55,142 bases of DNA. It comes from an uncultured Microbacteriaceae bacterium. GTDB lineage: Bacteria; Actinomycetota; Actinomycetes; Actinomycetales; Microbacteriaceae. How positions within the stretch are numbered: position 1 is the first letter of the stretch; the number at the start of each line of letters is the position of its first letter. A model generated the notes under the pieces. That model was given only the letters and a program-made list of their open reading frames with translations, did no database searches and had not been told where the DNA came from. Below are positions 1 through 55,142 of this stretch, piece by piece. The stretch is taken from NCBI GenBank assembly GCA_937872445.1, contig CALMSL010000200.1, forward strand, positions 1-55,142, read 5' to 3'. The position numbers and the translations under genes are program-made.

Positions 1-494
1 TCCGTCGTCAGCTCGCGACGATGCTCCGAGAACACCGGCTCGACCGTCTCCGACTGCAGGAATAGGAGCGAATCGTAGCGATCAGGCAACTCCTCAATCG
101 GGAAACGCGTGCGCGCCTCCATCGGGTAGCTGCCCGGCTCCCACACCTCGAACTCGCGAAAGTTGCAGGCCACAACGAATCGCGCCGCCGGCACATGATG
201 TGCCGAATCCGATGATTCCTTCCAATACCGTTCCCGCTGATCCGCCGCCTTCTCCAGCGCGACCGTCGGCGCCTTCATCTCCACAATCAAGTGACCCGGC
301 CAGAAAAGGTCCATGAACCCAGCGGATGCCGCGAAGTGCTCGAACTTCGCCCCCACCTCGCTGCGGTCGGAGCCGTAACACGCGAACAGTTCGTTCAGGA
401 AAGTCTGCGCCTCAGCTTTTTCGCTACCGTCGTAGTCGCCCCACTTGGCCACGAACTTGGCAAGGGCCGCCTGAATTTCGAGACCGCTGCGCAC
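1..494 (-). CDS. MmeI-like type IIL/IIG restriction-modification enzyme, N-terminal part (cut by window edge)
   Basis: Only the first ~164 codons are inside the window. The protein would combine an N-terminal nuclease, an adenine methyltransferase and a target-recognition region in one chain. Visible is the MmeI-type N-terminal signature: FVAKWG (14-19), a GSEKAEAQTFLNELF stretch (23-37), then a PD-(D/E)xK-like set D62, E72 and K74 in GFMDLFWPG and VEMKAP. I placed the start at GTG 494, three bases past the stop of the small upstream ORF; no in-frame ATG lies upstream, so the two genes are probably translated together. The methylase motifs lie outside the window. An alternative is a methylase-only relative, but the intact D-E-K set argues for nuclease activity. 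Confidence 0.8.
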   Translation of the reverse strand, partial: MRSGLEIQAALAKFVAKWGDYDGSEKAEAQTFLNELFACYGSDRSEVGAKFEHFAASAGFMDLFWPGHLIVEMKAPTVALEKAADQRERYWKESSDSAHHVPAARFVVACNFREFEVWEPGSYPMEARTRFPIEELPDRYDSLLFLQSETVEPVFSEHRRELTT

Positions 495-496
495 GG

Positions 497-766
497 TCAG
501 ATGAGTCGCACAGAGTCGCCGGCGTAATAGGTGTCCTGCATGAGGCGTTTATGGGTGCGCTCAAGATCCGCGATCGCCTCAATGAGCGCCAACTCGACGT
601 TTTGGTCGCCACCAAGTTTGCGCACGCGCGCAAGTGCTTTCTTCGCCCGGCTGATGGTGTGCTCAAAATTGAGCAGGACATCCGAAATCTCACCGAGTGC
701 CGTCTCGCGCGCGACCTGCATGGCGGACCGTTCGTTCGGACTCGCCGCGCTTGCCGGGATGCTCAT
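497..766 (-). CDS. small helical protein of unknown function upstream of the R-M gene
   Basis: 89 residues, highly charged and predicted helical after about residue 15 (heptad-like Leu/Ile/Ala between 25 and 75), without membrane segments. A GGAAGAGG ribosome-binding site precedes the ATG by a normal distance. The stop lies 3 nt before the GTG of the MmeI-like gene, so it is the promoter-proximal gene of that operon. I do not recognise the family. Position suggests a regulator or accessory protein of the R-M enzyme, but that is inference only. Confidence 0.6.
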   Translation of the reverse strand: MSIPASAASPNERSAMQVARETALGEISDVLLNFEHTISRAKKALARVRKLGGDQNVELALIEAIADLERTHKRLMQDTYYAGDSVRLI

Positions 767-805
767 CGTCGCCTCTTCCGTCGGTTCCTGATCCCCAGTG
801 TATTC

Positions 806-831
806 GCCACCGCAGACACTGGCGCGGTGGC
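806..831. repeat. 8-bp inverted repeat between the R-M operon and the arsR-type gene
   Basis: GCCACCGC (806-813) and GCGGTGGC (824-831) form a stem around a 10-nt loop. It lies just downstream of the ArsR gene stop and upstream of the small R-M operon ORF. There is no T-run, so it may be a weak terminator or a regulator site. Confidence 0.35.
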
Positions 832-847
832 TCCCGGCAATTGTGGA

Positions 848-1162
848 CTATAACCCTTCCGCGATCTGCTTGATTCTGGCCAAGCGGCGATCCCACTCTG
901 TGCCTATTGCGTCGAGTTGTTGCGCGGTGGCACTGAGTTGCGCCCCCAGCACGCGGTAGCGCACCGCGCGTCCGGCGCGCACGGGCTCCACGAGCCCGGC
1001 GTCGCGCAGGACGGCGAGGTGTTTCGCGATGGCCTGGCGGCTCACCGGCAACCGCTCGGCGAGGGCGGACGCGGATGCCTCCCCCTCGCCGAGCGCTGCC
1101 AGAATGCTCCACCGGGTGTCATCCCCGAGGGCGGCAAACACGAGTACGAGTGTGGCGGTCAT
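848..1162 (-). CDS. ArsR-family winged-helix transcriptional regulator
   Basis: 104 residues, the usual size for a stand-alone ArsR repressor. The winged helix spans about residues 8-75, with recognition helix SRQAIAKHLAVLRDAGLVE. No cysteine-rich metal site is visible, so it belongs to the non-metal group often paired with SRPBCC proteins. Its ATG overlaps the TGA of the SRPBCC gene (ATGA, 1159-1162), so both are made from one mRNA. Two copies of a palindromic site upstream of the SRPBCC gene (1659-1710) are the probable operators, implying autoregulation. Confidence 0.9.
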   Translation of the reverse strand: MTATLVLVFAALGDDTRWSILAALGEGEASASALAERLPVSRQAIAKHLAVLRDAGLVEPVRAGRAVRYRVLGAQLSATAQQLDAIGTEWDRRLARIKQIAEGL

Positions 1163-1632
1163 GCACCCTCGAGGTAGGCGACCAGTTCGTCGAGCTCCCA
1201 GTCCCAGCCACCACGGTGGTCTTCCATGTTCTTCGCCGGGTCGTCGCCAAAGTTGAAGCCGCTCTCGACGACCGTGAGCCGGGTACCACCATCGATCGCT
1301 TCGAGCGTGAAGCGGAACACGGTGGAGTTGTCCGGATCGAGCGGCTTCGACGGGTCGTCGTCCGGGCCGCCCCAGCGGTACGCGATCGAGTTCGGCGCAT
1401 CGAACTCTTCGACCTCAACGGGGAACGTGCCGTGTCCCTCGAACGTGAAGGTACCGGCGCTGCCGGCCGCCACGGTGTCGAATGCTGCGGCTTGCGGGAA
1501 CCACTTCGAAAGGTGCTCGGGCTCGCTGATGGCGGCCCACACTTTCGCGGGCGAAGCTGCAATCGTGATGGTTCGCCGCACGGTGAAGGCGTCACTGTCG
1601 ACGACTGACGGCGGGTTGGATGTCATGGTCAT
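1159..1632 (-). CDS. SRPBCC / AHSA1-type (START-like) domain protein
   Basis: 157 residues, a single START-like fold that forms a hydrophobic ligand pocket. Typical AHSA1 features are seen: RTITIAASPAKVWAAISEPEHLSKWFP near the N-terminus, a WGGP turn in mid-protein, and a C-terminal GWDWELDELVAYLEG helix. I chose ATG 1632 because AGGAGAG lies 6-7 nt upstream; an ATG at 1677 would run through the operator. First gene of a two-gene operon with the overlapping ArsR gene. The ligand is unknown; in related pairs the SRPBCC protein is a stress-response or ligand-handling partner. Confidence 0.88.
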   Translation of the reverse strand: MTMTSNPPSVVDSDAFTVRRTITIAASPAKVWAAISEPEHLSKWFPQAAAFDTVAAGSAGTFTFEGHGTFPVEVEEFDAPNSIAYRWGGPDDDPSKPLDPDNSTVFRFTLEAIDGGTRLTVVESGFNFGDDPAKNMEDHRGGWDWELDELVAYLEGA

Positions 1633-1658
1633 TATTCTCTCCTGATGTGATCGGTAAC

Positions 1659-1710
1659 TGCAACTAAATAGTTGCATACATTTTTCCTTACTGCAATCAT
1701 TTAGTTGCAG
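1659..1710. promoter_or_regulatory. twin palindromic operators for the SRPBCC/ArsR operon
   Basis: Site 1 at 1659-1676 has 7-bp arms TGCAACT / AGTTGCA around AAAT. Site 2 at 1691-1710, read on the minus strand, is CTGCAACTAAATGATTGCAG, nearly the same sequence as site 1 (CTGCAACTAAATAGTTGCAT). The centres are about 33 bp apart, roughly three helical turns. The sites sit between the SRPBCC start (1632) and the divergent DUF1905 gene (1751), so both promoters could be controlled. Confidence 0.75.
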
Positions 1711-1750
1711 TTGAATCGATGCTCTTGGGCCGGCTGGCTAAACTCACCCC

Positions 1751-2059
1751 ATGCCGGAATCCACCTACACCTTCACCGCGACACTGTGGCAATGGTCGGC
1801 GAAGGAATCGACCACGTGGGTCTTCGTGACGCTCCCGAAGGGCGCCTCGGACGAAATCAAGGATGTGCCGCGTCCGCACAAGCGCGGGTTTGGGTCTGTG
1901 CGGGTGGCTGCGATGATCGGACACTCCCGCTGGTCCACATCGGTATTTCCCGACAACGAATCCGGATGCTACGTGTTGCCAGTCAAGAAGGCCATCCGAG
2001 TTGCTGAGGGCATCGATGCCGGAGATGACGCCGACATCACTGTGACAACGATGGACTGA
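1751..2059 (+). CDS. DUF1905 domain protein
   Basis: 102 residues matching the DUF1905 pattern: an N-terminal YTFTATLWQW strand, WVFVTLP, GFGSVRV, then W(S)TS(V)FPD and a C-terminal LPVKKAIRVAEGI. These are small beta-barrel proteins of unknown role, sometimes fused to YdeI-like domains. A TAAACT box ends 6 nt before the ATG and no Shine-Dalgarno is visible, so the transcript is probably leaderless. It is divergent from the SRPBCC/ArsR operon and shares its operator region. Confidence 0.88.
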   Translation: MPESTYTFTATLWQWSAKESTTWVFVTLPKGASDEIKDVPRPHKRGFGSVRVAAMIGHSRWSTSVFPDNESGCYVLPVKKAIRVAEGIDAGDDADITVTTMD

Positions 2060-2136
2060 CGTCGACGGTGAGCGCGGGCTGCACGCCGCACGTTTGCCGC
2101 TGGAGGCCCGGTGGGGATAGGTAGGCTGGGCCTATC

Positions 2137-2847
2137 ATGAGCGCCCGCTTCGAGGAACTGGACTGGCAGGAAACCCCGATGGGCGAGCTCACTTTGCGGC
2201 GCCGTCGGGAACCCACCCTCGACATCGACGTGTTCGAGGTGAAGCTCGGCGACGAATTCCTCATGTCGAGCCTGTTCACGGTTGCGGAGGTGGCGCTCGC
2301 CGATCTCGGCCTCGCGGCAGCGAGTGGCGAGAACCTAAGCGTACTGGTCGGAGGATTGGGTCTCGGATACACGGCCGTGGCCGCGCTCGGGAATTCCAGG
2401 GTTGCATCGCTCGAGGTCGTCGACGCACTTTCTGCAGTGATCGACTGGCACGAGCGGGGGCTGTTGCCCGTGTCTGCGGAGCTGACCGGCGACATCCGCA
2501 CGACGCTCGTCCTCGGCGACTTCTTCGACATCATGCGCCAGGAACCCTCGAAGCACTACGACGCGATCCTGCTGGACGTCGACCACTCCCCCCGCCATCA
2601 GCTCGACCCGGGCCACGCCGACCTCTACACCGTGCCCGGCCTCGAGCGACTGAGCGGCCACCTCGCGGTCGGCGGCGTGTTCGCTCTCTGGTCGGATGAC
2701 CCGCCCGACGACGAATTTCTCGTCCGACTCGGCACTGTATTCGAGACCTCGATCGCGCACACCGTCGACTTCGATAATGCGCTCACCGGCGGAGTCTCCT
2801 CGAACACCGTGTACGTCGCCACCCGTGCACACAGCACGACCGAGTAA
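2137..2847 (+). CDS. spermidine-synthase-like class I SAM-dependent methyltransferase-fold protein
   Basis: 236 residues. A Rossmann SAM-binding motif VLVGGLGLGYTA lies at 69-80, followed by the acidic end of strand 2 (LEVVDA, E93/D96), as in SpeE-like proteins. The central DAILLDVDHSP resembles the position of the spermidine synthase catalytic Asp loop. Proteins of this type are short, cytosolic, and often annotated spermidine synthase without proof of polyamine activity. A TAGGCT box 9 nt before the ATG suggests a leaderless or very short-leader mRNA. The gene stands alone, 19 nt before the mycoredoxin gene. Confidence 0.75.
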   Translation: MSARFEELDWQETPMGELTLRRRREPTLDIDVFEVKLGDEFLMSSLFTVAEVALADLGLAAASGENLSVLVGGLGLGYTAVAALGNSRVASLEVVDALSAVIDWHERGLLPVSAELTGDIRTTLVLGDFFDIMRQEPSKHYDAILLDVDHSPRHQLDPGHADLYTVPGLERLSGHLAVGGVFALWSDDPPDDEFLVRLGTVFETSIAHTVDFDNALTGGVSSNTVYVATRAHSTTE

Positions 2848-2866
2848 GCCCAGCTACGGTGGAAGC

Positions 2867-3157
2867 ATGACCCCAGCGACTTCCTTCCTCCCCGATGCCG
2901 GCACCATCACCATGTTCAGCACCACGTGGTGCGGCTACTGCACCAGGCTCAAGGGGCAACTGGCGAAGGAAGGCATCGCCATTCGCGAAATCAACATCGA
3001 GGAAGTCGACGGCACCGCTGAACTCGTCGCCTCCCTCAACAACGGCAACCAGACGGTGCCCACCGTGCTGTTCCCGGATGGCAGCGCTGCCACGAATCCG
3101 TCGCTCGCCGACGTCAAACTGAGGCTGGCCCGAGCGCCGCAATCAGGCCGTCCCTAA
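2867..3157 (+). CDS. mycoredoxin (glutaredoxin-like mycothiol-dependent oxidoreductase)
   Basis: 96 residues, thioredoxin fold. The redox motif is C22-G-Y-C25 in TTWCGYCTRLK, followed by INIEE and the cis-proline segment TVPTVLFPDG, as in Mrx1-type mycoredoxins. These reduce mycothiol mixed disulfides in actinobacteria, consistent with the taxonomic reading of the window. TACGGT ends 6 nt before the ATG, indicating leaderless expression from its own promoter although the preceding gene ends only 19 nt away. The 3' end overlaps the convergent membrane-protein gene by 4 nt. Confidence 0.9.
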   Translation: MTPATSFLPDAGTITMFSTTWCGYCTRLKGQLAKEGIAIREINIEEVDGTAELVASLNNGNQTVPTVLFPDGSAATNPSLADVKLRLARAPQSGRP

Positions 3158-3486
3158 ACCACCGGCGCCCACTCTGTGGCGGAAATCACGAGGACAAAAC
3201 CGAGTGCCGTTGCCGCCATCGCGACCAGCAACACGGCGAGCGTGACGAGTTTCACCCGCTGACGCCGGACCACAAGGGACACGAGAACCATGAGTGCGTA
3301 GAGCACAGCAACAATCCCTGCACCCAAAAACCCGATGAGCGGTTGCCGCGAACTCAGCGCAAGCAGGATCCCGCCGCAGATCACCATCATGAGAGCGCCG
3401 ACGATCAACCAGCTGCGACCCGTGGACGTGCGCAGGGCCGGCTGATCCCCGATCCCCGTTCCGCCGCGCAACCCAGGGCCAGCCAT
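3154..3486 (-). CDS. small integral membrane protein of unknown function
   Basis: 110 residues with three hydrophobic segments (about 27-46, 51-73 and 82-103) and a short Gly-rich N-terminus. I chose ATG 3486 because GAGAGG lies 7 nt upstream; a GTG at 3492 is the alternative. The 3' end overlaps the mycoredoxin gene tail to tail. No family is recognised; related short three-helix proteins are common in Microbacteriaceae without known function. Confidence 0.65.
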   Translation of the reverse strand: MAGPGLRGGTGIGDQPALRTSTGRSWLIVGALMMVICGGILLALSSRQPLIGFLGAGIVAVLYALMVLVSLVVRRQRVKLVTLAVLLVAMAATALGFVLVISATEWAPVV

Positions 3487-3616
3487 CAGCACACCTCTCG
3501 AACTCGTTGTCTCAAGGCTAGGCCGGGGTGCTGGGAGCCGCGTGCCCGCCGGATCGTGAAAACTGCGTCAGTCCGGCGCACCGGGCCGATAGAAAAAGGG
3601 CAACACGCCCGACGCG

Positions 3617-5374
3617 TCACCGGCGACGGGTTGTGCCGAATATCCCGCGCACGATGGTTGTCACGAGCGACTGGCCCTTCCGCGAGCCGAGGAAATCGAT
3701 GATCGGATTGGATTCCTTCCGGCTCGTGCGCCTCGTCGTCGTGCGCGATCGGGTCGAGGTGGTGCGCGGCGTCGTGGTGCGCGGGGCGGTCTTCTCCCAC
3801 TCCTTCTGCATGCGCTCGTAGTCGGCTTTCGCCTGGGCGGCTTCGTCGAGCGCGGATGCGGCAGCCGACGCCGCAGCCAGCTTCCTGGCCAGAATCTCCC
3901 GCGCGGACTCCGGGTCGATGACCTTCCCGTATTTCGCCTGCAGGGGCGACGCGGCGATCGCCGACCTCACCGCCTCGATCGGGGACGGATCCATCGACCC
4001 CTGGGGCGCCCGCACGCGCGTCCATGCGACGGGGGTCGGCGCACCGGTTTCGCTCATGACCGTGACGATCGCCTCCCCCGTGGCCAGCTGGGTGAGCACC
4101 TCTTCGAGGTCGTAGCCGGACATCGGATACGTCGAGACCGTCGCGCGAAGCGCCTTCGCGGCATCCGGCGTGTGTGCGCGAAGCTGGTGCTGGATGCGGG
4201 AGCCGAGCTGCGCGAGCACCTCGTCCGGCACATCCTTCGGCGTCTGCGTCACGAACACAATGCCGACGCCCTTCGAGCGGATGAGGCGCACCGTCTGGAC
4301 GATCGAGTTCAGGAAATCCTTCGACGCATCCTGGAACAGCAAATGCGCCTCGTCGAAAAAGAACACGAGCTTCGGCTTGTCGGTGTCGCCCACTTCCGGC
4401 AGGTCGTTGAACAGGTCGGCGAGGAGCCACATCAGGAAGGTGGAAAACAGCGCGGGCTTGTCCTGCACGCCCGGCACCTCGAGCAGGCTGATGATGCCGC
4501 GGCCATCGGATGCCGTCCGCAGAAACTCGGCCGTGTCAATCTCCGGCTCACCGAAGAACACGTCGGCGCCCTGATCGCCGAACGCGATCAAGTTGCGCAG
4601 AATCACACCCACAGTGGACGTCGACAGCCCGCCGAGGTTCTTGAGGTCGTCCTTGCCCTCGTTCGTGAGCCACGTGAGCACCGCGCGCAGGTCGGCGAGG
4701 TCGACGAGCGGCAGCCCGGCTTTCGCCGCGTAGTGGAACACGAGGCCGAGCGACGATTCCTGGGTGTCGTTGAGTCCGAGAACCTTGGAGAGCAGGGTCG
4801 GGCCGAACCCGGAGAGCGTCGCCCTCACCGGCACGCCGAGCCCGACGCCGCCGAGGCTGAAGTATTCGGTGGGGAAACTCGTCGCACTCCAGTCCTGCCC
4901 GATGCCCCTGGTGCGGGCGAGCAGTTTGTCGCTCGGCGCGCCCGGGGTGGACACTCCCGTGAGGTCTCCCTTGATGTCCGCGGCGAACACCGGCACTCCA
5001 GCGGCGGAGAGCTGCTCCGCGAGCACCTGCAGGGTTCGGGTCTTCCCGGTGCCGGTCGCGCCAGCTACGAGTCCGTGGCGGTTGAGCATGCCGATCGGGA
5101 TGCGCACCTGCACCGCGGCGTCAACGTCCCCGTTCACGAGCGCGCCGATCTCGAGAACCGACCCGTCGAACGCGTAGCCGTGCCGGATGGCGGCTACTGC
5201 ATCGGCCTTCAGCGGCGCCGGTCTGTGGATGCTCCCTTCGAGACGATCGCTGCGCGATCCCTCAGGGAGCGGTGCGGCTGCCGCGGCGGCATCCGCCTGC
5301 GCCTTCGCGAGCGCCGCTTCGGCTTCCTCGACGGCTCGTTTGGCTGCTGCTACCGGGTCCGCTGCATCCGTCAT
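3617..5374 (-). CDS. DUF853 / HerA-like ATPase (helicase-type P-loop protein)
   Basis: 585 residues. Walker A is GATGTGKT (105-112) and Walker B is LVFFFDEAHLLF (around 310), followed by a VFVTQTPKDVPD sensor region, the pattern of YjgR-type DUF853 proteins. The C-terminus is an Arg/Thr-rich tail ending in a hydrophobic segment. The ATG at 5374 gives the family's usual N-terminus, an alanine-rich coiled coil (8-35). Residues 36-48 (LPEGSRSDRLEGS) are encoded by a REP-like palindrome (5231-5270). The gene follows vapC by 10 nt and is probably co-transcribed with it. The cellular role is unknown; DNA translocation or envelope remodelling are guesses. Confidence 0.88.
   Translation of the reverse strand: MTDAADPVAAAKRAVEEAEAALAKAQADAAAAAAPLPEGSRSDRLEGSIHRPAPLKADAVAAIRHGYAFDGSVLEIGALVNGDVDAAVQVRIPIGMLNRHGLVAGATGTGKTRTLQVLAEQLSAAGVPVFAADIKGDLTGVSTPGAPSDKLLARTRGIGQDWSATSFPTEYFSLGGVGLGVPVRATLSGFGPTLLSKVLGLNDTQESSLGLVFHYAAKAGLPLVDLADLRAVLTWLTNEGKDDLKNLGGLSTSTVGVILRNLIAFGDQGADVFFGEPEIDTAEFLRTASDGRGIISLLEVPGVQDKPALFSTFLMWLLADLFNDLPEVGDTDKPKLVFFFDEAHLLFQDASKDFLNSIVQTVRLIRSKGVGIVFVTQTPKDVPDEVLAQLGSRIQHQLRAHTPDAAKALRATVSTYPMSGYDLEEVLTQLATGEAIVTVMSETGAPTPVAWTRVRAPQGSMDPSPIEAVRSAIAASPLQAKYGKVIDPESAREILARKLAAASAAASALDEAAQAKADYERMQKEWEKTAPRTTTPRTTSTRSRTTTRRTSRKESNPIIDFLGSRKGQSLVTTIVRGIFGTTRRR
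5231..5270. repeat. REP-like palindrome inside the DUF853 coding sequence
   Basis: A 40-bp unit: outer arms GCTCCCT / AGGGAGC, inner arms GATCGC / GCGATC. The same unit (CCCTTCGAGACGATCGC ... GCGATCCCTCAGGG) occurs at 9881-9912 between genes. Here it is translated in frame. Confidence 0.75.
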
Positions 5375-5384
5375 GCGCTCAAGC

Positions 5385-5789
5385 CTATTCGTCGAGCCGC
5401 TCGACCTCGCAATACTGTTCGGCAGCTTCAGCCAGGCGAAGATCGGCCGTGAGAAGCGGCGCGCGCATGACCTCGGCCAACGCCACGTAACTTGCGTCAT
5501 ACGCCGAAAAGTTGTCGCGAAGCCGCCAGACACGTGCGAGAAGCACCTGATGGGCATGACGACGAACCGGCATCCGGGACAGCGCTCTCAAATGCAGTTC
5601 GGCTCGTGGCCCATCGACGAGCCCCACGCGCACCTGCCGCCGAAGCGCATTGGCGACCTCAAGGTCAATGAGGTGCGGTGCATTCAGCATCCGCCCTCGC
5701 ATCATTTCCCTCGCCTGGGACGCGACCGGTCCGATTCTGGCAAAGCTGTTGATGATGGCCGAGGCATCGACGACAATGCTCGCTGTCAC
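5385..5789 (-). CDS. vapC: PIN-domain toxin (VapC-like ribonuclease)
   Basis: 134 residues with the four acidic residues expected for a metal-dependent PIN nuclease: D8 (VVDASAI), E44 (DLEVANALR), D98 (FSAYDASYVALAE) and D116 (LLTADLRL). It should cleave RNA when freed from its antitoxin. The start overlaps the stop of the antitoxin gene by 4 nt (5786-5789), the standard vapBC arrangement. The DUF853 gene follows after 10 nt. All catalytic residues are present, so it looks active. Confidence 0.93.
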   Translation of the reverse strand: MTASIVVDASAIINSFARIGPVASQAREMMRGRMLNAPHLIDLEVANALRRQVRVGLVDGPRAELHLRALSRMPVRRHAHQVLLARVWRLRDNFSAYDASYVALAEVMRAPLLTADLRLAEAAEQYCEVERLDE

Positions 5790-6025
5790 CGGTTCAGCTC
5801 CCGCTCACGCTCCTCGCGACCCTCCCGAATCGACTCCAGAATCTGCTCGCCGCTCGCCCAGCCTCCGAGCCGCTCGGCCTCCGCGAAGATTTCCTCCGTT
5901 GTACGTTGCTCAGTCAGATCTTTGAGCCGCTGGCCTACGTAGTCCGAAAGCGACATTCCGGCAGCCTTTGCGCGACGCTTAAGCTCCTCATGAACCTCGA
6001 CAGGAACGTTTCTCACTTGCAGCAT
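5786..6025 (-). CDS. vapB: ribbon-helix-helix antitoxin (VapB/FitA-like)
   Basis: 79 residues. The N-terminal half (MLQVRNVPVEVHEELKRRA ... GMSLSDYVGQRL) is a FitA/Arc-type ribbon-helix-helix DNA-binding domain; the C-terminal half is a charged helix that would fill the toxin active site. I chose ATG 6025 over ATG 6034 because the GGAGG directly abuts 6034 but sits 9 nt from 6025. It should repress its own operon through the ACATG repeats immediately upstream. Confidence 0.88.
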   Translation of the reverse strand: MLQVRNVPVEVHEELKRRAKAAGMSLSDYVGQRLKDLTEQRTTEEIFAEAERLGGWASGEQILESIREGREERERELNR

Positions 6026-6043
6026 GACACCCATCCTCCAATT

Positions 6044-6083
6044 TTACATGTTCTGCACATGCAAGCACATGTAAGGAACATGA
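6044..6083. promoter_or_regulatory. ACATG-repeat operator of the vapBC operon
   Basis: TTACATGT (6044-6051) and ACATGTAA (6067-6074) are perfect 8-bp inverted arms. A second nested pair is CATGTTC (6047-6053) with GAACATG (6076-6082), and a further ACATG lies at the centre (6057-6061). This spacing suits binding of two or more ribbon-helix-helix dimers just upstream of vapB. Confidence 0.65.
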
Positions 6084-6155
6084 AACGGAACTATGGTTGG
6101 GTTCTGGGAAAAACTCCGGGTGTGGAGAACGTGCAGATTTTCTCCAGAGCGGGAC

Positions 6156-7421
6156 TCACTGTTCGCGGATGCCCCACGGCTGCCCGTACCCGCCATCAGA
6201 CTCCGGGGCCGCCATGAGGTCGAGGAACGGCTTCGCGTCGAACGCTTCGGGCCCGAGAACTCCCTCACCGGTCCATACGCCTGTCGCGAGGAGTTCGAGC
6301 GCTATCACCGGGTTCAGGGCGGTCTGCCACACGACGCACTGGCTCTCGTACTCGGCCATCGTCCACTCGTTGTCGCTCACGTGGTAGAGGTAGGTCGAGC
6401 GGGGCTTGCCGTCCTTTCCGGTTCCCGTGACCCACACGCCCGCGCACGTCTTGCCCGTCATCCGCGGCCCGATCGTGGCAGGGTCCGAGAGGCCCGCGGC
6501 CACGACATCGCGCGGGGCGACCATCACGGGCCCGTCCGCCGACCGCACCCGAATGGGCTGGGTCTTGTCGAGGCCGAGCTGGTTGAGCGTTTTCAGGATG
6601 CCGATGAACTCTTCGCCGAGCCCGTACTTGAAGGTCACGCGCTTCGCGGGCAGCCAGCGCGGCATGAGCAGCACCTCTTCGTGCTCCACGTTCACGCACT
6701 CGACAGGGCCGATCCCCTCCGGGAAGTCGAAGACTTCGGGCTCACTGAACGGGGCTGTCGTGTACCAGCCGCGATCCTTCTCCCAGATCACGGGAGGGTT
6801 CAGGCATTCCTCGATCGTGGTCCAGATGCTGAAGGATGGCGCGAAAATCTCGTTGCCGTCCTCGTCGCGCACGACGAGGTTCGCTCCGTCGCGCACGCCC
6901 AGTTCCTCCACCTCGCTGAACAGGTGGTCGACGGCGTAGCGGGCGAACACATCCGAAAGCCCGGGCTCGACCCCGATCCCCACGAGCGCGAGGCGCCCCG
7001 CCTTCTCCCAGTCGGGGCTTTGCGCGAACTGGTCGTCGCCGAGTTTCACGCCGGTCTCTTCGTGCGGATTCGTCGGATGCGGCTCCGACAGGCTCATCGC
7101 CATGTCGAGGTAGTCGGCACCGGCGGCGAGCGCGCCGGCGAAGATCGTCGGCACGAATTTCGGCTCCACCGCGTTCATCACGTGCGTGGCGCCGTGCTCC
7201 TTCGCGACGGCGGCCACATCGTCGGGGTTAGACGCGTCGATCTTCGCCGCGACGAAGCGGCCGGCCACGCCGGGGTGCTTCTCGGCGACCCAGGCGACGG
7301 TCGCTTCGGCGCGCGCGAGGTCGTAGTCGCTCACGACCAGAAGTTCGAAAAAGGATCTGCGGGCGGCGATCTTCGCGATCGCATTGCCGACGCCTCCGGC
7401 GCCGACGAGGAGGATTCTCAT
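6156..7421 (-). CDS. saccharopine dehydrogenase family oxidoreductase
   Basis: 421 residues. An N-terminal Rossmann fold binds NAD(P) through GAGGVG (7-12), and the middle and C-terminal parts match the Lys9/carboxynorspermidine-dehydrogenase-like branch (VMNAVEPKFVPT, ADYLDMA, GVEPGLSDVFARYA). The product is an imine- or opine-type amino acid in this family, but the actual substrate cannot be told from sequence. ATG 7421 starts directly with the nucleotide-binding strand, as normal. It lies upstream of vapBC on the same strand with a 122-nt gap, and downstream of the APC permease gene with a 33-nt gap. Confidence 0.85.
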   Translation of the reverse strand: MRILLVGAGGVGNAIAKIAARRSFFELLVVSDYDLARAEATVAWVAEKHPGVAGRFVAAKIDASNPDDVAAVAKEHGATHVMNAVEPKFVPTIFAGALAAGADYLDMAMSLSEPHPTNPHEETGVKLGDDQFAQSPDWEKAGRLALVGIGVEPGLSDVFARYAVDHLFSEVEELGVRDGANLVVRDEDGNEIFAPSFSIWTTIEECLNPPVIWEKDRGWYTTAPFSEPEVFDFPEGIGPVECVNVEHEEVLLMPRWLPAKRVTFKYGLGEEFIGILKTLNQLGLDKTQPIRVRSADGPVMVAPRDVVAAGLSDPATIGPRMTGKTCAGVWVTGTGKDGKPRSTYLYHVSDNEWTMAEYESQCVVWQTALNPVIALELLATGVWTGEGVLGPEAFDAKPFLDLMAAPESDGGYGQPWGIREQ

Positions 7422-7454
7422 GAGCCAACGGTATCTGGTTCAGGCGGCACGAGT

Positions 7455-8801
7455 CTAAGTCGAATTACCACGCCACCGCTGTGGGCGACTCCATGCCCAG
7501 AGGGGCCTTCCCACCCCCTCAGCAGGGCGCCCCAGTTTGACCACGGTCACCGCGACGGCGGCGAGCGCGAGGCCGGCCGGGATCAGGAGGTGGATGCCCG
7601 CGAGCACGAGAAGCCCGGCGACTAATACGCAGGACACGACCGCCATCCACCAGCCCACCGAGAACCGCTCGAGGAGCCGAACCGCGGCAATCATCCCCAG
7701 GGCGTACACGGCCACCATGCAGCTCGTATGGATGAGAACGAACGCGGCAAGGTCGAGGTCGGCGACGATCAGGGCGACAAGGTACGCGCCCGCAAGCCCG
7801 GCGACGACGAGGAGGCTGCGGCGCGGGACGCCCCCGGTGTTCGCGCCGGCCGCCATCCATCGCGGCAAATCCCCGTCCCGGCCGAGGGACGCGCCCAGCT
7901 TCGCGAACGCCCCGAAGTACGTGTTCAGCACCCCGACCGCGACAACCCCGGCAATGATCGCGACGGCCGCCGGTCCAACGCCGGGTGCGGTGGCGGCCAC
8001 GAGGTCGAGCAACGGGACGGCGCCGGAGCCCGCATCCGAACCCAGCACGGCGATCGTGATGATCTGCAGGGCGAGGTAGGAGATGCCGACGGCGGCAATC
8101 GCAATCGCCGTCGCAAGCGGAATGGTGCGCCGCGGATTCCGGAACTCGCTCGCAAGGTGGGTGACCGCCTCCCACCCCGCGAAAGCCCACACGAACAGGC
8201 TGATCGCCGCCCCGACGCCCGCCCAGCCGTGCGGCAGGAACGGGGTGAAATTGGCCGCACGGGCGGCTGGCGCGCTCACCGCCACCACCCCGATCACGAC
8301 CATGACGAGGGATGCCGTCAGGACCAGCTGCACGGGGCCGGAAACTCTCAGCCCGAACGCATTGGCGACGAGCGGTGGTGCGAAAATGAGCACGGCGATC
8401 ACGATGACGACCCAGCGGGGCGCGTTGAAGATCGCGCCGATGTAGGAGGCCCCGAGCACCGCGACCACGGGTGCACCGACGCACACGCCGAAAAAGAACC
8501 AGTACCCGGCGATCCGCGCGGCGGCGGGTCCGAGCGCGAGCCGTGCGAACGTCGCGACTCCGCCGGAATCCGGATACCGGGCCGCGAGCGCCGCGAACGT
8601 GCCGGCGAGCGGGATGGACACCACGAGCACGGCAACGACCGCGAGAATCGATGCGGGACCGGCGACGGTGGCCGCGAGCGCCGGCAGCACGAGGATTCCG
8701 GTTCCCAGCACGGACGCGATGTACAGGGCGGAACCCTGCAGCAGACCGACGGTTCCGGCGGGTGCCGGAGGCACAATCGGCTCAAGGCCCTTCAGGCTCA
8801 T
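7455..8801 (-). CDS. APC-superfamily amino acid permease
   Basis: 448 residues with about 12 hydrophobic helices. The first helix carries the APC signature GSALYIASVLGTGILVLP, whose unwound GTG segment contacts the substrate amino group; SEFRNPRRTIP between helices 6 and 7 is also typical. It imports or exchanges amino acids across the inner membrane, specificity unknown. I chose ATG 8801, preceded by AGGAAA. It runs with the saccharopine-dehydrogenase-like gene and may supply its substrate. A divergent promoter region separates it from the EamA gene. Confidence 0.88.
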   Translation of the reverse strand: MSLKGLEPIVPPAPAGTVGLLQGSALYIASVLGTGILVLPALAATVAGPASILAVVAVLVVSIPLAGTFAALAARYPDSGGVATFARLALGPAAARIAGYWFFFGVCVGAPVVAVLGASYIGAIFNAPRWVVIVIAVLIFAPPLVANAFGLRVSGPVQLVLTASLVMVVIGVVAVSAPAARAANFTPFLPHGWAGVGAAISLFVWAFAGWEAVTHLASEFRNPRRTIPLATAIAIAAVGISYLALQIITIAVLGSDAGSGAVPLLDLVAATAPGVGPAAVAIIAGVVAVGVLNTYFGAFAKLGASLGRDGDLPRWMAAGANTGGVPRRSLLVVAGLAGAYLVALIVADLDLAAFVLIHTSCMVAVYALGMIAAVRLLERFSVGWWMAVVSCVLVAGLLVLAGIHLLIPAGLALAAVAVTVVKLGRPAEGVGRPLWAWSRPQRWRGNST

Positions 8802-8952
8802 GCCCGTCACTTTCCTGGGGACAAGGGGAGAGGAAACGCCGCCGATTTCGTCCAACACAGCACGCGAACTCGGCGCAACGCACAGCAAGTCTCGCACCTG
8901 CCACCGACCCCCGATGACCGCCCACCCGCGCGAACCGTCTACTCTCGGAGGA

Positions 8953-9837
8953 GTGACCACTCTGCGCGACCGGAACATCGGCGCGACCACCCAACTGGCG
9001 AGCCAGGTCAGCATCAATTTCGGCTCATCGCTGGCCGGTCTGCTCATCCCCGTCGTCGGCGCGATCGTGGTCGTGGCCGTCCGCCAGCTCATCACGGCGA
9101 TCGTTCTCCTTCCCTTCGTGCGCCCCACGCTGCGCGGCCACAGCCTGCGCACGCTGTGGCCGGTGATCGGCCTCGGAGTGATCCTCGCGGTGATGAATCT
9201 GAGCTTTTACGAGGCGGTCGGCCGCGTGGGGCTGGGTGTCGCCGTCACGATCGAGTTCCTCGGCCCGCTCGCGATCGCGCTGATCACCTCGAGGCGGATT
9301 CTCGATGTCGCGTGCGCGCTCGGCGCAGGGGTCGGCGTGTACCTTCTGGCCGGAAACGACGGCCGCATGGATGTCGTCGGCCTCCTGCTCGCGCTGCTGG
9401 CCGGAGCGTGCTGGGCAGGCTACATCCTGGTGACGCGCACGGTTGCCGCGCGATTCCCCGGGCTCCAGGGGCTCAGTATGGCCAGCATCATCTCGCTCGT
9501 CATCGTTGTACCGCTCGCACTCGTGGTCGTGGATTACAGCGCGATCGATTGGCGGGTCATTGGCCTGCTCGTCGCGGTTGGCGTGCTGAGCTCGGCGATA
9601 CCGTACAGCCTCGACCTCGTCGTGTTGCGGAGGATCACGCCCAGGCTGTACGCGATCATCACGAGTTGCGCGCCCGTGATCGCCGCGTTCTTCGGTCTGC
9701 TCATCCTCGGTCAGGAACTGACACTGCTGCAGGTTGCCGCGATCGTCCTGGTGAGCGTGTCGGCGGCGACCGCGATTGCCACCCAGCGGGAGCAGCCTGC
9801 CACTCCCCTGGAGGTCACCGCGACGACGACACCGTAG
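8953..9837 (+). CDS. EamA/RhtA-type exporter (DMT superfamily)
   Basis: 294 residues with ten predicted membrane helices in two EamA repeats. RhtA-like features include the VAVRQLITAIVLLP loop, FYEAVGRVGLGVAVTIEFLGPL and a second-repeat SAIPYSLDLVVLRRI. Relatives export threonine, homoserine or other amino acids. I chose GTG 8953: TACTCT ends 7 nt before it, as in a leaderless promoter, and the GGAGGA right beside it is too close to act as a normal Shine-Dalgarno. ATG 8914 is an alternative. Divergent from the APC permease, giving an uptake/export pair. Confidence 0.85.
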   Translation: MTTLRDRNIGATTQLASQVSINFGSSLAGLLIPVVGAIVVVAVRQLITAIVLLPFVRPTLRGHSLRTLWPVIGLGVILAVMNLSFYEAVGRVGLGVAVTIEFLGPLAIALITSRRILDVACALGAGVGVYLLAGNDGRMDVVGLLLALLAGACWAGYILVTRTVAARFPGLQGLSMASIISLVIVVPLALVVVDYSAIDWRVIGLLVAVGVLSSAIPYSLDLVVLRRITPRLYAIITSCAPVIAAFFGLLILGQELTLLQVAAIVLVSVSAATAIATQREQPATPLEVTATTTP

Positions 9838-9854
9838 CGGGGAGTCGCTTGCTG

Positions 9855-9929
9855 GCTCCCTTCGAGACGGCCTTCGGCCCCCCCTTCGAGACGATCGCAG
9901 GCGATCCCTCAGGGCGGCGCTCAGGGAGC
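9855..9929. repeat. composite REP-like palindrome
   Basis: Intergenic, between the EamA gene and the convergent metB-like gene. Outer arms GCTCCCT (9855-9861) and AGGGAGC (9923-9929) enclose GGCC-TTC-GGCC (9869-9879) and GATCGC-AG-GCGATC (9893-9906). The motif TTCGAGACG occurs twice. The second half is nearly identical to the element inside the DUF853 gene at 5231-5270. It may also serve as a bidirectional terminator. Confidence 0.75.
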
Positions 9930-9931
9930 GG

Positions 9932-11071
9932 CTACGTCAGTGCAGCGAGGATGTCGGCGATGAGGTCGGGCGCATCCTCCACCCCGACGGACAGCCGAAC
10001 AAGATTGTCCGGCACCTCCAGCTCAGTGCCTCGCACCGATGCGTGAGTCATTTCCGCGGGATAATTCACGAGCGACTCCACGCCTCCGAGGGATTCGGCA
10101 AGCTGGAACAGCGTCGTCGATTCCGCGAACGTCCGTGCCGCGGCCGCGCCGCCCCGGAACGTGATCGAGAGCATGCCGCCGAAGCCGCGCATCTGCCGTG
10201 CGGCGAGCCCGTGCCCCGGATGTTCGGGCAGTCCGGGGTAGTAGACGTGCTCGAGCGCCGGATGCCCGACGAGCGCCTCCGCGATCGCCTGCGCGTTCGC
10301 GCTGTGCCGTTCCATGCGCAGCGACAGCGTCTTGATTCCCCTCGTCGTGAGCCACGCATCCATCGGCCCGGACACCGCGCCGGCCGCGAACTGCACGAAT
10401 CCGATCCGGTCGGCGAGCTCCTCATCGTTCAGGATGACGGCGCCGCCGAGCACGTCCGAGTGCCCGCCGAGGTACTTGGTGGTGGAGTGCACGACGATGT
10501 CCGCCCCCAACGCGAGGGGGTTCTGCAGGTACGGCGAGGCGAACGTGTTGTCCACGACGACGAGAGCGCCGGCCTCATGGCCGATGTCGGCGAGCGCCGC
10601 GATGTCCGAAATCGTCATGAGCGGGTTGCTCGGCGTCTCGACCCACAGCACCGTCGTGGCGGGGGTGATTGCCGCGCGCACCGCGTCGAGGTCGCTCATG
10701 TTGACGACGCCCAAACCGATGCCCCACGGTACGAAGATGCGGTTCACGAGGCGGTGGGTGCCGCCGTAGACATCGTTGCCCATGAGCACGTGGTCCCCGG
10801 GGGTCAGAACCGTGCGCAGGAGCGCATCCTCCGCGGCGAGGCCGGACGCGAAACTCAGGGCCCGCGTGCCGCCCTCGAGGCTCGCCAGCTGCTGCTGCAG
10901 CGAGTCCCTCGTCGGGTTCGTGCCCCTCGTGTACTCGTATCCGTTGCGCAGGTCGCCGATGCTCTTCTGCACGAACGTCGTCGTGAGATACACCGGCGGG
11001 ATGACCGCGCCCGTGGTGGGATCGAACCCCTGGCCGTCATGGACGGCGCGGGTGCTGAAGTCGTGGGTCAT
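9932..11071 (-). CDS. metB: cystathionine gamma-synthase / gamma-lyase (PLP enzyme, MetB family)
   Basis: 379 residues, the family's standard length. The PLP-binding lysine is K199 in VVHSTTKYLGGHSD; the N-terminal YTRGTNPTRDSL and central VVVDNTFASP are characteristic. It catalyses gamma-replacement or gamma-elimination on cystathionine or acyl-homoserine. Because the gene directly follows the cystathionine beta-synthase gene (37-nt gap), reverse transsulfuration (homocysteine to cysteine) is the more likely pathway, so a gamma-lyase role is possible. I chose ATG 11071, where homology begins. Ends next to a REP-like palindrome. Confidence 0.92.
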   Translation of the reverse strand: MTHDFSTRAVHDGQGFDPTTGAVIPPVYLTTTFVQKSIGDLRNGYEYTRGTNPTRDSLQQQLASLEGGTRALSFASGLAAEDALLRTVLTPGDHVLMGNDVYGGTHRLVNRIFVPWGIGLGVVNMSDLDAVRAAITPATTVLWVETPSNPLMTISDIAALADIGHEAGALVVVDNTFASPYLQNPLALGADIVVHSTTKYLGGHSDVLGGAVILNDEELADRIGFVQFAAGAVSGPMDAWLTTRGIKTLSLRMERHSANAQAIAEALVGHPALEHVYYPGLPEHPGHGLAARQMRGFGGMLSITFRGGAAAARTFAESTTLFQLAESLGGVESLVNYPAEMTHASVRGTELEVPDNLVRLSVGVEDAPDLIADILAALT

Positions 11072-11108
11072 GGTTTCACTTTCGCGAGTTCGGGCGGCTA
11101 CTGGGGGT

Positions 11109-12500
11109 TCAGCTGGCGAGGTAGTCGAGGAGGTCGCCGCGGGTGAGCACGGCGACCGGTTTCCCGTCGCGCGCGACGAGGGCGGCATCCGCGGCGTCGA
11201 GCACGTCGCGTGCGCGCTCCAGCGACTCGTGGATGCCGAGGAGGGGAAGCGGCGGTCCGACGGCGCTGGCCGCGGCCGCGTCGATCGGATCGGCCGACGT
11301 CAGCGTGCCCGCGGCGAGGAGTTCGAGAAGCGTGGCCCCATCGACGGATCCGAGCACCTCGCCCATCACGACGGGAGGTTCCGCGGCCACCACGGGAAGC
11401 CGGGGGGCCCCGCTGTCCCGGAGAATCCGGATGGCGTCCGCGACAGCGGTGCCCACGGTGACGTGGGCGAGGATCGGCTCGGCGCCGTCGCGACGCTCGA
11501 GCACGTGCGCGACGGTCGGTCCGTCGCCGGTCTCAGCGCCGCCGCCCAGCGCAAAACCGTGCGACGACATCCAGCGGTCGTTGAAAATCTTGCCCAGGTA
11601 CCCGCGGCCGCCATCGGGCAGCAGAATCACCATGACCGCCTCGGCGGGCAGTTCCCGCGCGACCGTGAGCGCAGAGGCGACGGCCATGCCGCTCGAGCCG
11701 CCGACGAGGAGCCCCTCTTCCCGGGCGAGCCGCCTCGTCATGGCGAAGGATTCGGCGTCGCTGGAGGCGACGATCAAATCCACAACGCTCGGGTCGTACG
11801 CGGTCGGCCAGAAATCCTCCCCCACGCCTTCCACGAGGTACGGCCGCGCCGTCCCGCCCGAGTACACGGACCCTTCCGGGTCGGCCCCGATGACGACGAC
11901 CTTTCCGCCGGAGACCTCCTTCAGGTAGCGTCCTGCGCCGCTGATCGTGCCGCCCGTGCCGACCCCGGCGACGAAGTGCGTGACGGCGCCCTCGGTGTCG
12001 CGCCACACCTCGGGACCCGTGGTCTCGTAGTGGCTGAGCGGTCCGTTCTGGTTCGAATACTGGTCCGGTTTGAATGCTCCGGGGATGTCGCGGACGAGCT
12101 GGTCCGACACGCTGTAATACGAGCGCGGATCCTCCGGGGCCACGGCGGTCGGGCACACGACGATTTCGGCGCCGTAGGCGGTCAGCACGCTGCGCTTGTC
12201 CTCGCCGACCTTGTCCGGCAGCACGAACACGCAACGGTACCCGCGCTGCTGGGCGACGAGCGCGAGCCCGATGCCGGTGTTCCCGCTCGTCGGCTCCACG
12301 ATGGTCCCACCGGGCTTCAGCTTCCCTTCGCGCTCCGCCGCGTCGATGATGCGGGTCGCGATCCTGTCCTTCGACGACGCGCCGGGGTTCAGGTATTCCA
12401 CCTTCACGAGCACGGTCGCCGCAATTCCTTCGGTGACCCGATTGAGTTTGACGAGGGGTGTGTTTCCCACCAGATCGAGGATGCTGTTCGCGTACGCCAT
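11109..12500 (-). CDS. cystathionine beta-synthase
   Basis: 463 residues. The PLP fold carries K44 in NPGASSKDRIATR and the phosphate-binding SGNTGIGLA loop; the C-terminal ~130 residues form a Bateman pair of CBS domains (AHVTVGTAVADAIRIL, then DAALVARDGKPVAVLTRGDLLDYL). It condenses homocysteine with serine to cystathionine in the cytosol. The CBS domains distinguish it from simple cysteine synthase and may bind adenosyl ligands. I chose ATG 12500, where GGGA lies 5 nt upstream; ATG 12506 is the alternative. Operon with the metB-like gene. Confidence 0.92.
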   Translation of the reverse strand: MAYANSILDLVGNTPLVKLNRVTEGIAATVLVKVEYLNPGASSKDRIATRIIDAAEREGKLKPGGTIVEPTSGNTGIGLALVAQQRGYRCVFVLPDKVGEDKRSVLTAYGAEIVVCPTAVAPEDPRSYYSVSDQLVRDIPGAFKPDQYSNQNGPLSHYETTGPEVWRDTEGAVTHFVAGVGTGGTISGAGRYLKEVSGGKVVVIGADPEGSVYSGGTARPYLVEGVGEDFWPTAYDPSVVDLIVASSDAESFAMTRRLAREEGLLVGGSSGMAVASALTVARELPAEAVMVILLPDGGRGYLGKIFNDRWMSSHGFALGGGAETGDGPTVAHVLERRDGAEPILAHVTVGTAVADAIRILRDSGAPRLPVVAAEPPVVMGEVLGSVDGATLLELLAAGTLTSADPIDAAAASAVGPPLPLLGIHESLERARDVLDAADAALVARDGKPVAVLTRGDLLDYLAS

Positions 12501-12579
12501 GGTCATCCCACGGTACCAGCGCACGCCCGCCGATTACGTGGTGCCGGGTGGCCCCGGCGGCCCGTCCCGCCAGCGCCGA

Positions 12580-14019
12580 TCAGGCGGTGAACTTGCCTTC
12601 GCGGTCCGGCTCGACGCCGTACTCCTTCAACCGCGCGAGGGTCTTCGCCCGGCGGTTGTCGATCTCGGTGCCGATGTCGAGGGCGAGCTGCGGATTGGAC
12701 GCGACGAGCTGGTCGAGGATCGCATTCGGCACGAGCAGCACGGTCAGGTCGGAGTCGGCAGTGACGGTCGCCGCGACCGCCTGCCTCGTCAGGGACCCGA
12801 GTCCGATGATCTCCCGCTTGCCCAACTGCGCGACGGGGATGTCCGCGCCGTCGGATCCGCGCGCGGCGAGCGTCGCGGTGCCGCTCAGGATGAAACGCAT
12901 CCCCTCCGGTGTCGACCCCCACTGCTGCACCACCTCGCCGGCGCCGTACCGTTCGAGGGCCACCTCGTCGCGGAACGTGAGCGCATCCTCATTCGACAGG
13001 TACAGCGGGTGCGCCACCGTCAGAAGCGCCGCCTCGTAGTTCTGCTCCGACTGGAACGTGTCGGTGAGGTCATTGTCATAGTGCAGGCCGCGGCGGCGGG
13101 CCGCGTACCAGATGCGGGTCTTGAACAGGCGCGGTCCGCTGAATTCGTCGTTCGGCGAGTTCAGCATGAGGGCGACCTTGTAGTTCCCCTTGCGCATCGG
13201 CGTGACGAGCGCCTCCTCGCCCGGCACCGATTGCGGGAGGCCGCGCGCCACCTCCCGGCAGGTCGCGATGACCTCCTGGGGCGGGTCATCCGTCGAAAAT
13301 TTCAGCACGAATCCGACCGAGAACGCTCCGTCGCTTCGGCTCAGGTTCACGAACGAGCTGCCGGCGAGGCTCGCATTCGGGACGATGCGGATGCCGTCAT
13401 CCGTCTGGATGTGCACGGAGCGCCAGTTCACCTCGACGACCCTGCCCCGCACGCCGTCCGCATCCAGCCAGTCGCCGAGCTCGAACGGCTGCTCGAACAG
13501 GAGCAGCAGACCGGAAATGACGGACCCGACCGCGTTCTGCAGCGCGAGGCCGATCACGATCGACCCGATCCCGAGGGCGGTGAACAGGCCGCCGATGTCC
13601 GCGCCCCACACGAACGCGAACAGCAGGCCCAGGCTCACGATGATGAGCACGAGCCGCACCAGTTGGACGAAAATCGACGGCACGCGCTGCCGCCACGTCC
13701 CCTTTTGTGCGGTCTCGAACAGGATCAGGTTCAGCGCATTCACCAGAAGCAGGATGACGAGGAACCCGAAAACTGTTGCGACGATCCTCGTCCAGTTCCA
13801 GTCCACGTCGAGCGACGTCGTCTGGCTGATGAGCAGCAGCAGGGCCCCCACGGGGACGATGAAGTTGCGCAGCAGCGAGACGATGCCGGCGGAGCGGCTT
13901 CCGCGGCGCACGAGCGAACTGTGCACCTCGGTGAGGATGAGCAGCGCAACGGGCAGCCCGACCACGATGATGACGGCCGGCCAGAACCAGGGCTGGTTCA
14001 CGAAGTTAGCCATGGGCAT
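12580..14019 (-). CDS. MscS-type channel with C-terminal cyclic-nucleotide-binding domain
   Basis: 479 residues. Four hydrophobic segments lie in the first ~180 residues, the last being the MscS pore helix (GLFTALGIGSIVIGLALQNAVGS), followed by the beta domain (FEQPFELGDWL, VNWRSVHIQTDDG, VPNASL). The last ~130 residues form a cNMP-binding beta-roll (RYGAGEVVQQWGSTPEGMRFILSGTATL ... LGKREIIGLGSLTRQ). This is the bCNG-type architecture: an ion channel gated or modulated by cyclic nucleotide. The start overlaps the cyclase-like gene's end by 14 nt; ATG 14013 is an alternative. Co-translation with the cyclase-like gene suggests one signalling unit. Confidence 0.9.
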   Translation of the reverse strand: MPMANFVNQPWFWPAVIIVVGLPVALLILTEVHSSLVRRGSRSAGIVSLLRNFIVPVGALLLLISQTTSLDVDWNWTRIVATVFGFLVILLLVNALNLILFETAQKGTWRQRVPSIFVQLVRLVLIIVSLGLLFAFVWGADIGGLFTALGIGSIVIGLALQNAVGSVISGLLLLFEQPFELGDWLDADGVRGRVVEVNWRSVHIQTDDGIRIVPNASLAGSSFVNLSRSDGAFSVGFVLKFSTDDPPQEVIATCREVARGLPQSVPGEEALVTPMRKGNYKVALMLNSPNDEFSGPRLFKTRIWYAARRRGLHYDNDLTDTFQSEQNYEAALLTVAHPLYLSNEDALTFRDEVALERYGAGEVVQQWGSTPEGMRFILSGTATLAARGSDGADIPVAQLGKREIIGLGSLTRQAVAATVTADSDLTVLLVPNAILDQLVASNPQLALDIGTEIDNRRAKTLARLKEYGVEPDREGKFTA

Positions 14020-16171
14020 CCGTGATGTTCAGGCGCCACACCCGCTGTTCGCCCGCCGTGGTCTGAACCACCCCGGCCGCCGACACGTTCTGGCTGCCCG
14101 GGAGCTTGTCGAGGACACGCTGCGTGAGGAAGATCCCAGGTTCGTCCGTCTCCCCCTGAACGCGGAACGCGAGACTCACCGCGTCGCCCCACAGGTCGTA
14201 CACCATGTGCGATTTGCCGACGAGACCGCTCGTCACCGTGCCCGTGTCGATTCCGGCGCGCAGGCTGAGCGTCGCGCCGAACTGGGCGCCGAACCGGTCC
14301 AGGATGCGCTGGAACTCGACCGCCAGATCGACGGTGCGGCGGGCGTTGTCGACTCGGGGGATCGTGAGCCCGCAACTGGCCAGGTACCCGCTGCGGGTGG
14401 TGCGCACGCGCTCGACGAAGTGCAGGTCGGCCGCCTCGTCGAAGCTTCTCAGCACGTCGTTCAAGTGCTCGAGGGCCTTCTCCGACGGCAGGTTCCTGCT
14501 GTATTCGTCGAAACCGACGATGTCCGCGTAAAGCACGGTCACTTCCTGGTGGTCCTGGACGATGTTCTGGTCGCCGTCGCGGTACCGTTTCGCGACCGTT
14601 TCCGGCATGAGGGTCAGGAGCAGGCGCTGGTTCTCCGCGACCTGTTCGTCCAGAAGCGCGGCCTTCACCTGCAGGCTCCGGCTCATATCGTTGAACGCCG
14701 TGCCGACATCCGCAAGCTCGTCGCTGCGCCCCGCGTCGACCTGCACGCCCTGCTCTCCCGCCGCGATCCGCCCGGCAGCGACTTTGAGCCTGCGCAGCGG
14801 CCGGACGATGATTTGCGCGAGCAGGAGCGACAGAAGCGCCACGACGATGATGAGTGCCGTCGAGGAGAGCACGAGGTTGCGCGTGAACTCGCGCACCGGC
14901 GCGAACGCCTCCTCGGTGCTGATCTCCGCGATGATCACCCAGTCCAGGTTGTCCACTTTCACGGGCGTGTACGCGGCGAGGGATTCGGCACCGAGATAGC
15001 TCTCCCCGATGATGGTGCCGGTCTCGCTGTTGAGCGCGTGGTCGACCGCGACGGTGTTGATCGGTTGCAGCAGGAGGGTGCTCTTGGTGTCGACGATGCG
15101 CTGCGCGAGCGCCGGTTTCACCCCGTTCGCGACCGCCCTCGTCAGGTAGCGCTCGGGGTTCTCCACGAGTTCGCGCGAGGTCGACCGCATGAGGTGGTCG
15201 CCGCCGACGAGATACGTTTCGCCGGTGTCGCCGAGCCCCCTGTTGCTCCACGACATGTCGCCCGTCATGACCGCGTTGATCGAGTCGATCGGCATCTCCA
15301 CCGCGATCGCGCCGATCGCCTGCCCCCCGGCGCCGACCGGCGACACCGCCCACGCCGCGGGCACGCCGAGGGAGGGCGGATATTCGCCGAAATCGGTGAA
15401 CTCGACCGTGTCCAGGATGTTGGTGCTGAGCGCTTTCGTGTACGCGGACGCCAGGTTGCTGAACGAGTACGGGCCCGTGATCAGGTTGGTGCCCAGGTCG
15501 ACGCCCTTGTATGCCGAATACACGACGTTGCCTTTCGTGTCGATCAGGAGCACGTCCTCGAATTCGAGCAGCTGGGTCATCCTGCGGAACTGGTCCTGAT
15601 ACTTGGCGTTCGCCGCCGACCACGCGCTGCCGTCTCCGGCATCGTTCGTCGCGATCGACTCGGCGAAACTGTCGAAGGGGACCGTGTAGTTCAGTTGCAG
15701 GTAGGCCTGAGCGGGGCTGGAGGGCAGGAAACTGGTGGGGTCGACGAACGTGCCCGTGGCCTCCCCGAGCTTGTTCGCGAACGGTCCGCTGAAGTACGCG
15801 GTGATCGCCGCGGATTCGTCCGGGGTGAGCGTCGAGGACTCGAGTTCGTCAAATCCTTCGGTGAACGCGGTGAGGGCGTCGATCGTCTCCGAGTTCCTGC
15901 TGTGCACGACCACGGTGTTCTTGATGCGCGTGAACAGGCTCGTCACTTCCCTGGCGCGCGAATCCCGCACCCCGATCAGACGGTCGAATGCGGCGTCCCG
16001 AAGGGAATCCGAACCGTTCACGTAGCCGATGAGCCCGACGACGACGCTGGAGAGCAGGCTCACGAGCAGCAGCATGATGAGCAGCGACGACTGGATGCTG
16101 AGCCCGGCGCGCCGGGCCGAGGTCCTCGCCGTGCCGGGGTCGGGCGGTGACTCTTGTGCGGTGTTCGTCAC
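14006..16171 (-). CDS. membrane sensor with Cache-like, HAMP and degenerate class III nucleotidyl cyclase domain
   Basis: 721 residues. TM1 lies at about 24-48; a ~350-residue extracellular double-Cache-like region ends at TM2 (around 423-447), then HAMP (RPLRRLKVAAGRIAAGE) and a cyclase domain (~540-715). First metal Asp is kept (D550 in VLYADIVGFD), as are the base-contacting D659 and R670. The second metal Asp is Ser (S594 in RTTRSGYLASCGL), the Lys of the base pocket is R588, and the transition-state Asn is S666 (WGDAVSLAFR). Activity is therefore doubtful; it may bind a nucleotide or signal by contact. GTG 16171 is preceded by GGGAG. Overlaps the MscS-CNBD gene. Confidence 0.88.
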   Translation of the reverse strand: MTNTAQESPPDPGTARTSARRAGLSIQSSLLIMLLLVSLLSSVVVGLIGYVNGSDSLRDAAFDRLIGVRDSRAREVTSLFTRIKNTVVVHSRNSETIDALTAFTEGFDELESSTLTPDESAAITAYFSGPFANKLGEATGTFVDPTSFLPSSPAQAYLQLNYTVPFDSFAESIATNDAGDGSAWSAANAKYQDQFRRMTQLLEFEDVLLIDTKGNVVYSAYKGVDLGTNLITGPYSFSNLASAYTKALSTNILDTVEFTDFGEYPPSLGVPAAWAVSPVGAGGQAIGAIAVEMPIDSINAVMTGDMSWSNRGLGDTGETYLVGGDHLMRSTSRELVENPERYLTRAVANGVKPALAQRIVDTKSTLLLQPINTVAVDHALNSETGTIIGESYLGAESLAAYTPVKVDNLDWVIIAEISTEEAFAPVREFTRNLVLSSTALIIVVALLSLLLAQIIVRPLRRLKVAAGRIAAGEQGVQVDAGRSDELADVGTAFNDMSRSLQVKAALLDEQVAENQRLLLTLMPETVAKRYRDGDQNIVQDHQEVTVLYADIVGFDEYSRNLPSEKALEHLNDVLRSFDEAADLHFVERVRTTRSGYLASCGLTIPRVDNARRTVDLAVEFQRILDRFGAQFGATLSLRAGIDTGTVTSGLVGKSHMVYDLWGDAVSLAFRVQGETDEPGIFLTQRVLDKLPGSQNVSAAGVVQTTAGEQRVWRLNITDAHG

Positions 16172-16341
16172 GTGGGCTCCCGGTTGGCGATCCGTACAGG
16201 GTGCCACTCACTGTAGTGAATGCGAACACCGCGGAACAATGGGCAGATCAACGCCCGACGTGCGGTTTGCCGGTAAATTGGATGTCGTGCGCGCCAGTGC
16301 ACGATTGCCCTCAACGACTCGAAATGAGCGGTTTCACGCGA

Positions 16342-17046
16342 ATGGCATCAAAGAAGAACACCGGCAAAGCGAACTCCTCGACCTCCGCCGCTCCAACTGT
16401 CAAGGAGGAGCGTGCGCAACGGCGCCTGGCCAAGATCGACGCATTCAAGAAGGAGCAGGCCAGGCGAAAGCGTACTCGGGCGATCGCCATTTGGGCGGGT
16501 GCGGTTGCCGGTGTCGGGGTGATTGCGATCATTGCGACGCTCGTCATTGTCACAAACACGCCGAAAGTCGACCCGCAGAACATCGAACTCACCGGGTTGA
16601 AAACCTGGAATCTGGAGTCCGGAAAACACGTCGATCCCGACCCGGTCAACTACCTCGCCGACTACGGGATGAACCCGCCCGCCGGGGGCGCGCACTGGTC
16701 AGCGGAGCTGAATTGCGGCGTGTACACCGAGCCGCAGCAGAACGAACTGGCGGTGCACTCGCTTGAACACGCCGCCGTGTGGGTCACGTACAATCCGGAC
16801 CAGGTGTCCGGCGCCGATCTGAAGGCTCTTACGGACCGCATTCCGCGCACATACGCGATCCTCTCTCCCTACCCGGGTTTGGATGCACCCGTGGTCGCAT
16901 CGGCCTGGGGTGCTCAGGTGAAACTCAGCGGTGTGGACGACAAACGACTTGACGGGTTCATGGCGAAGTATCGGGAATCTCCCAGCGCCCCGGAACCCGG
17001 CGCACCCTGCTCCGGTTCCGTCGACGGTCCCGGCAAGGTCAGGTGA
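16342..17046 (+). CDS. DUF3105 single-pass membrane protein
   Basis: About 234 residues. A Lys/Arg-rich N-terminus, one membrane helix (~49-72) and an external domain with the DUF3105 pattern: GMNPPAGGAHW, LNCGVYTEPQ, AVHSLEHAAVWVTYNPD, and a C-terminal ILSPYPGLDAPVVASAWG. The conserved His/Cys residues could bind metal; the function is unknown. No convincing Shine-Dalgarno is visible, so ATG 16342 is a choice; in-frame ATGs at 16324 and 16282 are possible, with a TAAATT box at 16274-16279. Divergent from the cyclase-like gene and overlapping the ABC exporter gene tail to tail by 8 nt. Confidence 0.82.
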   Translation: MASKKNTGKANSSTSAAPTVKEERAQRRLAKIDAFKKEQARRKRTRAIAIWAGAVAGVGVIAIIATLVIVTNTPKVDPQNIELTGLKTWNLESGKHVDPDPVNYLADYGMNPPAGGAHWSAELNCGVYTEPQQNELAVHSLEHAAVWVTYNPDQVSGADLKALTDRIPRTYAILSPYPGLDAPVVASAWGAQVKLSGVDDKRLDGFMAKYRESPSAPEPGAPCSGSVDGPGKVR

Positions 17047-18886
17047 CCTGTTCCTTGTAGAGCCGCGCGTAGGCGCCGCGCGCAGCCATGAGTTCTGCAT
17101 GGGTTCCGCGCTCGACGATGCGGCCGGCCTCGATCACGAAGATCACATCCGCGGCCACGATCGTGGACAACCGGTGGGCGATCGCGATCGTCGTGCGGCC
17201 GCGGGATGCCGCGTCGAGCGCGTGCTGCACGACGCGCTCCGAAATGGAGTCGAGGGCGCTTGTCGCTTCGTCCAGGATGAGAACCCCCGGGTCCTTGAGG
17301 AGCACGCGCGCGATCGCGATCCGCTGTTTCTCTCCGCCGCTCAGACGGTACCCGCGCTCCCCGACGACAGTGTCGTACCCCTCAGGGAATGAGGCGATCG
17401 TGTCGTGGATGTTGGCGGCGCGGCAGGCCTGCTCGATGGCTTCCGCATCCGCATTCGGCCTCGCATACCGCAGGTTTTCGCCGATCGTCGCGTGGAAGAG
17501 GTACGTCTCCTGACTCACGATCCCGATGTTCGCGAGCAGCGACTGCTGATGCAGTTCCCGCACGTCGTCTCCCGCGAACACGACCCGCCCGTGGGTGGCG
17601 TCGTGAAAGCGGGGGATCAGGTAGGAGATGGTCGTCTTTCCGGCTCCGGATGGCCCGACGAACGCGGCGAACTGGCCCGGTTCGATCGTGAACGACACGT
17701 CCTTGAGGGTGGGTTCGGACTGGCCGGCCTCGTCGGGGTAACCGAACGTGACGTGGTCGAACTCGACCTTCCCGAGGTCGCCGCCGTGCACCTGAACGGG
17801 GCGCGCCCCCGCCGAGTCGGTTATGCGGGGAACGAGGTCGAGATATTCGAAAATGCGCGCGAAGAGCGCGCCGGAGGTTTGCAGGTCGAGGGCGACGCGC
17901 ATGAGCCCGAGGAGGGGAAACATCAGTCGGGCTTGCACGGTCGTGAACGCCACGATGGTGCCCGCCGTGACCGGCACCTCGCCGAGGATGAGCCACGCGG
18001 CGCACAGGTAGATGATGGCCGGAATGATGGCGAGGAAGATCTGGACCATGGCGAAAAACCACTGGCCGCTCATCTGCAGCCGCACCTGAAGCCTCACCTG
18101 GTTGTCATTCTCGGCCCGGTAGCGAGCGACTTCGGCCGACTGCTGGTTGAAGCTCTTGGCAAGCAGGATGCCGGACACGGAGAGCGTCTCCTGCGTGATC
18201 GCGGTGAGCTCGCTCAGCGACTCCTGGGTTTTTGTGGCGATCCGGGCCCTGACCTGGCCGACGCGGCGCTGGGCGATCACGAGCAGCGGCATGAGAATGA
18301 GTGCGACGATCGTCAGCTGCCAGGACAGCAGCAGCATCGCGATGAACGCGGCGATGACCGTGACCGTGTTGCCAAGGACGCTGGACACCGTGTTCGTGAG
18401 CACACCGGAAACGCCGCCGACATCGTTCTGCAGCCTGGACTGGATGATGCCCGTCTTCGTGCGGGTGAAGAACGCGAGCTCCATACGTTGCAGGTGGTCG
18501 AACAGGGTGACGCGCAGCGAACCCATGACCTTGTTGCCGACGGTCGACGTGAGCCAGGTCTGCCACACCCCGAGCGCGCCGGAGGTGAGGTAGATCGCCA
18601 CCATGAGGGCGAGGATGCCGCCGAGCACGGGCAGGTCGGGGCCGCCTTGGGGGAACAGTCCGCGGTCGAAGGCCTGCTGGGTGAGCAGCGGGGGCAGCAC
18701 GGAGAGGCCCGCGCCGATGACCACGAGAACACCCGTCGTGATGAGCGCAACTTTGTGCGGCAAAAACAGCTGGGCGATCCGGTGGAACAGGTCATCCACC
18801 TTCGGTGCGGCCGCGTTCGCCGCGCGCTGGAGAGCAACATCCCCGCTGCTGATGCGGCTCCTGCCGCCGCCACGCATTCCACTCAT
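17039..18886 (-). CDS. ABC exporter, fused permease and ATPase (MsbA/LmrA type)
   Basis: About 615 residues. Six membrane helices (~45-345) precede a complete ATPase: Walker A GPSGAGKTT, signature LSGGEKQRIAIARVL, Walker B VLILDEATSALD and the H-loop IAIAHRLST. It should work as a dimer and export a lipid or hydrophobic compound, substrate unknown. The start is uncertain among three ATGs (18895, 18886, 18877); 18886 is a compromise. It lies 26 nt after the aglG-like gene on the same strand, but that gene set has its own solute, so co-function is not implied. Confidence 0.9.
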   Translation of the reverse strand: MSGMRGGGRSRISSGDVALQRAANAAAPKVDDLFHRIAQLFLPHKVALITTGVLVVIGAGLSVLPPLLTQQAFDRGLFPQGGPDLPVLGGILALMVAIYLTSGALGVWQTWLTSTVGNKVMGSLRVTLFDHLQRMELAFFTRTKTGIIQSRLQNDVGGVSGVLTNTVSSVLGNTVTVIAAFIAMLLLSWQLTIVALILMPLLVIAQRRVGQVRARIATKTQESLSELTAITQETLSVSGILLAKSFNQQSAEVARYRAENDNQVRLQVRLQMSGQWFFAMVQIFLAIIPAIIYLCAAWLILGEVPVTAGTIVAFTTVQARLMFPLLGLMRVALDLQTSGALFARIFEYLDLVPRITDSAGARPVQVHGGDLGKVEFDHVTFGYPDEAGQSEPTLKDVSFTIEPGQFAAFVGPSGAGKTTISYLIPRFHDATHGRVVFAGDDVRELHQQSLLANIGIVSQETYLFHATIGENLRYARPNADAEAIEQACRAANIHDTIASFPEGYDTVVGERGYRLSGGEKQRIAIARVLLKDPGVLILDEATSALDSISERVVQHALDAASRGRTTIAIAHRLSTIVAADVIFVIEAGRIVERGTHAELMAARGAYARLYKEQVT

Positions 18887-18912
18887 GGCTTTCATTATGC
18901 AGCGCTGAAGAG

Positions 18913-19890
18913 TTAGCCCTTCGTGGAGCCGGCAAGCAGTCCGCGCACGAAGTACCGCTGCAGCGCGAAGAACACGACGAGCGGGATCACGATCGCGATG
19001 AACGCGCCAGCGGTCAGCAGGTGCCATTCCTGACCGTACTTGCCGGTCACCTCCGCCAGAAGCTTCGTGATCGGCGCGACGGTTCCGTCGGCGAAGACGA
19101 GGGCCACCAGCAGGTCATTCCACACCCACAGGAACTGGAAAATTCCGAATGCGGCGATCGCCGGCATCGTGAGCGGGAGGATGATCCGGAAGAAGATCTG
19201 GCCGTGGCCTGCGCCGTCCACCCTGGCCGCCTCGATCAGCTCACGCGGGATTTCCGACACGAAGTTGTGCAGCAGGAAGATGGCCAGCGGCAAGGCGAAG
19301 ATCGTGTGGGCGATCCACACTTGCGAATAGGAGGTGCCCTGGTTGAGTCCGCTGAACAACTGGACTCCGCCGATGTTCATCCCGCGGGAGAACAGGGTGA
19401 GCAGCGGCACGAGTGCCATCTGCAACGGGACAATTTGCAGCGCGAACACACCGATGAAGACCCAGTCCTTACCCTTGAAGTCGATCCACGCGAACGCGTA
19501 CGCCGCGAGCGAGGCGATCACGAGCGGGATGACCGTGGCGGGAAGCGTGATGGCGATCGAGTTGAGGAACGCCTCCCCCATCGTCAACTGGGTGTTGCCG
19601 GCGGAAAGCACCTGCACGTAGTTGTCGAACGTGAATCCCCAATTGGAGAAGATCGTCCACCAACCGGTTGTCGCCACTTCCTTCGCGGGGCGCAGCGACG
19701 AAATCAACAACCCCAGGGTGGGCGTGGTCCAAATGATCGCGATGATGAGGGCGGCGATCGTCGCGGTCCGGCTCGTCAGTCGCCGTTTGACCCGCTTGGC
19801 GGGCGAGTGGGCCTCTGCGGCCTCGCCGCGGGCGAGTTGCCTCTCGGTATTCCGGTCGATGGGCAGGTCGACGGGCGCAACGGAGCTCAT
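18913..19890 (-). CDS. aglG: sugar ABC importer permease (AglG/MalG type)
   Basis: 325 residues with six membrane helices after a ~40-residue charged N-terminus. The EAA loop that contacts the ATPase is EIPRELIEAARVDGAGHGQIF. It forms the membrane channel with the AglF-like permease. Overlap with aglF is 4 nt (ATGA), so the two permeases are made in equal amounts. The cluster has no ATPase gene of its own, so a shared MsiK/MalK-type ATPase encoded elsewhere is expected, as is usual in actinobacteria. Confidence 0.88.
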   Translation of the reverse strand: MSSVAPVDLPIDRNTERQLARGEAAEAHSPAKRVKRRLTSRTATIAALIIAIIWTTPTLGLLISSLRPAKEVATTGWWTIFSNWGFTFDNYVQVLSAGNTQLTMGEAFLNSIAITLPATVIPLVIASLAAYAFAWIDFKGKDWVFIGVFALQIVPLQMALVPLLTLFSRGMNIGGVQLFSGLNQGTSYSQVWIAHTIFALPLAIFLLHNFVSEIPRELIEAARVDGAGHGQIFFRIILPLTMPAIAAFGIFQFLWVWNDLLVALVFADGTVAPITKLLAEVTGKYGQEWHLLTAGAFIAIVIPLVVFFALQRYFVRGLLAGSTKG

Positions 19891-21020
19891 CGGATCTCCC
19901 TCTGTTTCTTGATCTGTCTCGCGTTGTAAACAATGATCGGCATGACAAGCAGGAACAACACCACGGCGAAGGCGGCGCTACGGCCGGATTCGAACCCCTT
20001 CCACTGCGTGTACATTTCGTTCGCGATGACGCTCGTTTCGTTTGTACCGGCCGTCATCGTCCGCACGATGTCGAAGACCTTGAGCGACGCTATCGAAATT
20101 GTGGTGAGCACGACGATGAGGGAGCTTCGGATGCCCGGAACCGTCACGTTCATGAAGCGCTGCCACGCATTCGTGCCGTCGAGCTCTGCCGCCTCCAACT
20201 GCTCGGCAGGGACGCCCTTGATCGCGGCGGACAGGATGACCATGGCGAATCCGGTTTGGATCCAGATGAGCACGACGATCAGGAAGAACGTGTTCCACGG
20301 CGAGTTTTGCAGCCAGTACACCGGCTCGCCGCCGAACCACACGACGATCTGGTTGAGCAGCCCGATTTGCGCGTCGCCGACCGGCTTCGCGTCGTACACG
20401 AACTTCCAGATGATGCTCGCGCCGACGAACGAGATCGCCATGGGCATGAAGACGAGGGCCTTGAAGATCTTCTCACCGCGGGACTTGTCGATGAACGCGG
20501 CGTAGGCGAGGCCGAAAATTGTGGACAGCGTGGGAACGATGAGCACCCACACGATCGTGTTCACGACCACGCGGATGCCGTAGGGCTGCGTGAAAATCCA
20601 GATGAAGTTGTCGAAACCGACGAAGTCCCGGCTCCGGTTGTCCTGGAACGCCTGAATCGTGGTGCCGATGGTGGGATACACGAGGCCGATTCCGAGCAGG
20701 ATCACCGCCGGCGCAAGGAATCCGACCAACTGGAACAAATAGCCTGCGCCCTGCCGGGATCGGTAGTCGAGCAGGAAGAACCCGCCACCGAGCACAGCGG
20801 CGATGAGGGCCGCCCAGAACACCGAGCCAAGCAGGAGCATGGCCACGAGCGGAACGAGCACGCACACGGCAAGTCGGATCACGGTGTAGCGCCGACCCGT
20901 GCGCGGGGCGATTTCGATGAAGAAGAGCAGAAGCCCGATGACCGCAAGGAATGCGACGATGACGAGGATGATCTGCAACCAGGCGGGAAGTGTCGCGATC
21001 CAGCCGAGGAAATCTGACAT
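19887..21020 (-). CDS. aglF: sugar ABC importer permease (AglF/MalF type)
   Basis: 377 residues, longer than minimal MalF-type permeases because of a three-helix N-terminal region (~10-85) before the core helices. EAA loop: GVPAEQLEAAELDGTNAWQRF. The segment GTTIQAFQDNRSRDFVGFDNF is typical of the alpha-glucoside branch. I chose ATG 21020, with AAAGG 7 nt upstream, over the TTG at 21026. Second gene of the aglE-F-G operon; a strong hairpin separates it from aglE. Confidence 0.88.
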   Translation of the reverse strand: MSDFLGWIATLPAWLQIILVIVAFLAVIGLLLFFIEIAPRTGRRYTVIRLAVCVLVPLVAMLLLGSVFWAALIAAVLGGGFFLLDYRSRQGAGYLFQLVGFLAPAVILLGIGLVYPTIGTTIQAFQDNRSRDFVGFDNFIWIFTQPYGIRVVVNTIVWVLIVPTLSTIFGLAYAAFIDKSRGEKIFKALVFMPMAISFVGASIIWKFVYDAKPVGDAQIGLLNQIVVWFGGEPVYWLQNSPWNTFFLIVVLIWIQTGFAMVILSAAIKGVPAEQLEAAELDGTNAWQRFMNVTVPGIRSSLIVVLTTISIASLKVFDIVRTMTAGTNETSVIANEMYTQWKGFESGRSAAFAVVLFLLVMPIIVYNARQIKKQREIR

Positions 21021-21108
21021 TGTCAACCTTTCGAGTGCGTCTTCGGACTCTATGGGGTGTTGTGCGAGCGTACCAGTGCTGCGCGAAGCCGCACAGCGGA
21101 ACCGGTGG

Positions 21109-21136
21109 GTGGGGCCGACGTTTCCGTCGACCCCAC
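21109..21136 (-). other. intercistronic mRNA hairpin between aglE and aglF
   Basis: A 12-bp stem (11 pairs) with a GAAA tetraloop on the transcript strand: GTGGGGTCGACG-GAAA-CGTCGGCCCCAC. No T-run follows. This position, after the binding-protein gene, is where stabilising or partly terminating hairpins raise binding-protein levels over permeases. Confidence 0.6.
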
Positions 21137-21149
21137 CGTCACTCGATTT

Positions 21150-22490
21150 CTAGCTTGACGGCCAGGAGCCGTCGATTGTTTTCAGTACTTCGTCAACCGA
21201 TTTCCCGTTGATCCAGTCGACCATGCCGGTCCAGAACGAACCGGAGCCCACAACACCGGGCATCAGGTCCGACCCGTCGAAGCGGAAGGTCGTCTTCGGG
21301 TCCTGAAGGATCTTGATTGCCTCCGACAGGATCGGGCTGGACGCGTTCGCCGGGTCAAGCCCGTTGTTCGCGCTGATGACGCCGCCGAGCTTCACTCGGC
21401 TGTTCGCCCACTCGGGGCTGGACAGGTACTCCTGCACCTTGATCGTGTCGGCATCGTTCGAGAACGCCGCGACGATCTCGCCACCACCGGTGACCGCGTT
21501 GCCGCCAGCCTGCACGGACGGGGTCATGAAGGCCCAGATGTTCTTGTCCGGGCCGACCGTGGTGTTGCCGTTCTTCGGGTCGGTGAGGAACCCGTCGAAG
21601 AACGACGCCTGGTGCGTGAGCGAGCACGTGCCGTTGCCCATGGCGCGGGCAACATCACCGAACGCGGTCGCGTTGATCGACTTCACGTCACCGAATCCGG
21701 CGTTCACGTAGTCCGGGTTCAGCAGGATCTTTCCGACTGAATCGAACGCGGCCTTGATCTGCGGGTCGGAGAACTTGACCTTGTGGCTCACCCAGTCGTC
21801 GTAGACCTGAGGACCGGCCTGGCGAAGAACGAGGTCTTCCACCCAGTCGGTGCCCGGCCAGCCCGACGCGTCGCCGGAGCCGAAACCTGCGCACCACGGC
21901 GCGGTTCCCAGCTTGTCGCGCATCTGCTTGGTCAGGTCAAGGAGACCCTGCCACGTGGTGGGTACAGTCCAGCCGTTGTCCTTGAACTGCTTCGGCGAGT
22001 ACCAGATGAAGCCCTTGACGCTGGCCATCAAAGGCGCGCCGTACAGCACTCCATTGGTGGTGGCGTAGTTCGCCCAGTCCTTCGACCAGTACTTCTCGAC
22101 GTTGGCCTTCACCCCGGCGGGTGCCGGCTGGATGAGATTGCGCGACGCCAGGTCTCCGAGGAGCCCGGGCTGCGGGAAGATCGCAAGGTCGGGAGCGTTT
22201 CCGCCCTGAGCCCGGATGCTGATCTGGGTCTCGAACTCCTTGCTCGCTTCGTACTTGATCTGGATGTTGTTGGCCTTCTCCCAGTCCGCCCAGGACTTCT
22301 GGAGAAGTTCTGCTTCGGTGTCCGAGATACCGCCGTAGATGGTGACGACACCATCTGCTTTGCCTGCGTCGCCGGGGCCGGTGGCGGCTCCGCCGCCTGT
22401 CCCGCCGCCCGAGCAGCCGACGAGAGCCAGGCTCGAAACGGCCAGGATCGCGAGGGGTGCTGTGAGACGTCTGTGCAAGGTGGAACTCAT
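21150..22490 (-). CDS. aglE: sugar-binding lipoprotein of an ABC importer (AglE type)
   Basis: 446 residues. Signal peptide with lipobox LVGC (Cys26) followed by a Gly/Ser linker, so it is a membrane-anchored extracytoplasmic binding protein. GGNAPDLAIFPQPGLL, the aromatic WYSPKQF and the segment GSGDASGWPGTDWVEDL fit the alpha-glucoside branch, so maltose-, trehalose- or sucrose-like ligands are likely. GGAGGA lies 8 nt before ATG 22490. First gene of aglEFG, divergent from the LacI-type regulator and controlled from the GGAACCGGTTCC operators. Confidence 0.88.
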   Translation of the reverse strand: MSSTLHRRLTAPLAILAVSSLALVGCSGGGTGGGAATGPGDAGKADGVVTIYGGISDTEAELLQKSWADWEKANNIQIKYEASKEFETQISIRAQGGNAPDLAIFPQPGLLGDLASRNLIQPAPAGVKANVEKYWSKDWANYATTNGVLYGAPLMASVKGFIWYSPKQFKDNGWTVPTTWQGLLDLTKQMRDKLGTAPWCAGFGSGDASGWPGTDWVEDLVLRQAGPQVYDDWVSHKVKFSDPQIKAAFDSVGKILLNPDYVNAGFGDVKSINATAFGDVARAMGNGTCSLTHQASFFDGFLTDPKNGNTTVGPDKNIWAFMTPSVQAGGNAVTGGGEIVAAFSNDADTIKVQEYLSSPEWANSRVKLGGVISANNGLDPANASSPILSEAIKILQDPKTTFRFDGSDLMPGVVGSGSFWTGMVDWINGKSVDEVLKTIDGSWPSS

Positions 22491-22819
22491 GTATTTTCCT
22501 CCTCAGTGAGGTTCTCCCGACGGGCCCAATGGGGGACCCACGGGTCGAGCATGGTGCGGACCTGCCCCGAGGCGTCCAATCGTGCCCACCATCGGGAACC
22601 GGTTCCATGTCACAAGCTACGGCACTTTCAAGGCCGACTGCAAGCGCTCGCTACCCCCTGATTGCTAACAGTTGAGTCACGTTCGGTGCGGAAGGCGCTC
22701 CACCTGGCTTTCATCCGTCGCCCCGCTACGGGGAACAGGAGGCGTCATCTCTGGAACCGGTTCCATACCGACGTCAATCTGGCTATGCTGTGCACCGTAC
22801 GTGCCAAGGGAGGTCCCGG
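22491..22819. promoter_or_regulatory. divergent aglE / lacI-type control region with two operators
   Basis: 329 bases without a gene. Two identical 12-bp perfect palindromes GGAACCGGTTCC are at 22595-22606 and 22753-22764, both followed by A. The central CpG is the hallmark of LacI-family sites. Their 158-bp spacing, close to 15 helical turns, would permit DNA looping. One site is nearer aglE, the other nearer the regulator gene, so autoregulation is probable. Confidence 0.8.
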
Positions 22820-23854
22820 ATGAGTGCCATCGCTGATGTCGCGCGCCTCGCCGGCGTCTCCAAATCCACGGCAAGCCGCGCGCTCAGCGGTCGCGGGTAC
22901 GTCTCGGAGTCAACCCGGGAACGCGTCGTGCAGGCCGCTGCCGAGCTGGGTTTCGTCGTGTCGTCGAACGCGGCGAGCCTCGTCACCGGCCAGTCCAGGA
23001 ACGTCGGCGTGGTGATCCCGTTCATCAACCGCTGGTTTTTCGCCGAGGTGTTGGATGGAATTGAGTCCGCCCTGATCAGCTCCGGGTACGATTTAACCCT
23101 CTACCGGATGAGCCCGGATGCCGAGCAGCGGCGGCGCGTGTTCGACTACTTCCTCGTGCGGAAGCGCGTGGACGCCGTCATCGCCATCGGCATCGAGTTG
23201 ACCGCGCGCGAGGTTGACAGGTTGCAGTCGCTCGGAAAGCCCATCGTGGGCCTCGGCGGGCCGATCGACGGCATCCCCACGCTCAACATTGACGATGTCG
23301 AAGTGACGAGGATGGCGACGGAGCTCGTGATCAACCTCGGGCATCGGGACATCCTGCATCTGGGCGGCGACCTCGATGAGCAGCTGGACTTCCGGGTCCA
23401 CGAACAGCGCCTCGCCGGCTATCGGCTGGCGATGGCCACGGCCGGGCTTGAGGCCCACGAAAAGGTTCGCGCGGTGCCGTTCGACGTGCCGGGCGGCTAC
23501 GCCGGAGCCCTGCAGGTTCTCGCCGATCCGCGGCTGAGACCGACCGCGATCGTCGCCGGATGCGATGAGGTTGCCGTCGGCACCATCATCGCGGCCCGCC
23601 AGCTGGGCATTCAGGTGCCTTCGCAACTGTCCGTCGTGGGCATCGACGGCCATTCGCTCGCGCCCATGTTCGGCCTCACCACGTTTGAGCAGCATCCGGC
23701 ACAGCAGGGGGCGCTGGCGGTGAAGATGATCCTCGACGAACCGCCGTCGCCCGCATCGGATGCCGGCCCGCGCCGGACCATCCTGCCGGTAACTCTTTCC
23801 GTCCGCACGAGCACCTCGGGACCGCCCGTGGCGAGGGCCGCCGGGGCCGCCTGA
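22820..23854 (+). CDS. LacI-family transcriptional regulator of the sugar importer
   Basis: 344 residues. The N-terminal helix-turn-helix and hinge are clear (IADVARLAGVSKSTASRALSGRGYVSESTRERV), followed by a periplasmic-binding-protein-like sensor domain (NVGVVIPFINRWFFAEVLDGIE, VVGIDGHSLAPMFGLTTFEQ). It should repress aglEFG until a sugar or sugar phosphate binds. I chose ATG 22820 with GGGAGG 6 nt upstream. Divergent from aglE; a bidirectional terminator separates its end from rplL. Confidence 0.92.
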   Translation: MSAIADVARLAGVSKSTASRALSGRGYVSESTRERVVQAAAELGFVVSSNAASLVTGQSRNVGVVIPFINRWFFAEVLDGIESALISSGYDLTLYRMSPDAEQRRRVFDYFLVRKRVDAVIAIGIELTAREVDRLQSLGKPIVGLGGPIDGIPTLNIDDVEVTRMATELVINLGHRDILHLGGDLDEQLDFRVHEQRLAGYRLAMATAGLEAHEKVRAVPFDVPGGYAGALQVLADPRLRPTAIVAGCDEVAVGTIIAARQLGIQVPSQLSVVGIDGHSLAPMFGLTTFEQHPAQQGALAVKMILDEPPSPASDAGPRRTILPVTLSVRTSTSGPPVARAAGAA

Positions 23855-23873
23855 ACCTCTGCGGAGACACGAA

Positions 23874-23918
23874 GAAGGTGCCGCCCCGGTGTGAATTCAC
23901 ACTGGAGACGGCACCTTC
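23874..23918. terminator. bidirectional terminator between the lacI-type gene and rplL
   Basis: Arms GAAGGTGCCG (23874-23883) and CGGCACCTTC (23909-23918) enclose a 14-bp perfect palindrome GTGTGAATTCACAC (23889-23902). It lies between convergent stops at 23854 and 23948. Confidence 0.75.
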
Positions 23919-23947
23919 ACTCTTACGCCGGGTCGCCCCGGCGCGCA

Positions 23948-24343
23948 CTACTTGAGGGTGACGGTGGCGCCAGCCTCTTCGAGCTGAGCCTTCGCCTTGT
24001 CGGCGTTCTCCTTGTTGACGCCCTCGAGCACGGTGCTCGGTGCGCCGTCAACGAGCGCCTTCGCCTCGCCGAGGCCGAGGCTCGTGAGCGCGCGAACCTC
24101 CTTGATGACCTGGATCTTCTTGTCTCCGGCCGCGTCGAGGACGACGTCGAACGTGTCCTTCTCGTCGGCTTCGTCAGCTGCAGCACCTGCGCCACCGGCG
24201 GCAGGTGCGGCGGCGGCAGCGGCAACCGGTGCCGCTGCGGTGACCTCGAAGGTCTCCTCGAACTTCTTCACGAACTCGCTCAGCTCAATGAGCGTGAGCT
24301 CCTTGAACGCGTCGAGCAGCTGGTCTGTGGTCAGCTTCGCCAT
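23948..24343 (-). CDS. rplL: 50S ribosomal protein L7/L12
   Basis: 131 residues. N-terminal dimerisation helices ([22 protein letters not shown]), an Ala/Gly-rich hinge (~37-57) and the C-terminal factor-binding domain ([20 protein letters not shown] ... [13 protein letters not shown]). It forms the stalk that recruits translation GTPases. AAGGAG precedes the ATG. Follows rplJ by 64 nt and shares the L10 leader control. Confidence 0.98.
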
Positions 24344-24407
24344 GGGTTTCTCCTTTGCTTACGTTGTGGAACTGATCCGCCGAAACTTTCCGGCGAAGTA
24401 TTTCGAA

Positions 24408-24917
24408 TCAGGCTTCCTGCTTCAGACGCAGCGCGTCGACCGTGCGAACGGCCTTCGACAGCGGTGCGTTGAACAGGTATGCCGCGCCGAACAGCGACTG
24501 CTTGAAGGCACCGGCCAGCTTCGCCAGCAGCACCTCCCGGCTTTCGAGGTCGGCGAGTTTGGTGACCTCTGCCGCACTGAGGGCGTTACCGTCGAAGTAA
24601 CCGCCCTTGATGACGAGCAAAGGGTTCGCCTTGGCAAAGTCACGAAGAGCTTTCGCCACGGCGACGGTGTCGCCGTGGACGAAGGCGATTGCCGACGGGC
24701 CGACCAACTCGCTGTCAAACGAGTTGATTCCGGCCGCATTCGCTGCAATCTTGGTCAGCGTGTTCTTCACCACGGCGTAGGTTGCGTGCTCACTGATCGA
24801 CATGCGCAAATTCTTGAGCTGCGCGACAGTGAGTCCGCGGTACTCGGTGAGCAGGGCGGCGTTCGAGTTGCGGAAATGTTCCGTCAGCTCGGCGACCGTC
24901 GCTTCCTTGTTCGCCAT
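24408..24917 (-). CDS. rplJ: 50S ribosomal protein L10
   Basis: 169 residues. The rRNA-binding globular part ([31 protein letters not shown] ... [15 protein letters not shown]) and the C-terminal helix that holds L7/L12 dimers are both present. GAGGAG precedes the ATG. The L10-L12 complex should bind the leader RNA upstream and repress its own operon. In this genome rplK-rplA are not adjacent but about 17 kb away on the same strand. Confidence 0.98.
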
Positions 24918-24959
24918 GGCACTCCTCTATTTCGGTGACCACCGGGCGACGAGGGCAAG

Positions 24960-24988
24960 AAAAAAGCTCCGGCGCATGCGCACGGAGC
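24960..24988 (-). terminator. attenuator hairpin in the rplJ leader
   Basis: On the transcript strand GCTCCG and CGGAGC close a stem over GCGCATGCGC, directly followed by TTTTTT. It is a textbook intrinsic terminator, placed 43 nt before the rplJ start and after the L10 leader, so it can act as a regulated attenuator. Confidence 0.8.
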
Positions 24989-25098
24989 AGGGATACCGAA
25001 CAATCCGGAAATCTACTTCACACACCTGCGCGGGTCTTCGCTCTCGCGACTCTTCGCGGCACTCCCTTGCGGGCATGCCGAACCAGCGGTCTTTGGCT
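24989..25098 (-). ncRNA. ribosomal L10 leader RNA
   Basis: The transcript begins near GGACGGAGCCAAAGACCGC and contains the CAAAGACCGCTGGT segment (near 25082-25095) and the CCGCGCAGGT segment (near 25024-25034) that form the L10-binding fold in other bacteria, with a long GC-rich helix between. It leads into the attenuator. Assignment rests on recognised motifs, not on a covariance model. Confidence 0.7.
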
Positions 25099-25104
25099 CC
25101 GTCC

Positions 25105-25133
25105 AGACTATCGTCTCGGGGGCATCACCACAA
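25105..25133 (-). promoter_or_regulatory. rplJL promoter
   Basis: On the minus strand TTGTGG (25133-25128), 17-bp spacer, TAGTCT (25110-25105). The predicted start falls near 25098, just before the L10 leader motif. Confidence 0.55.
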
Positions 25134-25135
25134 AA

Positions 25136-26236
25136 TCAGGTGATCGTTGCTTTGTCTGCCGTGCCTGCTTTGCCTGGCGTGCTGGCCTTGCCCGCCGTGC
25201 GTGGCGTGCTGGCCTTGCCCGCTTTGCCTGCCTTGTCGGATGTATCCGCCGTGCCCGGTTTGACGGCGATGCTGTCCTTGGCCGGCTTGCCGGCCTTCTC
25301 CGCCGGGTCGGCGGTGCCGCCCTTGCCCGGTGTGTCTGCCTTGGTCGCTGGAGTGGTCTTGCCGGTCTTGCCGGTCTTGTTTGGCGTTTCGGACGGGTCG
25401 CCGTCCTCGTGGGTGTCGTCCGCCACGTCGTCTGCCTCGTCGTCGGCATCCGGATCGTCGTCGTCCGCATCGTCGTCGGCATCGTCGTCGGCATCCGGGT
25501 CGTCGTCGTCCGCGTCGTCGTCTGGCGCTGGGCGCTTGCGCACGGGAAGCAGCACGAAGATGGCGAGCCCGAGGACCACGACGCCGAGAACCAGGGCCGA
25601 GAGGGCAACTCCCGAGATTCCCGACTGCGGGGCAGGGATGTTCGGCGAGAAGGACAGCTGGTAGGCATCCGTCGTCGTTGTCCCCGTCACGCGCGAGGTC
25701 CCGGGCACGAGCGGCGTCAGCGTTGTGCCACTCACCGCGAACCAGGCCTGCCGGGACGGCTCGCTCACGAGCACCGATTTCGCCGGCGCGGTCGACAGGC
25801 GGATCGCGAGCTCCGGGGAATCAAACGACGCGAGCTCCGGAAGGTCCGTTGCCGGGTTGATCCACACGGTCGCGAGCCCGAGAATTTTGCCCCGGACGCT
25901 CACCGGGGCAACCCAGTTGTTCGTGAACCGGGTCGGCTCATTCGTGGACTTGCCAGCCAGAAAATCCGGGGTCCACTCATACACCCGCGAAATGCCGCCC
26001 ACTGTCGTCGTCGCATCGAAATCCGTGCCTTCGGTGACGCCGTTGCCTGCCCCGTAGAGGTCGATGAGCCGCGGGATGAGGCCGGTCGCGAAGTATTCGG
26101 CGACCTGTTGCGGAACCTGCGGCGGATCGTCCGCGCTCGCAGGCGACGCCGCGAGGAGGCCGAGAGCAAGCGCGACAACGGCTGTCGCGGCGCTCCTGAG
26201 CACCGAACGTCTCAATGGGGAATCCTTCGAGTCCAT
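25136..26236 (-). CDS. exported or membrane protein with acidic repeat and basic Lys/Gly/Thr-rich cytoplasmic tail
   Basis: 366 residues. A signal peptide (LGLLAASPASADD) is followed by a ~190-residue extracytoplasmic domain with no recognised family, one membrane helix (~205-228) ending in KRKP-like charges, then an Asp run (DDDADDDDPDADDDADDDAD) and finally a Lys/Gly/Ala/Thr tail with KAGKAS and TPGKAG repeats. The cytoplasmic tail is thus a block polyampholyte, negative then positive. I chose ATG 26236, which gives a clean signal peptide. Family unknown; a wall- or septum-linked membrane protein is a guess. Confidence 0.75.
   Translation of the reverse strand: MDSKDSPLRRSVLRSAATAVVALALGLLAASPASADDPPQVPQQVAEYFATGLIPRLIDLYGAGNGVTEGTDFDATTTVGGISRVYEWTPDFLAGKSTNEPTRFTNNWVAPVSVRGKILGLATVWINPATDLPELASFDSPELAIRLSTAPAKSVLVSEPSRQAWFAVSGTTLTPLVPGTSRVTGTTTTDAYQLSFSPNIPAPQSGISGVALSALVLGVVVLGLAIFVLLPVRKRPAPDDDADDDDPDADDDADDDADDDDPDADDEADDVADDTHEDGDPSETPNKTGKTGKTTPATKADTPGKGGTADPAEKAGKPAKDSIAVKPGTADTSDKAGKAGKASTPRTAGKASTPGKAGTADKATIT
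25139..25535. repeat. low-complexity coding repeats
   Basis: Short tandem-like units within the preceding gene: GTCGTCGTCGGCATCC-type runs encoding the acidic stretch (about 25430-25535), and CCTTGCC/GTGCC-type runs encoding the Lys/Gly/Thr tail (25139-25400). They are codon-level repeats and prone to length change. Confidence 0.7.
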
Positions 26237-26376
26237 GGGCCAACCCAGTCTGTCACTGTGCGACGCCCGCAAGGGTGAGGCCACCACAGAGTGTCGAGAC
26301 CGCGCCGCAGCGTCCCAGATCGACCACACGGGGGCGGGAGCCCCCTGCCGGTTCCCGTGGCGGGCAGAATGGTCTG

Positions 26377-26976
26377 GTGAGTTACCAGCCAGCACTGTGG
26401 ACCGACCCCGCGTCGGATCACCGCTCACGCATCGTCGCGAACTCGGCCGACCGGTCCGCCTGGCTGAAAGCGCGCAGCGGAGGCGTCACGGCAACGGATG
26501 TCGCCCGCCTGTCCAGCGTTCGGGCCCTTCCGGTTGTCGCCTCGGAGAAACTGCACGGAAGCTCCTTCACCGGAAACGCCTACACCGACCACGGACTCGC
26601 GAGGGAACCGGAGATTGCGCGCTGGGTTCGAACCGTGCACGGCATCGAGCCGAGCCTGGACCTGTACCACGCCGAATCCAACGAGCGGCATCTCGCGACC
26701 CCGGACGGCATCCGGGCCGCGAACGGCCACCTCGAACTCGCGGAGATCAAGACCACGACGAAAGCGTGGCGCAGCATCCCGCGCAGCTACCTGCGCCAGG
26801 TGTGGTGGCAGCAGTACGTGCTCGGCGCCGAGCGCACCCTCGTCGTGTGGGAGCAGCACGACAACTTCGTGCCCATCGGGCCCGAGCCCTGCGTGCAGTG
26901 GGTGGACCGCGACGAGAACGAGATCCACCGGCTCGTCGGGCTCGCCGATCAGCTGCTGGGCCTCCTCCGCCGCTGA
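26377..26976 (+). CDS. YqaJ-like PD-(D/E)xK exonuclease
   Basis: 199 residues. The YqaJ pattern is visible: a W-L-K-A-R-SGGVTATDVARL N-terminal box, AYTDHGLAREPEIARWV (family G-x-x-x-E-P), D in TPDGI, and the catalytic ELAEIKTTT (E-x-K), then a QVWWQQYVLG helix. Phage relatives are recombination exonucleases; host versions of this length act on unknown DNA substrates. Start GTG 26377 is inferred from the homologous N-terminus; no good ribosome-binding site is seen. No phage genes surround it. Confidence 0.82.
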   Translation: MSYQPALWTDPASDHRSRIVANSADRSAWLKARSGGVTATDVARLSSVRALPVVASEKLHGSSFTGNAYTDHGLAREPEIARWVRTVHGIEPSLDLYHAESNERHLATPDGIRAANGHLELAEIKTTTKAWRSIPRSYLRQVWWQQYVLGAERTLVVWEQHDNFVPIGPEPCVQWVDRDENEIHRLVGLADQLLGLLRR

Positions 26977-27037
26977 ACGCCCGCGGCAGGATGGTTCGCG
27001 CCGCGAGCCTGCTGCGGCCGCACGCTAGCGTTGGGGG

Positions 27038-28000
27038 ATGACGACAATGCGGGCGATGGTCATCGACGCCACAGGCAGGCCGGAGGTTCTGGTCGAACGA
27101 AGCATCCCCATGGTGGAGCCGGCCATCGGCGAGGCGATCGTCCGCGTGGCCGCCGCCGGGGTCAACCCGACCGACGCGAAAACCAGGGCGGGCCGCGGCA
27201 CCTCGCGGCTCATCCGCGAATACCCCGCCGTGCTCGGCGTCGATTTCTGCGGAACGATCGTTCAGCCCGCATTCGATACGCACCCGTTCCAGCCGGGGGA
27301 CAGCGTGTACGGCATGGTCCAGGTTCCCCGCCTGAGCGGCAGTTACGCGGAATACCTCACAGTGCCGGTCATCGCGATCGCCCGCGCGCCGCGGACGCTT
27401 CCCGCTGCGCATTCCGCGGCCGTCCCGTGCGCTGCGCTCACCGCCTGGGGCTGCATCAACTCGGTTGGCGCGGTCACCGCAGGCCAGCGCGTGCTCATCC
27501 ATGCTGCGGCCGGAGGCGTCGGCCACGTCGCGGTGCAGCTTGCGCGAATGGCTGGCGCGCACATTGTGGCCACGGCATCCGAACGCAACAGCGCGTGGCT
27601 GAAGGAACTTGGCGCGAACGAAGTCATCGACTACCGGAACACCCGGTTCGAGGAAGAGACCGGCGACATCGACGTCGTGGTGGACCTCATCGGCAACGTG
27701 CACGACAACACGGGGACGCGCTCCCTCACCGTGCTGCGTCCGGGCGGCCTGCTCCTGAGCGTGCCGACCGGCAGCTGGCCGAATTACCGGGCGGATGCCG
27801 CCGCAGCCGGCGTGCGGGCTAGTGACATCCGGGCGCTCTCCGACACGGCGACGCTCACCGCGATCACCGAACTCATCGACAATGGAGAACTCAGGGTGCA
27901 CGTCGACCGCGAGTTCCCGCTCGCGGAAGCGGCCGCCGCTCACCGGCTCCTGGAGGAGGGCCACACCCGCGGCAAGCTCGTACTGACGATTACGGAGTGA
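27038..28000 (+). CDS. NADPH:quinone-oxidoreductase-type MDR protein
   Basis: 320 residues, zinc-free medium-chain dehydrogenase. AAGVNPTDAKTRAG and VLGVDFCGTI mark the catalytic domain; the cofactor motif is HAAAGGVGHVAVQLA (AAxGGVG). It likely reduces quinones or enones with NADPH. TAGCGT ends 6 nt before the ATG, fitting a leaderless mRNA. Its end overlaps the convergent CubicO hydrolase gene by 11 nt. Confidence 0.9.
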   Translation: MTTMRAMVIDATGRPEVLVERSIPMVEPAIGEAIVRVAAAGVNPTDAKTRAGRGTSRLIREYPAVLGVDFCGTIVQPAFDTHPFQPGDSVYGMVQVPRLSGSYAEYLTVPVIAIARAPRTLPAAHSAAVPCAALTAWGCINSVGAVTAGQRVLIHAAAGGVGHVAVQLARMAGAHIVATASERNSAWLKELGANEVIDYRNTRFEEETGDIDVVVDLIGNVHDNTGTRSLTVLRPGGLLLSVPTGSWPNYRADAAAAGVRASDIRALSDTATLTAITELIDNGELRVHVDREFPLAEAAAAHRLLEEGHTRGKLVLTITE

Positions 28001-29630
28001 ACGTGCGGGAGTACCGGCAGCCATCCTTTTCGGCCCAGATTGCCGTACCGTCAACGACGGGTCCGAACCTCATCCGTTCCGCCAAACGAGGATCGTCTCC
28101 GCATCGAAAGGTGCCATCCTCCAAAGGAATCAAGCTCACTTCCTCGCTGGGTGCTTCCACGCCTGAAGCCGCCGCCATGAGCAGTTTCCCTTCCCGTTGG
28201 AAGACGCGAAAGTTCGTGAACCACGGCGAGTAGCTCCGATAGTGCCCGGCGAGCGGACCGAACTCGACACGGTCCGGCACCTCCACGGGAACCTCGGAGT
28301 AGAAGACACGCGGCCCGCACGTCCAGACGCCGACGCCGCCGCGCCGTTCGAACCCGAGGTGAGACAACCGGAAGTCAGGATGCTCGCAGGCGAATCGATT
28401 GCCGAGAGTCCAGAACACCCTCCCGCTCGTTCCACCGGATGAGAGAACGAGCTCGCGATGGGGGGTGTACCCCAATTCGATCTCGCCGTGTGAGGACGAA
28501 AACCGACCGGCCAGCTCGGGGTCTCCGGGCCACACGGAAGGGTCGAGCTGACGCGGTGCGAGCAAAGCGGAGTCGCCGGGGCCGCAACTGGCGTGAACAT
28601 CCCGCGCGATCAGTTCGGCAATCGGAGTATCGCCGTTCGCATTCGTCAGCACGGCCACGCCCATGCCACTGGCAAGGTCGGCAAGCAGGAAAGACGCGTA
28701 ACCGACCATGCCGCCGCCATGGGTCAGCACCGTACCGCCGCTGATCTGTTCCACGTTGATGCCCAGACCGTATCGGCTCGAGCGAACCGGGCGGTGGCGG
28801 CCGACCGTCAACGTATCCTCACCTCCCGGAGCGAGGGTGCCCACCACTCGGGCGAAACTCTCGGGAGACACGACAGCACGGCCGTCGAGACTGCCAGCAC
28901 CCAGAAGCATGCGCAGGAACCTCGCCATGTCCTGCGCCGTGGACGCGACATTTCCGTCGCCGGCGGCAACTTCGAGCCAGGTGGCCGGAACGAGCGGGTC
29001 GCCGGGAATCCACGGCGCATCATCCCTGAGCGGCGCCTGGCCGATCGCCAGTGAACCACGATCACCATGAGTCACCTCCGCCAGGGAGTCACGCATTCCC
29101 ACCGGCCGCAACACCCGCTCGTCCATTGCACGCGCCAGAGTGCTTTCCGTCAGCTCTTCGACGATGCAACCGAGGAGTATGAATCCGACGTTGGAGTAGT
29201 GAAAGAACTCACCGGGTGCCGTTATCGCGCTCGTGTCCCGCAACGACCAGCACTGGGCCAGTGCATCCGGAACCGCGTCGGAACCGGAAATCAATCCGGC
29301 GGTGTGATGGAGAAGGTGCCGCACCGTGGCCCTGGATGCCGAGCCGGGAAGGGTGAACGTCGGAAGGAGATCTGCTACCGGGCTATCGAGCGACAACCGG
29401 CCTTCGTCGATGAGCTGATTGATAAGGAGCGACGTGAAGATCTTGCTGATCGACCCGATTTCGAATCGTTCCGAGACGGATACGGGCGTGCCGGTTCGGG
29501 GGTCGGAAGATCCGAAAGGACGAATCACGTCGTCGTCCGGCGTGACAATGACGACGACTCCACCGCCGATCGGCCAGTGCCTCAGCACCCCGTCCAGCAG
29601 CGGATCCAGAGCTGATGTGTCGATGCCCAT
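27990..29630 (-). CDS. serine hydrolase, beta-lactamase class C / CubicO family
   Basis: 546 residues. The penicillin-binding-type active site is complete: S60-x-x-K63 in FEIGSISKIF and Y145-S-N147 in FFHYSNVGF, with a later THGGGMVGY box. A C-terminal ~170-residue extension resembles lipocalin-like domains of D-aminopeptidase relatives. No signal peptide, so it acts in the cytosol on an imported substrate. Last gene of the minus-strand operon; its ATG lies 3 nt after the decarboxylase stop. A D-aminopeptidase, amidase or esterase role is possible. Confidence 0.85.
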   Translation of the reverse strand: MGIDTSALDPLLDGVLRHWPIGGGVVVIVTPDDDVIRPFGSSDPRTGTPVSVSERFEIGSISKIFTSLLINQLIDEGRLSLDSPVADLLPTFTLPGSASRATVRHLLHHTAGLISGSDAVPDALAQCWSLRDTSAITAPGEFFHYSNVGFILLGCIVEELTESTLARAMDERVLRPVGMRDSLAEVTHGDRGSLAIGQAPLRDDAPWIPGDPLVPATWLEVAAGDGNVASTAQDMARFLRMLLGAGSLDGRAVVSPESFARVVGTLAPGGEDTLTVGRHRPVRSSRYGLGINVEQISGGTVLTHGGGMVGYASFLLADLASGMGVAVLTNANGDTPIAELIARDVHASCGPGDSALLAPRQLDPSVWPGDPELAGRFSSSHGEIELGYTPHRELVLSSGGTSGRVFWTLGNRFACEHPDFRLSHLGFERRGGVGVWTCGPRVFYSEVPVEVPDRVEFGPLAGHYRSYSPWFTNFRVFQREGKLLMAAASGVEAPSEEVSLIPLEDGTFRCGDDPRLAERMRFGPVVDGTAIWAEKDGCRYSRTFTP

Positions 29631-29633
29631 GGG

Positions 29634-30884
29634 CTATCGCTGCAGCATCTCGCGGGCAAGAAGCTCATCCATGGTTTGCCTCCGCACGGCCACTCGCGAT
29701 TCGCCTGCACGGCAGAACACCCACGGCATGCCCAGCGCCGCGTTGTAGTTGTTGTGCATGGTGAAACAGTACGCGCCGGTGACGGGAACCGTGAGGACGT
29801 CGCCGACCTCCGGATGCGGCAACGCAATGTCCTTCACGAGAGTGTCACCGGATTCGCAGTGCTGCCCGACGACGTCGACAGTGTCGTCTGGCGCATCCTT
29901 GTCGATGATGGCGGGTTCGAACGGTTGGCCGTAGAGAGCGACTTCCAGATTGTCACTCATTCCGCCGTCCACGGCGACATGTGTGCGAACACCATGCTTG
30001 ACCGTGACAACGCGATACGCGCTCACTCCGCACTGGGCGATCATTGACCGTCCAGGCTCGATCATGATTTTCACCCCGGTTCCGAGGTGGCGGTGCACCG
30101 CGCTGACCAATCTCTCGGCGTACTCGTCAATGCTCGGTGCACTATCCGAACCGATGTACCGCACTCCCAGCCCGCCGCCGAAGTCATACACCGGGAATCG
30201 TTCAAGGTGCGAAATTGCCTCAACCTCCGCCTCGAACTGGTCGAGGTTGAGGATCTGGGAGCCGATGTGGGCGTGAAGCCCCTGCAAGTCCAGCATCGGC
30301 TCGCTGCGGATCCTGGCAATCGTCTCGGCAATCTGAAACGAAGGAATCCCAAATTTCGATGAGTCGTGCCCTGTCATCATCGCGGCGTGGGTCGACGCAC
30401 TGACCGCTGGGCTCACCCGCAGGAGCACCGGCACTGGAGAAGTCGCATGGCGCGAAAGGCGGTCGATATCGTCACTGTTGTCGATGACGACAAAGCCGAC
30501 CCGGGCGTCGAGCGCGGCGCGGATGTCGTCATCGGACTTCGCATTGCCATGAAAAACCATTCGCGAGGGGTCGGCTCCGCCAGCCCGAGCAATGGCGAGC
30601 TCGCCGGCGGACGCGACGTCAACCCCGCACCCTTCACTCGAAACGACCCCAATGACGGATGCCGACGGGAAGGCCTTCGACGCGAACAGGACGAGACTGT
30701 CCGGGTGGCGCGACTCGAAAGCGTCGCGGTAGTGGCGGGCGCGTTCCCGCAAAGCGCCCTCGTCGATGATCCCCAGCGGCGTGCCATGCTGCGCTGCCAG
30801 TTCGGAAACGGAACACCCGCCAACCAGAAGGCGTCCGTTGCCATCGATGTGGGTACCGGTCGGGTACAGCGTGAGATCAATCAT
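29634..30884 (-). CDS. PLP-dependent basic amino acid decarboxylase (LysA/diaminopimelate decarboxylase fold)
   Basis: 416 residues, alanine-racemase-fold decarboxylase. PLP lysine K70 (LFASKAFPS), HAHIGSQI, the EPGRSM phosphate loop and GQHCESGDTLVKD with its active-site Cys match diaminopimelate decarboxylases closely. Placement in a peptide-catabolic operon suggests a dedicated homologue acting on diaminopimelate, D-ornithine, D-lysine or another amino acid, not the biosynthetic LysA. Start ATG 30884 overlaps the kinase stop by 8 nt, indicating coupled translation. Confidence 0.85.
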   Translation of the reverse strand: MIDLTLYPTGTHIDGNGRLLVGGCSVSELAAQHGTPLGIIDEGALRERARHYRDAFESRHPDSLVLFASKAFPSASVIGVVSSEGCGVDVASAGELAIARAGGADPSRMVFHGNAKSDDDIRAALDARVGFVVIDNSDDIDRLSRHATSPVPVLLRVSPAVSASTHAAMMTGHDSSKFGIPSFQIAETIARIRSEPMLDLQGLHAHIGSQILNLDQFEAEVEAISHLERFPVYDFGGGLGVRYIGSDSAPSIDEYAERLVSAVHRHLGTGVKIMIEPGRSMIAQCGVSAYRVVTVKHGVRTHVAVDGGMSDNLEVALYGQPFEPAIIDKDAPDDTVDVVGQHCESGDTLVKDIALPHPEVGDVLTVPVTGAYCFTMHNNYNAALGMPWVFCRAGESRVAVRRQTMDELLAREMLQR

Positions 30885-32328
30885 CGGGGGCTCCCTCCGT
30901 GAGCGATTTTCGGAACTCGTCGTGACGACGAAACAGCGACGACCACATCGCAGCGCGGTCCGCGCGAGGTGCGGTGAGTTCGAGACTGCCCCTCGAATCG
31001 CCGACATCCACGTTCGACGCCTCCCCGGCGAGTTGCGCTGCGCCGAGCGCCGAATGGTCCATTTGCGTCGCAGAGCCACACACCGGCAGCCCCGTGGCGT
31101 CGGCGAGATCCTGCCGGAACGCGCCCGCGGATGCACTCGACCCGCTCACCAGCAACCGACCGGCGGAAAACCGTGGATCCGTCTCGGCAAGCACTCCGAT
31201 GCATCGGCGGGATTCCAGCAAAATTCCGGTCAGGAGGCCGCGCGCGATCTGTGCTCCGGTGCTCCCAAGGGTGAGGCCGAGCAGGCTTCCGGTGAGCGTC
31301 GGCATCCACAGCGCACCCTGCTCCCCCGGTGCGAGGTAGGGAAGAAATGTCGGCGCGTCCTCAGGAGGTACCCGTGCGGCCAGGTCAACGAGCGATCCGG
31401 CATCAGCCTCTCCCAGAAGGGTCGCCAACCAGTCGATGGCGGAGCCGGTGGCGAGCAGGTCCATTTCCAGCCCGAATTCGCTGCGCTCAAGGGGAGTTAT
31501 CAGATACCGACCGGCCGCGTCGGGAAGGAAACGTGCCGACCTGCCGAGGATGACCGTGCTCGTTCCGGCAATGTAACTGATGTCGCCGGGTGAGTGCGCT
31601 CCCAACCCGTAGGCGCCCAGCACGGAATCGGCTGCGCCCAGCACGACGGGAAGCCCGGCTGGCGCGCCAATGGTCCTGGCAAAATCTGCGCGGAGGCCGC
31701 GCCACAGTGTGGCGGGCGCAACATCGGGAACTCCCGGAAGGTCTGCAGTGTTCTCATCCCAGGCCGCATCCGGCAGGCTGTAGCAACCGTATCCCGCCGC
31801 CGTGCTGGGGTCGGTGAGCAGTTCGCCGGTCAGAACGAAGAACAGGTAATCCTTGGCGCTGACGACTCGTGCCGTGTCGTGTGCCCGTGCCGGGGAGTCC
31901 TTCCTCAGCCGGGCGAACATCGGCAGGAGGTAACGCCCGTCGACTCGCGCTCCCGTGCGCAGATAAAGCTCCGGACCGTTCCGCGCGCGAAATTCTGCCG
32001 CGGCCCACTCGGCACGGCCGTCCTCCCAGGTGATTGCGTTTCCGTTGGGCTCGTTGCGACTGTTGAGGGTGACCATGGTCGGCAGCATTCCGGAAAGCCC
32101 GATGGCCGCCCACCGTGCCGGTGAGCACTGCCGCGCGATATCGCGAAGAGAATGCGTGACTGCCTCGATCCAGTCTGCTGGACTCTGCTCGGCAGCACCC
32201 GGCACTGGTCGCATCGTCGGATAGCTTCGCCGACTGTGGGCTTCAACACCTCCATGGGATGACACGGCGACCACCTTAACGCTGGATGTCCCCAGATCAA
32301 TCCCTACGACAATGTCGTTGCCGCTCAC
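30877..32328 (-). CDS. FGGY-family carbohydrate kinase
   Basis: 483 residues. The ATPase fold has DIVVGIDLGTSSVKVV at the start, the GLSGMLPTMV and TWEDGRA segments and the second-domain YIAGTSTVILG and GSSASAGAFRQDLAD. It resembles xylulokinases, but the substrate is unpredictable in this family. Start GTG 32328 is inferred from the N-terminal strand. It sits between a class III PLP enzyme and a PLP decarboxylase, an unusual place for a sugar kinase; a hydroxylated amino compound is a possible substrate (inference). Confidence 0.85.
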   Translation of the reverse strand: MSGNDIVVGIDLGTSSVKVVAVSSHGGVEAHSRRSYPTMRPVPGAAEQSPADWIEAVTHSLRDIARQCSPARWAAIGLSGMLPTMVTLNSRNEPNGNAITWEDGRAEWAAAEFRARNGPELYLRTGARVDGRYLLPMFARLRKDSPARAHDTARVVSAKDYLFFVLTGELLTDPSTAAGYGCYSLPDAAWDENTADLPGVPDVAPATLWRGLRADFARTIGAPAGLPVVLGAADSVLGAYGLGAHSPGDISYIAGTSTVILGRSARFLPDAAGRYLITPLERSEFGLEMDLLATGSAIDWLATLLGEADAGSLVDLAARVPPEDAPTFLPYLAPGEQGALWMPTLTGSLLGLTLGSTGAQIARGLLTGILLESRRCIGVLAETDPRFSAGRLLVSGSSASAGAFRQDLADATGLPVCGSATQMDHSALGAAQLAGEASNVDVGDSRGSLELTAPRADRAAMWSSLFRRHDEFRKSLTEGAPDD

Positions 32329-32354
32329 CCGACCCGCCCTTCTCTTCGGCTCGG

Positions 32355-33704
32355 TCAAGCGAATTCCCGCGCCACCACTTTCATTGAGTCCTCTGCAGCC
32401 TCCAGCGTGCGGTCGATATCCTCTTCGGAGTGAACGAGTGACACGAACAGGTTTTCGAACTGCAACGGATGAAACAGTACGCCTCGAATCACCATCTCCT
32501 GAAACCACCGCGTGAACGCGGGCTCGTTCGCATATCTCACGGCGTCGCGCCAATTGGTGATCGGATGACTGGCAAACCACAACTGGAAGACGGTGCCGAT
32601 TCCCTCAACGTAGGCTTCCACCCCGCTCTCATCCGCAATGGCCTTCAAACCCAGAGCCAGCCTGTCCCCGATGGCGCGCTGCCTCTCGTAAAGCCCGGGC
32701 TCTGACAGAGCGTCCATTGTGGCGGAGACCGCAGCGCATTGAACGACGTTGGCGTTGTAGGTTCCGGAGTGCGAGTACGTTCCGTCTGCCATCAGGCGCA
32801 TCGCCTCGACTGTGCCGCCGACTGCCGCAACCGGGAATCCGCCGCCGAGGCCTTTCGCCATGGTCGTCAGGTCCGGCATCACTCCGAAATATTCCTGCGC
32901 CCCGCCTCGGGCAAATCGGAATCCGGTGATGACTTCATCAAAGATCAGCATGGCGCCGTATTTGCGGGTTTCCGATCGCAGGAGTTCGAGATATCCGGGC
33001 TCCGGAAGGATGCAGCCGGTATTGAACACGGCGGGTTCGGTCAGAACTGCAGCCACCTCGTCGCCGCGCTCGGCCATCATCTTGCTGAAGTTCTCGGCGT
33101 CATTCCACGTGAGGACGATGAGCGTGTCCTCCAGCTCCGCGGGAACTCCGAGGCCCATCGCCACCGGGCGCGGGCGGTCGGCCGGCCCCGCAAGCTGGGG
33201 ATCGACGTGGTTCGACCAGTACACCGTGTCCTGCCAGCCGTGGTAGTGACCTTCGAATCGCACGATGAGCCGCCGACCCGTCGTCGCGCGGGCCAGGCGC
33301 ACTGCGGTTCCGACCGCCTCCGATCCGGAGTTGGTGAACCTCACCTGCTCGATTCCGGGCACTGCGTCGACCACTTTTTCTGCGGCTTCGATCTCCAGTT
33401 CGTAGGGCAATCCAAAGCAGGTTCCGTAATCTGCGATCGCATCGGCGACGGCTTTCGTCACTGACGGGTGCCGATGCCCGAGAATCATCGGGCCAAGACC
33501 AAGCAGGTAGTCGATGTACTCGTTTCCGTCGACGTCGGTGATCCTGGACCCCTGACCGTCCTTGATGAACAAGGGGTAGGGTTTCCAGCCGTTGCGCGGA
33601 AGTCGAGCCGTGCTCCCCGCACCGCCGGGAATGGTGCGGCTCGCGCGTTCGAAGAGTTCGTGCGATCGGATGGTCCGTGCCGCAAAATCAGTGTCGAAAC
33701 TCAT
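32355..33704 (-). CDS. class III PLP aminotransferase / aminomutase-like enzyme (GSAM-like)
   Basis: 449 residues. PLP lysine K284 (TMAKGLGGGFP), D256 in IFDEVITGFR, and the FTNSGSEAV phosphate-binding loop are intact. Overall likeness is to glutamate-1-semialdehyde aminomutase-type catabolic enzymes; the class also contains amino-alcohol-phosphate phospho-lyases. A chlorophyll/haem role is unlikely given the operon. It is the first gene of the four-gene minus operon, just downstream of a perfect palindrome (33743-33758) that should be the GntR site. Confidence 0.85.
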   Translation of the reverse strand: MSFDTDFAARTIRSHELFERASRTIPGGAGSTARLPRNGWKPYPLFIKDGQGSRITDVDGNEYIDYLLGLGPMILGHRHPSVTKAVADAIADYGTCFGLPYELEIEAAEKVVDAVPGIEQVRFTNSGSEAVGTAVRLARATTGRRLIVRFEGHYHGWQDTVYWSNHVDPQLAGPADRPRPVAMGLGVPAELEDTLIVLTWNDAENFSKMMAERGDEVAAVLTEPAVFNTGCILPEPGYLELLRSETRKYGAMLIFDEVITGFRFARGGAQEYFGVMPDLTTMAKGLGGGFPVAAVGGTVEAMRLMADGTYSHSGTYNANVVQCAAVSATMDALSEPGLYERQRAIGDRLALGLKAIADESGVEAYVEGIGTVFQLWFASHPITNWRDAVRYANEPAFTRWFQEMVIRGVLFHPLQFENLFVSLVHSEEDIDRTLEAAEDSMKVVAREFA

Positions 33705-33742
33705 CCTCGTGTGACTCCTTGATCAACGTGACTGGTATTGAT

Positions 33743-33758
33743 ACTTAGTATACTAAGT
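33743..33758. promoter_or_regulatory. perfect 16-bp palindrome, probable GntR operator
   Basis: ACTTAGTATACTAAGT, fully symmetric, in the 56-nt gap between the M17 peptidase stop and the class III enzyme start. The GTATAC core fits GntR/HutC-type sites (GT-N-TA-N-AC). A related sequence is found at 36971-36986. Confidence 0.75.
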
Positions 33759-33760
33759 AG

Positions 33761-35278
33761 TTAATCGTCCACCGACATCCGGTACAACTGGCCCAGGTAT
33801 TCGATGAGCGCCCGCGTCGGTGTGCCGGTTGCCCCCTGCGGCCACTCCGCAGACTCCCGTTCCAGATACGCCCCAGAGCCATTGTCGATGTGAGCCCACG
33901 GAAAGCCTCCGGCGAACGGTTCGAGGAATGTGGCGGCAAGTTGCCCGGAGTCCGGCACATCGGCGGCGGCGTTCCTGGAGTCCGCGACCGGTGATGCGAA
34001 CAGGGCGCGGTAGGACGCGTGCAGCGGGAGAACCCATCCGGGATCCCCCGCACCCAGGCCGGCGGAGACCAGTCCGGCACCAAACTCCGGGTCGTTCGTC
34101 CAGCAACCCCACATCGCCGTGCCTACCGCGCCGGAGTCGGTGAGTGTTCCGACATCGATGATGGCCGTCGGGTTCGTTCCCGAAAGCCACGCGATGGCGT
34201 CGGCAAGAACAAGGCGTCCCTCGCAATCGGTATCGACAACCTCGGTGGTCCTCCCGTTCGGGTGAACCACAACGTCGCCCGGCCGCACGGCACTTCCGGA
34301 CGGCATGTTGTCGGCGAGCGGAAGGATGGCGTGGACCGCGGGGCACTCGTTCAGACGAGCCGACGCGACGATCGCGGCGGCGACTGCGGCAGCGCCAGCC
34401 ATATCCGATTTCATCCAGCCGAGCTCCCCCGCATCCTTCTTCAGGTTTATGCCCCCGGAATCGAATGTGATTCCCTTTCCTGCGACCCCCACACCCCGCG
34501 CCTTTGAGCGCGAACGCAGCTCAACAACGCACGGTGGTCGCGCGCTGCCCGCGCCGACGGCGAGAGTCGCACCGAAGCCGTGATGGGAAAGCTTGTCCGC
34601 CGGCCACACCGAGATGTCGAACGCATCCGGGGTGAAGGCCTGCGCGTACGCGACAATCTCGGCAGCCAAATCTGCCGGACCAAGGAGGTTGCTCGGTGTT
34701 TCCACCAATTGGCGCACCCAGTTCGCGGACTCGGCAATGACCGTTCCGCGCACAATGTTCTCCGACACGGTGCCGGAATCGACGCGGGCATCGATCAGCA
34801 GGCAGGCAACGGGACGATCATCATCACTCGCCGTCGACGGGCCGCCACCGCGAGAATACCGATAGTCGCCGAGTCCGATGCCTTCGGTTACCGCCCGAAC
34901 CGCCGCGGCCCGGTCATCCAATTCGAGCGCAAGGGTGCTCGTGAACGTCTCGGACTTCAGTAGGCGCGCCGAGCGGAATGCGGCGGCGCGAAGCACGTCG
35001 GCCGTCACCGCAGCTCGTTCGCCCAGGCCAACCATCAGAAGCGTGACTCTCGTGCCGTCGCCCGCAAGGGCCATGCGCGTGCTCTGCCCCGAATCAGCAT
35101 GGAAACCCGGGTCAACGGGATCCATTGCCCCAGGTTCCAGGCCAAGTGCCTGCGCGAGCGCCCTCCCTCCGGCGCCGAACATCGGCCCGTGGGGAGTTGC
35201 GTACGCCCCGACCACCGCGATCGCCGACGTCAGGTCGTCATCAAACTCCGCGGTGGTGACCGGTACGACGTGTCGCAC
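33761..35278 (-). CDS. leucyl aminopeptidase, M17 family
   Basis: 505 residues. Metal and catalytic residues are visible in VAGKGITFDSGGINLK, MKSDMAGAAAV and the family signature, here VDTDCEGRLVL in place of NTDAEGRL, with the metal-binding D and E kept. The Asn-to-Asp and Ala-to-Cys changes mark a divergent branch. It is a cytosolic hexameric enzyme that removes N-terminal residues from peptides. It starts 4 nt after the stop of the binding-protein gene, so it is expressed with the importer. Confidence 0.9.
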   Translation of the reverse strand: MRHVVPVTTAEFDDDLTSAIAVVGAYATPHGPMFGAGGRALAQALGLEPGAMDPVDPGFHADSGQSTRMALAGDGTRVTLLMVGLGERAAVTADVLRAAAFRSARLLKSETFTSTLALELDDRAAAVRAVTEGIGLGDYRYSRGGGPSTASDDDRPVACLLIDARVDSGTVSENIVRGTVIAESANWVRQLVETPSNLLGPADLAAEIVAYAQAFTPDAFDISVWPADKLSHHGFGATLAVGAGSARPPCVVELRSRSKARGVGVAGKGITFDSGGINLKKDAGELGWMKSDMAGAAAVAAAIVASARLNECPAVHAILPLADNMPSGSAVRPGDVVVHPNGRTTEVVDTDCEGRLVLADAIAWLSGTNPTAIIDVGTLTDSGAVGTAMWGCWTNDPEFGAGLVSAGLGAGDPGWVLPLHASYRALFASPVADSRNAAADVPDSGQLAATFLEPFAGGFPWAHIDNGSGAYLERESAEWPQGATGTPTRALIEYLGQLYRMSVDD

Positions 35279-35282
35279 CGGC

Positions 35283-36944
35283 TCAACCCACCTTGTGTAC
35301 CTGCAGCAGGGTCTGGGTCGACAGGTTGTTGACAGAGCCGACCAGCGGAGACATCACGAAACCGGTCCACTTCGGACTGTGCGCTTCGATAATGTCCTGG
35401 TAGACCAACACGATGTAGGGCCGGTCGTTGAACGCGATCTGCTGCATCTCATTGATCGTGGCCTGCCGTTGCGCACGGTCAGTCTCCGTCCCCTGCTTCA
35501 GGTAAAGCGCATCGTAAGCGGGGTTGCAGTAGCCACTGTCACTGTTGTTTCCCCACTGAGCGCACGTGAGAACGCTGAGGATGAAGTCCGGATCCACGGG
35601 TGGAATCCAGTCCCACATCGCGAGGTCATATCCGGTGTACATGTTGTCAGACCCGTTGATCGCGGTCGTCGCCGCGTCGGTGTCCATTTTGCGCATCTGA
35701 AGGTCGATGCCGATCTGCTTGAAGCTGGTCTGAATGATCTGGAACATCCGGTCACCGGCCCCATTGATCTCGGTGGGGAAGATCACCGGGTAGGACATCG
35801 GATGACCATCAGCCACCCTGATGCCGTCCGCGCCCTTCGTATACCCCAAACCATCGAGGATGGCGTTGGCCTTGCTCAGGTCGTACGGCAGGGCTTGGAT
35901 GGACGGATCCTGCCAACCGGTCACGGGTGCAACGATTGTCGAGCCGGGTTTCGCAAACCCCAGCCAGGCGGTCTTGATCATTTCCTGGCGGTCCATCGCG
36001 TACTCGAATGCTTTGCGGACCTCAGGGTTCAGAAGCTCCCGGTTCTTCGTCTTCTTCGGGTTGGTGTTGATAATGAAGTCGTAGTAACCGGTGTTCTGCC
36101 CGGTGTCCACCACCATGCCGGCCTTCTTGAGCGTATCGACGGAGGTTGCCTGCGTCGACTCGCCGATCATGTCGACCTGCCCGGTCTTGAGGGCGGTGAC
36201 CATCGCGTCGCCATTGGCAAACATCTGAATTCCGAAGCCACTGATTTTCGGTTTCGTGGGACCCCACCAGTTCGGGTTGGTGCTGAACAGCGCAAGTTGA
36301 TCTTTGGTGTACTTGGTCAACTCAAACGGTCCGCCCGACACCATCGGGGCACCGTTTTGGAACGTGGTGATGTCTTTGCCGTCTCCGGTCGCAAGCTTCG
36401 ACCACACCTGCTGCGGAAGAATGTGCACGGCCTGCATCTGCGTGAGCACGTTCGCCACCGGGCTGTCGTAGGTAAGGACCAGCGTGTTGTCATCGGTGGC
36501 TACCGCCGTCTTGAGGTGCGCGACCCATCCCGCCAATTGACCTGTCGGCCCATCCTGATATTTGACCATCATGGTCATGGTGAACGCCGCATCCTTGGCC
36601 GTGAGCGGAGCACCGTCTGACCACTTCGCGTTCTTGACCGTATGGAACGTCCAGGTCAGACCGTCCGCCGAGGTATCCCAGCTCGTCGCGAACGCGGGAA
36701 TGATCTTCAAATCCTTGTCATATTCCGTCAGATGAGGATAGACATACTGATAGACCACGCTGCTGTAGTCGGAGCTTGAGACGAACGGATTGAGCGAGTC
36801 GATTGCCGCACTCACTCCGATGCGCAGAACATCGTTCGAGGGCCCGGCGCTGGGCGCGCACCCCGCGAGCCCAACTGCCAGAACGGATGCTGACACGATT
36901 GCGACCAGACGCCGTGTAAATTTCATCTGAAGTTGTCCCATCAT
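35283..36944 (-). CDS. peptide-binding lipoprotein of an ABC importer (SBP family 5)
   Basis: 553 residues. Signal peptide with lipobox LAGC, then a family-5 binding fold (VLRIGVSAAIDSLNPFVSS; LTWTFHTVKNAKWSDGAPLTAKD, the W-S-D-G-x-P-L hallmark). It should capture peptides or opine-like amino acid conjugates outside the cell. ATG 36944 follows AAGG by 5 nt; ATG 36926 is an alternative. Divergent from the permease genes; an imperfect operator lies in the shared promoter region. Confidence 0.92.
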   Translation of the reverse strand: MMGQLQMKFTRRLVAIVSASVLAVGLAGCAPSAGPSNDVLRIGVSAAIDSLNPFVSSSDYSSVVYQYVYPHLTEYDKDLKIIPAFATSWDTSADGLTWTFHTVKNAKWSDGAPLTAKDAAFTMTMMVKYQDGPTGQLAGWVAHLKTAVATDDNTLVLTYDSPVANVLTQMQAVHILPQQVWSKLATGDGKDITTFQNGAPMVSGGPFELTKYTKDQLALFSTNPNWWGPTKPKISGFGIQMFANGDAMVTALKTGQVDMIGESTQATSVDTLKKAGMVVDTGQNTGYYDFIINTNPKKTKNRELLNPEVRKAFEYAMDRQEMIKTAWLGFAKPGSTIVAPVTGWQDPSIQALPYDLSKANAILDGLGYTKGADGIRVADGHPMSYPVIFPTEINGAGDRMFQIIQTSFKQIGIDLQMRKMDTDAATTAINGSDNMYTGYDLAMWDWIPPVDPDFILSVLTCAQWGNNSDSGYCNPAYDALYLKQGTETDRAQRQATINEMQQIAFNDRPYIVLVYQDIIEAHSPKWTGFVMSPLVGSVNNLSTQTLLQVHKVG

Positions 36945-36970
36945 TCAAGCCTTGCCAAATATCTTCTAGC

Positions 36971-36986
36971 GCTTAGTATGATGACT
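36971..36986. promoter_or_regulatory. second, imperfect GntR-type site in the importer promoter region
   Basis: GCTTAGTATGATGACT matches the perfect site at 33743 in 11 of 16 positions, including CTTAGTAT. It lies between the binding-protein gene and the permease genes, so both directions could be controlled. Confidence 0.5.
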
Positions 36987-37023
36987 TCAACCTGAATCGT
37001 CAACCCCGGGAAGAAGGTCGCGC

Positions 37024-37986
37024 ATGCACTTGGGCGGCTACGTGTGGAAACGGTCAGTGTTTGCGATCGTCACCATCTTCGTCGCGCTGAGCTTCAATTT
37101 CGTCCTGTTCCGCGTGCTGCCCGGTTCGGCAGTAAGCAGCCTCGCCCGGGTTCCCCATGCCTCCGCCGAGTTGAAACATGCCCTGGAGGCGCAATTCGGC
37201 CTGGACAAGCCGGTGTGGGAACAGTACTTTCTGTATCTTCGCGAACTGCTGCACGGAAACCTGGGCGTGTCCTTCGCCAACCGTCAACCCGTGTCTGCGA
37301 ACCTGCTCGAAGCATTCGGCAACACGCTTCCGCTCGTGGCAACGGGAACTGTGATCGCCATCGTCCTGGGAATCGCGACCGGCATCTATTCTGCTGTGCG
37401 GCGTGGCACGGTCGGTGAAACCGTGTCGACAAATCTTGCGGTGCTCTTTTACGCGTTCCCCACCCAATTCCTCGGCATGATGCTTCTCATCCTTTTCGCG
37501 GGCTATCTCCCCTCGGTAGGAATGAGCGACCCGTTCGCTGTCGGATTCAGCCCAGGGGAGCAATTCGTCGACGTGCTCCGCCACCTCATCCTCCCGGTGA
37601 CGACGCTCATCCTCACGCTCTATGCCGAAAACACCCTCATCGTGCGATCGGCAATGCTGGAAACCCTCGGCGAGGACTACATTCTGACGGCCCGGGCCAA
37701 GGGTCTTCCCCTGCGCAGAATCATTTCTTCCTATGCGCTGCGAAACGCGATGCTCCCCATCGTGACGCAAGTCGCGCTCACCCTCGGTTCGATCGTCACC
37801 GGGGCGATCCTCATCGAGGTGATTTTCTCCTGGCCCGGAATCGGTCGCGCTCTCTACTCTGCGGTCCTCAGCCGTGACTACCCTATGCTTCAGGGCGGGT
37901 TCCTCGTCGTCACGGTCACCGTGGTTCTGCTCAACTACCTGGCCGACCTGCTCTACTACCGACTTGACCCGAGGTTGACGAGATGA
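37024..37986 (+). CDS. peptide ABC importer permease (DppB type)
   Basis: 320 residues with six membrane helices. It begins with the standard VWKRSVFAIVTIFVALSFNFVLFR helix and carries the EAA loop ILTARAKGLPLRRIISSYALRNAMLP. Forms the translocation channel with the DppC-type permease encoded 8 nt downstream. Divergent from the binding-protein gene. Confidence 0.92.
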   Translation: MHLGGYVWKRSVFAIVTIFVALSFNFVLFRVLPGSAVSSLARVPHASAELKHALEAQFGLDKPVWEQYFLYLRELLHGNLGVSFANRQPVSANLLEAFGNTLPLVATGTVIAIVLGIATGIYSAVRRGTVGETVSTNLAVLFYAFPTQFLGMMLLILFAGYLPSVGMSDPFAVGFSPGEQFVDVLRHLILPVTTLILTLYAENTLIVRSAMLETLGEDYILTARAKGLPLRRIISSYALRNAMLPIVTQVALTLGSIVTGAILIEVIFSWPGIGRALYSAVLSRDYPMLQGGFLVVTVTVVLLNYLADLLYYRLDPRLTR

Positions 37987-37994
37987 GGCACTAG

Positions 37995-38939
37995 ATGACC
38001 GGGCCAGAAGCGGGAAAGGCCTCTGCGGCACGACGCCGAAGCGCGTGGAGCGGCGTCGGTGCTGCCCTGACGCGTCCCGCAGCAATCATCGGACTCGGGA
38101 TCATCGGGTTCTTTCTGGTCCTCTCGATATTTGCGCAGTGGATTCAGCCATACAGTTCCAGCACGCCCAGTTGCGGCGTGTTCGATCCACCCTCACCCGC
38201 GCACTGGCTCGGCTGCGACGATGGCGGAATCGACGTATTGAGTCTGGTCATTCAGGGGGGCCAGGTATCGATGTTCGTCGGATTCACCTCCGCGGGAATG
38301 GCCATCATCATCGGCAGCATTTTCGGCATCCTGTCCGGATACTTCGGCGGGTGGATCGATACGGTCCTCATGCGAATCACCGACTACTTCATCGTCATTC
38401 CGCAAATCGTGCTCATGATCGTCGTTGCCGCCGTCTGGGGCCCGAGCCTCAGCCACGTCATCATCGTCATCGGCGCCCTGCTGTGGACCAGCACGGCGCG
38501 CGTCATCCGTGCACAGGTCAAGACGCTCCGCGAGCGCACCTACATCCACCGAGTCGAATCGCTTGGCGCCGGGCACCTGCGGATCATTTGGCGACACATA
38601 GTGCCGCAACTCGCCCCCCTGCTGATCGCAAACGCCGTTCTCGCCGTCACGGTGGCCATCTTCAACGAAACCGCGCTGGCGTTCCTCGGCCTTTCGGATC
38701 CGACCGCAGTCACCTGGGGGACCATCATGGAGCATGCGTTCGATCGCAATGCGATCAGCGCCGGCGCGTGGTGGGCAATCGTACCGGCAGGACTCTGCGT
38801 TGCGGCCGTGATCGTCGGTGCGTACCTGTGGGGAACATCCATTGAGGACGCGCTCAATCCGCGGCTGCGAATCTCGTACCTGTCCGCACGGAGCTGGCGA
38901 TTGCGGCCGCTCGTTGGTCGAGGACCGGACGCGCTATGA
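37995..38939 (+). CDS. peptide ABC importer permease (DppC type)
   Basis: 314 residues. An N-terminal charged segment precedes six helices, with the EAA-type loop IHRVESLGAGHLRIIWRHI and the DppC-typical ETALAFLGLSDPTAVTWG near the end. GAGG lies 6 nt before ATG 37995. Overlaps the ATPase gene by 4 nt. Confidence 0.92.
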   Translation: MTGPEAGKASAARRRSAWSGVGAALTRPAAIIGLGIIGFFLVLSIFAQWIQPYSSSTPSCGVFDPPSPAHWLGCDDGGIDVLSLVIQGGQVSMFVGFTSAGMAIIIGSIFGILSGYFGGWIDTVLMRITDYFIVIPQIVLMIVVAAVWGPSLSHVIIVIGALLWTSTARVIRAQVKTLRERTYIHRVESLGAGHLRIIWRHIVPQLAPLLIANAVLAVTVAIFNETALAFLGLSDPTAVTWGTIMEHAFDRNAISAGAWWAIVPAGLCVAAVIVGAYLWGTSIEDALNPRLRISYLSARSWRLRPLVGRGPDAL

Positions 38940-40630
38940 ATCGAGAAACGCTCCGGGATGCGCCCGACGGCGCCGAAACCCTCGACGCGATGCCAGCGCT
39001 CCAGATCAAAGGCCTCAACGTCTGGTTCAACTCGGCACGGGACCGCAAGCACGCAACGGAAAGCCACGTGGTTCGCGGAATCGACCTCGCGATAGCGGCG
39101 GGCGAACGCGTCGGCCTGGTCGGCGAATCCGGATGCGGGAAAACGACCACGATTCTTGCCGCAATGGGCCTCCTGCCCGCGAGCGCGAGCGTGTCCGGCG
39201 AGGTGATTCTCGACGGCAGGAACATCATCGCGGACGGCGAGTCGGGAATCCAGCCGCACCGGTGGCGGGACATCGCCATGGTGTTCCAGGGCGCCATGAG
39301 CGCCTTCAACCCGGTGAAAACGATCGGCTGGCAAATTCAGGAAGCACTTCAGTTCCACGATATTGCCAGCGGAGCGGCCGCTGCCTCCAGAGTCGTCCAG
39401 CTGCTCGGTATGGTTGGACTCGCCGAACAGGATGCCCAAAGCTTTCCCCACCAACTTTCCGGCGGGATGAAACAACGCGCGATGATTGCGATGGCTCTCG
39501 CGTGCAACCCCAAGGTCCTCCTCGCCGACGAACCGACGACAGCGCTGGACGTGGTGGTGCAGGACCAGATCCTGAAACTCCTCGTCAGGCTCTCCGAAGA
39601 GCTCAATCTCGCACTGATTCTGGTGACCCACGACCTTGGAGTGGTGGCGCAAACCTGCACGAGAGCGGCCGTGATGCTGGAGGGCGAGATCGTCGAGGCG
39701 GGCGTCGTCGATGACCTCTACCGCCGGCCTCAGCATCCCTACACCCGTTCCCTGTTCGAAGCCACGCCAAACCTCGCCGACAGTCGGCAGGGCGCCGAGG
39801 AGGTCGGAACGGCAACCGGCCACTTGCTCGAGGTGACCGACGTTCGGACCATCTACGCCGGGCACCGGCGGGTACGGAAGGGCGCAACGCAGACTGCCGC
39901 CGTCGACGGAGTGAGCCTTCACGTGGATCAGGGTGAAATGGTTGCGCTCGTCGGCCAGTCGGGTTGCGGGAAAACGACAACCCTTCACAACATCATGGGA
40001 ATGCTCCCGGTGAACGAGGGTTCGATCACCATCAATGCCCAGGAAGTCACCACGCTCACCCCCCGACAGTGGCGTGCGCTGCGCCGGGACGTGCAGATGA
40101 TCTACCAGGACCCCTACGAGTCGCTCGACGTGCGTTTCCGGGTCTCCGACACGGTGCAGGAACCGTTGTTGATCCACCGAATCGGAAACTCCCAGGCAGA
40201 GCGAATGGACATGGTGAATGCGGCTCTCCGGGATGTTGGTCTGGCGCCGGAGGACTATGCCCAGCGATACCCGCACGAGTTGTCCGGCGGCCAGCGTCAG
40301 CGCGTTGCCATCGCGGCAAGCCTCGTCCTCAGGCCGAAATTGCTTCTGGCCGACGAGCCGGTTTCCATGCTTGACGTGTCCGTGCGCACCGGAATTCTCG
40401 AACTCCTCGATCGCCTGCGTCACGAGCACCAGGTCGGAATCCTGATGATCACCCACGACCTGTCGACGGCAGCGAAGTATGCCGACCGGATCATCGTCAT
40501 GCGCGAGGGAAGAGTTGTTGAAACGGGAGAGCCGTGGCAGATCATCCACGCCCCGAGGACCGACTACACGCGACAACTCATCGAGAGCGTCCCCAGCCCG
40601 GACCCGAGGTCACGGCACGTCGTCGAGTAG
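38936..40630 (+). CDS. fused double ATPase of the peptide importer (DppD-DppF type)
   Basis: 564 residues holding two complete ABC domains. Domain 1: GESGCGKTT (~63-71), LSGGMKQR, VLLADEPTTALD. Domain 2: GQSGCGKTT (~342-350), LSGGQRQR, LLLADEPVSMLDVS. Each is followed by the oligopeptide-family region (HPYTRSLFEATPN; DYTRQLIESVP). A fused DppDF removes the need for two genes. The ATG overlaps the DppC gene stop. Confidence 0.93.
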   Translation: MNRETLRDAPDGAETLDAMPALQIKGLNVWFNSARDRKHATESHVVRGIDLAIAAGERVGLVGESGCGKTTTILAAMGLLPASASVSGEVILDGRNIIADGESGIQPHRWRDIAMVFQGAMSAFNPVKTIGWQIQEALQFHDIASGAAAASRVVQLLGMVGLAEQDAQSFPHQLSGGMKQRAMIAMALACNPKVLLADEPTTALDVVVQDQILKLLVRLSEELNLALILVTHDLGVVAQTCTRAAVMLEGEIVEAGVVDDLYRRPQHPYTRSLFEATPNLADSRQGAEEVGTATGHLLEVTDVRTIYAGHRRVRKGATQTAAVDGVSLHVDQGEMVALVGQSGCGKTTTLHNIMGMLPVNEGSITINAQEVTTLTPRQWRALRRDVQMIYQDPYESLDVRFRVSDTVQEPLLIHRIGNSQAERMDMVNAALRDVGLAPEDYAQRYPHELSGGQRQRVAIAASLVLRPKLLLADEPVSMLDVSVRTGILELLDRLRHEHQVGILMITHDLSTAAKYADRIIVMREGRVVETGEPWQIIHAPRTDYTRQLIESVPSPDPRSRHVVE

Positions 40631-40636
40631 TCCGCG

Positions 40637-41482
40637 CTAATCGCCCGACTGGTCCCCAAGCGGTTTGACCGACCAGCGCCCGTCCCCCGCTGATTGGAGC
40701 AGCCTCGGACTTCCGCTGCCCGCGACGTAGAACACAAATTCGTCCGCCGGGTAGCTCTGCTGGTAGCAGTCAAATGCGACGCCGTTGGCATCCGAGCTGA
40801 CGCCCCTGACCCGCACGACACTGCTTTGGCTGGACAGGCCGAGCTTTTCGCGCTCCCAGGCATTGGGGTGATCCACCTGCAGGGATTGCTCCACGAAGTC
40901 GTCGCTGAGACCATAGCGATCGCGAAGGTACCCGTACAGTGACCCGCCAGACCTCAGGTACTCTTCGTCGATCGCGTTGATCCGGCTGAGCGGCAGGACC
41001 GCTCGCTCCAGAACTTTTGGCTCCGCGCCAATCGACCGAAGTCGGGTAATCTCCCACACGGGTTGGCCGGCATCGATTCCGAGAGCCTCCGCGTGATTCG
41101 AACTGGGAAGTCCGACGACAACGCTGAGAAGTTCCGTCGACAATGCCGCGCCCTGTCCGTCCCGTGTCAGGGTGTCGAGCAAAGCGCCGGGGTGAGCCGG
41201 CTCGCTGACGAGCCGCTGAGGAGCGACGAAAGTGCCCACACCCTGATGCCGAACGATTTTCCCGCCGTGCGAGAGCTCGTCGAGTGCCCGGCGCACAGAG
41301 ATCACGCTCACGCCGGCAAGCTCGGCGAGCTCGACGGTGCTCGGCAGCTTGTCGCCCTCGCGGAGTCCGCGCTCCTCGATGAGCTCAAGAACCATGTCGT
41401 AGACATGTTGGTACCGCAACTGGCGCGGTGCAGGGACTTGCGACGTGGCATTCCGCGTGCGCCGCCTGGTGTCGGCTGCCAA
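40637..41482 (-). CDS. GntR-family regulator (HutC subfamily, UTRA domain)
   Basis: 281 residues. Winged helix at ~20-85 (YQHVYDMVLELIEERGLREG, LPSTVELAELAGVSVISVRRALDELSHGGKIVRHQGVGTF), then a UTRA ligand domain (ALLPLSRI-like VLERAVLPLSRINAI, YLRDRYGL). I chose TTG 41482 because AAAGGAGGG sits 3-4 nt upstream; GTG 41503 lies before that site. It is at the end of the importer operon in convergent direction and is the obvious regulator of the palindromes at 33743 and 36971. Confidence 0.9.
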   Translation of the reverse strand: MAADTRRRTRNATSQVPAPRQLRYQHVYDMVLELIEERGLREGDKLPSTVELAELAGVSVISVRRALDELSHGGKIVRHQGVGTFVAPQRLVSEPAHPGALLDTLTRDGQGAALSTELLSVVVGLPSSNHAEALGIDAGQPVWEITRLRSIGAEPKVLERAVLPLSRINAIDEEYLRSGGSLYGYLRDRYGLSDDFVEQSLQVDHPNAWEREKLGLSSQSSVVRVRGVSSDANGVAFDCYQQSYPADEFVFYVAGSGSPRLLQSAGDGRWSVKPLGDQSGD

Positions 41483-41551
41483 TTGCCCTCCTTTGGCCCT
41501 CACGACCGAACGTGACTCGCCAGCGCGTCGGTTCTACCGCACAGATTACCA

Positions 41552-41593
41552 AGTACCGAGTGGAGGCCCGCTTGCGTGCCCCCACTCGGTACT
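41552..41593 (-). terminator. terminator-like hairpin after rplA
   Basis: Perfect 12-bp arms AGTACCGAGTGG (41552-41563) and CCACTCGGTACT (41582-41593) with an 18-nt loop, 33 nt past the rplA stop. No T-run follows, so termination efficiency is uncertain. Confidence 0.6.
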
Positions 41594-41625
41594 GGTTCGA
41601 CCAATCGTGTTCGCGACGGCGAGCG

Positions 41626-42315
41626 CTACAGAGCGGTGACGTCCAGCGGGATGCCGGGGCCGAACGTGGTCGACACGGTGCCCTTCAGCACGTAACGCCC
41701 CTTCGACGAACTCGGCTTCGAGCGAACGATCTCGTCGAGCGCCGCGGCAGCGTTCTCGGCGAGCTGGTCCTCGGTGAACGAGGCCTTCCCGACGATGAAG
41801 TGCACGTTGGAGTGCTTGTCGACACGGAACTCGATCTTGCCGCCCTTGATGTCGGAGACGGCCTTCGCCGGGTCCGGCGTGACCGTGCCGGTCTTCGGGT
41901 TCGGCATGAGGCCGCGCGGGCCCAACACCTTTCCGAGGCGGCCAACCTGACCCATGAGCTCCGGGGTCGAGACAGCTGCGTCGAAGTTCGTGTATCCGCC
42001 GGCGACCTTCTCGATCAGCTCGGACCCGCCCACCTCATCCGCGCCGGCAGCAAGCGCCGCCTCGGCGGCCGGGCCGGTGGCAAACACGATGACGCGGGCG
42101 GTCTTGCCCGTGCCGTGCGGCAGGATGACGGTGCCGCGCACCATCTGGTCGGCCTTGCGGGGGTCCACGCCGAGCTTCAGCGCAACCTCGACGGTGGAGT
42201 CGAACTTCGCGGAACCGGTCGTGCGGGCGATGCTCATCGCCTCACGCGGCGTGTAGTACCTGCCGGCCTCCATCTTGTCGACGGCGGCGCGATATGCCTT
42301 GGATTTCGTAGCCAT
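41626..42315 (-). CDS. rplA: 50S ribosomal protein L1
   Basis: 229 residues. Bacterial L1 signatures are complete: [25 protein letters not shown], the [18 protein letters not shown] loop and the C-terminal [16 protein letters not shown]. It binds 23S rRNA at the E-site stalk and, in many bacteria, represses its own rplK-rplA mRNA. Two nt separate its start from the rplK stop. Here it is not followed by rplJ. Confidence 0.98.
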
Positions 42316-42317
42316 GA

Positions 42318-42749
42318 TTACGCCTCCACCGTGATCCCCATCGACCGGGCGGTGCCCGCGATGATTTTCTCTGCAGCCTCGATGTCGTTCGCGTTCAGAT
42401 CGTCCATTTTCGTTTCGGCGATCTGGCGAAGCGACTCTTTGGACAGCTTCCCGACCTTCTCCAGGTGCGGCGTGCCGGAGCCCTTCTTGACGCCAGCGGC
42501 CTTCTTGATGAGCTCGGCGGCGGGCGGAGTCTTCAGGATGAACGTGAACGAGCGGTCCTCGTACACGGTGATCTCTACCGGGATGACGTTGCCCCGCTGC
42601 GACTCGGTCGCCGCGTTGTACGCCTTGCAGAACTCCATGATGTTCACGCCGTGCTGGCCCAGCGCCGGCCCGATGGGCGGTGCAGGGTTCGCGGCGCCGG
42701 CCTGGATCTGGAGCTTGATCAGCCCAGCGACCTTCTTCTTCGGTGCCAT
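42318..42749 (-). CDS. rplK: 50S ribosomal protein L11
   Basis: 143 residues, standard length. [22 protein letters not shown] and the C-terminal RNA-binding [25 protein letters not shown] are diagnostic. ATG 42749 was chosen: AAAAGGA lies 6 nt upstream, and the extra residues from ATG 42773 are not part of L11. Forms the GTPase-associated centre with L10/L12. Confidence 0.98.
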
Positions 42750-42915
42750 TGTTTTTCCTTTTCTCTCGAACATCCGAACCGGATGCTCTCCCGCACTTCA
42801 GGCCAATCCTGAAAGCGGTGGGTAACCGAGCGAGTCTAGCCGATCTGCGACGCGACCGCGCTCGTGTTGCTGAGCGGACGACGCGCGCCGCAGGAGCGGC
42901 GGCGCGCCAATCAGC

Positions 42916-43836
42916 TCAGAGCTTGGTGACCTGGTCGAAGCTGAGCTCGACCGGGGTTTCACGTTCGAAGAGCGAGACGAGCACGGTGAGCTTGCCGCTC
43001 TCTGGCTTGATCTCGCTGATGGATCCGGGCAGGCCCGCGAACGAACCTTCCTTGATCGTGATGGTCTCGCCGACCTCGAAGTCGACTTCCTGCGGAATGG
43101 AGCGAGCCGTCGACTTGCCACCCTTCACGCCGGCCTTCGCAGGCGCCTCAACAATCTGCACGAGGCTCTTCAGCATCGAGAACGCTTCCTCGAACCGCAG
43201 CGGCGTCGGATTGTGCGAGTTCCCCACGAAACCGGTCACACCCGGCGTGTGGCGCACGACCGACCAGCTGTCCTCGTTGAGGTCCATGCGCACGAGAACG
43301 TAGCCCGGAATGCGCACACGGTTCACGAGCTTGCGCTGGCCGTTCTTGATTTCGACGACGTCCTCCATGGGCACCTGCACTTCGAACACGAAGTCCTCCA
43401 TGGCCATGCTCACGCGGCGGTTCTCGATGTTCGACTTCACGCGCTTCTCGAATCCGGCGTACGAGTGGATGACGTACCACTTGCCCGGCTTCGCCTTCAG
43501 TTCGGCGCGGAACTCGGCGTACGGGTCGACTTCCTCCTCAGCGACTTCGGCGTCGTTGCCGCCGGCATCCGCCGAGTCCGCCGCATCCGCGGAGTCGGAA
43601 GCAGTGTCGGAGGACGCCTGAACCGCGTCCAGCGCGGCCGCCAGTCCCGCCTCGATGTCACCATCGGCGATGGTGTCGCCGCCCTCGAGGTGCATGGCGC
43701 CCTCCTCTGCGGGGGTGTCCGAGGCGATCTCCTCGGCCAGAACGTCGCCCTCCTGGGCTTCATCCTCCTCAGAGGACTGCTCTGCCGCGGTCGCGAGGTC
43801 GACATCCTCGAGCTCTTCGAACTCTCTGTCAGGCAC
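42916..43836 (-). CDS. nusG: transcription antitermination factor NusG with acidic N-terminal extension
   Basis: 306 residues, against about 180 in E. coli. The NGN domain begins near residue 118 ([20 protein letters not shown]) and the KOW domain follows ([22 protein letters not shown]). The first ~110 residues are Glu/Asp/Ala-rich with few basic residues. Actinobacterial NusG proteins often carry such extensions. It couples RNA polymerase with ribosome and Rho. Between secE and rplK in the conserved order. Confidence 0.97.
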
Positions 43837-43914
43837 TGATTCTCATTCCGTTTCTTGGGGCCGGCCCTCTGGGGCAGGCCGTAGGTATCTGATCGCGCAG
43901 TCGCGCGAAGCTTC

Positions 43915-44193
43915 TTACTTGGTCGGGCCGTTTCCGAAGATGTAACCGACTCCGGTGCCGAACAGCAGGTCAAGCAGCGAAACGATCGCCATCATGAACA
44001 CCACGAACACCAGCACGACGCCGGTGTAGCTGATGAGCTCCCTGCGGGTCGGGGTGATGACCTTCCTGAGCTCGTTCATCACCTGGCGCAGGAACAGCTG
44101 GATCCTGCCAATCGGACCGCGCTTCAGGGCGCGATCCATCTTGGCATTGGCGACGATGTCCTCACTGGGCTCGTCGACTACTCTTCTCGCCAC
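43915..44193 (-). CDS. secE: preprotein translocase subunit SecE
   Basis: 92 residues, one membrane helix (ELISYTGVVLVFVVFMMAIVSLLDLLF) after the amphipathic ELRKVITPTRRE segment that contacts SecY. I chose GTG 44193 over ATG 44241 because GGAAGG lies 8 nt upstream of the GTG and the resulting VARRVVDEPSEDIV start fits relatives. Sits between tRNA-Trp and nusG. Confidence 0.93.
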   Translation of the reverse strand: MARRVVDEPSEDIVANAKMDRALKRGPIGRIQLFLRQVMNELRKVITPTRRELISYTGVVLVFVVFMMAIVSLLDLLFGTGVGYIFGNGPTK

Positions 44194-44278
44194 GTTGGCA
44201 ACCTTCCGGATGGTGTGCAGCCGGCCACGGTGACCGGACATGCTCGCGCTGGCACGGGTTTTCGCCCGTGTCCAACTG

Positions 44279-44351
44279 CAGGGCGGACAGGACTCGAACC
44301 TGCAACCTGCGGTTTTGGAGACCGCTGCTCTACCAATTGAGCCACCGCCCT
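44279..44351 (-). tRNA. tRNA-Trp (anticodon CCA)
   Basis: 73 nt. Acceptor AGGGCGG pairs with CCGCCCT, discriminator G; D-arm with GGTAGAGC; anticodon loop CTCCAAA; T-arm GGTTCGAGTCC. CCA is not encoded. The tRNA-Trp / secE / nusG / rplK / rplA order is conserved in actinobacteria. Confidence 0.97.
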
Positions 44352-44733
44352 AAGCAGCGCCAAACGCCATGATTTCGTGACTGCGGCCCAGGGGTTCTGC
44401 CAAAAAATGGCGCACGAAAGTATGGCAGATTTCAACTACCTCGACCCAGTGTAAGCGACACGGCAACCCCCGCGCAAAGCCCCGAAAGGCTCACAAAATT
44501 TTTTCCCGTTTCCGCGTCATGATCCGGGAGTAGACGAGTCTGTTCAGGTAAGAGGGCAGAGAAACGAATGTACCCACGGTCCCTAACCGTATTCGCCGAT
44601 CCGCTCCTTCAACTCAATAGGACACCGGGAAGCTGTATACAGGCGGCTTCCTTCGTTCCAATAACCCGAGTTGTCGCGATCAGTCGCCTGACAGGTTTCC
44701 TGGATCCGCCATGGATCAAGGAAGGTACCAGCC
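44352..44733. other. 382-base intergenic region upstream of the surface-protein gene
   Basis: It separates the divergent tRNA-Trp/secE unit and the anchor-protein gene, so promoters for both must lie here. An AT-rich AAAATTTTTT run is near 44496-44504 and a small hairpin GGAAGC / GCTTCC at 44628-44651 lies in the predicted leader of the surface-protein gene. I see no ORF with coding character and no riboswitch I can name. Confidence 0.5.
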
Positions 44734-46668
44734 GTGTTCACTACACGAATTCGACGGACTGGAAACTCAGTCGGGAAATCCATCATCACCAGGTCGACCG
44801 CCGTTCTCGGCACCATCGGCATCATCGGCGCTCTCGCCGTGGCGGCACCCGCCGCAGCGAGCGCCACAACCACCCACGCGACGTGGGCCCAGGGCAAGTT
44901 CCTCTCCGGCTCGCTCGCCGGCATCAGCCTCGACACCATCGCCGGCCTCGCACCGGCCACGGCCAGGAACAGCGGAACGCAGGGCACGCAGGAGGTCGTG
45001 GACCCGCTCGGGGTCAGCCTGCTGGGAACCCAGCCCGTGGACGTCGGCGCCATCCGGGTCAGCCCGGATGCGGTGATCGACACCCAGACGCAGGGCGGGG
45101 CGCTCTCCCAGTACGCTCGCGCCGAGAAGACCGGCCTGGCCATCGGCGCCAGCGGTTCCGTCGGCGAGGGCGGGGCCATCGGACCGAATGAGTCCAACCC
45201 GTCCAACGCCCTGACGCTCACGCTCGACCAGCTGATCGGCAGTTCCTACAGCTCCGTGGTCGCGGACCTGAAGCTCGCGGTCCGCGCCATCGCCGCGAAT
45301 GCGCGGGGCACGCTCCAGTCGGTCGATGGCGACTACTACATCGACGGGCTCACGCTCACCTTCACGAGCCCCGCACTCGCCGGAATCTCGGCAACCATCA
45401 CGAAGGCTGTCGGGGATGCGGACGCGAAGCTCGACGCTCTCACCGGACGGAACGGCGAACTCGCGGCAGCACTCAACGCCGCGCTGGTCGCCGCGAATCC
45501 CGCACTGAGCATCGCGGGAAATGCCACGGTGTCGGTCACGCTCAGCCGCAATCTGCAGGCTGCCGTTGCCGAACTGCTCGCGGCCACATGGGGCGGGTCC
45601 GGAGTGAGTTTCAACATCACGACCGGACGGGTGAGCATCGACCTCAACAAGCTCATCGGCGACAACCTCAACAACCTGCCGGTGAACTCGGAGGTTCTCA
45701 CGAGCGCGAATGTCGCCAGAATCGTGTCGACGATTGCGGGCAACGTCACGGAGCTCAGCGATCAGGTGCTCGCCCGCGTCAACGCCGCACTCGGAAACGC
45801 GAAGCTGGACGTGGATGTGGACCTGAACGTGCTCACCGACCAGGCGCCCATCCTCGGCCAGACCTGCCAGTACCAGGACAGCCGGGGGAACATCCTGAGC
45901 GACGTGCTCGGCAAACTGCTCGGCACCCTCATCTGCACGCCGACCAGCACGGCACTGCCCGCGCTGAAGACGTCCGCGGCGGTTGACGTGCACGGCACGG
46001 TATCGCAGATCCTGAACGGTACGGCACCGGCGACGGCCAGCGCGCAGGTGCTCGGTGTTCCGCTCGCGCTGAGCACCGAACGGATCCTGGCGCCGCTCGG
46101 CCAGGTCGTGAAGCACCGCATCTACGATGCCGGCGGCATCGTTACGGGGCTTCGCGGCCTCCTCGACGGCCCGTTGCTCGCCCAGGCGAACTCGTGCCTG
46201 CTCGGATCGACCGGCATCCAGGCGTTGCTGTCGAACATCCTCTCCATCAGGGTCAACCTGCAGGAGACGAGACTGAGCGGCGGCGGACTGTCGGTGGCCA
46301 CCAACACGGTGTTCACGGAGACGGCGATGCGGGTGGCGGTGGCGAAATCCACTCGCTCCGGCGGGCTCACCACGCTGAGCCTCGCCTCCGCCTCGGTCGC
46401 CCCCACAGTGGTCAGCAGCGTTCCCGGCGAGCCGGGAACCACCGGCGGGCCCGGCACGCCCGGCGGACCCGGAACCACCGGCGACCCGGGAGACCCGGGC
46501 ACCGTGCCGGCCGGTGAAGTGGGTGCGGAAAGCGTGACCGCCGGCTCGCTCGCCTACACGGGCGTCGCCATCGGCTCGGCGATCGCCGCACTGCTTGGAT
46601 TCCTGATCACCGGCGCATGGCTCGCACGAAAGGGCTATCGGCGAAACCACCCAACGCTCGTGCCCTAG
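44734..46668 (+). CDS. wall-anchored surface protein, choice-of-anchor G type, with collagen-like stalk
   Basis: 644 residues. Signal peptide (~18-43, ending AAPAAASA), a ~520-residue beta-rich domain of choice-of-anchor G type, then a Gly-Pro-Thr stalk with collagen-like G-x-y triplets ([16 protein letters not shown] ... DPGDPGT, ~565-592), and a C-terminal sorting signal LAYTG, hydrophobic helix and KGYRR tail. The LAxTG motif points to a class E sortase rather than LPxTG sortase A. GTG 44734 follows AAGGAAGG by 8 nt. It should be displayed on the cell surface; ligand unknown. Confidence 0.85.
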
Positions 46669-46690
46669 GCCGAGAGGTCGCCGGTGACGG

Positions 46691-46720
46691 CGCGACCGGG
46701 GTTTCCCGACCCCGGTCGCG
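46691..46720 (+). terminator. terminator after the surface-protein gene
   Basis: 11-bp GC stem CGCGACCGGGG / CCCCGGTCGCG with an 8-nt loop, followed by TTCGTGCTTT, starting 22 nt past the stop codon. Confidence 0.75.
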
Positions 46721-46742
46721 TTCGTGCTTTACGCTGGAACCT

Positions 46743-47945
46743 GTGACCAGTGAACACGCACGAATCTCACACCGCATTGCCGCCATCGCCGAGTCGGCGA
46801 CGCTCAAAGTCGATGCGAAAGCGAAAGCGCTGAAAGCTGAAGGCCGGCCCATCATTTCCTACGCGGCGGGTGAGCCGGACTTCGTGACGCCGTCGAACGT
46901 CGTGGATGCCGCATCCGCTGCCGTCCTCGACCCGCGCAACTACCGCTACACCCCCGCGGCCGGGCTGCCCGAGCTGCGCGAGGCGATCGCGGAGAAAACC
47001 CGCAGGGACAGCGGCCTCGCGGTCGACGCATCCCGGGTCATCGTCACGAACGGTGGAAAGCAGGCCGTGTACCAGTCGATCGCGACCGTCGTCGACGACG
47101 GGGACGAGGTCATCCTGCCGTCGCCGTACTGGACCACCTACCCGGAGGTCATCAAGCTCGCCGGAGGGGTGCCCGTCGAAGTGTTCGCCGGTGCCGACCA
47201 GGGCTACAAGGTGACGGTCGAGCAGCTGGAGGCGGCGCGCACCCCCAGAACGAAGCTGCTCATTTTCGTGTCGCCGTCCAACCCGACGGGTGCGGTGTAC
47301 TCGCCGCAGGAGACCACCGCCATCGGCACCTGGGCGCTCGAGCACGGCATTTGGGTGATGACCGACGAGATCTACCAGAACCTCGTGTACGACGGCGTGA
47401 AGGCCGTCTCCATCGTGGAGGCCGTGCCGGAGCTTGCCGAGCAGACTCTGCTCGTGAACGGTGTCGCCAAGAGCTACGCGATGACCGGATGGCGGCTCGG
47501 CTGGATGGTCGGGCCCGCGGATGCCATCAAGGGCGCCGCGAACATGCAGTCGCACCTCACCTCCAACGTGTCCAACATTTCGCAGCGGGCGGCGCTCGCG
47601 GCGCTCACCGGCCCGCAGGAAACCGTCGAGCTCATGCGGCAGTCGTTCGAGCGCCGCCGGAACGTCATCATCGAGGAGCTGAACAAGATCGAGGGCGTCC
47701 ACGCGCCCATGCCGCACGGCGCGTTCTACGCGTATGCGGATGTGACGGCGCTGCTCGGGCGCAACTGGGGCGGGGTGAAGGCGACGACGTCGCTCGAGCT
47801 CGCGGATCTCATCCTGGAGCAGGCGGAGGTCGCGGTGGTGCCGGGCGAAGCGTTCGGACCGAGCGGATACCTGCGGCTCTCCTACGCGCTCGGCGACGAG
47901 CCGCTGCTCGAGGGCATCCAGCGCCTGCAGCGCCTGTTCAGCTAG
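46743..47945 (+). CDS. PLP-dependent aminotransferase class I/II (aspartate aminotransferase type)
   Basis: 400 residues. Typical motifs are [50 protein letters not shown], the PLP lysine in [16 protein letters not shown] and the C-terminal LRLSYAL Arg. It belongs to the Igamma subgroup of AspAT. GTG 46743 is 7 nt after TACGCT, consistent with leaderless expression; no Shine-Dalgarno is seen. A strong 22-bp hairpin starts 21 nt past its stop. Confidence 0.93.
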
Positions 47946-47966
47946 CCAGCCGCCCGCTGAGCATCC

Positions 47967-48025
47967 CTGAGGGGTCCCAAAGTGCCCTTCCGCACGCCTT
48001 TAGAGGGCACTTTGGGACCCCTCAG
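47967..48025. repeat. long palindromic element 1 (22-bp perfect arms)
   Basis: Arms 47967-47988 (CTGAGGGGTCCCAAAGTGCC...) and 48004-48025 are perfectly complementary over 22 bp, loop 15 nt. Its TGAGGGGTCC and AAAGTGCCCTTCC segments recur in the element at 54301. It may double as a terminator for the aminotransferase gene, though no T-run follows. Confidence 0.85.
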
Positions 48026-48080
48026 CGGTGTTGTGGGTAATTAGGGAGGGTGAGCCCCTGCGTGTGAAAGCCTTTCGGCC

Positions 48081-48980
48081 ATGCCTCGGATTCCCGTCCC
48101 GATAAGCGTGCTTTCCGCATCCTTCACGACACGCCAAGGGCGCGCGGCCGGCCTTGGTAAGCACCGAATGCGTGGCACAGATCTCGACAAGCCGTTTCAT
48201 GGCATCCGCACCATCGGTCCTGCGACCACGATTGACGAACTCGCGCGGGCATTCCAGCAGGGTGCAACAGAATGTGCGTTCTTCTGCGGCATCACTGCCG
48301 CGATGATCCTTCGAGTTCCACTGCCGCAGCGCCACGAGCAATCACGGCTTTTGCATGTCGCCGTCCCGGCGCCTCGTCGAGCGCCGAAAGCTCGCGGCAC
48401 GATCGGCCACAAGTTCCACATCAGAGACGACGAGGTGCGTGAGTGGCACGGGCTGGGGGTTACGACGCCGGAACGCACCTGGTGCGACCTTGCCTCGACC
48501 CTGTCGGTTCCCGACCTGGTTGCCGCGGGAGACTATCTGATCCATCATCGGCTCCCGTTCACCACGGCCGAGCGCCTCGAAGAGGCGGTCGCGGGTTACG
48601 CTGGTCGCCGCGGCAAGCCCGCATTGCGTGCCGCCCTCCCGCTTCTCAATGACCGATCCGAGTCGCGACGGGAGTCGCTCCTTCGCGTTCTCGTCGTGAC
48701 CGCGGGCATTCCGGGCGCCGCGGCAAACCAGTGGATCACGACATCCGGCGGCTACCGATATCGAGGCGACCTCGTCATCCGCAGGAAGAAGGTCGTGATC
48801 GAGTACCAAAGCCGCTTCCACGACGAGTCGAAGGAGTTCCGCGCGGACATGACGCGGATCTCGCGCCTTGAAGCCGATGGCTGGTTCGTGATGCAGGTCA
48901 ACAACGATGACCTGAGCAACCCGCGCGACCTGGCGCAGCGCATCCGCACTGTGCTCCGAGGTCGTCTGAGCGTGGCGTGA
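48081..48980 (+). CDS. DUF559/Vsr-like endonuclease-domain protein with N-terminal AbiEi-like region
   Basis: 299 residues. The C-terminal ~110 residues show the PD-(D/E)xK fold typical of DUF559-type proteins: ESLLRVLVVTAGIP, YRGDLVIRRKKVVIEYQS (D and E), HDESKEFRADMTRISRLEADGWFVMQV. The N-terminal part resembles the AbiEi antitoxin-like region common in these actinobacterial proteins (VTTPERTWCDLAS). These genes are numerous and variable in actinobacteria and of unproven role. The stop TGA (48978) is the first triplet of a palindromic element. Confidence 0.75.
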   Translation: MPRIPVPISVLSASFTTRQGRAAGLGKHRMRGTDLDKPFHGIRTIGPATTIDELARAFQQGATECAFFCGITAAMILRVPLPQRHEQSRLLHVAVPAPRRAPKARGTIGHKFHIRDDEVREWHGLGVTTPERTWCDLASTLSVPDLVAAGDYLIHHRLPFTTAERLEEAVAGYAGRRGKPALRAALPLLNDRSESRRESLLRVLVVTAGIPGAAANQWITTSGGYRYRGDLVIRRKKVVIEYQSRFHDESKEFRADMTRISRLEADGWFVMQVNNDDLSNPRDLAQRIRTVLRGRLSVA

Positions 48981-49034
48981 GTTGCGATTTTCGGCCCTTC
49001 GCGCGTGCAGGGAAGGGCACAAACTCGCAACTCA
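48978..49034. repeat. long palindromic element 2 (23-nt arms, 3 mismatches)
   Basis: Arms 48978-49000 and 49012-49034: outer TGAGTTGCGA / TCGCAACTCA perfect, inner CGGCCCTTC / GAAGGGCAC with two mismatches, loop 11 nt. The inner half and loop match the element at 54301 almost base for base, whereas the outer arms differ in sequence but remain paired. Confidence 0.85.
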
Positions 49035-49140
49035 GTGGATGTGCGACGGGTAATGGCGGCGAGGGTCAACCGGTCGGTGGATGCGGAATCCCACCGGATG
49101 ACCGCTACCGCGCGCACCCCGCGGCGACCACGATGGTGGC

Positions 49141-50025
49141 ATGACAAATTCTGACAGCGTCGTGAGCGTGACCGACCTCCGCAAAAACTATGGTGGCGTG
49201 ACGGGGCTCGACGGCGTGACCTTCGACATCCGCCGCGGCGAAACGTTCGCCCTGCTCGGGCCGAACGGCGCCGGCAAATCCACCACGATCGAAATCCTGG
49301 AAGGGTACCGCGACCGCACGAGCGGCGACGCCAGCGTGCTCGGCATCGACCCGCAGCGGGGAGGCATCGACTGGAAAGCACGGATCGGCATCGTCCTGCA
49401 GAGCACGGGTGAGAGCGGAAACGTGACCGTCCAAGAGCAGCTAACCCACTTCGCCGGTTACTACCCGAATCCCCGTGATATCAACGAAGTTATTGACGCC
49501 GTGGGCCTGCGAGAGAAGGCAAAGACCCGCATCGGCAAGCTTTCCGGCGGTCAGCGTCGGCGCGTGGATGTCGCCCTCGGCATCATCGGGCGCCCCGAGC
49601 TGCTGTTCCTGGACGAGCCCACCACGGGATTCGACCCTGAGGCGCGCCGGCAGTTCTGGACGCTCATCGACGGCCTGAAAGCCGACGGGACGAGCATCCT
49701 GCTCACGACCCACTACCTCGACGAGGCGGCCCACCTCGCCGACCGCGCGGCGGTCATCAATGGCGGCCGCATCGTCGACATGGGCACGATCAGCGAGATC
49801 GGCGGCGCGGAAGCCCGCGTGCCGGTCGTCCGCTGGAACGACGGCAGCACGAAACGGGAGCAGCGCACGCACGAACCCGCGGCGCTGGTCGCGCACCTTC
49901 GCACCGACCTGGGTGGGGAACCGGACGGCCTCGAGGTCATCCGTCCCAGCCTGGAAGACATCTATCTGAACCTCGTCGGCGCGAGCCGCGCCGACGCACT
50001 CACCACAGAGGCGGCACTCGCATGA
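49141..50025 (+). CDS. ABC-2 exporter ATPase (DrrA type)
   Basis: 294 residues. Walker A GPNGAGKST (40-48), signature LSGGQRRRVDVAL, Walker B LLFLDEPTTGFDPE and the H-loop LLTTHYLDEAA; the ~80-residue C-terminal tail is typical of DrrA-like ATPases. It energises the permease encoded by the next gene, overlapping by 4 nt. The pair sits before a two-component system, an arrangement common for exporters that remove antibiotics or peptides. Confidence 0.92.
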   Translation: MTNSDSVVSVTDLRKNYGGVTGLDGVTFDIRRGETFALLGPNGAGKSTTIEILEGYRDRTSGDASVLGIDPQRGGIDWKARIGIVLQSTGESGNVTVQEQLTHFAGYYPNPRDINEVIDAVGLREKAKTRIGKLSGGQRRRVDVALGIIGRPELLFLDEPTTGFDPEARRQFWTLIDGLKADGTSILLTTHYLDEAAHLADRAAVINGGRIVDMGTISEIGGAEARVPVVRWNDGSTKREQRTHEPAALVAHLRTDLGGEPDGLEVIRPSLEDIYLNLVGASRADALTTEAALA

Positions 50026-50900
50026 CAACCCTGACCACGACCAACGGCACGACCGGCACCGGCCCGGCGCAGCACACCGACACGCTCGGCCGCGCCATCC
50101 GACTCGGCATCTCCCGCATCGGCTACGAACTGAAGGTGTATGCCCGCCAGGGCGACTCCGTGTTCTTCACGTTCCTGTTCCCGATCCTCATGCTCTCGAT
50201 CTTCGCGGTCGCGTTCAGCGGCATGGGCAACCTCGGCGCAGCTCCCGACGGCACGGGCGGCATCTCCTGGGCGGCGTACTACCTGCCCGGAATGATCGCG
50301 GCCGGGATGCTCCTGAGCGGCGTGCAGAACCTCGGCGTCGACATTGCCACCGAGAAGGGCGACGGCACGCTCAAGCGCCTCGGCGGATCCCCGCTGCCGG
50401 TGATCTCCTACTTCATCGGCAAAATCGGCATGGTGTTTTTGAGCGCCATTGTGCAGGCGGGGCTCATCCTTCTGGTCGCGCGCGTCGGATTCAACGTCGA
50501 GCTGCCCACCGATCCGAACAAGTGGCTGCTGTTCGCCTGGGTGTTCCTCCTCGGCGTGATCACAAGCTGCGTGCTCGGGATCGCCCTGTCGGCACTCCCC
50601 CGCAGCGGAAAGAGCGCAACGGCGGTCGTCATCCCGATCGTGCTGCTGCTGCAGTTCATCTCGGGCGTGTACCTGCAGTTCACGATGCTGCCGGAGTGGT
50701 TGCAGAACTTCGCAAGCGTGTTCCCGCTCAAGTGGATGGCGCAGGGCATGCGCGCGGTGTTCCTCCCGGAATCCTTTGCCACGCTCGAACAGGGCGGCAC
50801 CTGGAACCTTCCGTGGGTGGCGATCATCATGGGCGTGTGGTTCGTGGTGGGGCTCCTGCTCACCCGGATGACGTTCCGCTGGATCCGCAAAGACACCTGA
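50022..50900 (+). CDS. ABC-2 type permease (DrrB type)
   Basis: 292 residues with six predicted membrane helices (first around 42-65 in FFTFLFPILMLSIFAVAF). The central LSGVQNLGVDIATEKGDGTLKRLGGSPL is the ABC-2 motif that follows the second helix. It forms the channel with DrrA-like ATPase. The histidine kinase gene starts 24 nt downstream. Confidence 0.9.
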   Translation: MTTLTTTNGTTGTGPAQHTDTLGRAIRLGISRIGYELKVYARQGDSVFFTFLFPILMLSIFAVAFSGMGNLGAAPDGTGGISWAAYYLPGMIAAGMLLSGVQNLGVDIATEKGDGTLKRLGGSPLPVISYFIGKIGMVFLSAIVQAGLILLVARVGFNVELPTDPNKWLLFAWVFLLGVITSCVLGIALSALPRSGKSATAVVIPIVLLLQFISGVYLQFTMLPEWLQNFASVFPLKWMAQGMRAVFLPESFATLEQGGTWNLPWVAIIMGVWFVVGLLLTRMTFRWIRKDT

Positions 50901-50924
50901 GCCGCAATCAGGGAGAATCGACTG

Positions 50925-52076
50925 ATGGAGAACCCGAAGTGGTGGCATGTGGCGGTGGGAGTCGTCACCGTCGTGCTCACCGTGATGCTCTTCTTCATCG
51001 AGAATCTCAGCCCGGTGCGGATCGCGGGCGCGCTTGCGGCGCTCGCCGTGTTCGCGGTCAGCTGGTACACGATCGGGAGGCTCGCGTGGACGCGCCGCTG
51101 GGCCGCCGTCGCATTCCTCGTCATCATGATCGTGAGCGCCGGGGTCGCGGCAAGCTTCTACCCGGCGATGGCGGTCATCCAGTGCATCGCGTTTCCGCTG
51201 GTCTGGGTGATCACGCGGGAGTTGCGTGACGCCATCCTCGCGAACATCGCCCTGGCACTGTCGGTGGGCATCGGGCTCGCGATCAGTTTCGGGCTCACCC
51301 CGGAGTCGGCGCTGCAGGCGGCATTCACGGCAGCGCTGTCCCTCGGCTTCAGCATCGCCCTCGGATTGTGGATCACCCGCATCTTCGACCTCGCCGCGGA
51401 ACGGCAGGAACTCATCGACGACCTCCGCGCCGCTCAAGGTCAGCTCGCGGCGATGCACAGGGACGCCGGCGTCACGAGCGAACGGGAACGTCTTTCCCGG
51501 GAACTGCACGACACGATCGCGCAAAGCCTCACCGGGCTCGTCATGCTCGTGCAGGGCGCGCGCCGCGACTTGGATGCCGGCGACAGCGAGGCGGCGAAGG
51601 CCGCACTCGCCATGATCGAGGAGAACACACGGGAGACGCTCGTGGAGACGCGCTCGCTCGTCGCATCCGGAGCGGCTGTGGAGGTGCCGGGCGGATTCGT
51701 CCCCGCGCTTCACCGACTCGCTGAACGCTTCGAGCGCGAGACCGGCGTGACGGTTTCGGTGGCCGCGAGCGACATCCCCGCGCTCGACCGCGGAAGCGAA
51801 GTGGTGCTGCTGCGGTGCACGCAGGAGGCACTCGCGAACATCCGGAAGCACGCGAATGCGGACACCGTGACGCTCACGGCAACGGGGAACGGCCGCGACG
51901 TGGAGTTGCGTGTCGCCGACGACGGCGTGGGGTTCCGGGATGGCCAGAACAGCGGAGGTTTCGGGCTCGCCGGAATGCGGGAGCGGCTCGCCCTCGTCGA
52001 CGGCTCCCTCGACGTGGAAACCAGCGACGACGGCACGGTCCTGACCGCGCGGGTGCCCGCCGTGGTGCCGGCATGA
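50925..52076 (+). CDS. NarL-family sensor histidine kinase
   Basis: 383 residues. Six closely spaced hydrophobic helices (10-150) without a large external sensor domain, then a HisKA_3 box with phosphorylated H195 (RERLSRELHDTIAQSLTG), and a HATPase domain with N-box CTQEALANIRKHANA and G-boxes VADDGVGF and GGFGLAGMRERL. Such intramembrane-sensing kinases beside ABC exporters often monitor envelope stress or the exporter itself. The response regulator gene overlaps by 4 nt. Confidence 0.93.
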   Translation: MENPKWWHVAVGVVTVVLTVMLFFIENLSPVRIAGALAALAVFAVSWYTIGRLAWTRRWAAVAFLVIMIVSAGVAASFYPAMAVIQCIAFPLVWVITRELRDAILANIALALSVGIGLAISFGLTPESALQAAFTAALSLGFSIALGLWITRIFDLAAERQELIDDLRAAQGQLAAMHRDAGVTSERERLSRELHDTIAQSLTGLVMLVQGARRDLDAGDSEAAKAALAMIEENTRETLVETRSLVASGAAVEVPGGFVPALHRLAERFERETGVTVSVAASDIPALDRGSEVVLLRCTQEALANIRKHANADTVTLTATGNGRDVELRVADDGVGFRDGQNSGGFGLAGMRERLALVDGSLDVETSDDGTVLTARVPAVVPA

Positions 52077-52696
52077 GCCGCACGCGCATCCTCGTGGCCG
52101 ACGACCACCCGGTGGTGCGCGGGGGAATCGTGGCGCTCCTCGGCACGGCGGATGACCTGGACGTCGTGGGTGAAGCCGCCGACGGCCTCGAGGCGGTTCG
52201 TCTCGCGCTCGAACTGGAGCCGGATGTCGTCCTCATTGACCTGCGGATGCCCGGCATCGACGGGGACGAAGCGACCGCTCGGATCCTCGCCGAGCGGCCC
52301 GGCATCCGAGTGCTCGTGCTCACCACCTACGAGAGCGACGACAGCATCCTCACCGCGATCGAGGCGGGCGCGAGCGGGTACCTGCTGAAGGCGGCCCCGC
52401 AGGAAGAGCTGCTCGCCGGCATCCGCTCCGTCGCGCGCGGCGAGGTTGCGCTCGCACCGCGCATCGCCGCGCTTCTCGTGAACCGCGTGCAGCGGCCCGC
52501 CGCGCCGAGCCTCAGCCCCCGCGAAACCGAGGTGCTGAAACTTGTGGCGCAGGGCCGCAGCAATCCGGCGATCGCGAGCGAACTGTTCCTCTCCGAAGCG
52601 ACCGTGAAGACGCACCTGCTGCACGCGTTCGAGAAACTCGAAGTCAATGACCGTACGCGCGCGGTGACGAGGGCAATGGAGTTGGGGCTGCTCTGA
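52073..52696 (+). CDS. NarL/LuxR-family response regulator
   Basis: 207 residues. Receiver domain with acidic pocket D10/D11, phosphorylated D56 (VLIDLRMPG) and the T/K switch (LTTY, LLKAAP); LuxR-type helix-turn-helix at ~143-205 (LSPRETEVLKLVAQG ... SEATVKTHLLHAFEKLEV). ATG 52073 overlaps the kinase stop (ATGA). It probably controls the drrAB-like genes. Followed by a 30-bp-arm terminator. Confidence 0.95.
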   Translation: MSRTRILVADDHPVVRGGIVALLGTADDLDVVGEAADGLEAVRLALELEPDVVLIDLRMPGIDGDEATARILAERPGIRVLVLTTYESDDSILTAIEAGASGYLLKAAPQEELLAGIRSVARGEVALAPRIAALLVNRVQRPAAPSLSPRETEVLKLVAQGRSNPAIASELFLSEATVKTHLLHAFEKLEVNDRTRAVTRAMELGLL

Positions 52697-52717
52697 GCTG
52701 GCTCTTGTTGGGGAGTC

Positions 52718-52802
52718 CGGTTCTGTAGAAAAAGGGTGTGCCGGCTCCGCCCATGGATGCCCGCCGAACCCCGAGCCGGCACACCCTTTTTCTACAGAAC
52801 CG
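52718..52802. terminator. bidirectional terminator with 30-bp perfect arms
   Basis: Arms 52718-52747 and 52773-52802 are perfectly complementary, loop 25 nt. Within them AAAAAGGGTGTGCCGGCTC pairs with its complement so that a TTTTT run lies after the inner stem on both strands. It sits between the convergent response regulator and murB genes. Confidence 0.88.
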
Positions 52803-52853
52803 CCCGCCATGACACATCCGCGGTGCCGAGCTCAGTGCAGTGGAGGTTGGCGG

Positions 52854-53906
52854 CTAAAGGGTGAGGCCGACGAACTGGGGCTCGGGCTGCAGCAGGATGC
52901 CGAACCGGTTCATGACCTGCAGGTGAATGTAGCGGGCCAGTTCGGCGATGTCGTTCGCGGTGGCGCCGCCGCGGTTCGTGAGCGCAAGCGTGTGCTTGGA
53001 GCTCACGGCAGCACGCGATCCGGGCAGGGCGAAGCCGCGGGAGATACCGCTGTGTTCGATGAGCCACGCGGCGCTCAACTTCACGTCGGACTCTGGCGCG
53101 TCCGGGTCGAGGATCCAGCGCGGGGCATCCCGCGGCAGGCTGCGCGCGAAATTCTCCGCCACGATCGGGTTCGTGAAGAACGATCCGGCGCTCACCGAGT
53201 CGGGGTCGTCGGGGTCCAGCACCATGCCCTTCGACGCGCGCAGCCCGAGAACGGCGCTGCGCACATCCGCAAGCGGCACCCTTTCGCCCACCGGCACGTC
53301 GAGCGCCGCCGCGAGCTGGTCGTAGGCGATCGGGGCGCTCAGTTCGCTCTCGCTCAGGTGCAGGTCGAGGGACAGCACGACGCCGCGGCGCCCCCGCTTG
53401 AGCGATGAGGTGCGGTAGCCGAGCTCCAGGGCGGATGCGGGAAGCGTGACGCGCTCCCCGCTCGCCTCGTCGAGGAAGTCCACCGACACGAGAACCTCGG
53501 AGAGCTCCTGGCCGTACGCGCCGATGTTCTGCATGGGGGCGGCGCCCGCAGAACCGGGGATTCCGGACAGCGCCTCGATGCCGGACAGACGGTGCTCAAC
53601 CGCGTGGGCGACCACGGCATCCCAGGGTTCGCCGGCCAGCACGCGCAGGATCGTCTGGCCCCCCGCCGCATCCACCTGGTCGATGCCGCGCGAGAGCACC
53701 CGGATGACCGTGCCGTCGAATCCGTCGTCGGCAATGAGAAGGTTCGAACCTCCGCCGAGCGCGAACCACGGTTCGCGGCGCGACCAGGTGTCGAGGGTCG
53801 CGTCGACCAAATCCACGGTGTTGCCCGGCGAGAGCAGTTCGCGCGCGGCGCCGCCCACGTGCAGCGTCGTGAGCTCGGAGAGTGGCTGCGACGGCTTCTC
53901 GGTCAT
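52854..53906 (-). CDS. murB: UDP-N-acetylenolpyruvoylglucosamine reductase
   Basis: 350 residues, type I MurB. FAD-binding segment LGGGSNLLIADDGFDGTVI, IEALSGIPGSAGAAPMQNIGAYGQE, catalytic Ser in AGSFFTNPI and catalytic Glu in LQPEPQFVG are all present. It makes UDP-MurNAc for peptidoglycan in the cytosol. Overlaps the MaoC-type gene by 4 nt (ATGA), a conserved hadAB-murB arrangement in this group. Confidence 0.96.
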   Translation of the reverse strand: MTEKPSQPLSELTTLHVGGAARELLSPGNTVDLVDATLDTWSRREPWFALGGGSNLLIADDGFDGTVIRVLSRGIDQVDAAGGQTILRVLAGEPWDAVVAHAVEHRLSGIEALSGIPGSAGAAPMQNIGAYGQELSEVLVSVDFLDEASGERVTLPASALELGYRTSSLKRGRRGVVLSLDLHLSESELSAPIAYDQLAAALDVPVGERVPLADVRSAVLGLRASKGMVLDPDDPDSVSAGSFFTNPIVAENFARSLPRDAPRWILDPDAPESDVKLSAAWLIEHSGISRGFALPGSRAAVSSKHTLALTNRGGATANDIAELARYIHLQVMNRFGILLQPEPQFVGLTL

Positions 53907-54376
53907 AGGCGGATGCGCAACTGGGCTTTGCCCAGCACGGTTTCGTCCTCGAATGTGACAGTCAGGTCGATTCTGGCGCTGTCGTCGTCGACGGCGCCGA
54001 CCTTCGCGACCACGTGCACGAGTGCGCCATCCGTCGCGTCCACGAGCACCGGGCGGGTGAAGCGCACCTGGTAGTCGACGACGCGGCCGGGGTCGCCGAG
54101 CCAGTCGATGACGGGTTGTGCGGCGATGCCCATGGTGAGCATGCCGTGGGCGAGCACGCCGGGCAGGCCGACGCTTGTGGCGACGTCGTCGCGGTAGTGG
54201 ATGGGGTTGAAGTCGCCGGAGGCGCCCGCATATCGCACGAGCGAGTCGCGCGTGAGGTGGAAGTCGCGCTCGGCGACGATGTCTCCAACGGTCAGATCCC
54301 CGTGAGGGGTCCCATTCGGCCCTTCGTAGGGTGCAGGAAGGGCACTTTCGGACCCCTCACGGCCTGCGGGGCTCAT
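53903..54376 (-). CDS. MaoC-like hot-dog dehydratase subunit (HadB type)
   Basis: 157 residues. The hydratase-2 motif is YAGASGDFNPIHYRDD (catalytic D and H), followed by GLPGVLAHGMLTMGIAAQPVIDWLGD. It should pair with the upstream HadA-like subunit as a heterodimeric 3-hydroxyacyl dehydratase. The normal family start is near DLTVGDIV (residue 27); residues 6-25 are encoded by a palindromic element (54301-54361) lying in frame after ATG 54376, which forms ATGA with the upstream stop. An internal start downstream of the element cannot be excluded, but none with a good ribosome-binding site is seen. Confidence 0.88.
   Translation of the reverse strand: MSPAGREGSESALPAPYEGPNGTPHGDLTVGDIVAERDFHLTRDSLVRYAGASGDFNPIHYRDDVATSVGLPGVLAHGMLTMGIAAQPVIDWLGDPGRVVDYQVRFTRPVLVDATDGALVHVVAKVGAVDDDSARIDLTVTFEDETVLGKAQLRIRL
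54301..54361. repeat. long palindromic element 3, in frame inside the HadB-like gene
   Basis: Arms 54301-54325 and 54337-54361 pair at 20 of 25 positions (12 outer bp perfect, CGTGAGGGGTCC), loop 11 nt. Its right arm matches element 1 (TGAGGGGTCC, AAAGTGCCCTTCC) and its left arm and loop match element 2 (TTCGGCCCTTCG, GTGCAGG). Confidence 0.85.
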
Positions 54377-54813
54377 TCGTCACCCCGTACTACGAGGGTG
54401 GATGTGGCGGTCACGACGTGTTTGCCTGCCGCGTCGACAATGGCCGACTCGGAGGTGATCATGCTGTGTCCGCCGAGGGATTTGACGCTCGTGACGGTGA
54501 GCGTTGCCGTGAGTTCGTCCCCTGCGACGATGGGGCGCGTGTAGCTGAACCGCTGGTCGCCGTGGACAACACGCGTGAAGTCGATGCCGACATCCGGTTC
54601 GGCGAGGAGCTGGGCGAGGGTGCGTTCCTGCACGACGATGGGGAAGGTGGGCGGGGCCACAACATCCGTATAGCCTGCGGCGATGGCGGCATCCGGATCA
54701 TGGTTGATGGGGTTGTCGGAGAACACGGCGCGGGCGAATTCGCGCACTTTCTCGCGGCCGACCAGGTATGGCGCGGCCGGGGGGAATTCACGTCCGGCGA
54801 TGTCAGGGTTCAC
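54373..54813 (-). CDS. FAS1-like dehydratase / HadA-type hot-dog protein
   Basis: 146 residues. Matches HadA-like N-terminal MaoC proteins: REFPPAAPYLVGREKVREFARAVF, APPTFPIVV, and the strand VVHGDQRFSYTRPIVAGDEL. It likely serves as the non-catalytic partner of the MaoC-type subunit. I chose GTG 54813 (MNPDIAGREF); GTG 54819 is equally possible and longer upstream frames run through a terminator. Stop overlaps the next start (ATGA). Confidence 0.88.
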   Translation of the reverse strand: MNPDIAGREFPPAAPYLVGREKVREFARAVFSDNPINHDPDAAIAAGYTDVVAPPTFPIVVQERTLAQLLAEPDVGIDFTRVVHGDQRFSYTRPIVAGDELTATLTVTSVKSLGGHSMITSESAIVDAAGKHVVTATSTLVVRGDE

Positions 54814-54853
54814 AGGCACGGCACCAATCCTATCGACGGGCTGTGGGGGAACA

Positions 54854-54890
54854 GCGAAGCCCCGGTTACCTTGGGGGTCCGGGGCTTCGC
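54854..54890 (-). terminator. terminator-like hairpin between the small peptide gene and the HadA-like gene
   Basis: Perfect 12-bp arms GCGAAGCCCCGG / CCGGGGCTTCGC, 13-nt loop, 27 nt past the stop of the 27-codon ORF on the same strand. No clear T-run. Confidence 0.65.
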
Positions 54891-54916
54891 CTGGGGGGAT
54901 TACGTCAGTGCGCTGC

Positions 54917-55000
54917 CTACTGGCAGCTGTCGCACTGCAGAAGATCCATTGGGTCGACGGGAACTGAGTAACCGCCAACGCTGTCGGTGTCGTTCTCCAT
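54917..55000 (-). CDS. 27-residue peptide with C-terminal CDSC motif
   Basis: A short ORF with strong gene signals: GGAGG 5 nt before ATG 55000, a good promoter upstream (55072-55100) and a hairpin after the stop. The peptide starts MENDTDSVGGYSVPVD and ends LLQCDSCQ. It is acidic, with no signal peptide, and its only two cysteines are in a C-x-x-C near the C-terminus. I do not recognise a family. Possible roles are a metal- or thiol-binding microprotein or a modified-peptide precursor; no modification enzyme gene is in the window. Confidence 0.6.
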   Translation of the reverse strand: MENDTDSVGGYSVPVDPMDLLQCDSCQ

Positions 55001-55071
55001 GGTGACCTCCTAAGTCTGTATTTGGAACCGGAAACTGGATAGGAACCATTCCGGCCCCCACGTGGTCTCCT

Positions 55072-55100
55072 ACTATATAACGGGAATCACACCTGTGTCA
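55072..55100 (-). promoter_or_regulatory. promoter of the 27-codon gene
   Basis: On the minus strand TGACAC (55100-55095), 17-bp spacer, TATAGT (55077-55072). TGACACAGGTGTGA around the -35 is an almost perfect inverted repeat and may bind a regulator. About 65 nt of leader separate it from ATG 55000. Confidence 0.6.
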
Positions 55101-55142
55101 TTCCCCTACATGTTGTGGTTTCGGCGTGTCGCGAACTTTTTT

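Follow-up and report, generated by a model that had tools for sequence, protein, structure and literature searches.

Palindromes bracketing a Vsr-like nuclease gene in a Microbacteriaceae genome as candidate parts of a selfish DNA unit

A stretch of 55,142 nucleotides from an uncultured Microbacteriaceae bacterium (contig CALMSL010000200.1, hereafter the window) contains three large hairpins with a common core, one of them translated within a HadB-like gene, and raises the question of what such palindromes are and what maintains them in the chromosome. The original prediction treated the copies as free-standing, a view that has to be revised: a nuclease gene lies between copies 1 and 2, and the hairpins probably serve as the recognition sites and ends of a selfish unit that includes this gene. 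The features concerned are:

46617..47945, + strand: aminotransferase gene, to the left of the unit (Pfam PF00155, E 2.1e-71)
47967..49035, + strand: palindrome-nuclease-palindrome unit of about 1.07 kb, between the aminotransferase and ABC transporter genes
47967..48025, no strand: palindrome copy 1, TGAGGGGTCC class (inverted-repeat list and covariance model)
48081..48980, + strand: nuclease gene (299 aa) with a C-terminal DUF559/Vsr-like domain, the preceding part matching AbiEi-type profiles
48977..49035, no strand: palindrome copy 2, TGAGTTGCGA class (inverted-repeat list and covariance model)
49141..50025, + strand: ABC transporter ATP-binding protein gene, right neighbour (open reading frame and translation; family name read from the sequence)
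53903..54376, - strand: HadB-like MaoC dehydratase gene (MaoC, E 2.1e-22)
54302..54360, no strand: palindrome copy 3, TGAGGGGTCC class, solo, in frame at HadB codons 6-25

Hairpins of two arm classes

Scanned from end to end with a covariance model (filters off, both strands), the window shows hairpins at 47967-48025, 48977-49035 and 54302-54360 with scores of 53.8 to 69.2 bits; of the 27 matches listed, the one that comes after these three has 13.9 bits. Because these three were among the seven sequences used to build the model, the scan mainly rules out a further copy in the window; without any model, they rank second to fourth of 17 inverted repeats (arms of at least 14 nt, distance at most 60), and the three hairpins with a common core are found either way. 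Nothing in Rfam reached its gathering threshold between positions 46000 and 55142. Copy 1 ends 57 bp from the nuclease start codon, a typical spacing for the 5' palindrome of such units, and the first bases of copy 2 supply the nuclease stop codon.

The claim that the outer arms had changed together is borne out by the seven own-genome copies, in which paired changes, the share of pairing and covariation all stand above those of shuffled alignments: 12 of 23 pairs changed on both sides (a number reached by 4 of 500 shuffles), pairing holds in 88.2% of cells (73.7% on average after shuffling, with 0 of 500 reaching the observed value), and the covariation score was reached by 0 of 500 shuffles. 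Pairing was 36-55% in a control in which the copies were slid by one to three columns. The palindromes of this genome form two covarying arm classes, which stand as adjacent pairs at some places among the palindrome-model matches. For the pair at C49, comparing G000 (the own draft genome) with G003 and G002 is uninformative, as the downstream G002 sequence does not correspond.

Eight such hairpins are present in the own draft genome, and matches to the palindrome model occur in 20 of the 60 genomes searched, the own genome included; the family is dispersed as predicted, and the objection that the genome might hold only the three window copies fails. A solo palindrome of G003 is absent from the window near position 54842. 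Within genomes, the arms are conserved and the centre is variable, and several families have weaker positions inside the arms. G007 has many palindromes and one weak nuclease match; G048 also has many, and a matching nuclease was present in none of the three matches examined out of four. No nuclease matching the arm class of copy 1 was found, and it is probably copy 2 that is cognate to the window nuclease.

Nuclease genes with palindromic ends

The window nuclease matches Pfam DUF559 with an E value of 1.1e-5 (25.7 bits, cut-off 20.6); 16 of 30 members match this family and 24 of 30 match MTES_1575 (E ≤ 0.01). Among the domain residues E198, D230, E241, H247 and D256, all except E241 (conserved in at least 90%) are invariant in 30 of 30 homologues, and the conserved E, D, H and D may correspond to the EDxHD motif. 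AbiEi-type profile matches occur in 11 of the 30 members (best E 4.2e-13), and in the window nuclease they span about residues 88-202. A weak profile match to chain 3r3p (I-Bth0305I) covers the nuclease core only (E 0.021), and opposite the conserved histidine that chain has a tryptophan. No fold is claimed for the window nuclease, because a single-sequence AlphaFold model had a mean pLDDT of only 35.7. With regard to origin, tblastn found no match to this protein in a phage collection; plasmid matches comprised three records, all from Arthrobacter, and in the one examined (Arthrobacter sp. ERGS1:01) the gene for a hypothetical protein, WP_054009319.1, has matching palindromes at both ends.

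The association of nuclease and palindrome extends across the order. Ninety related loci, the strongest among the matches listed (one best from each of 30 genomes and 60 more), include five that are short or contain stop codons; 56 of the remaining 85 full-length genes have an end palindrome, and these palindrome-bearing genes occur in 29 of the 35 contributing genomes. The other 29 genes have none at the threshold used, one of them (L223 in G013) having two palindromes that fall just beyond the distance limits. Both ends are palindromic in 30 of the 85, and 28 of these 30 have a left palindrome whose arms match those of the right one (score of at least 14, the cross-locus 99th percentile being 12); the two units with palindromes of differing class are that of the window and its orthologue in G003. 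Most end palindromes (62 of 87) are 55-66 bp long. In 32 of 40 cases, the 5' palindrome ends 51-100 bp ahead of the start codon, the start being taken as the in-frame start nearest the profile match and not curated; in 27 of 47, the 3' palindrome starts no more than 15 bp from the stop codon. Under equal criteria, end palindromes were found at only 1 of 77 HadB genes (three of 80 named loci were too short and were dropped) and at 2 of 25 DUF559 genes outside the order. By density, 89 hairpins lie by the nuclease gene ends in a nominal 62.1 kb, compared with nine in the other 223.8 kb of these 90 loci, the nine including both of those at L223 and one on the 5' side of L239; 110 HadB loci have 41 in 369.5 kb.

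Arm sequences differ between nucleases and are unrelated across many genera. Similarity of the full protein and similarity of the arms are significantly correlated (Mantel r 0.27, 56 loci), but r falls to 0.13 (54 loci) without two orthologues from G003, and without these neither the N-terminal nor the C-terminal part alone correlates significantly; the middle part correlates best of the three compared (r 0.19). Because the correlation is weak and partly carried by close orthologues, co-evolution is not leaned on here. On a tree of 109 proteins, the presence of palindromes requires 26 changes, whereas 200 shuffles required 36.3 on average and never fewer than 28; presence is clustered only moderately, and the tree has many open forks.

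Pattern searches were run for three arm families, each cognate to a nuclease in the genome concerned, and for every one of them solo copies turned up away from the nuclease gene. Counting complete hairpins only, G028 has three solo and two flanking copies, and G058 has two solo and one flanking, with none for the reversed-pattern control; the arms of another nuclease encoded by the own genome are found as one solo copy in G000 and two in G003, with two flanking copies in each (control 0), and this second-family pattern gave nothing in G002 and in G006 (Terrimesophilobacter mesophilus, which has a nuclease gene at C1:1690009-1690908). G050 has eight solo and two flanking copies when up to two mismatches are allowed (control 1).

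The site of the window unit itself was compared among relatives by using the aminotransferase gene as an anchor. In G007, of the same genus, there is neither palindrome nor unit, and the ABC transporter gene directly follows the aminotransferase gene; in G002, also of the same genus, there is a single degenerate palindrome (23.7 bits). Across related genomes, this locus occurs in an empty, a solo and a full state; it is uninformative in G001, G004, G013 and G015, where other sequence follows. No target-site duplication is visible at two filled/empty pairs, the flanks of which have diverged.

A candidate selfish unit and other readings

These observations suggest a unit composed of a palindrome of about 60 bp, a spacer that in most cases measures 51-100 bp, a gene for a Vsr-like (DUF559-type) nuclease of about 300 aa, and a second palindrome that would overlap or adjoin the stop codon, each nuclease lineage having its own arm sequence. 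The nuclease may recognize its palindromes and the unit may spread by homing or transposition. Most likely, a nuclease dimer would bind both conserved arms and cut between them, where the sequence is variable; if a palindrome-nuclease-palindrome copy then served as the repair template, a solo site could become a full unit, and deletion between two palindromes could turn a full unit back into a solo site, although the direction of change between the empty, solo and full states is conjectural. Solo palindromes might be homing sites not yet occupied, remnants left where a unit was lost, or non-autonomous copies. A point against the homing model is that both palindromes of a full unit are intact, which should expose the unit's allele to a homing enzyme of the classic kind; its sparing is unexplained. 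Also weighing against the selfish-unit reading are the 29 genes with no end palindrome at the threshold used, the differing palindrome classes of the window unit and its G003 orthologue, the palindrome-rich genomes G048 and G007, the weak correlation between protein and arm similarity, the weak match to I-Bth0305I and the absence of a visible target-site duplication.

Among other readings, the palindromes could be operators that are bound by the AbiEi-like part of the protein, which would repress its own gene, the solo copies being regulon or chromosome-marking sites and nothing being mobile. AbiEi antitoxins are proteins that bind to inverted repeats, 11 of the 30 members match an AbiEi-type profile, the middle part of the protein correlates best with the arms, and the usual place of the 5' palindrome ahead of the start codon would suit an operator. 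We nevertheless consider this reading unlikely: a 3' palindrome with matching arms has no obvious role in repression, the presence of palindromes differs among close genomes even within coding sequence, and the nuclease residues are kept in all 30 members.

Still less probable is that the palindromes are MITE- or REP-like and moved by an unrelated transposase encoded elsewhere, with the nuclease as a passenger. The excess of solo over flanking copies in G050 and the neighbouring pairs of two arm classes, which resemble REP arrays, would fit such a scheme, but Y1_Tnp (PF01797, the RAYT family and the sole transposase family searched) was found in only 3 of the 60 genomes (G018, G039 and G057, the first two of which also have palindrome-model matches), none of them of the same genus, and a passenger would hardly account for one nuclease family with end palindromes of unrelated arms in many genera. 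Transcription terminators or mRNA-stabilizing hairpins that border these genes by chance are very improbable: such strong hairpins would affect RNA and many 3' palindromes do start close to the stop codon, but no terminator-like site (a hairpin followed by a T run) is present at any of the three window copies, the HadB and DUF559 controls have almost no end hairpins, and the match of left and right arms, the genome-specific arms and the dispersal would be left unexplained.

The preferred reading, a selfish nuclease unit, has partial counterparts among known systems. Rickettsia palindromic elements, roughly 100-150 nt long, also lie in frame within protein genes, and to that extent the parallel originally drawn with them stands; any further likeness does not, as the palindromes described here are shorter and linked to a nuclease gene. 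The AbiE toxin-antitoxin system resembles the unit in that part of the nuclease protein matches AbiEi profiles, but here there is a single gene with a nuclease domain, and no second (AbiEii) gene lies between the window palindromes. To our knowledge, the enzyme type differs from that of any known palindrome system.

REPtrons and TIRtrons (PMC2817692, PMC3733652) consist of a gene between two palindromes, with many solo copies elsewhere and palindromes specific to the enzyme. The unit resembles REP/RAYT in having an enzyme gene with two flanking palindromes and dispersed copies, but its enzyme is Vsr-like rather than an HUH/Y1 transposase, and its palindromes are about 60 bp long with no common GTAG/GTGG head (by eye, among 76 copies listed). 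The EDxHD homing enzyme I-Bth0305I dimerizes on a target nearly 60 bp in length, according to a review (PMC3943268), and most end palindromes are of similar length; by the weak profile match above, its nuclease core may be related. It differs in being encoded by an intron-borne gene that splits the target, whereas the genes considered here are free-standing on the chromosome between whole palindromes. The GC clusters of yeast mitochondria are likewise palindromic and mobile, and a role for intron-encoded endonucleases in assisting them has been proposed (PMC4478555); they differ in being flanked by short direct repeats, and the parts of that article on the clusters describe no dedicated nuclease gene between them.

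The nuclease-palindrome unit has the look of a kind of selfish DNA that has not been described before, and searches of an open-access library showed no account of such a unit; more cautiously placed, it may be a variation on the REPtron arrangement. Only tentatively do we propose a new class as a whole, in which a Vsr-like nuclease dimer would recognize its own palindrome of about 60 bp and whole units would thereby home into solo sites. Nuclease and palindrome would have co-diversified into many mutually blind specificities inside a single bacterial order, and solo copies would occasionally be put to use in a host protein such as HadB. If this is true, bacterial chromosomes would have a second way of maintaining palindrome families, unrelated to RAYT, and dozens of natural nuclease/palindrome pairs would be available for studying how a nuclease changes a long target. 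A class of uncharacterized DUF559 genes would also gain a testable function.

A palindrome within a HadB-like gene

The third window copy may illustrate how a palindrome is turned into part of a conserved HadB-like enzyme. The gene scores 129 bits with the HadB equivalog model, below its cut-off of 203 bits. Its ATG at 54376 overlaps the HadA stop codon, and the next in-frame ATG, GTG or TTG after codon 1 is codon 47, within the conserved domain. The palindrome occupies codons 6-25 with the frame intact, confirming what had been read from the window, and the HadB gene of a close relative (G002, 94% identical) lacks it, so the objection that all relatives might share this N-terminal sequence fails as well. 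Compared with this empty gene, the insert amounts to 72 nt (24 codons net), longer than the palindrome itself. HadB has an in-frame insertion in G000, G003 and G007. Between the window gene and that of G003, which has the same insert, there are 14 synonymous differences and one nonsynonymous difference; the insert-bearing gene is under purifying selection.

Three palindromes and a nuclease gene

An inverted-repeat search and a covariance-model scan of the window both recover the three large hairpins of the original prediction in their places. As modelled, each palindrome spans 57 bp, two arms of 23 nt around a centre of 11 nt, and all three carry a GCCCTTC-type inner block, slightly changed in copy 1.

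47967-48025, palindrome copy 1 (GGGGTC class), outer arms TGAGGGGTCC
48081-48980, nuclease gene, 299 aa with a DUF559 domain
48977-49035, palindrome copy 2 (TTGCGA class), outer arms TGAGTTGCGA
54302-54360, palindrome copy 3 (GGGGTC class), outer arms as in copy 1, inside the HadB-like gene

Pattern searches of the window's own genome (G000, a draft of 214 contigs) find seven copies, and a covariance model made from these adds one more, bringing the total to eight, each matched on both strands (16 matches). The original prediction has the two arms changing together, and 12 of the 23 base pairs are indeed doubly changed among the seven copies. None of the 500 shuffles or of the slid versions reaches their paired-cell share or covariation score; as many doubly changed pairs occur in 4 of the 500 shuffles, and as many pair types in 18.

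The nuclease gene is the only one between copies 1 and 2, which are separated by 1 kb. The same palindrome-nuclease-palindrome unit is present in genome G006 and, at another locus and with arms of the genome's own type, in G043. A profile built from four palindrome-flanked proteins matches 48 of 60 genomes, including G000. Thirty diverse members of the nuclease family all have E198, D230, H247 and D256, and nearly all have E241, as would be expected of a working nuclease of the Vsr/PD-(D/E)XK type. PDB profile matches are to 3hrl, endonuclease-like (E 9.5e-5), and weakly to a mobile intron protein, 3r3p (E 0.021), which we take to be I-Bth0305I. An AbiEi-type profile matches the window nuclease N-terminal of its nuclease domain, and the Padloc AbiEi profile matches 11 of the 30 members. 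PMC3710099 lists MTES_1575 among nuclease domains of the Vsr type.

Palindromes at the ends of nuclease genes

When the best-match locus of each of 30 genomes was scanned for hairpins, nearly all long ones lay at the ends of the nuclease gene. With 60 further loci added, the 90 loci, which are the strongest among the matches listed rather than a random sample, contain 89 hairpins near gene ends (nominally 62.1 kb) versus 9 in the other 223.8 kb; 110 HadB loci, for comparison, contain 41 in 369.5 kb. At least one end palindrome accompanies 56 of 85 full-length nuclease genes (29 of 35 genomes): 39 genes have one on the 5' side, 47 on the 3' side and 30 on both. The 5' palindromes mostly end 51-100 bp upstream of the start codon (32 of 40); 40 of the 47 3' palindromes start no more than 45 bp from the stop codon, 22 of them no later than its end. 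In two-ended units the arm sequences of the left and right palindromes agree in 28 of 30 cases (score at least 14; between-locus 99th percentile, 12), the two exceptions being the window's unit and its orthologue in G003. The palindrome score threshold was chosen after a first look, at 16 and later 14, and at the final value, used in both controls, end hairpins occur at 1 of 77 HadB loci and 2 of 25 DUF559 loci outside the order Micrococcales; the pairing is therefore not general to gene ends or to DUF559 genes.

Two nuclease genes outside the order (locus L326 of genome G206 and L335 of G094) each have an end hairpin, and the system may reach beyond Micrococcales. On a plasmid of Arthrobacter sp. 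ERGS1:01 (NZ_CP012477.1, 212960-213907, locus L411), a nuclease annotated as hypothetical, WP_054009319.1, has matching palindromes at both ends.

Passages of a review (PMC3943268) describe I-Bth0305I as a dimer whose target measures nearly 60 bp. The likeness to the end palindromes, 62 of 87 of which measure 55-66 bp, is suggestive, not proof.

Arm diversity, solo copies and filled sites

Covariance-model matches occur in 20 of the 60 genomes, including G000. Sixty stretches fetched from eleven genomes were scanned, and the 76 elements listed are alike in architecture between genomes, with genome-specific outer arms.

Outer arms of palindromes in four genomes
G007: TGAGGGGTCA
G043: GTTTCCCGTCAGTAG
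G048: TCGAACAGCGAGAAG
G015: GAGAGGCCAAAAA

Within single genomes the centre is less conserved than the arms. In G043 (seven copies used) the outer ten positions are identical, the mean for the centre is 0.56, and positions 16-17 vary within otherwise fixed arms; the contrast is smaller in G048, G015, G007 and G004 (0.79-0.89 for the outer ten positions, 0.52-0.63 for the centre). The GGGGTC class is abundant in G004 and G007. Palindromes of both window arm classes occur as neighbours, some 70-120 bp from each other, at loci L173, L174, L161, L162, L178 and L181 of G000, G003 and G004, a pairing that resembles the alternating REP units of a BIME.

The arm sequences of three families, as they occur beside nuclease genes, served as search patterns in the genomes concerned, with the reversed pattern as control. 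Complete hairpins in G028 number three solo (away from a nuclease gene) and two flanking, with six single exact arms; G058, which has the same arm family, has two solo, one flanking and three single exact arms; the control gave none in either. The family of a second nuclease of G000 and G003 has one solo copy in the former, two in the latter and two flanking copies in each (control 0), and its pattern was not found in G006 or G002. In G050, allowing up to two mismatches, there are eight solo and two flanking copies and four single arms (control 1); at one of the solo places the covariance model, too, had located a palindrome. Model-found palindromes of G043 and G015 likewise match nuclease flanks. 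G048 has many palindromes (L199-L211) and no nuclease with matching arms among the three of its four nuclease matches inspected; G007 has many (L168-L172) and one weak nuclease match. These two genomes may have lost the nuclease, or it may have diverged too far for detection.

Filled and empty sites can be compared between relatives. Downstream of the aminotransferase gene, G000, G003, G006 and G005 each carry a nuclease bracketed by palindromes, with arms that differ between G000, G006 and G005; in G005 the protein shares 44% identity with the window nuclease across 231 residues and is interrupted by an in-frame stop. G002 has a lone degenerate TTGCG-class palindrome there (23.7 bits, E 0.00013, under the hairpin threshold), and in G007 the ABC transporter gene follows with nothing between. 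Near 54842 the window lacks a solo second-family palindrome that G003 has at C2:50424.

Comparison with relatives bears out the in-frame insertion proposed for HadB: the G002 protein (94% identical; counted once with MAG contig JAHBST010000039.1) reads MSE-LTVGD, and that of the window has 25 further residues between MS and LTVGD, which makes a net difference of 72 nt. The insert is common to G000 and G003, between which the gene has 14 synonymous differences and one nonsynonymous, so the insert-bearing HadB is under selection. Since the first in-frame ATG, GTG or TTG after codon 1 is codon 47, the palindrome is necessarily translated if the gene is used. HadB of G007 has an in-frame GGGGTC-class palindrome near the same place. 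Independent gain there is a simpler reading of the sequences than loss, because the N-termini of G001, G002, G004 and G006 have no palindrome and a covariance-model scan of the HadB region of G005 detects none either.

A possible mechanism and known systems

This organisation would suit a nuclease for which its own palindrome is a two-fold site, with the conserved arms bound and the variable centre cut. A cut solo site would be repaired from a full unit, by which the nuclease would be copied in, and where the stretch between two palindromes was lost, a solo one would remain, the state of the G002 aminotransferase locus. The probable cognate palindrome of the window's unit is the right one, whose TTGCGA class is also that of the flanks in orthologous G006, and the left is of the GGGGTC class; no nuclease with GGGGTC-class arms was found among the two of four G004 nuclease matches inspected.

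REPtrons and TIRtrons, in the portions of PMC2817692 and PMC3733652 that describe them, are closest in organisation; the present units stand apart from them in the enzyme, Y1_Tnp being present in only 3 of the 60 genomes, and in having no common GTAG head, as judged by eye, in the 76 elements listed. In an open-access library without most subscription-journal papers, no paper was seen linking DUF559 or Vsr-like nucleases with palindromes, and those containing both 'DUF559' and 'palindromic' concern other subjects, as judged by title and opening of the abstract.

The window has other inverted repeats.

1656-1712, A+T-rich 57-bp palindrome, arms AACTGCAACTAAAT, of the family's length and a different sequence
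41552-41593, palindrome of 42 bp (arms 20 nt, loop 2 nt)
52718-52802, inverted repeat of 30 bp without a mismatch, loop 25 nt

The arms of neither the first nor the second were seen in the fetched loci compared. The third lies between convergent response regulator and MurB-like genes (named from their translations); its sequence is unlike the nuclease-linked palindrome families, and its arms are also present in G003, at locus L025.
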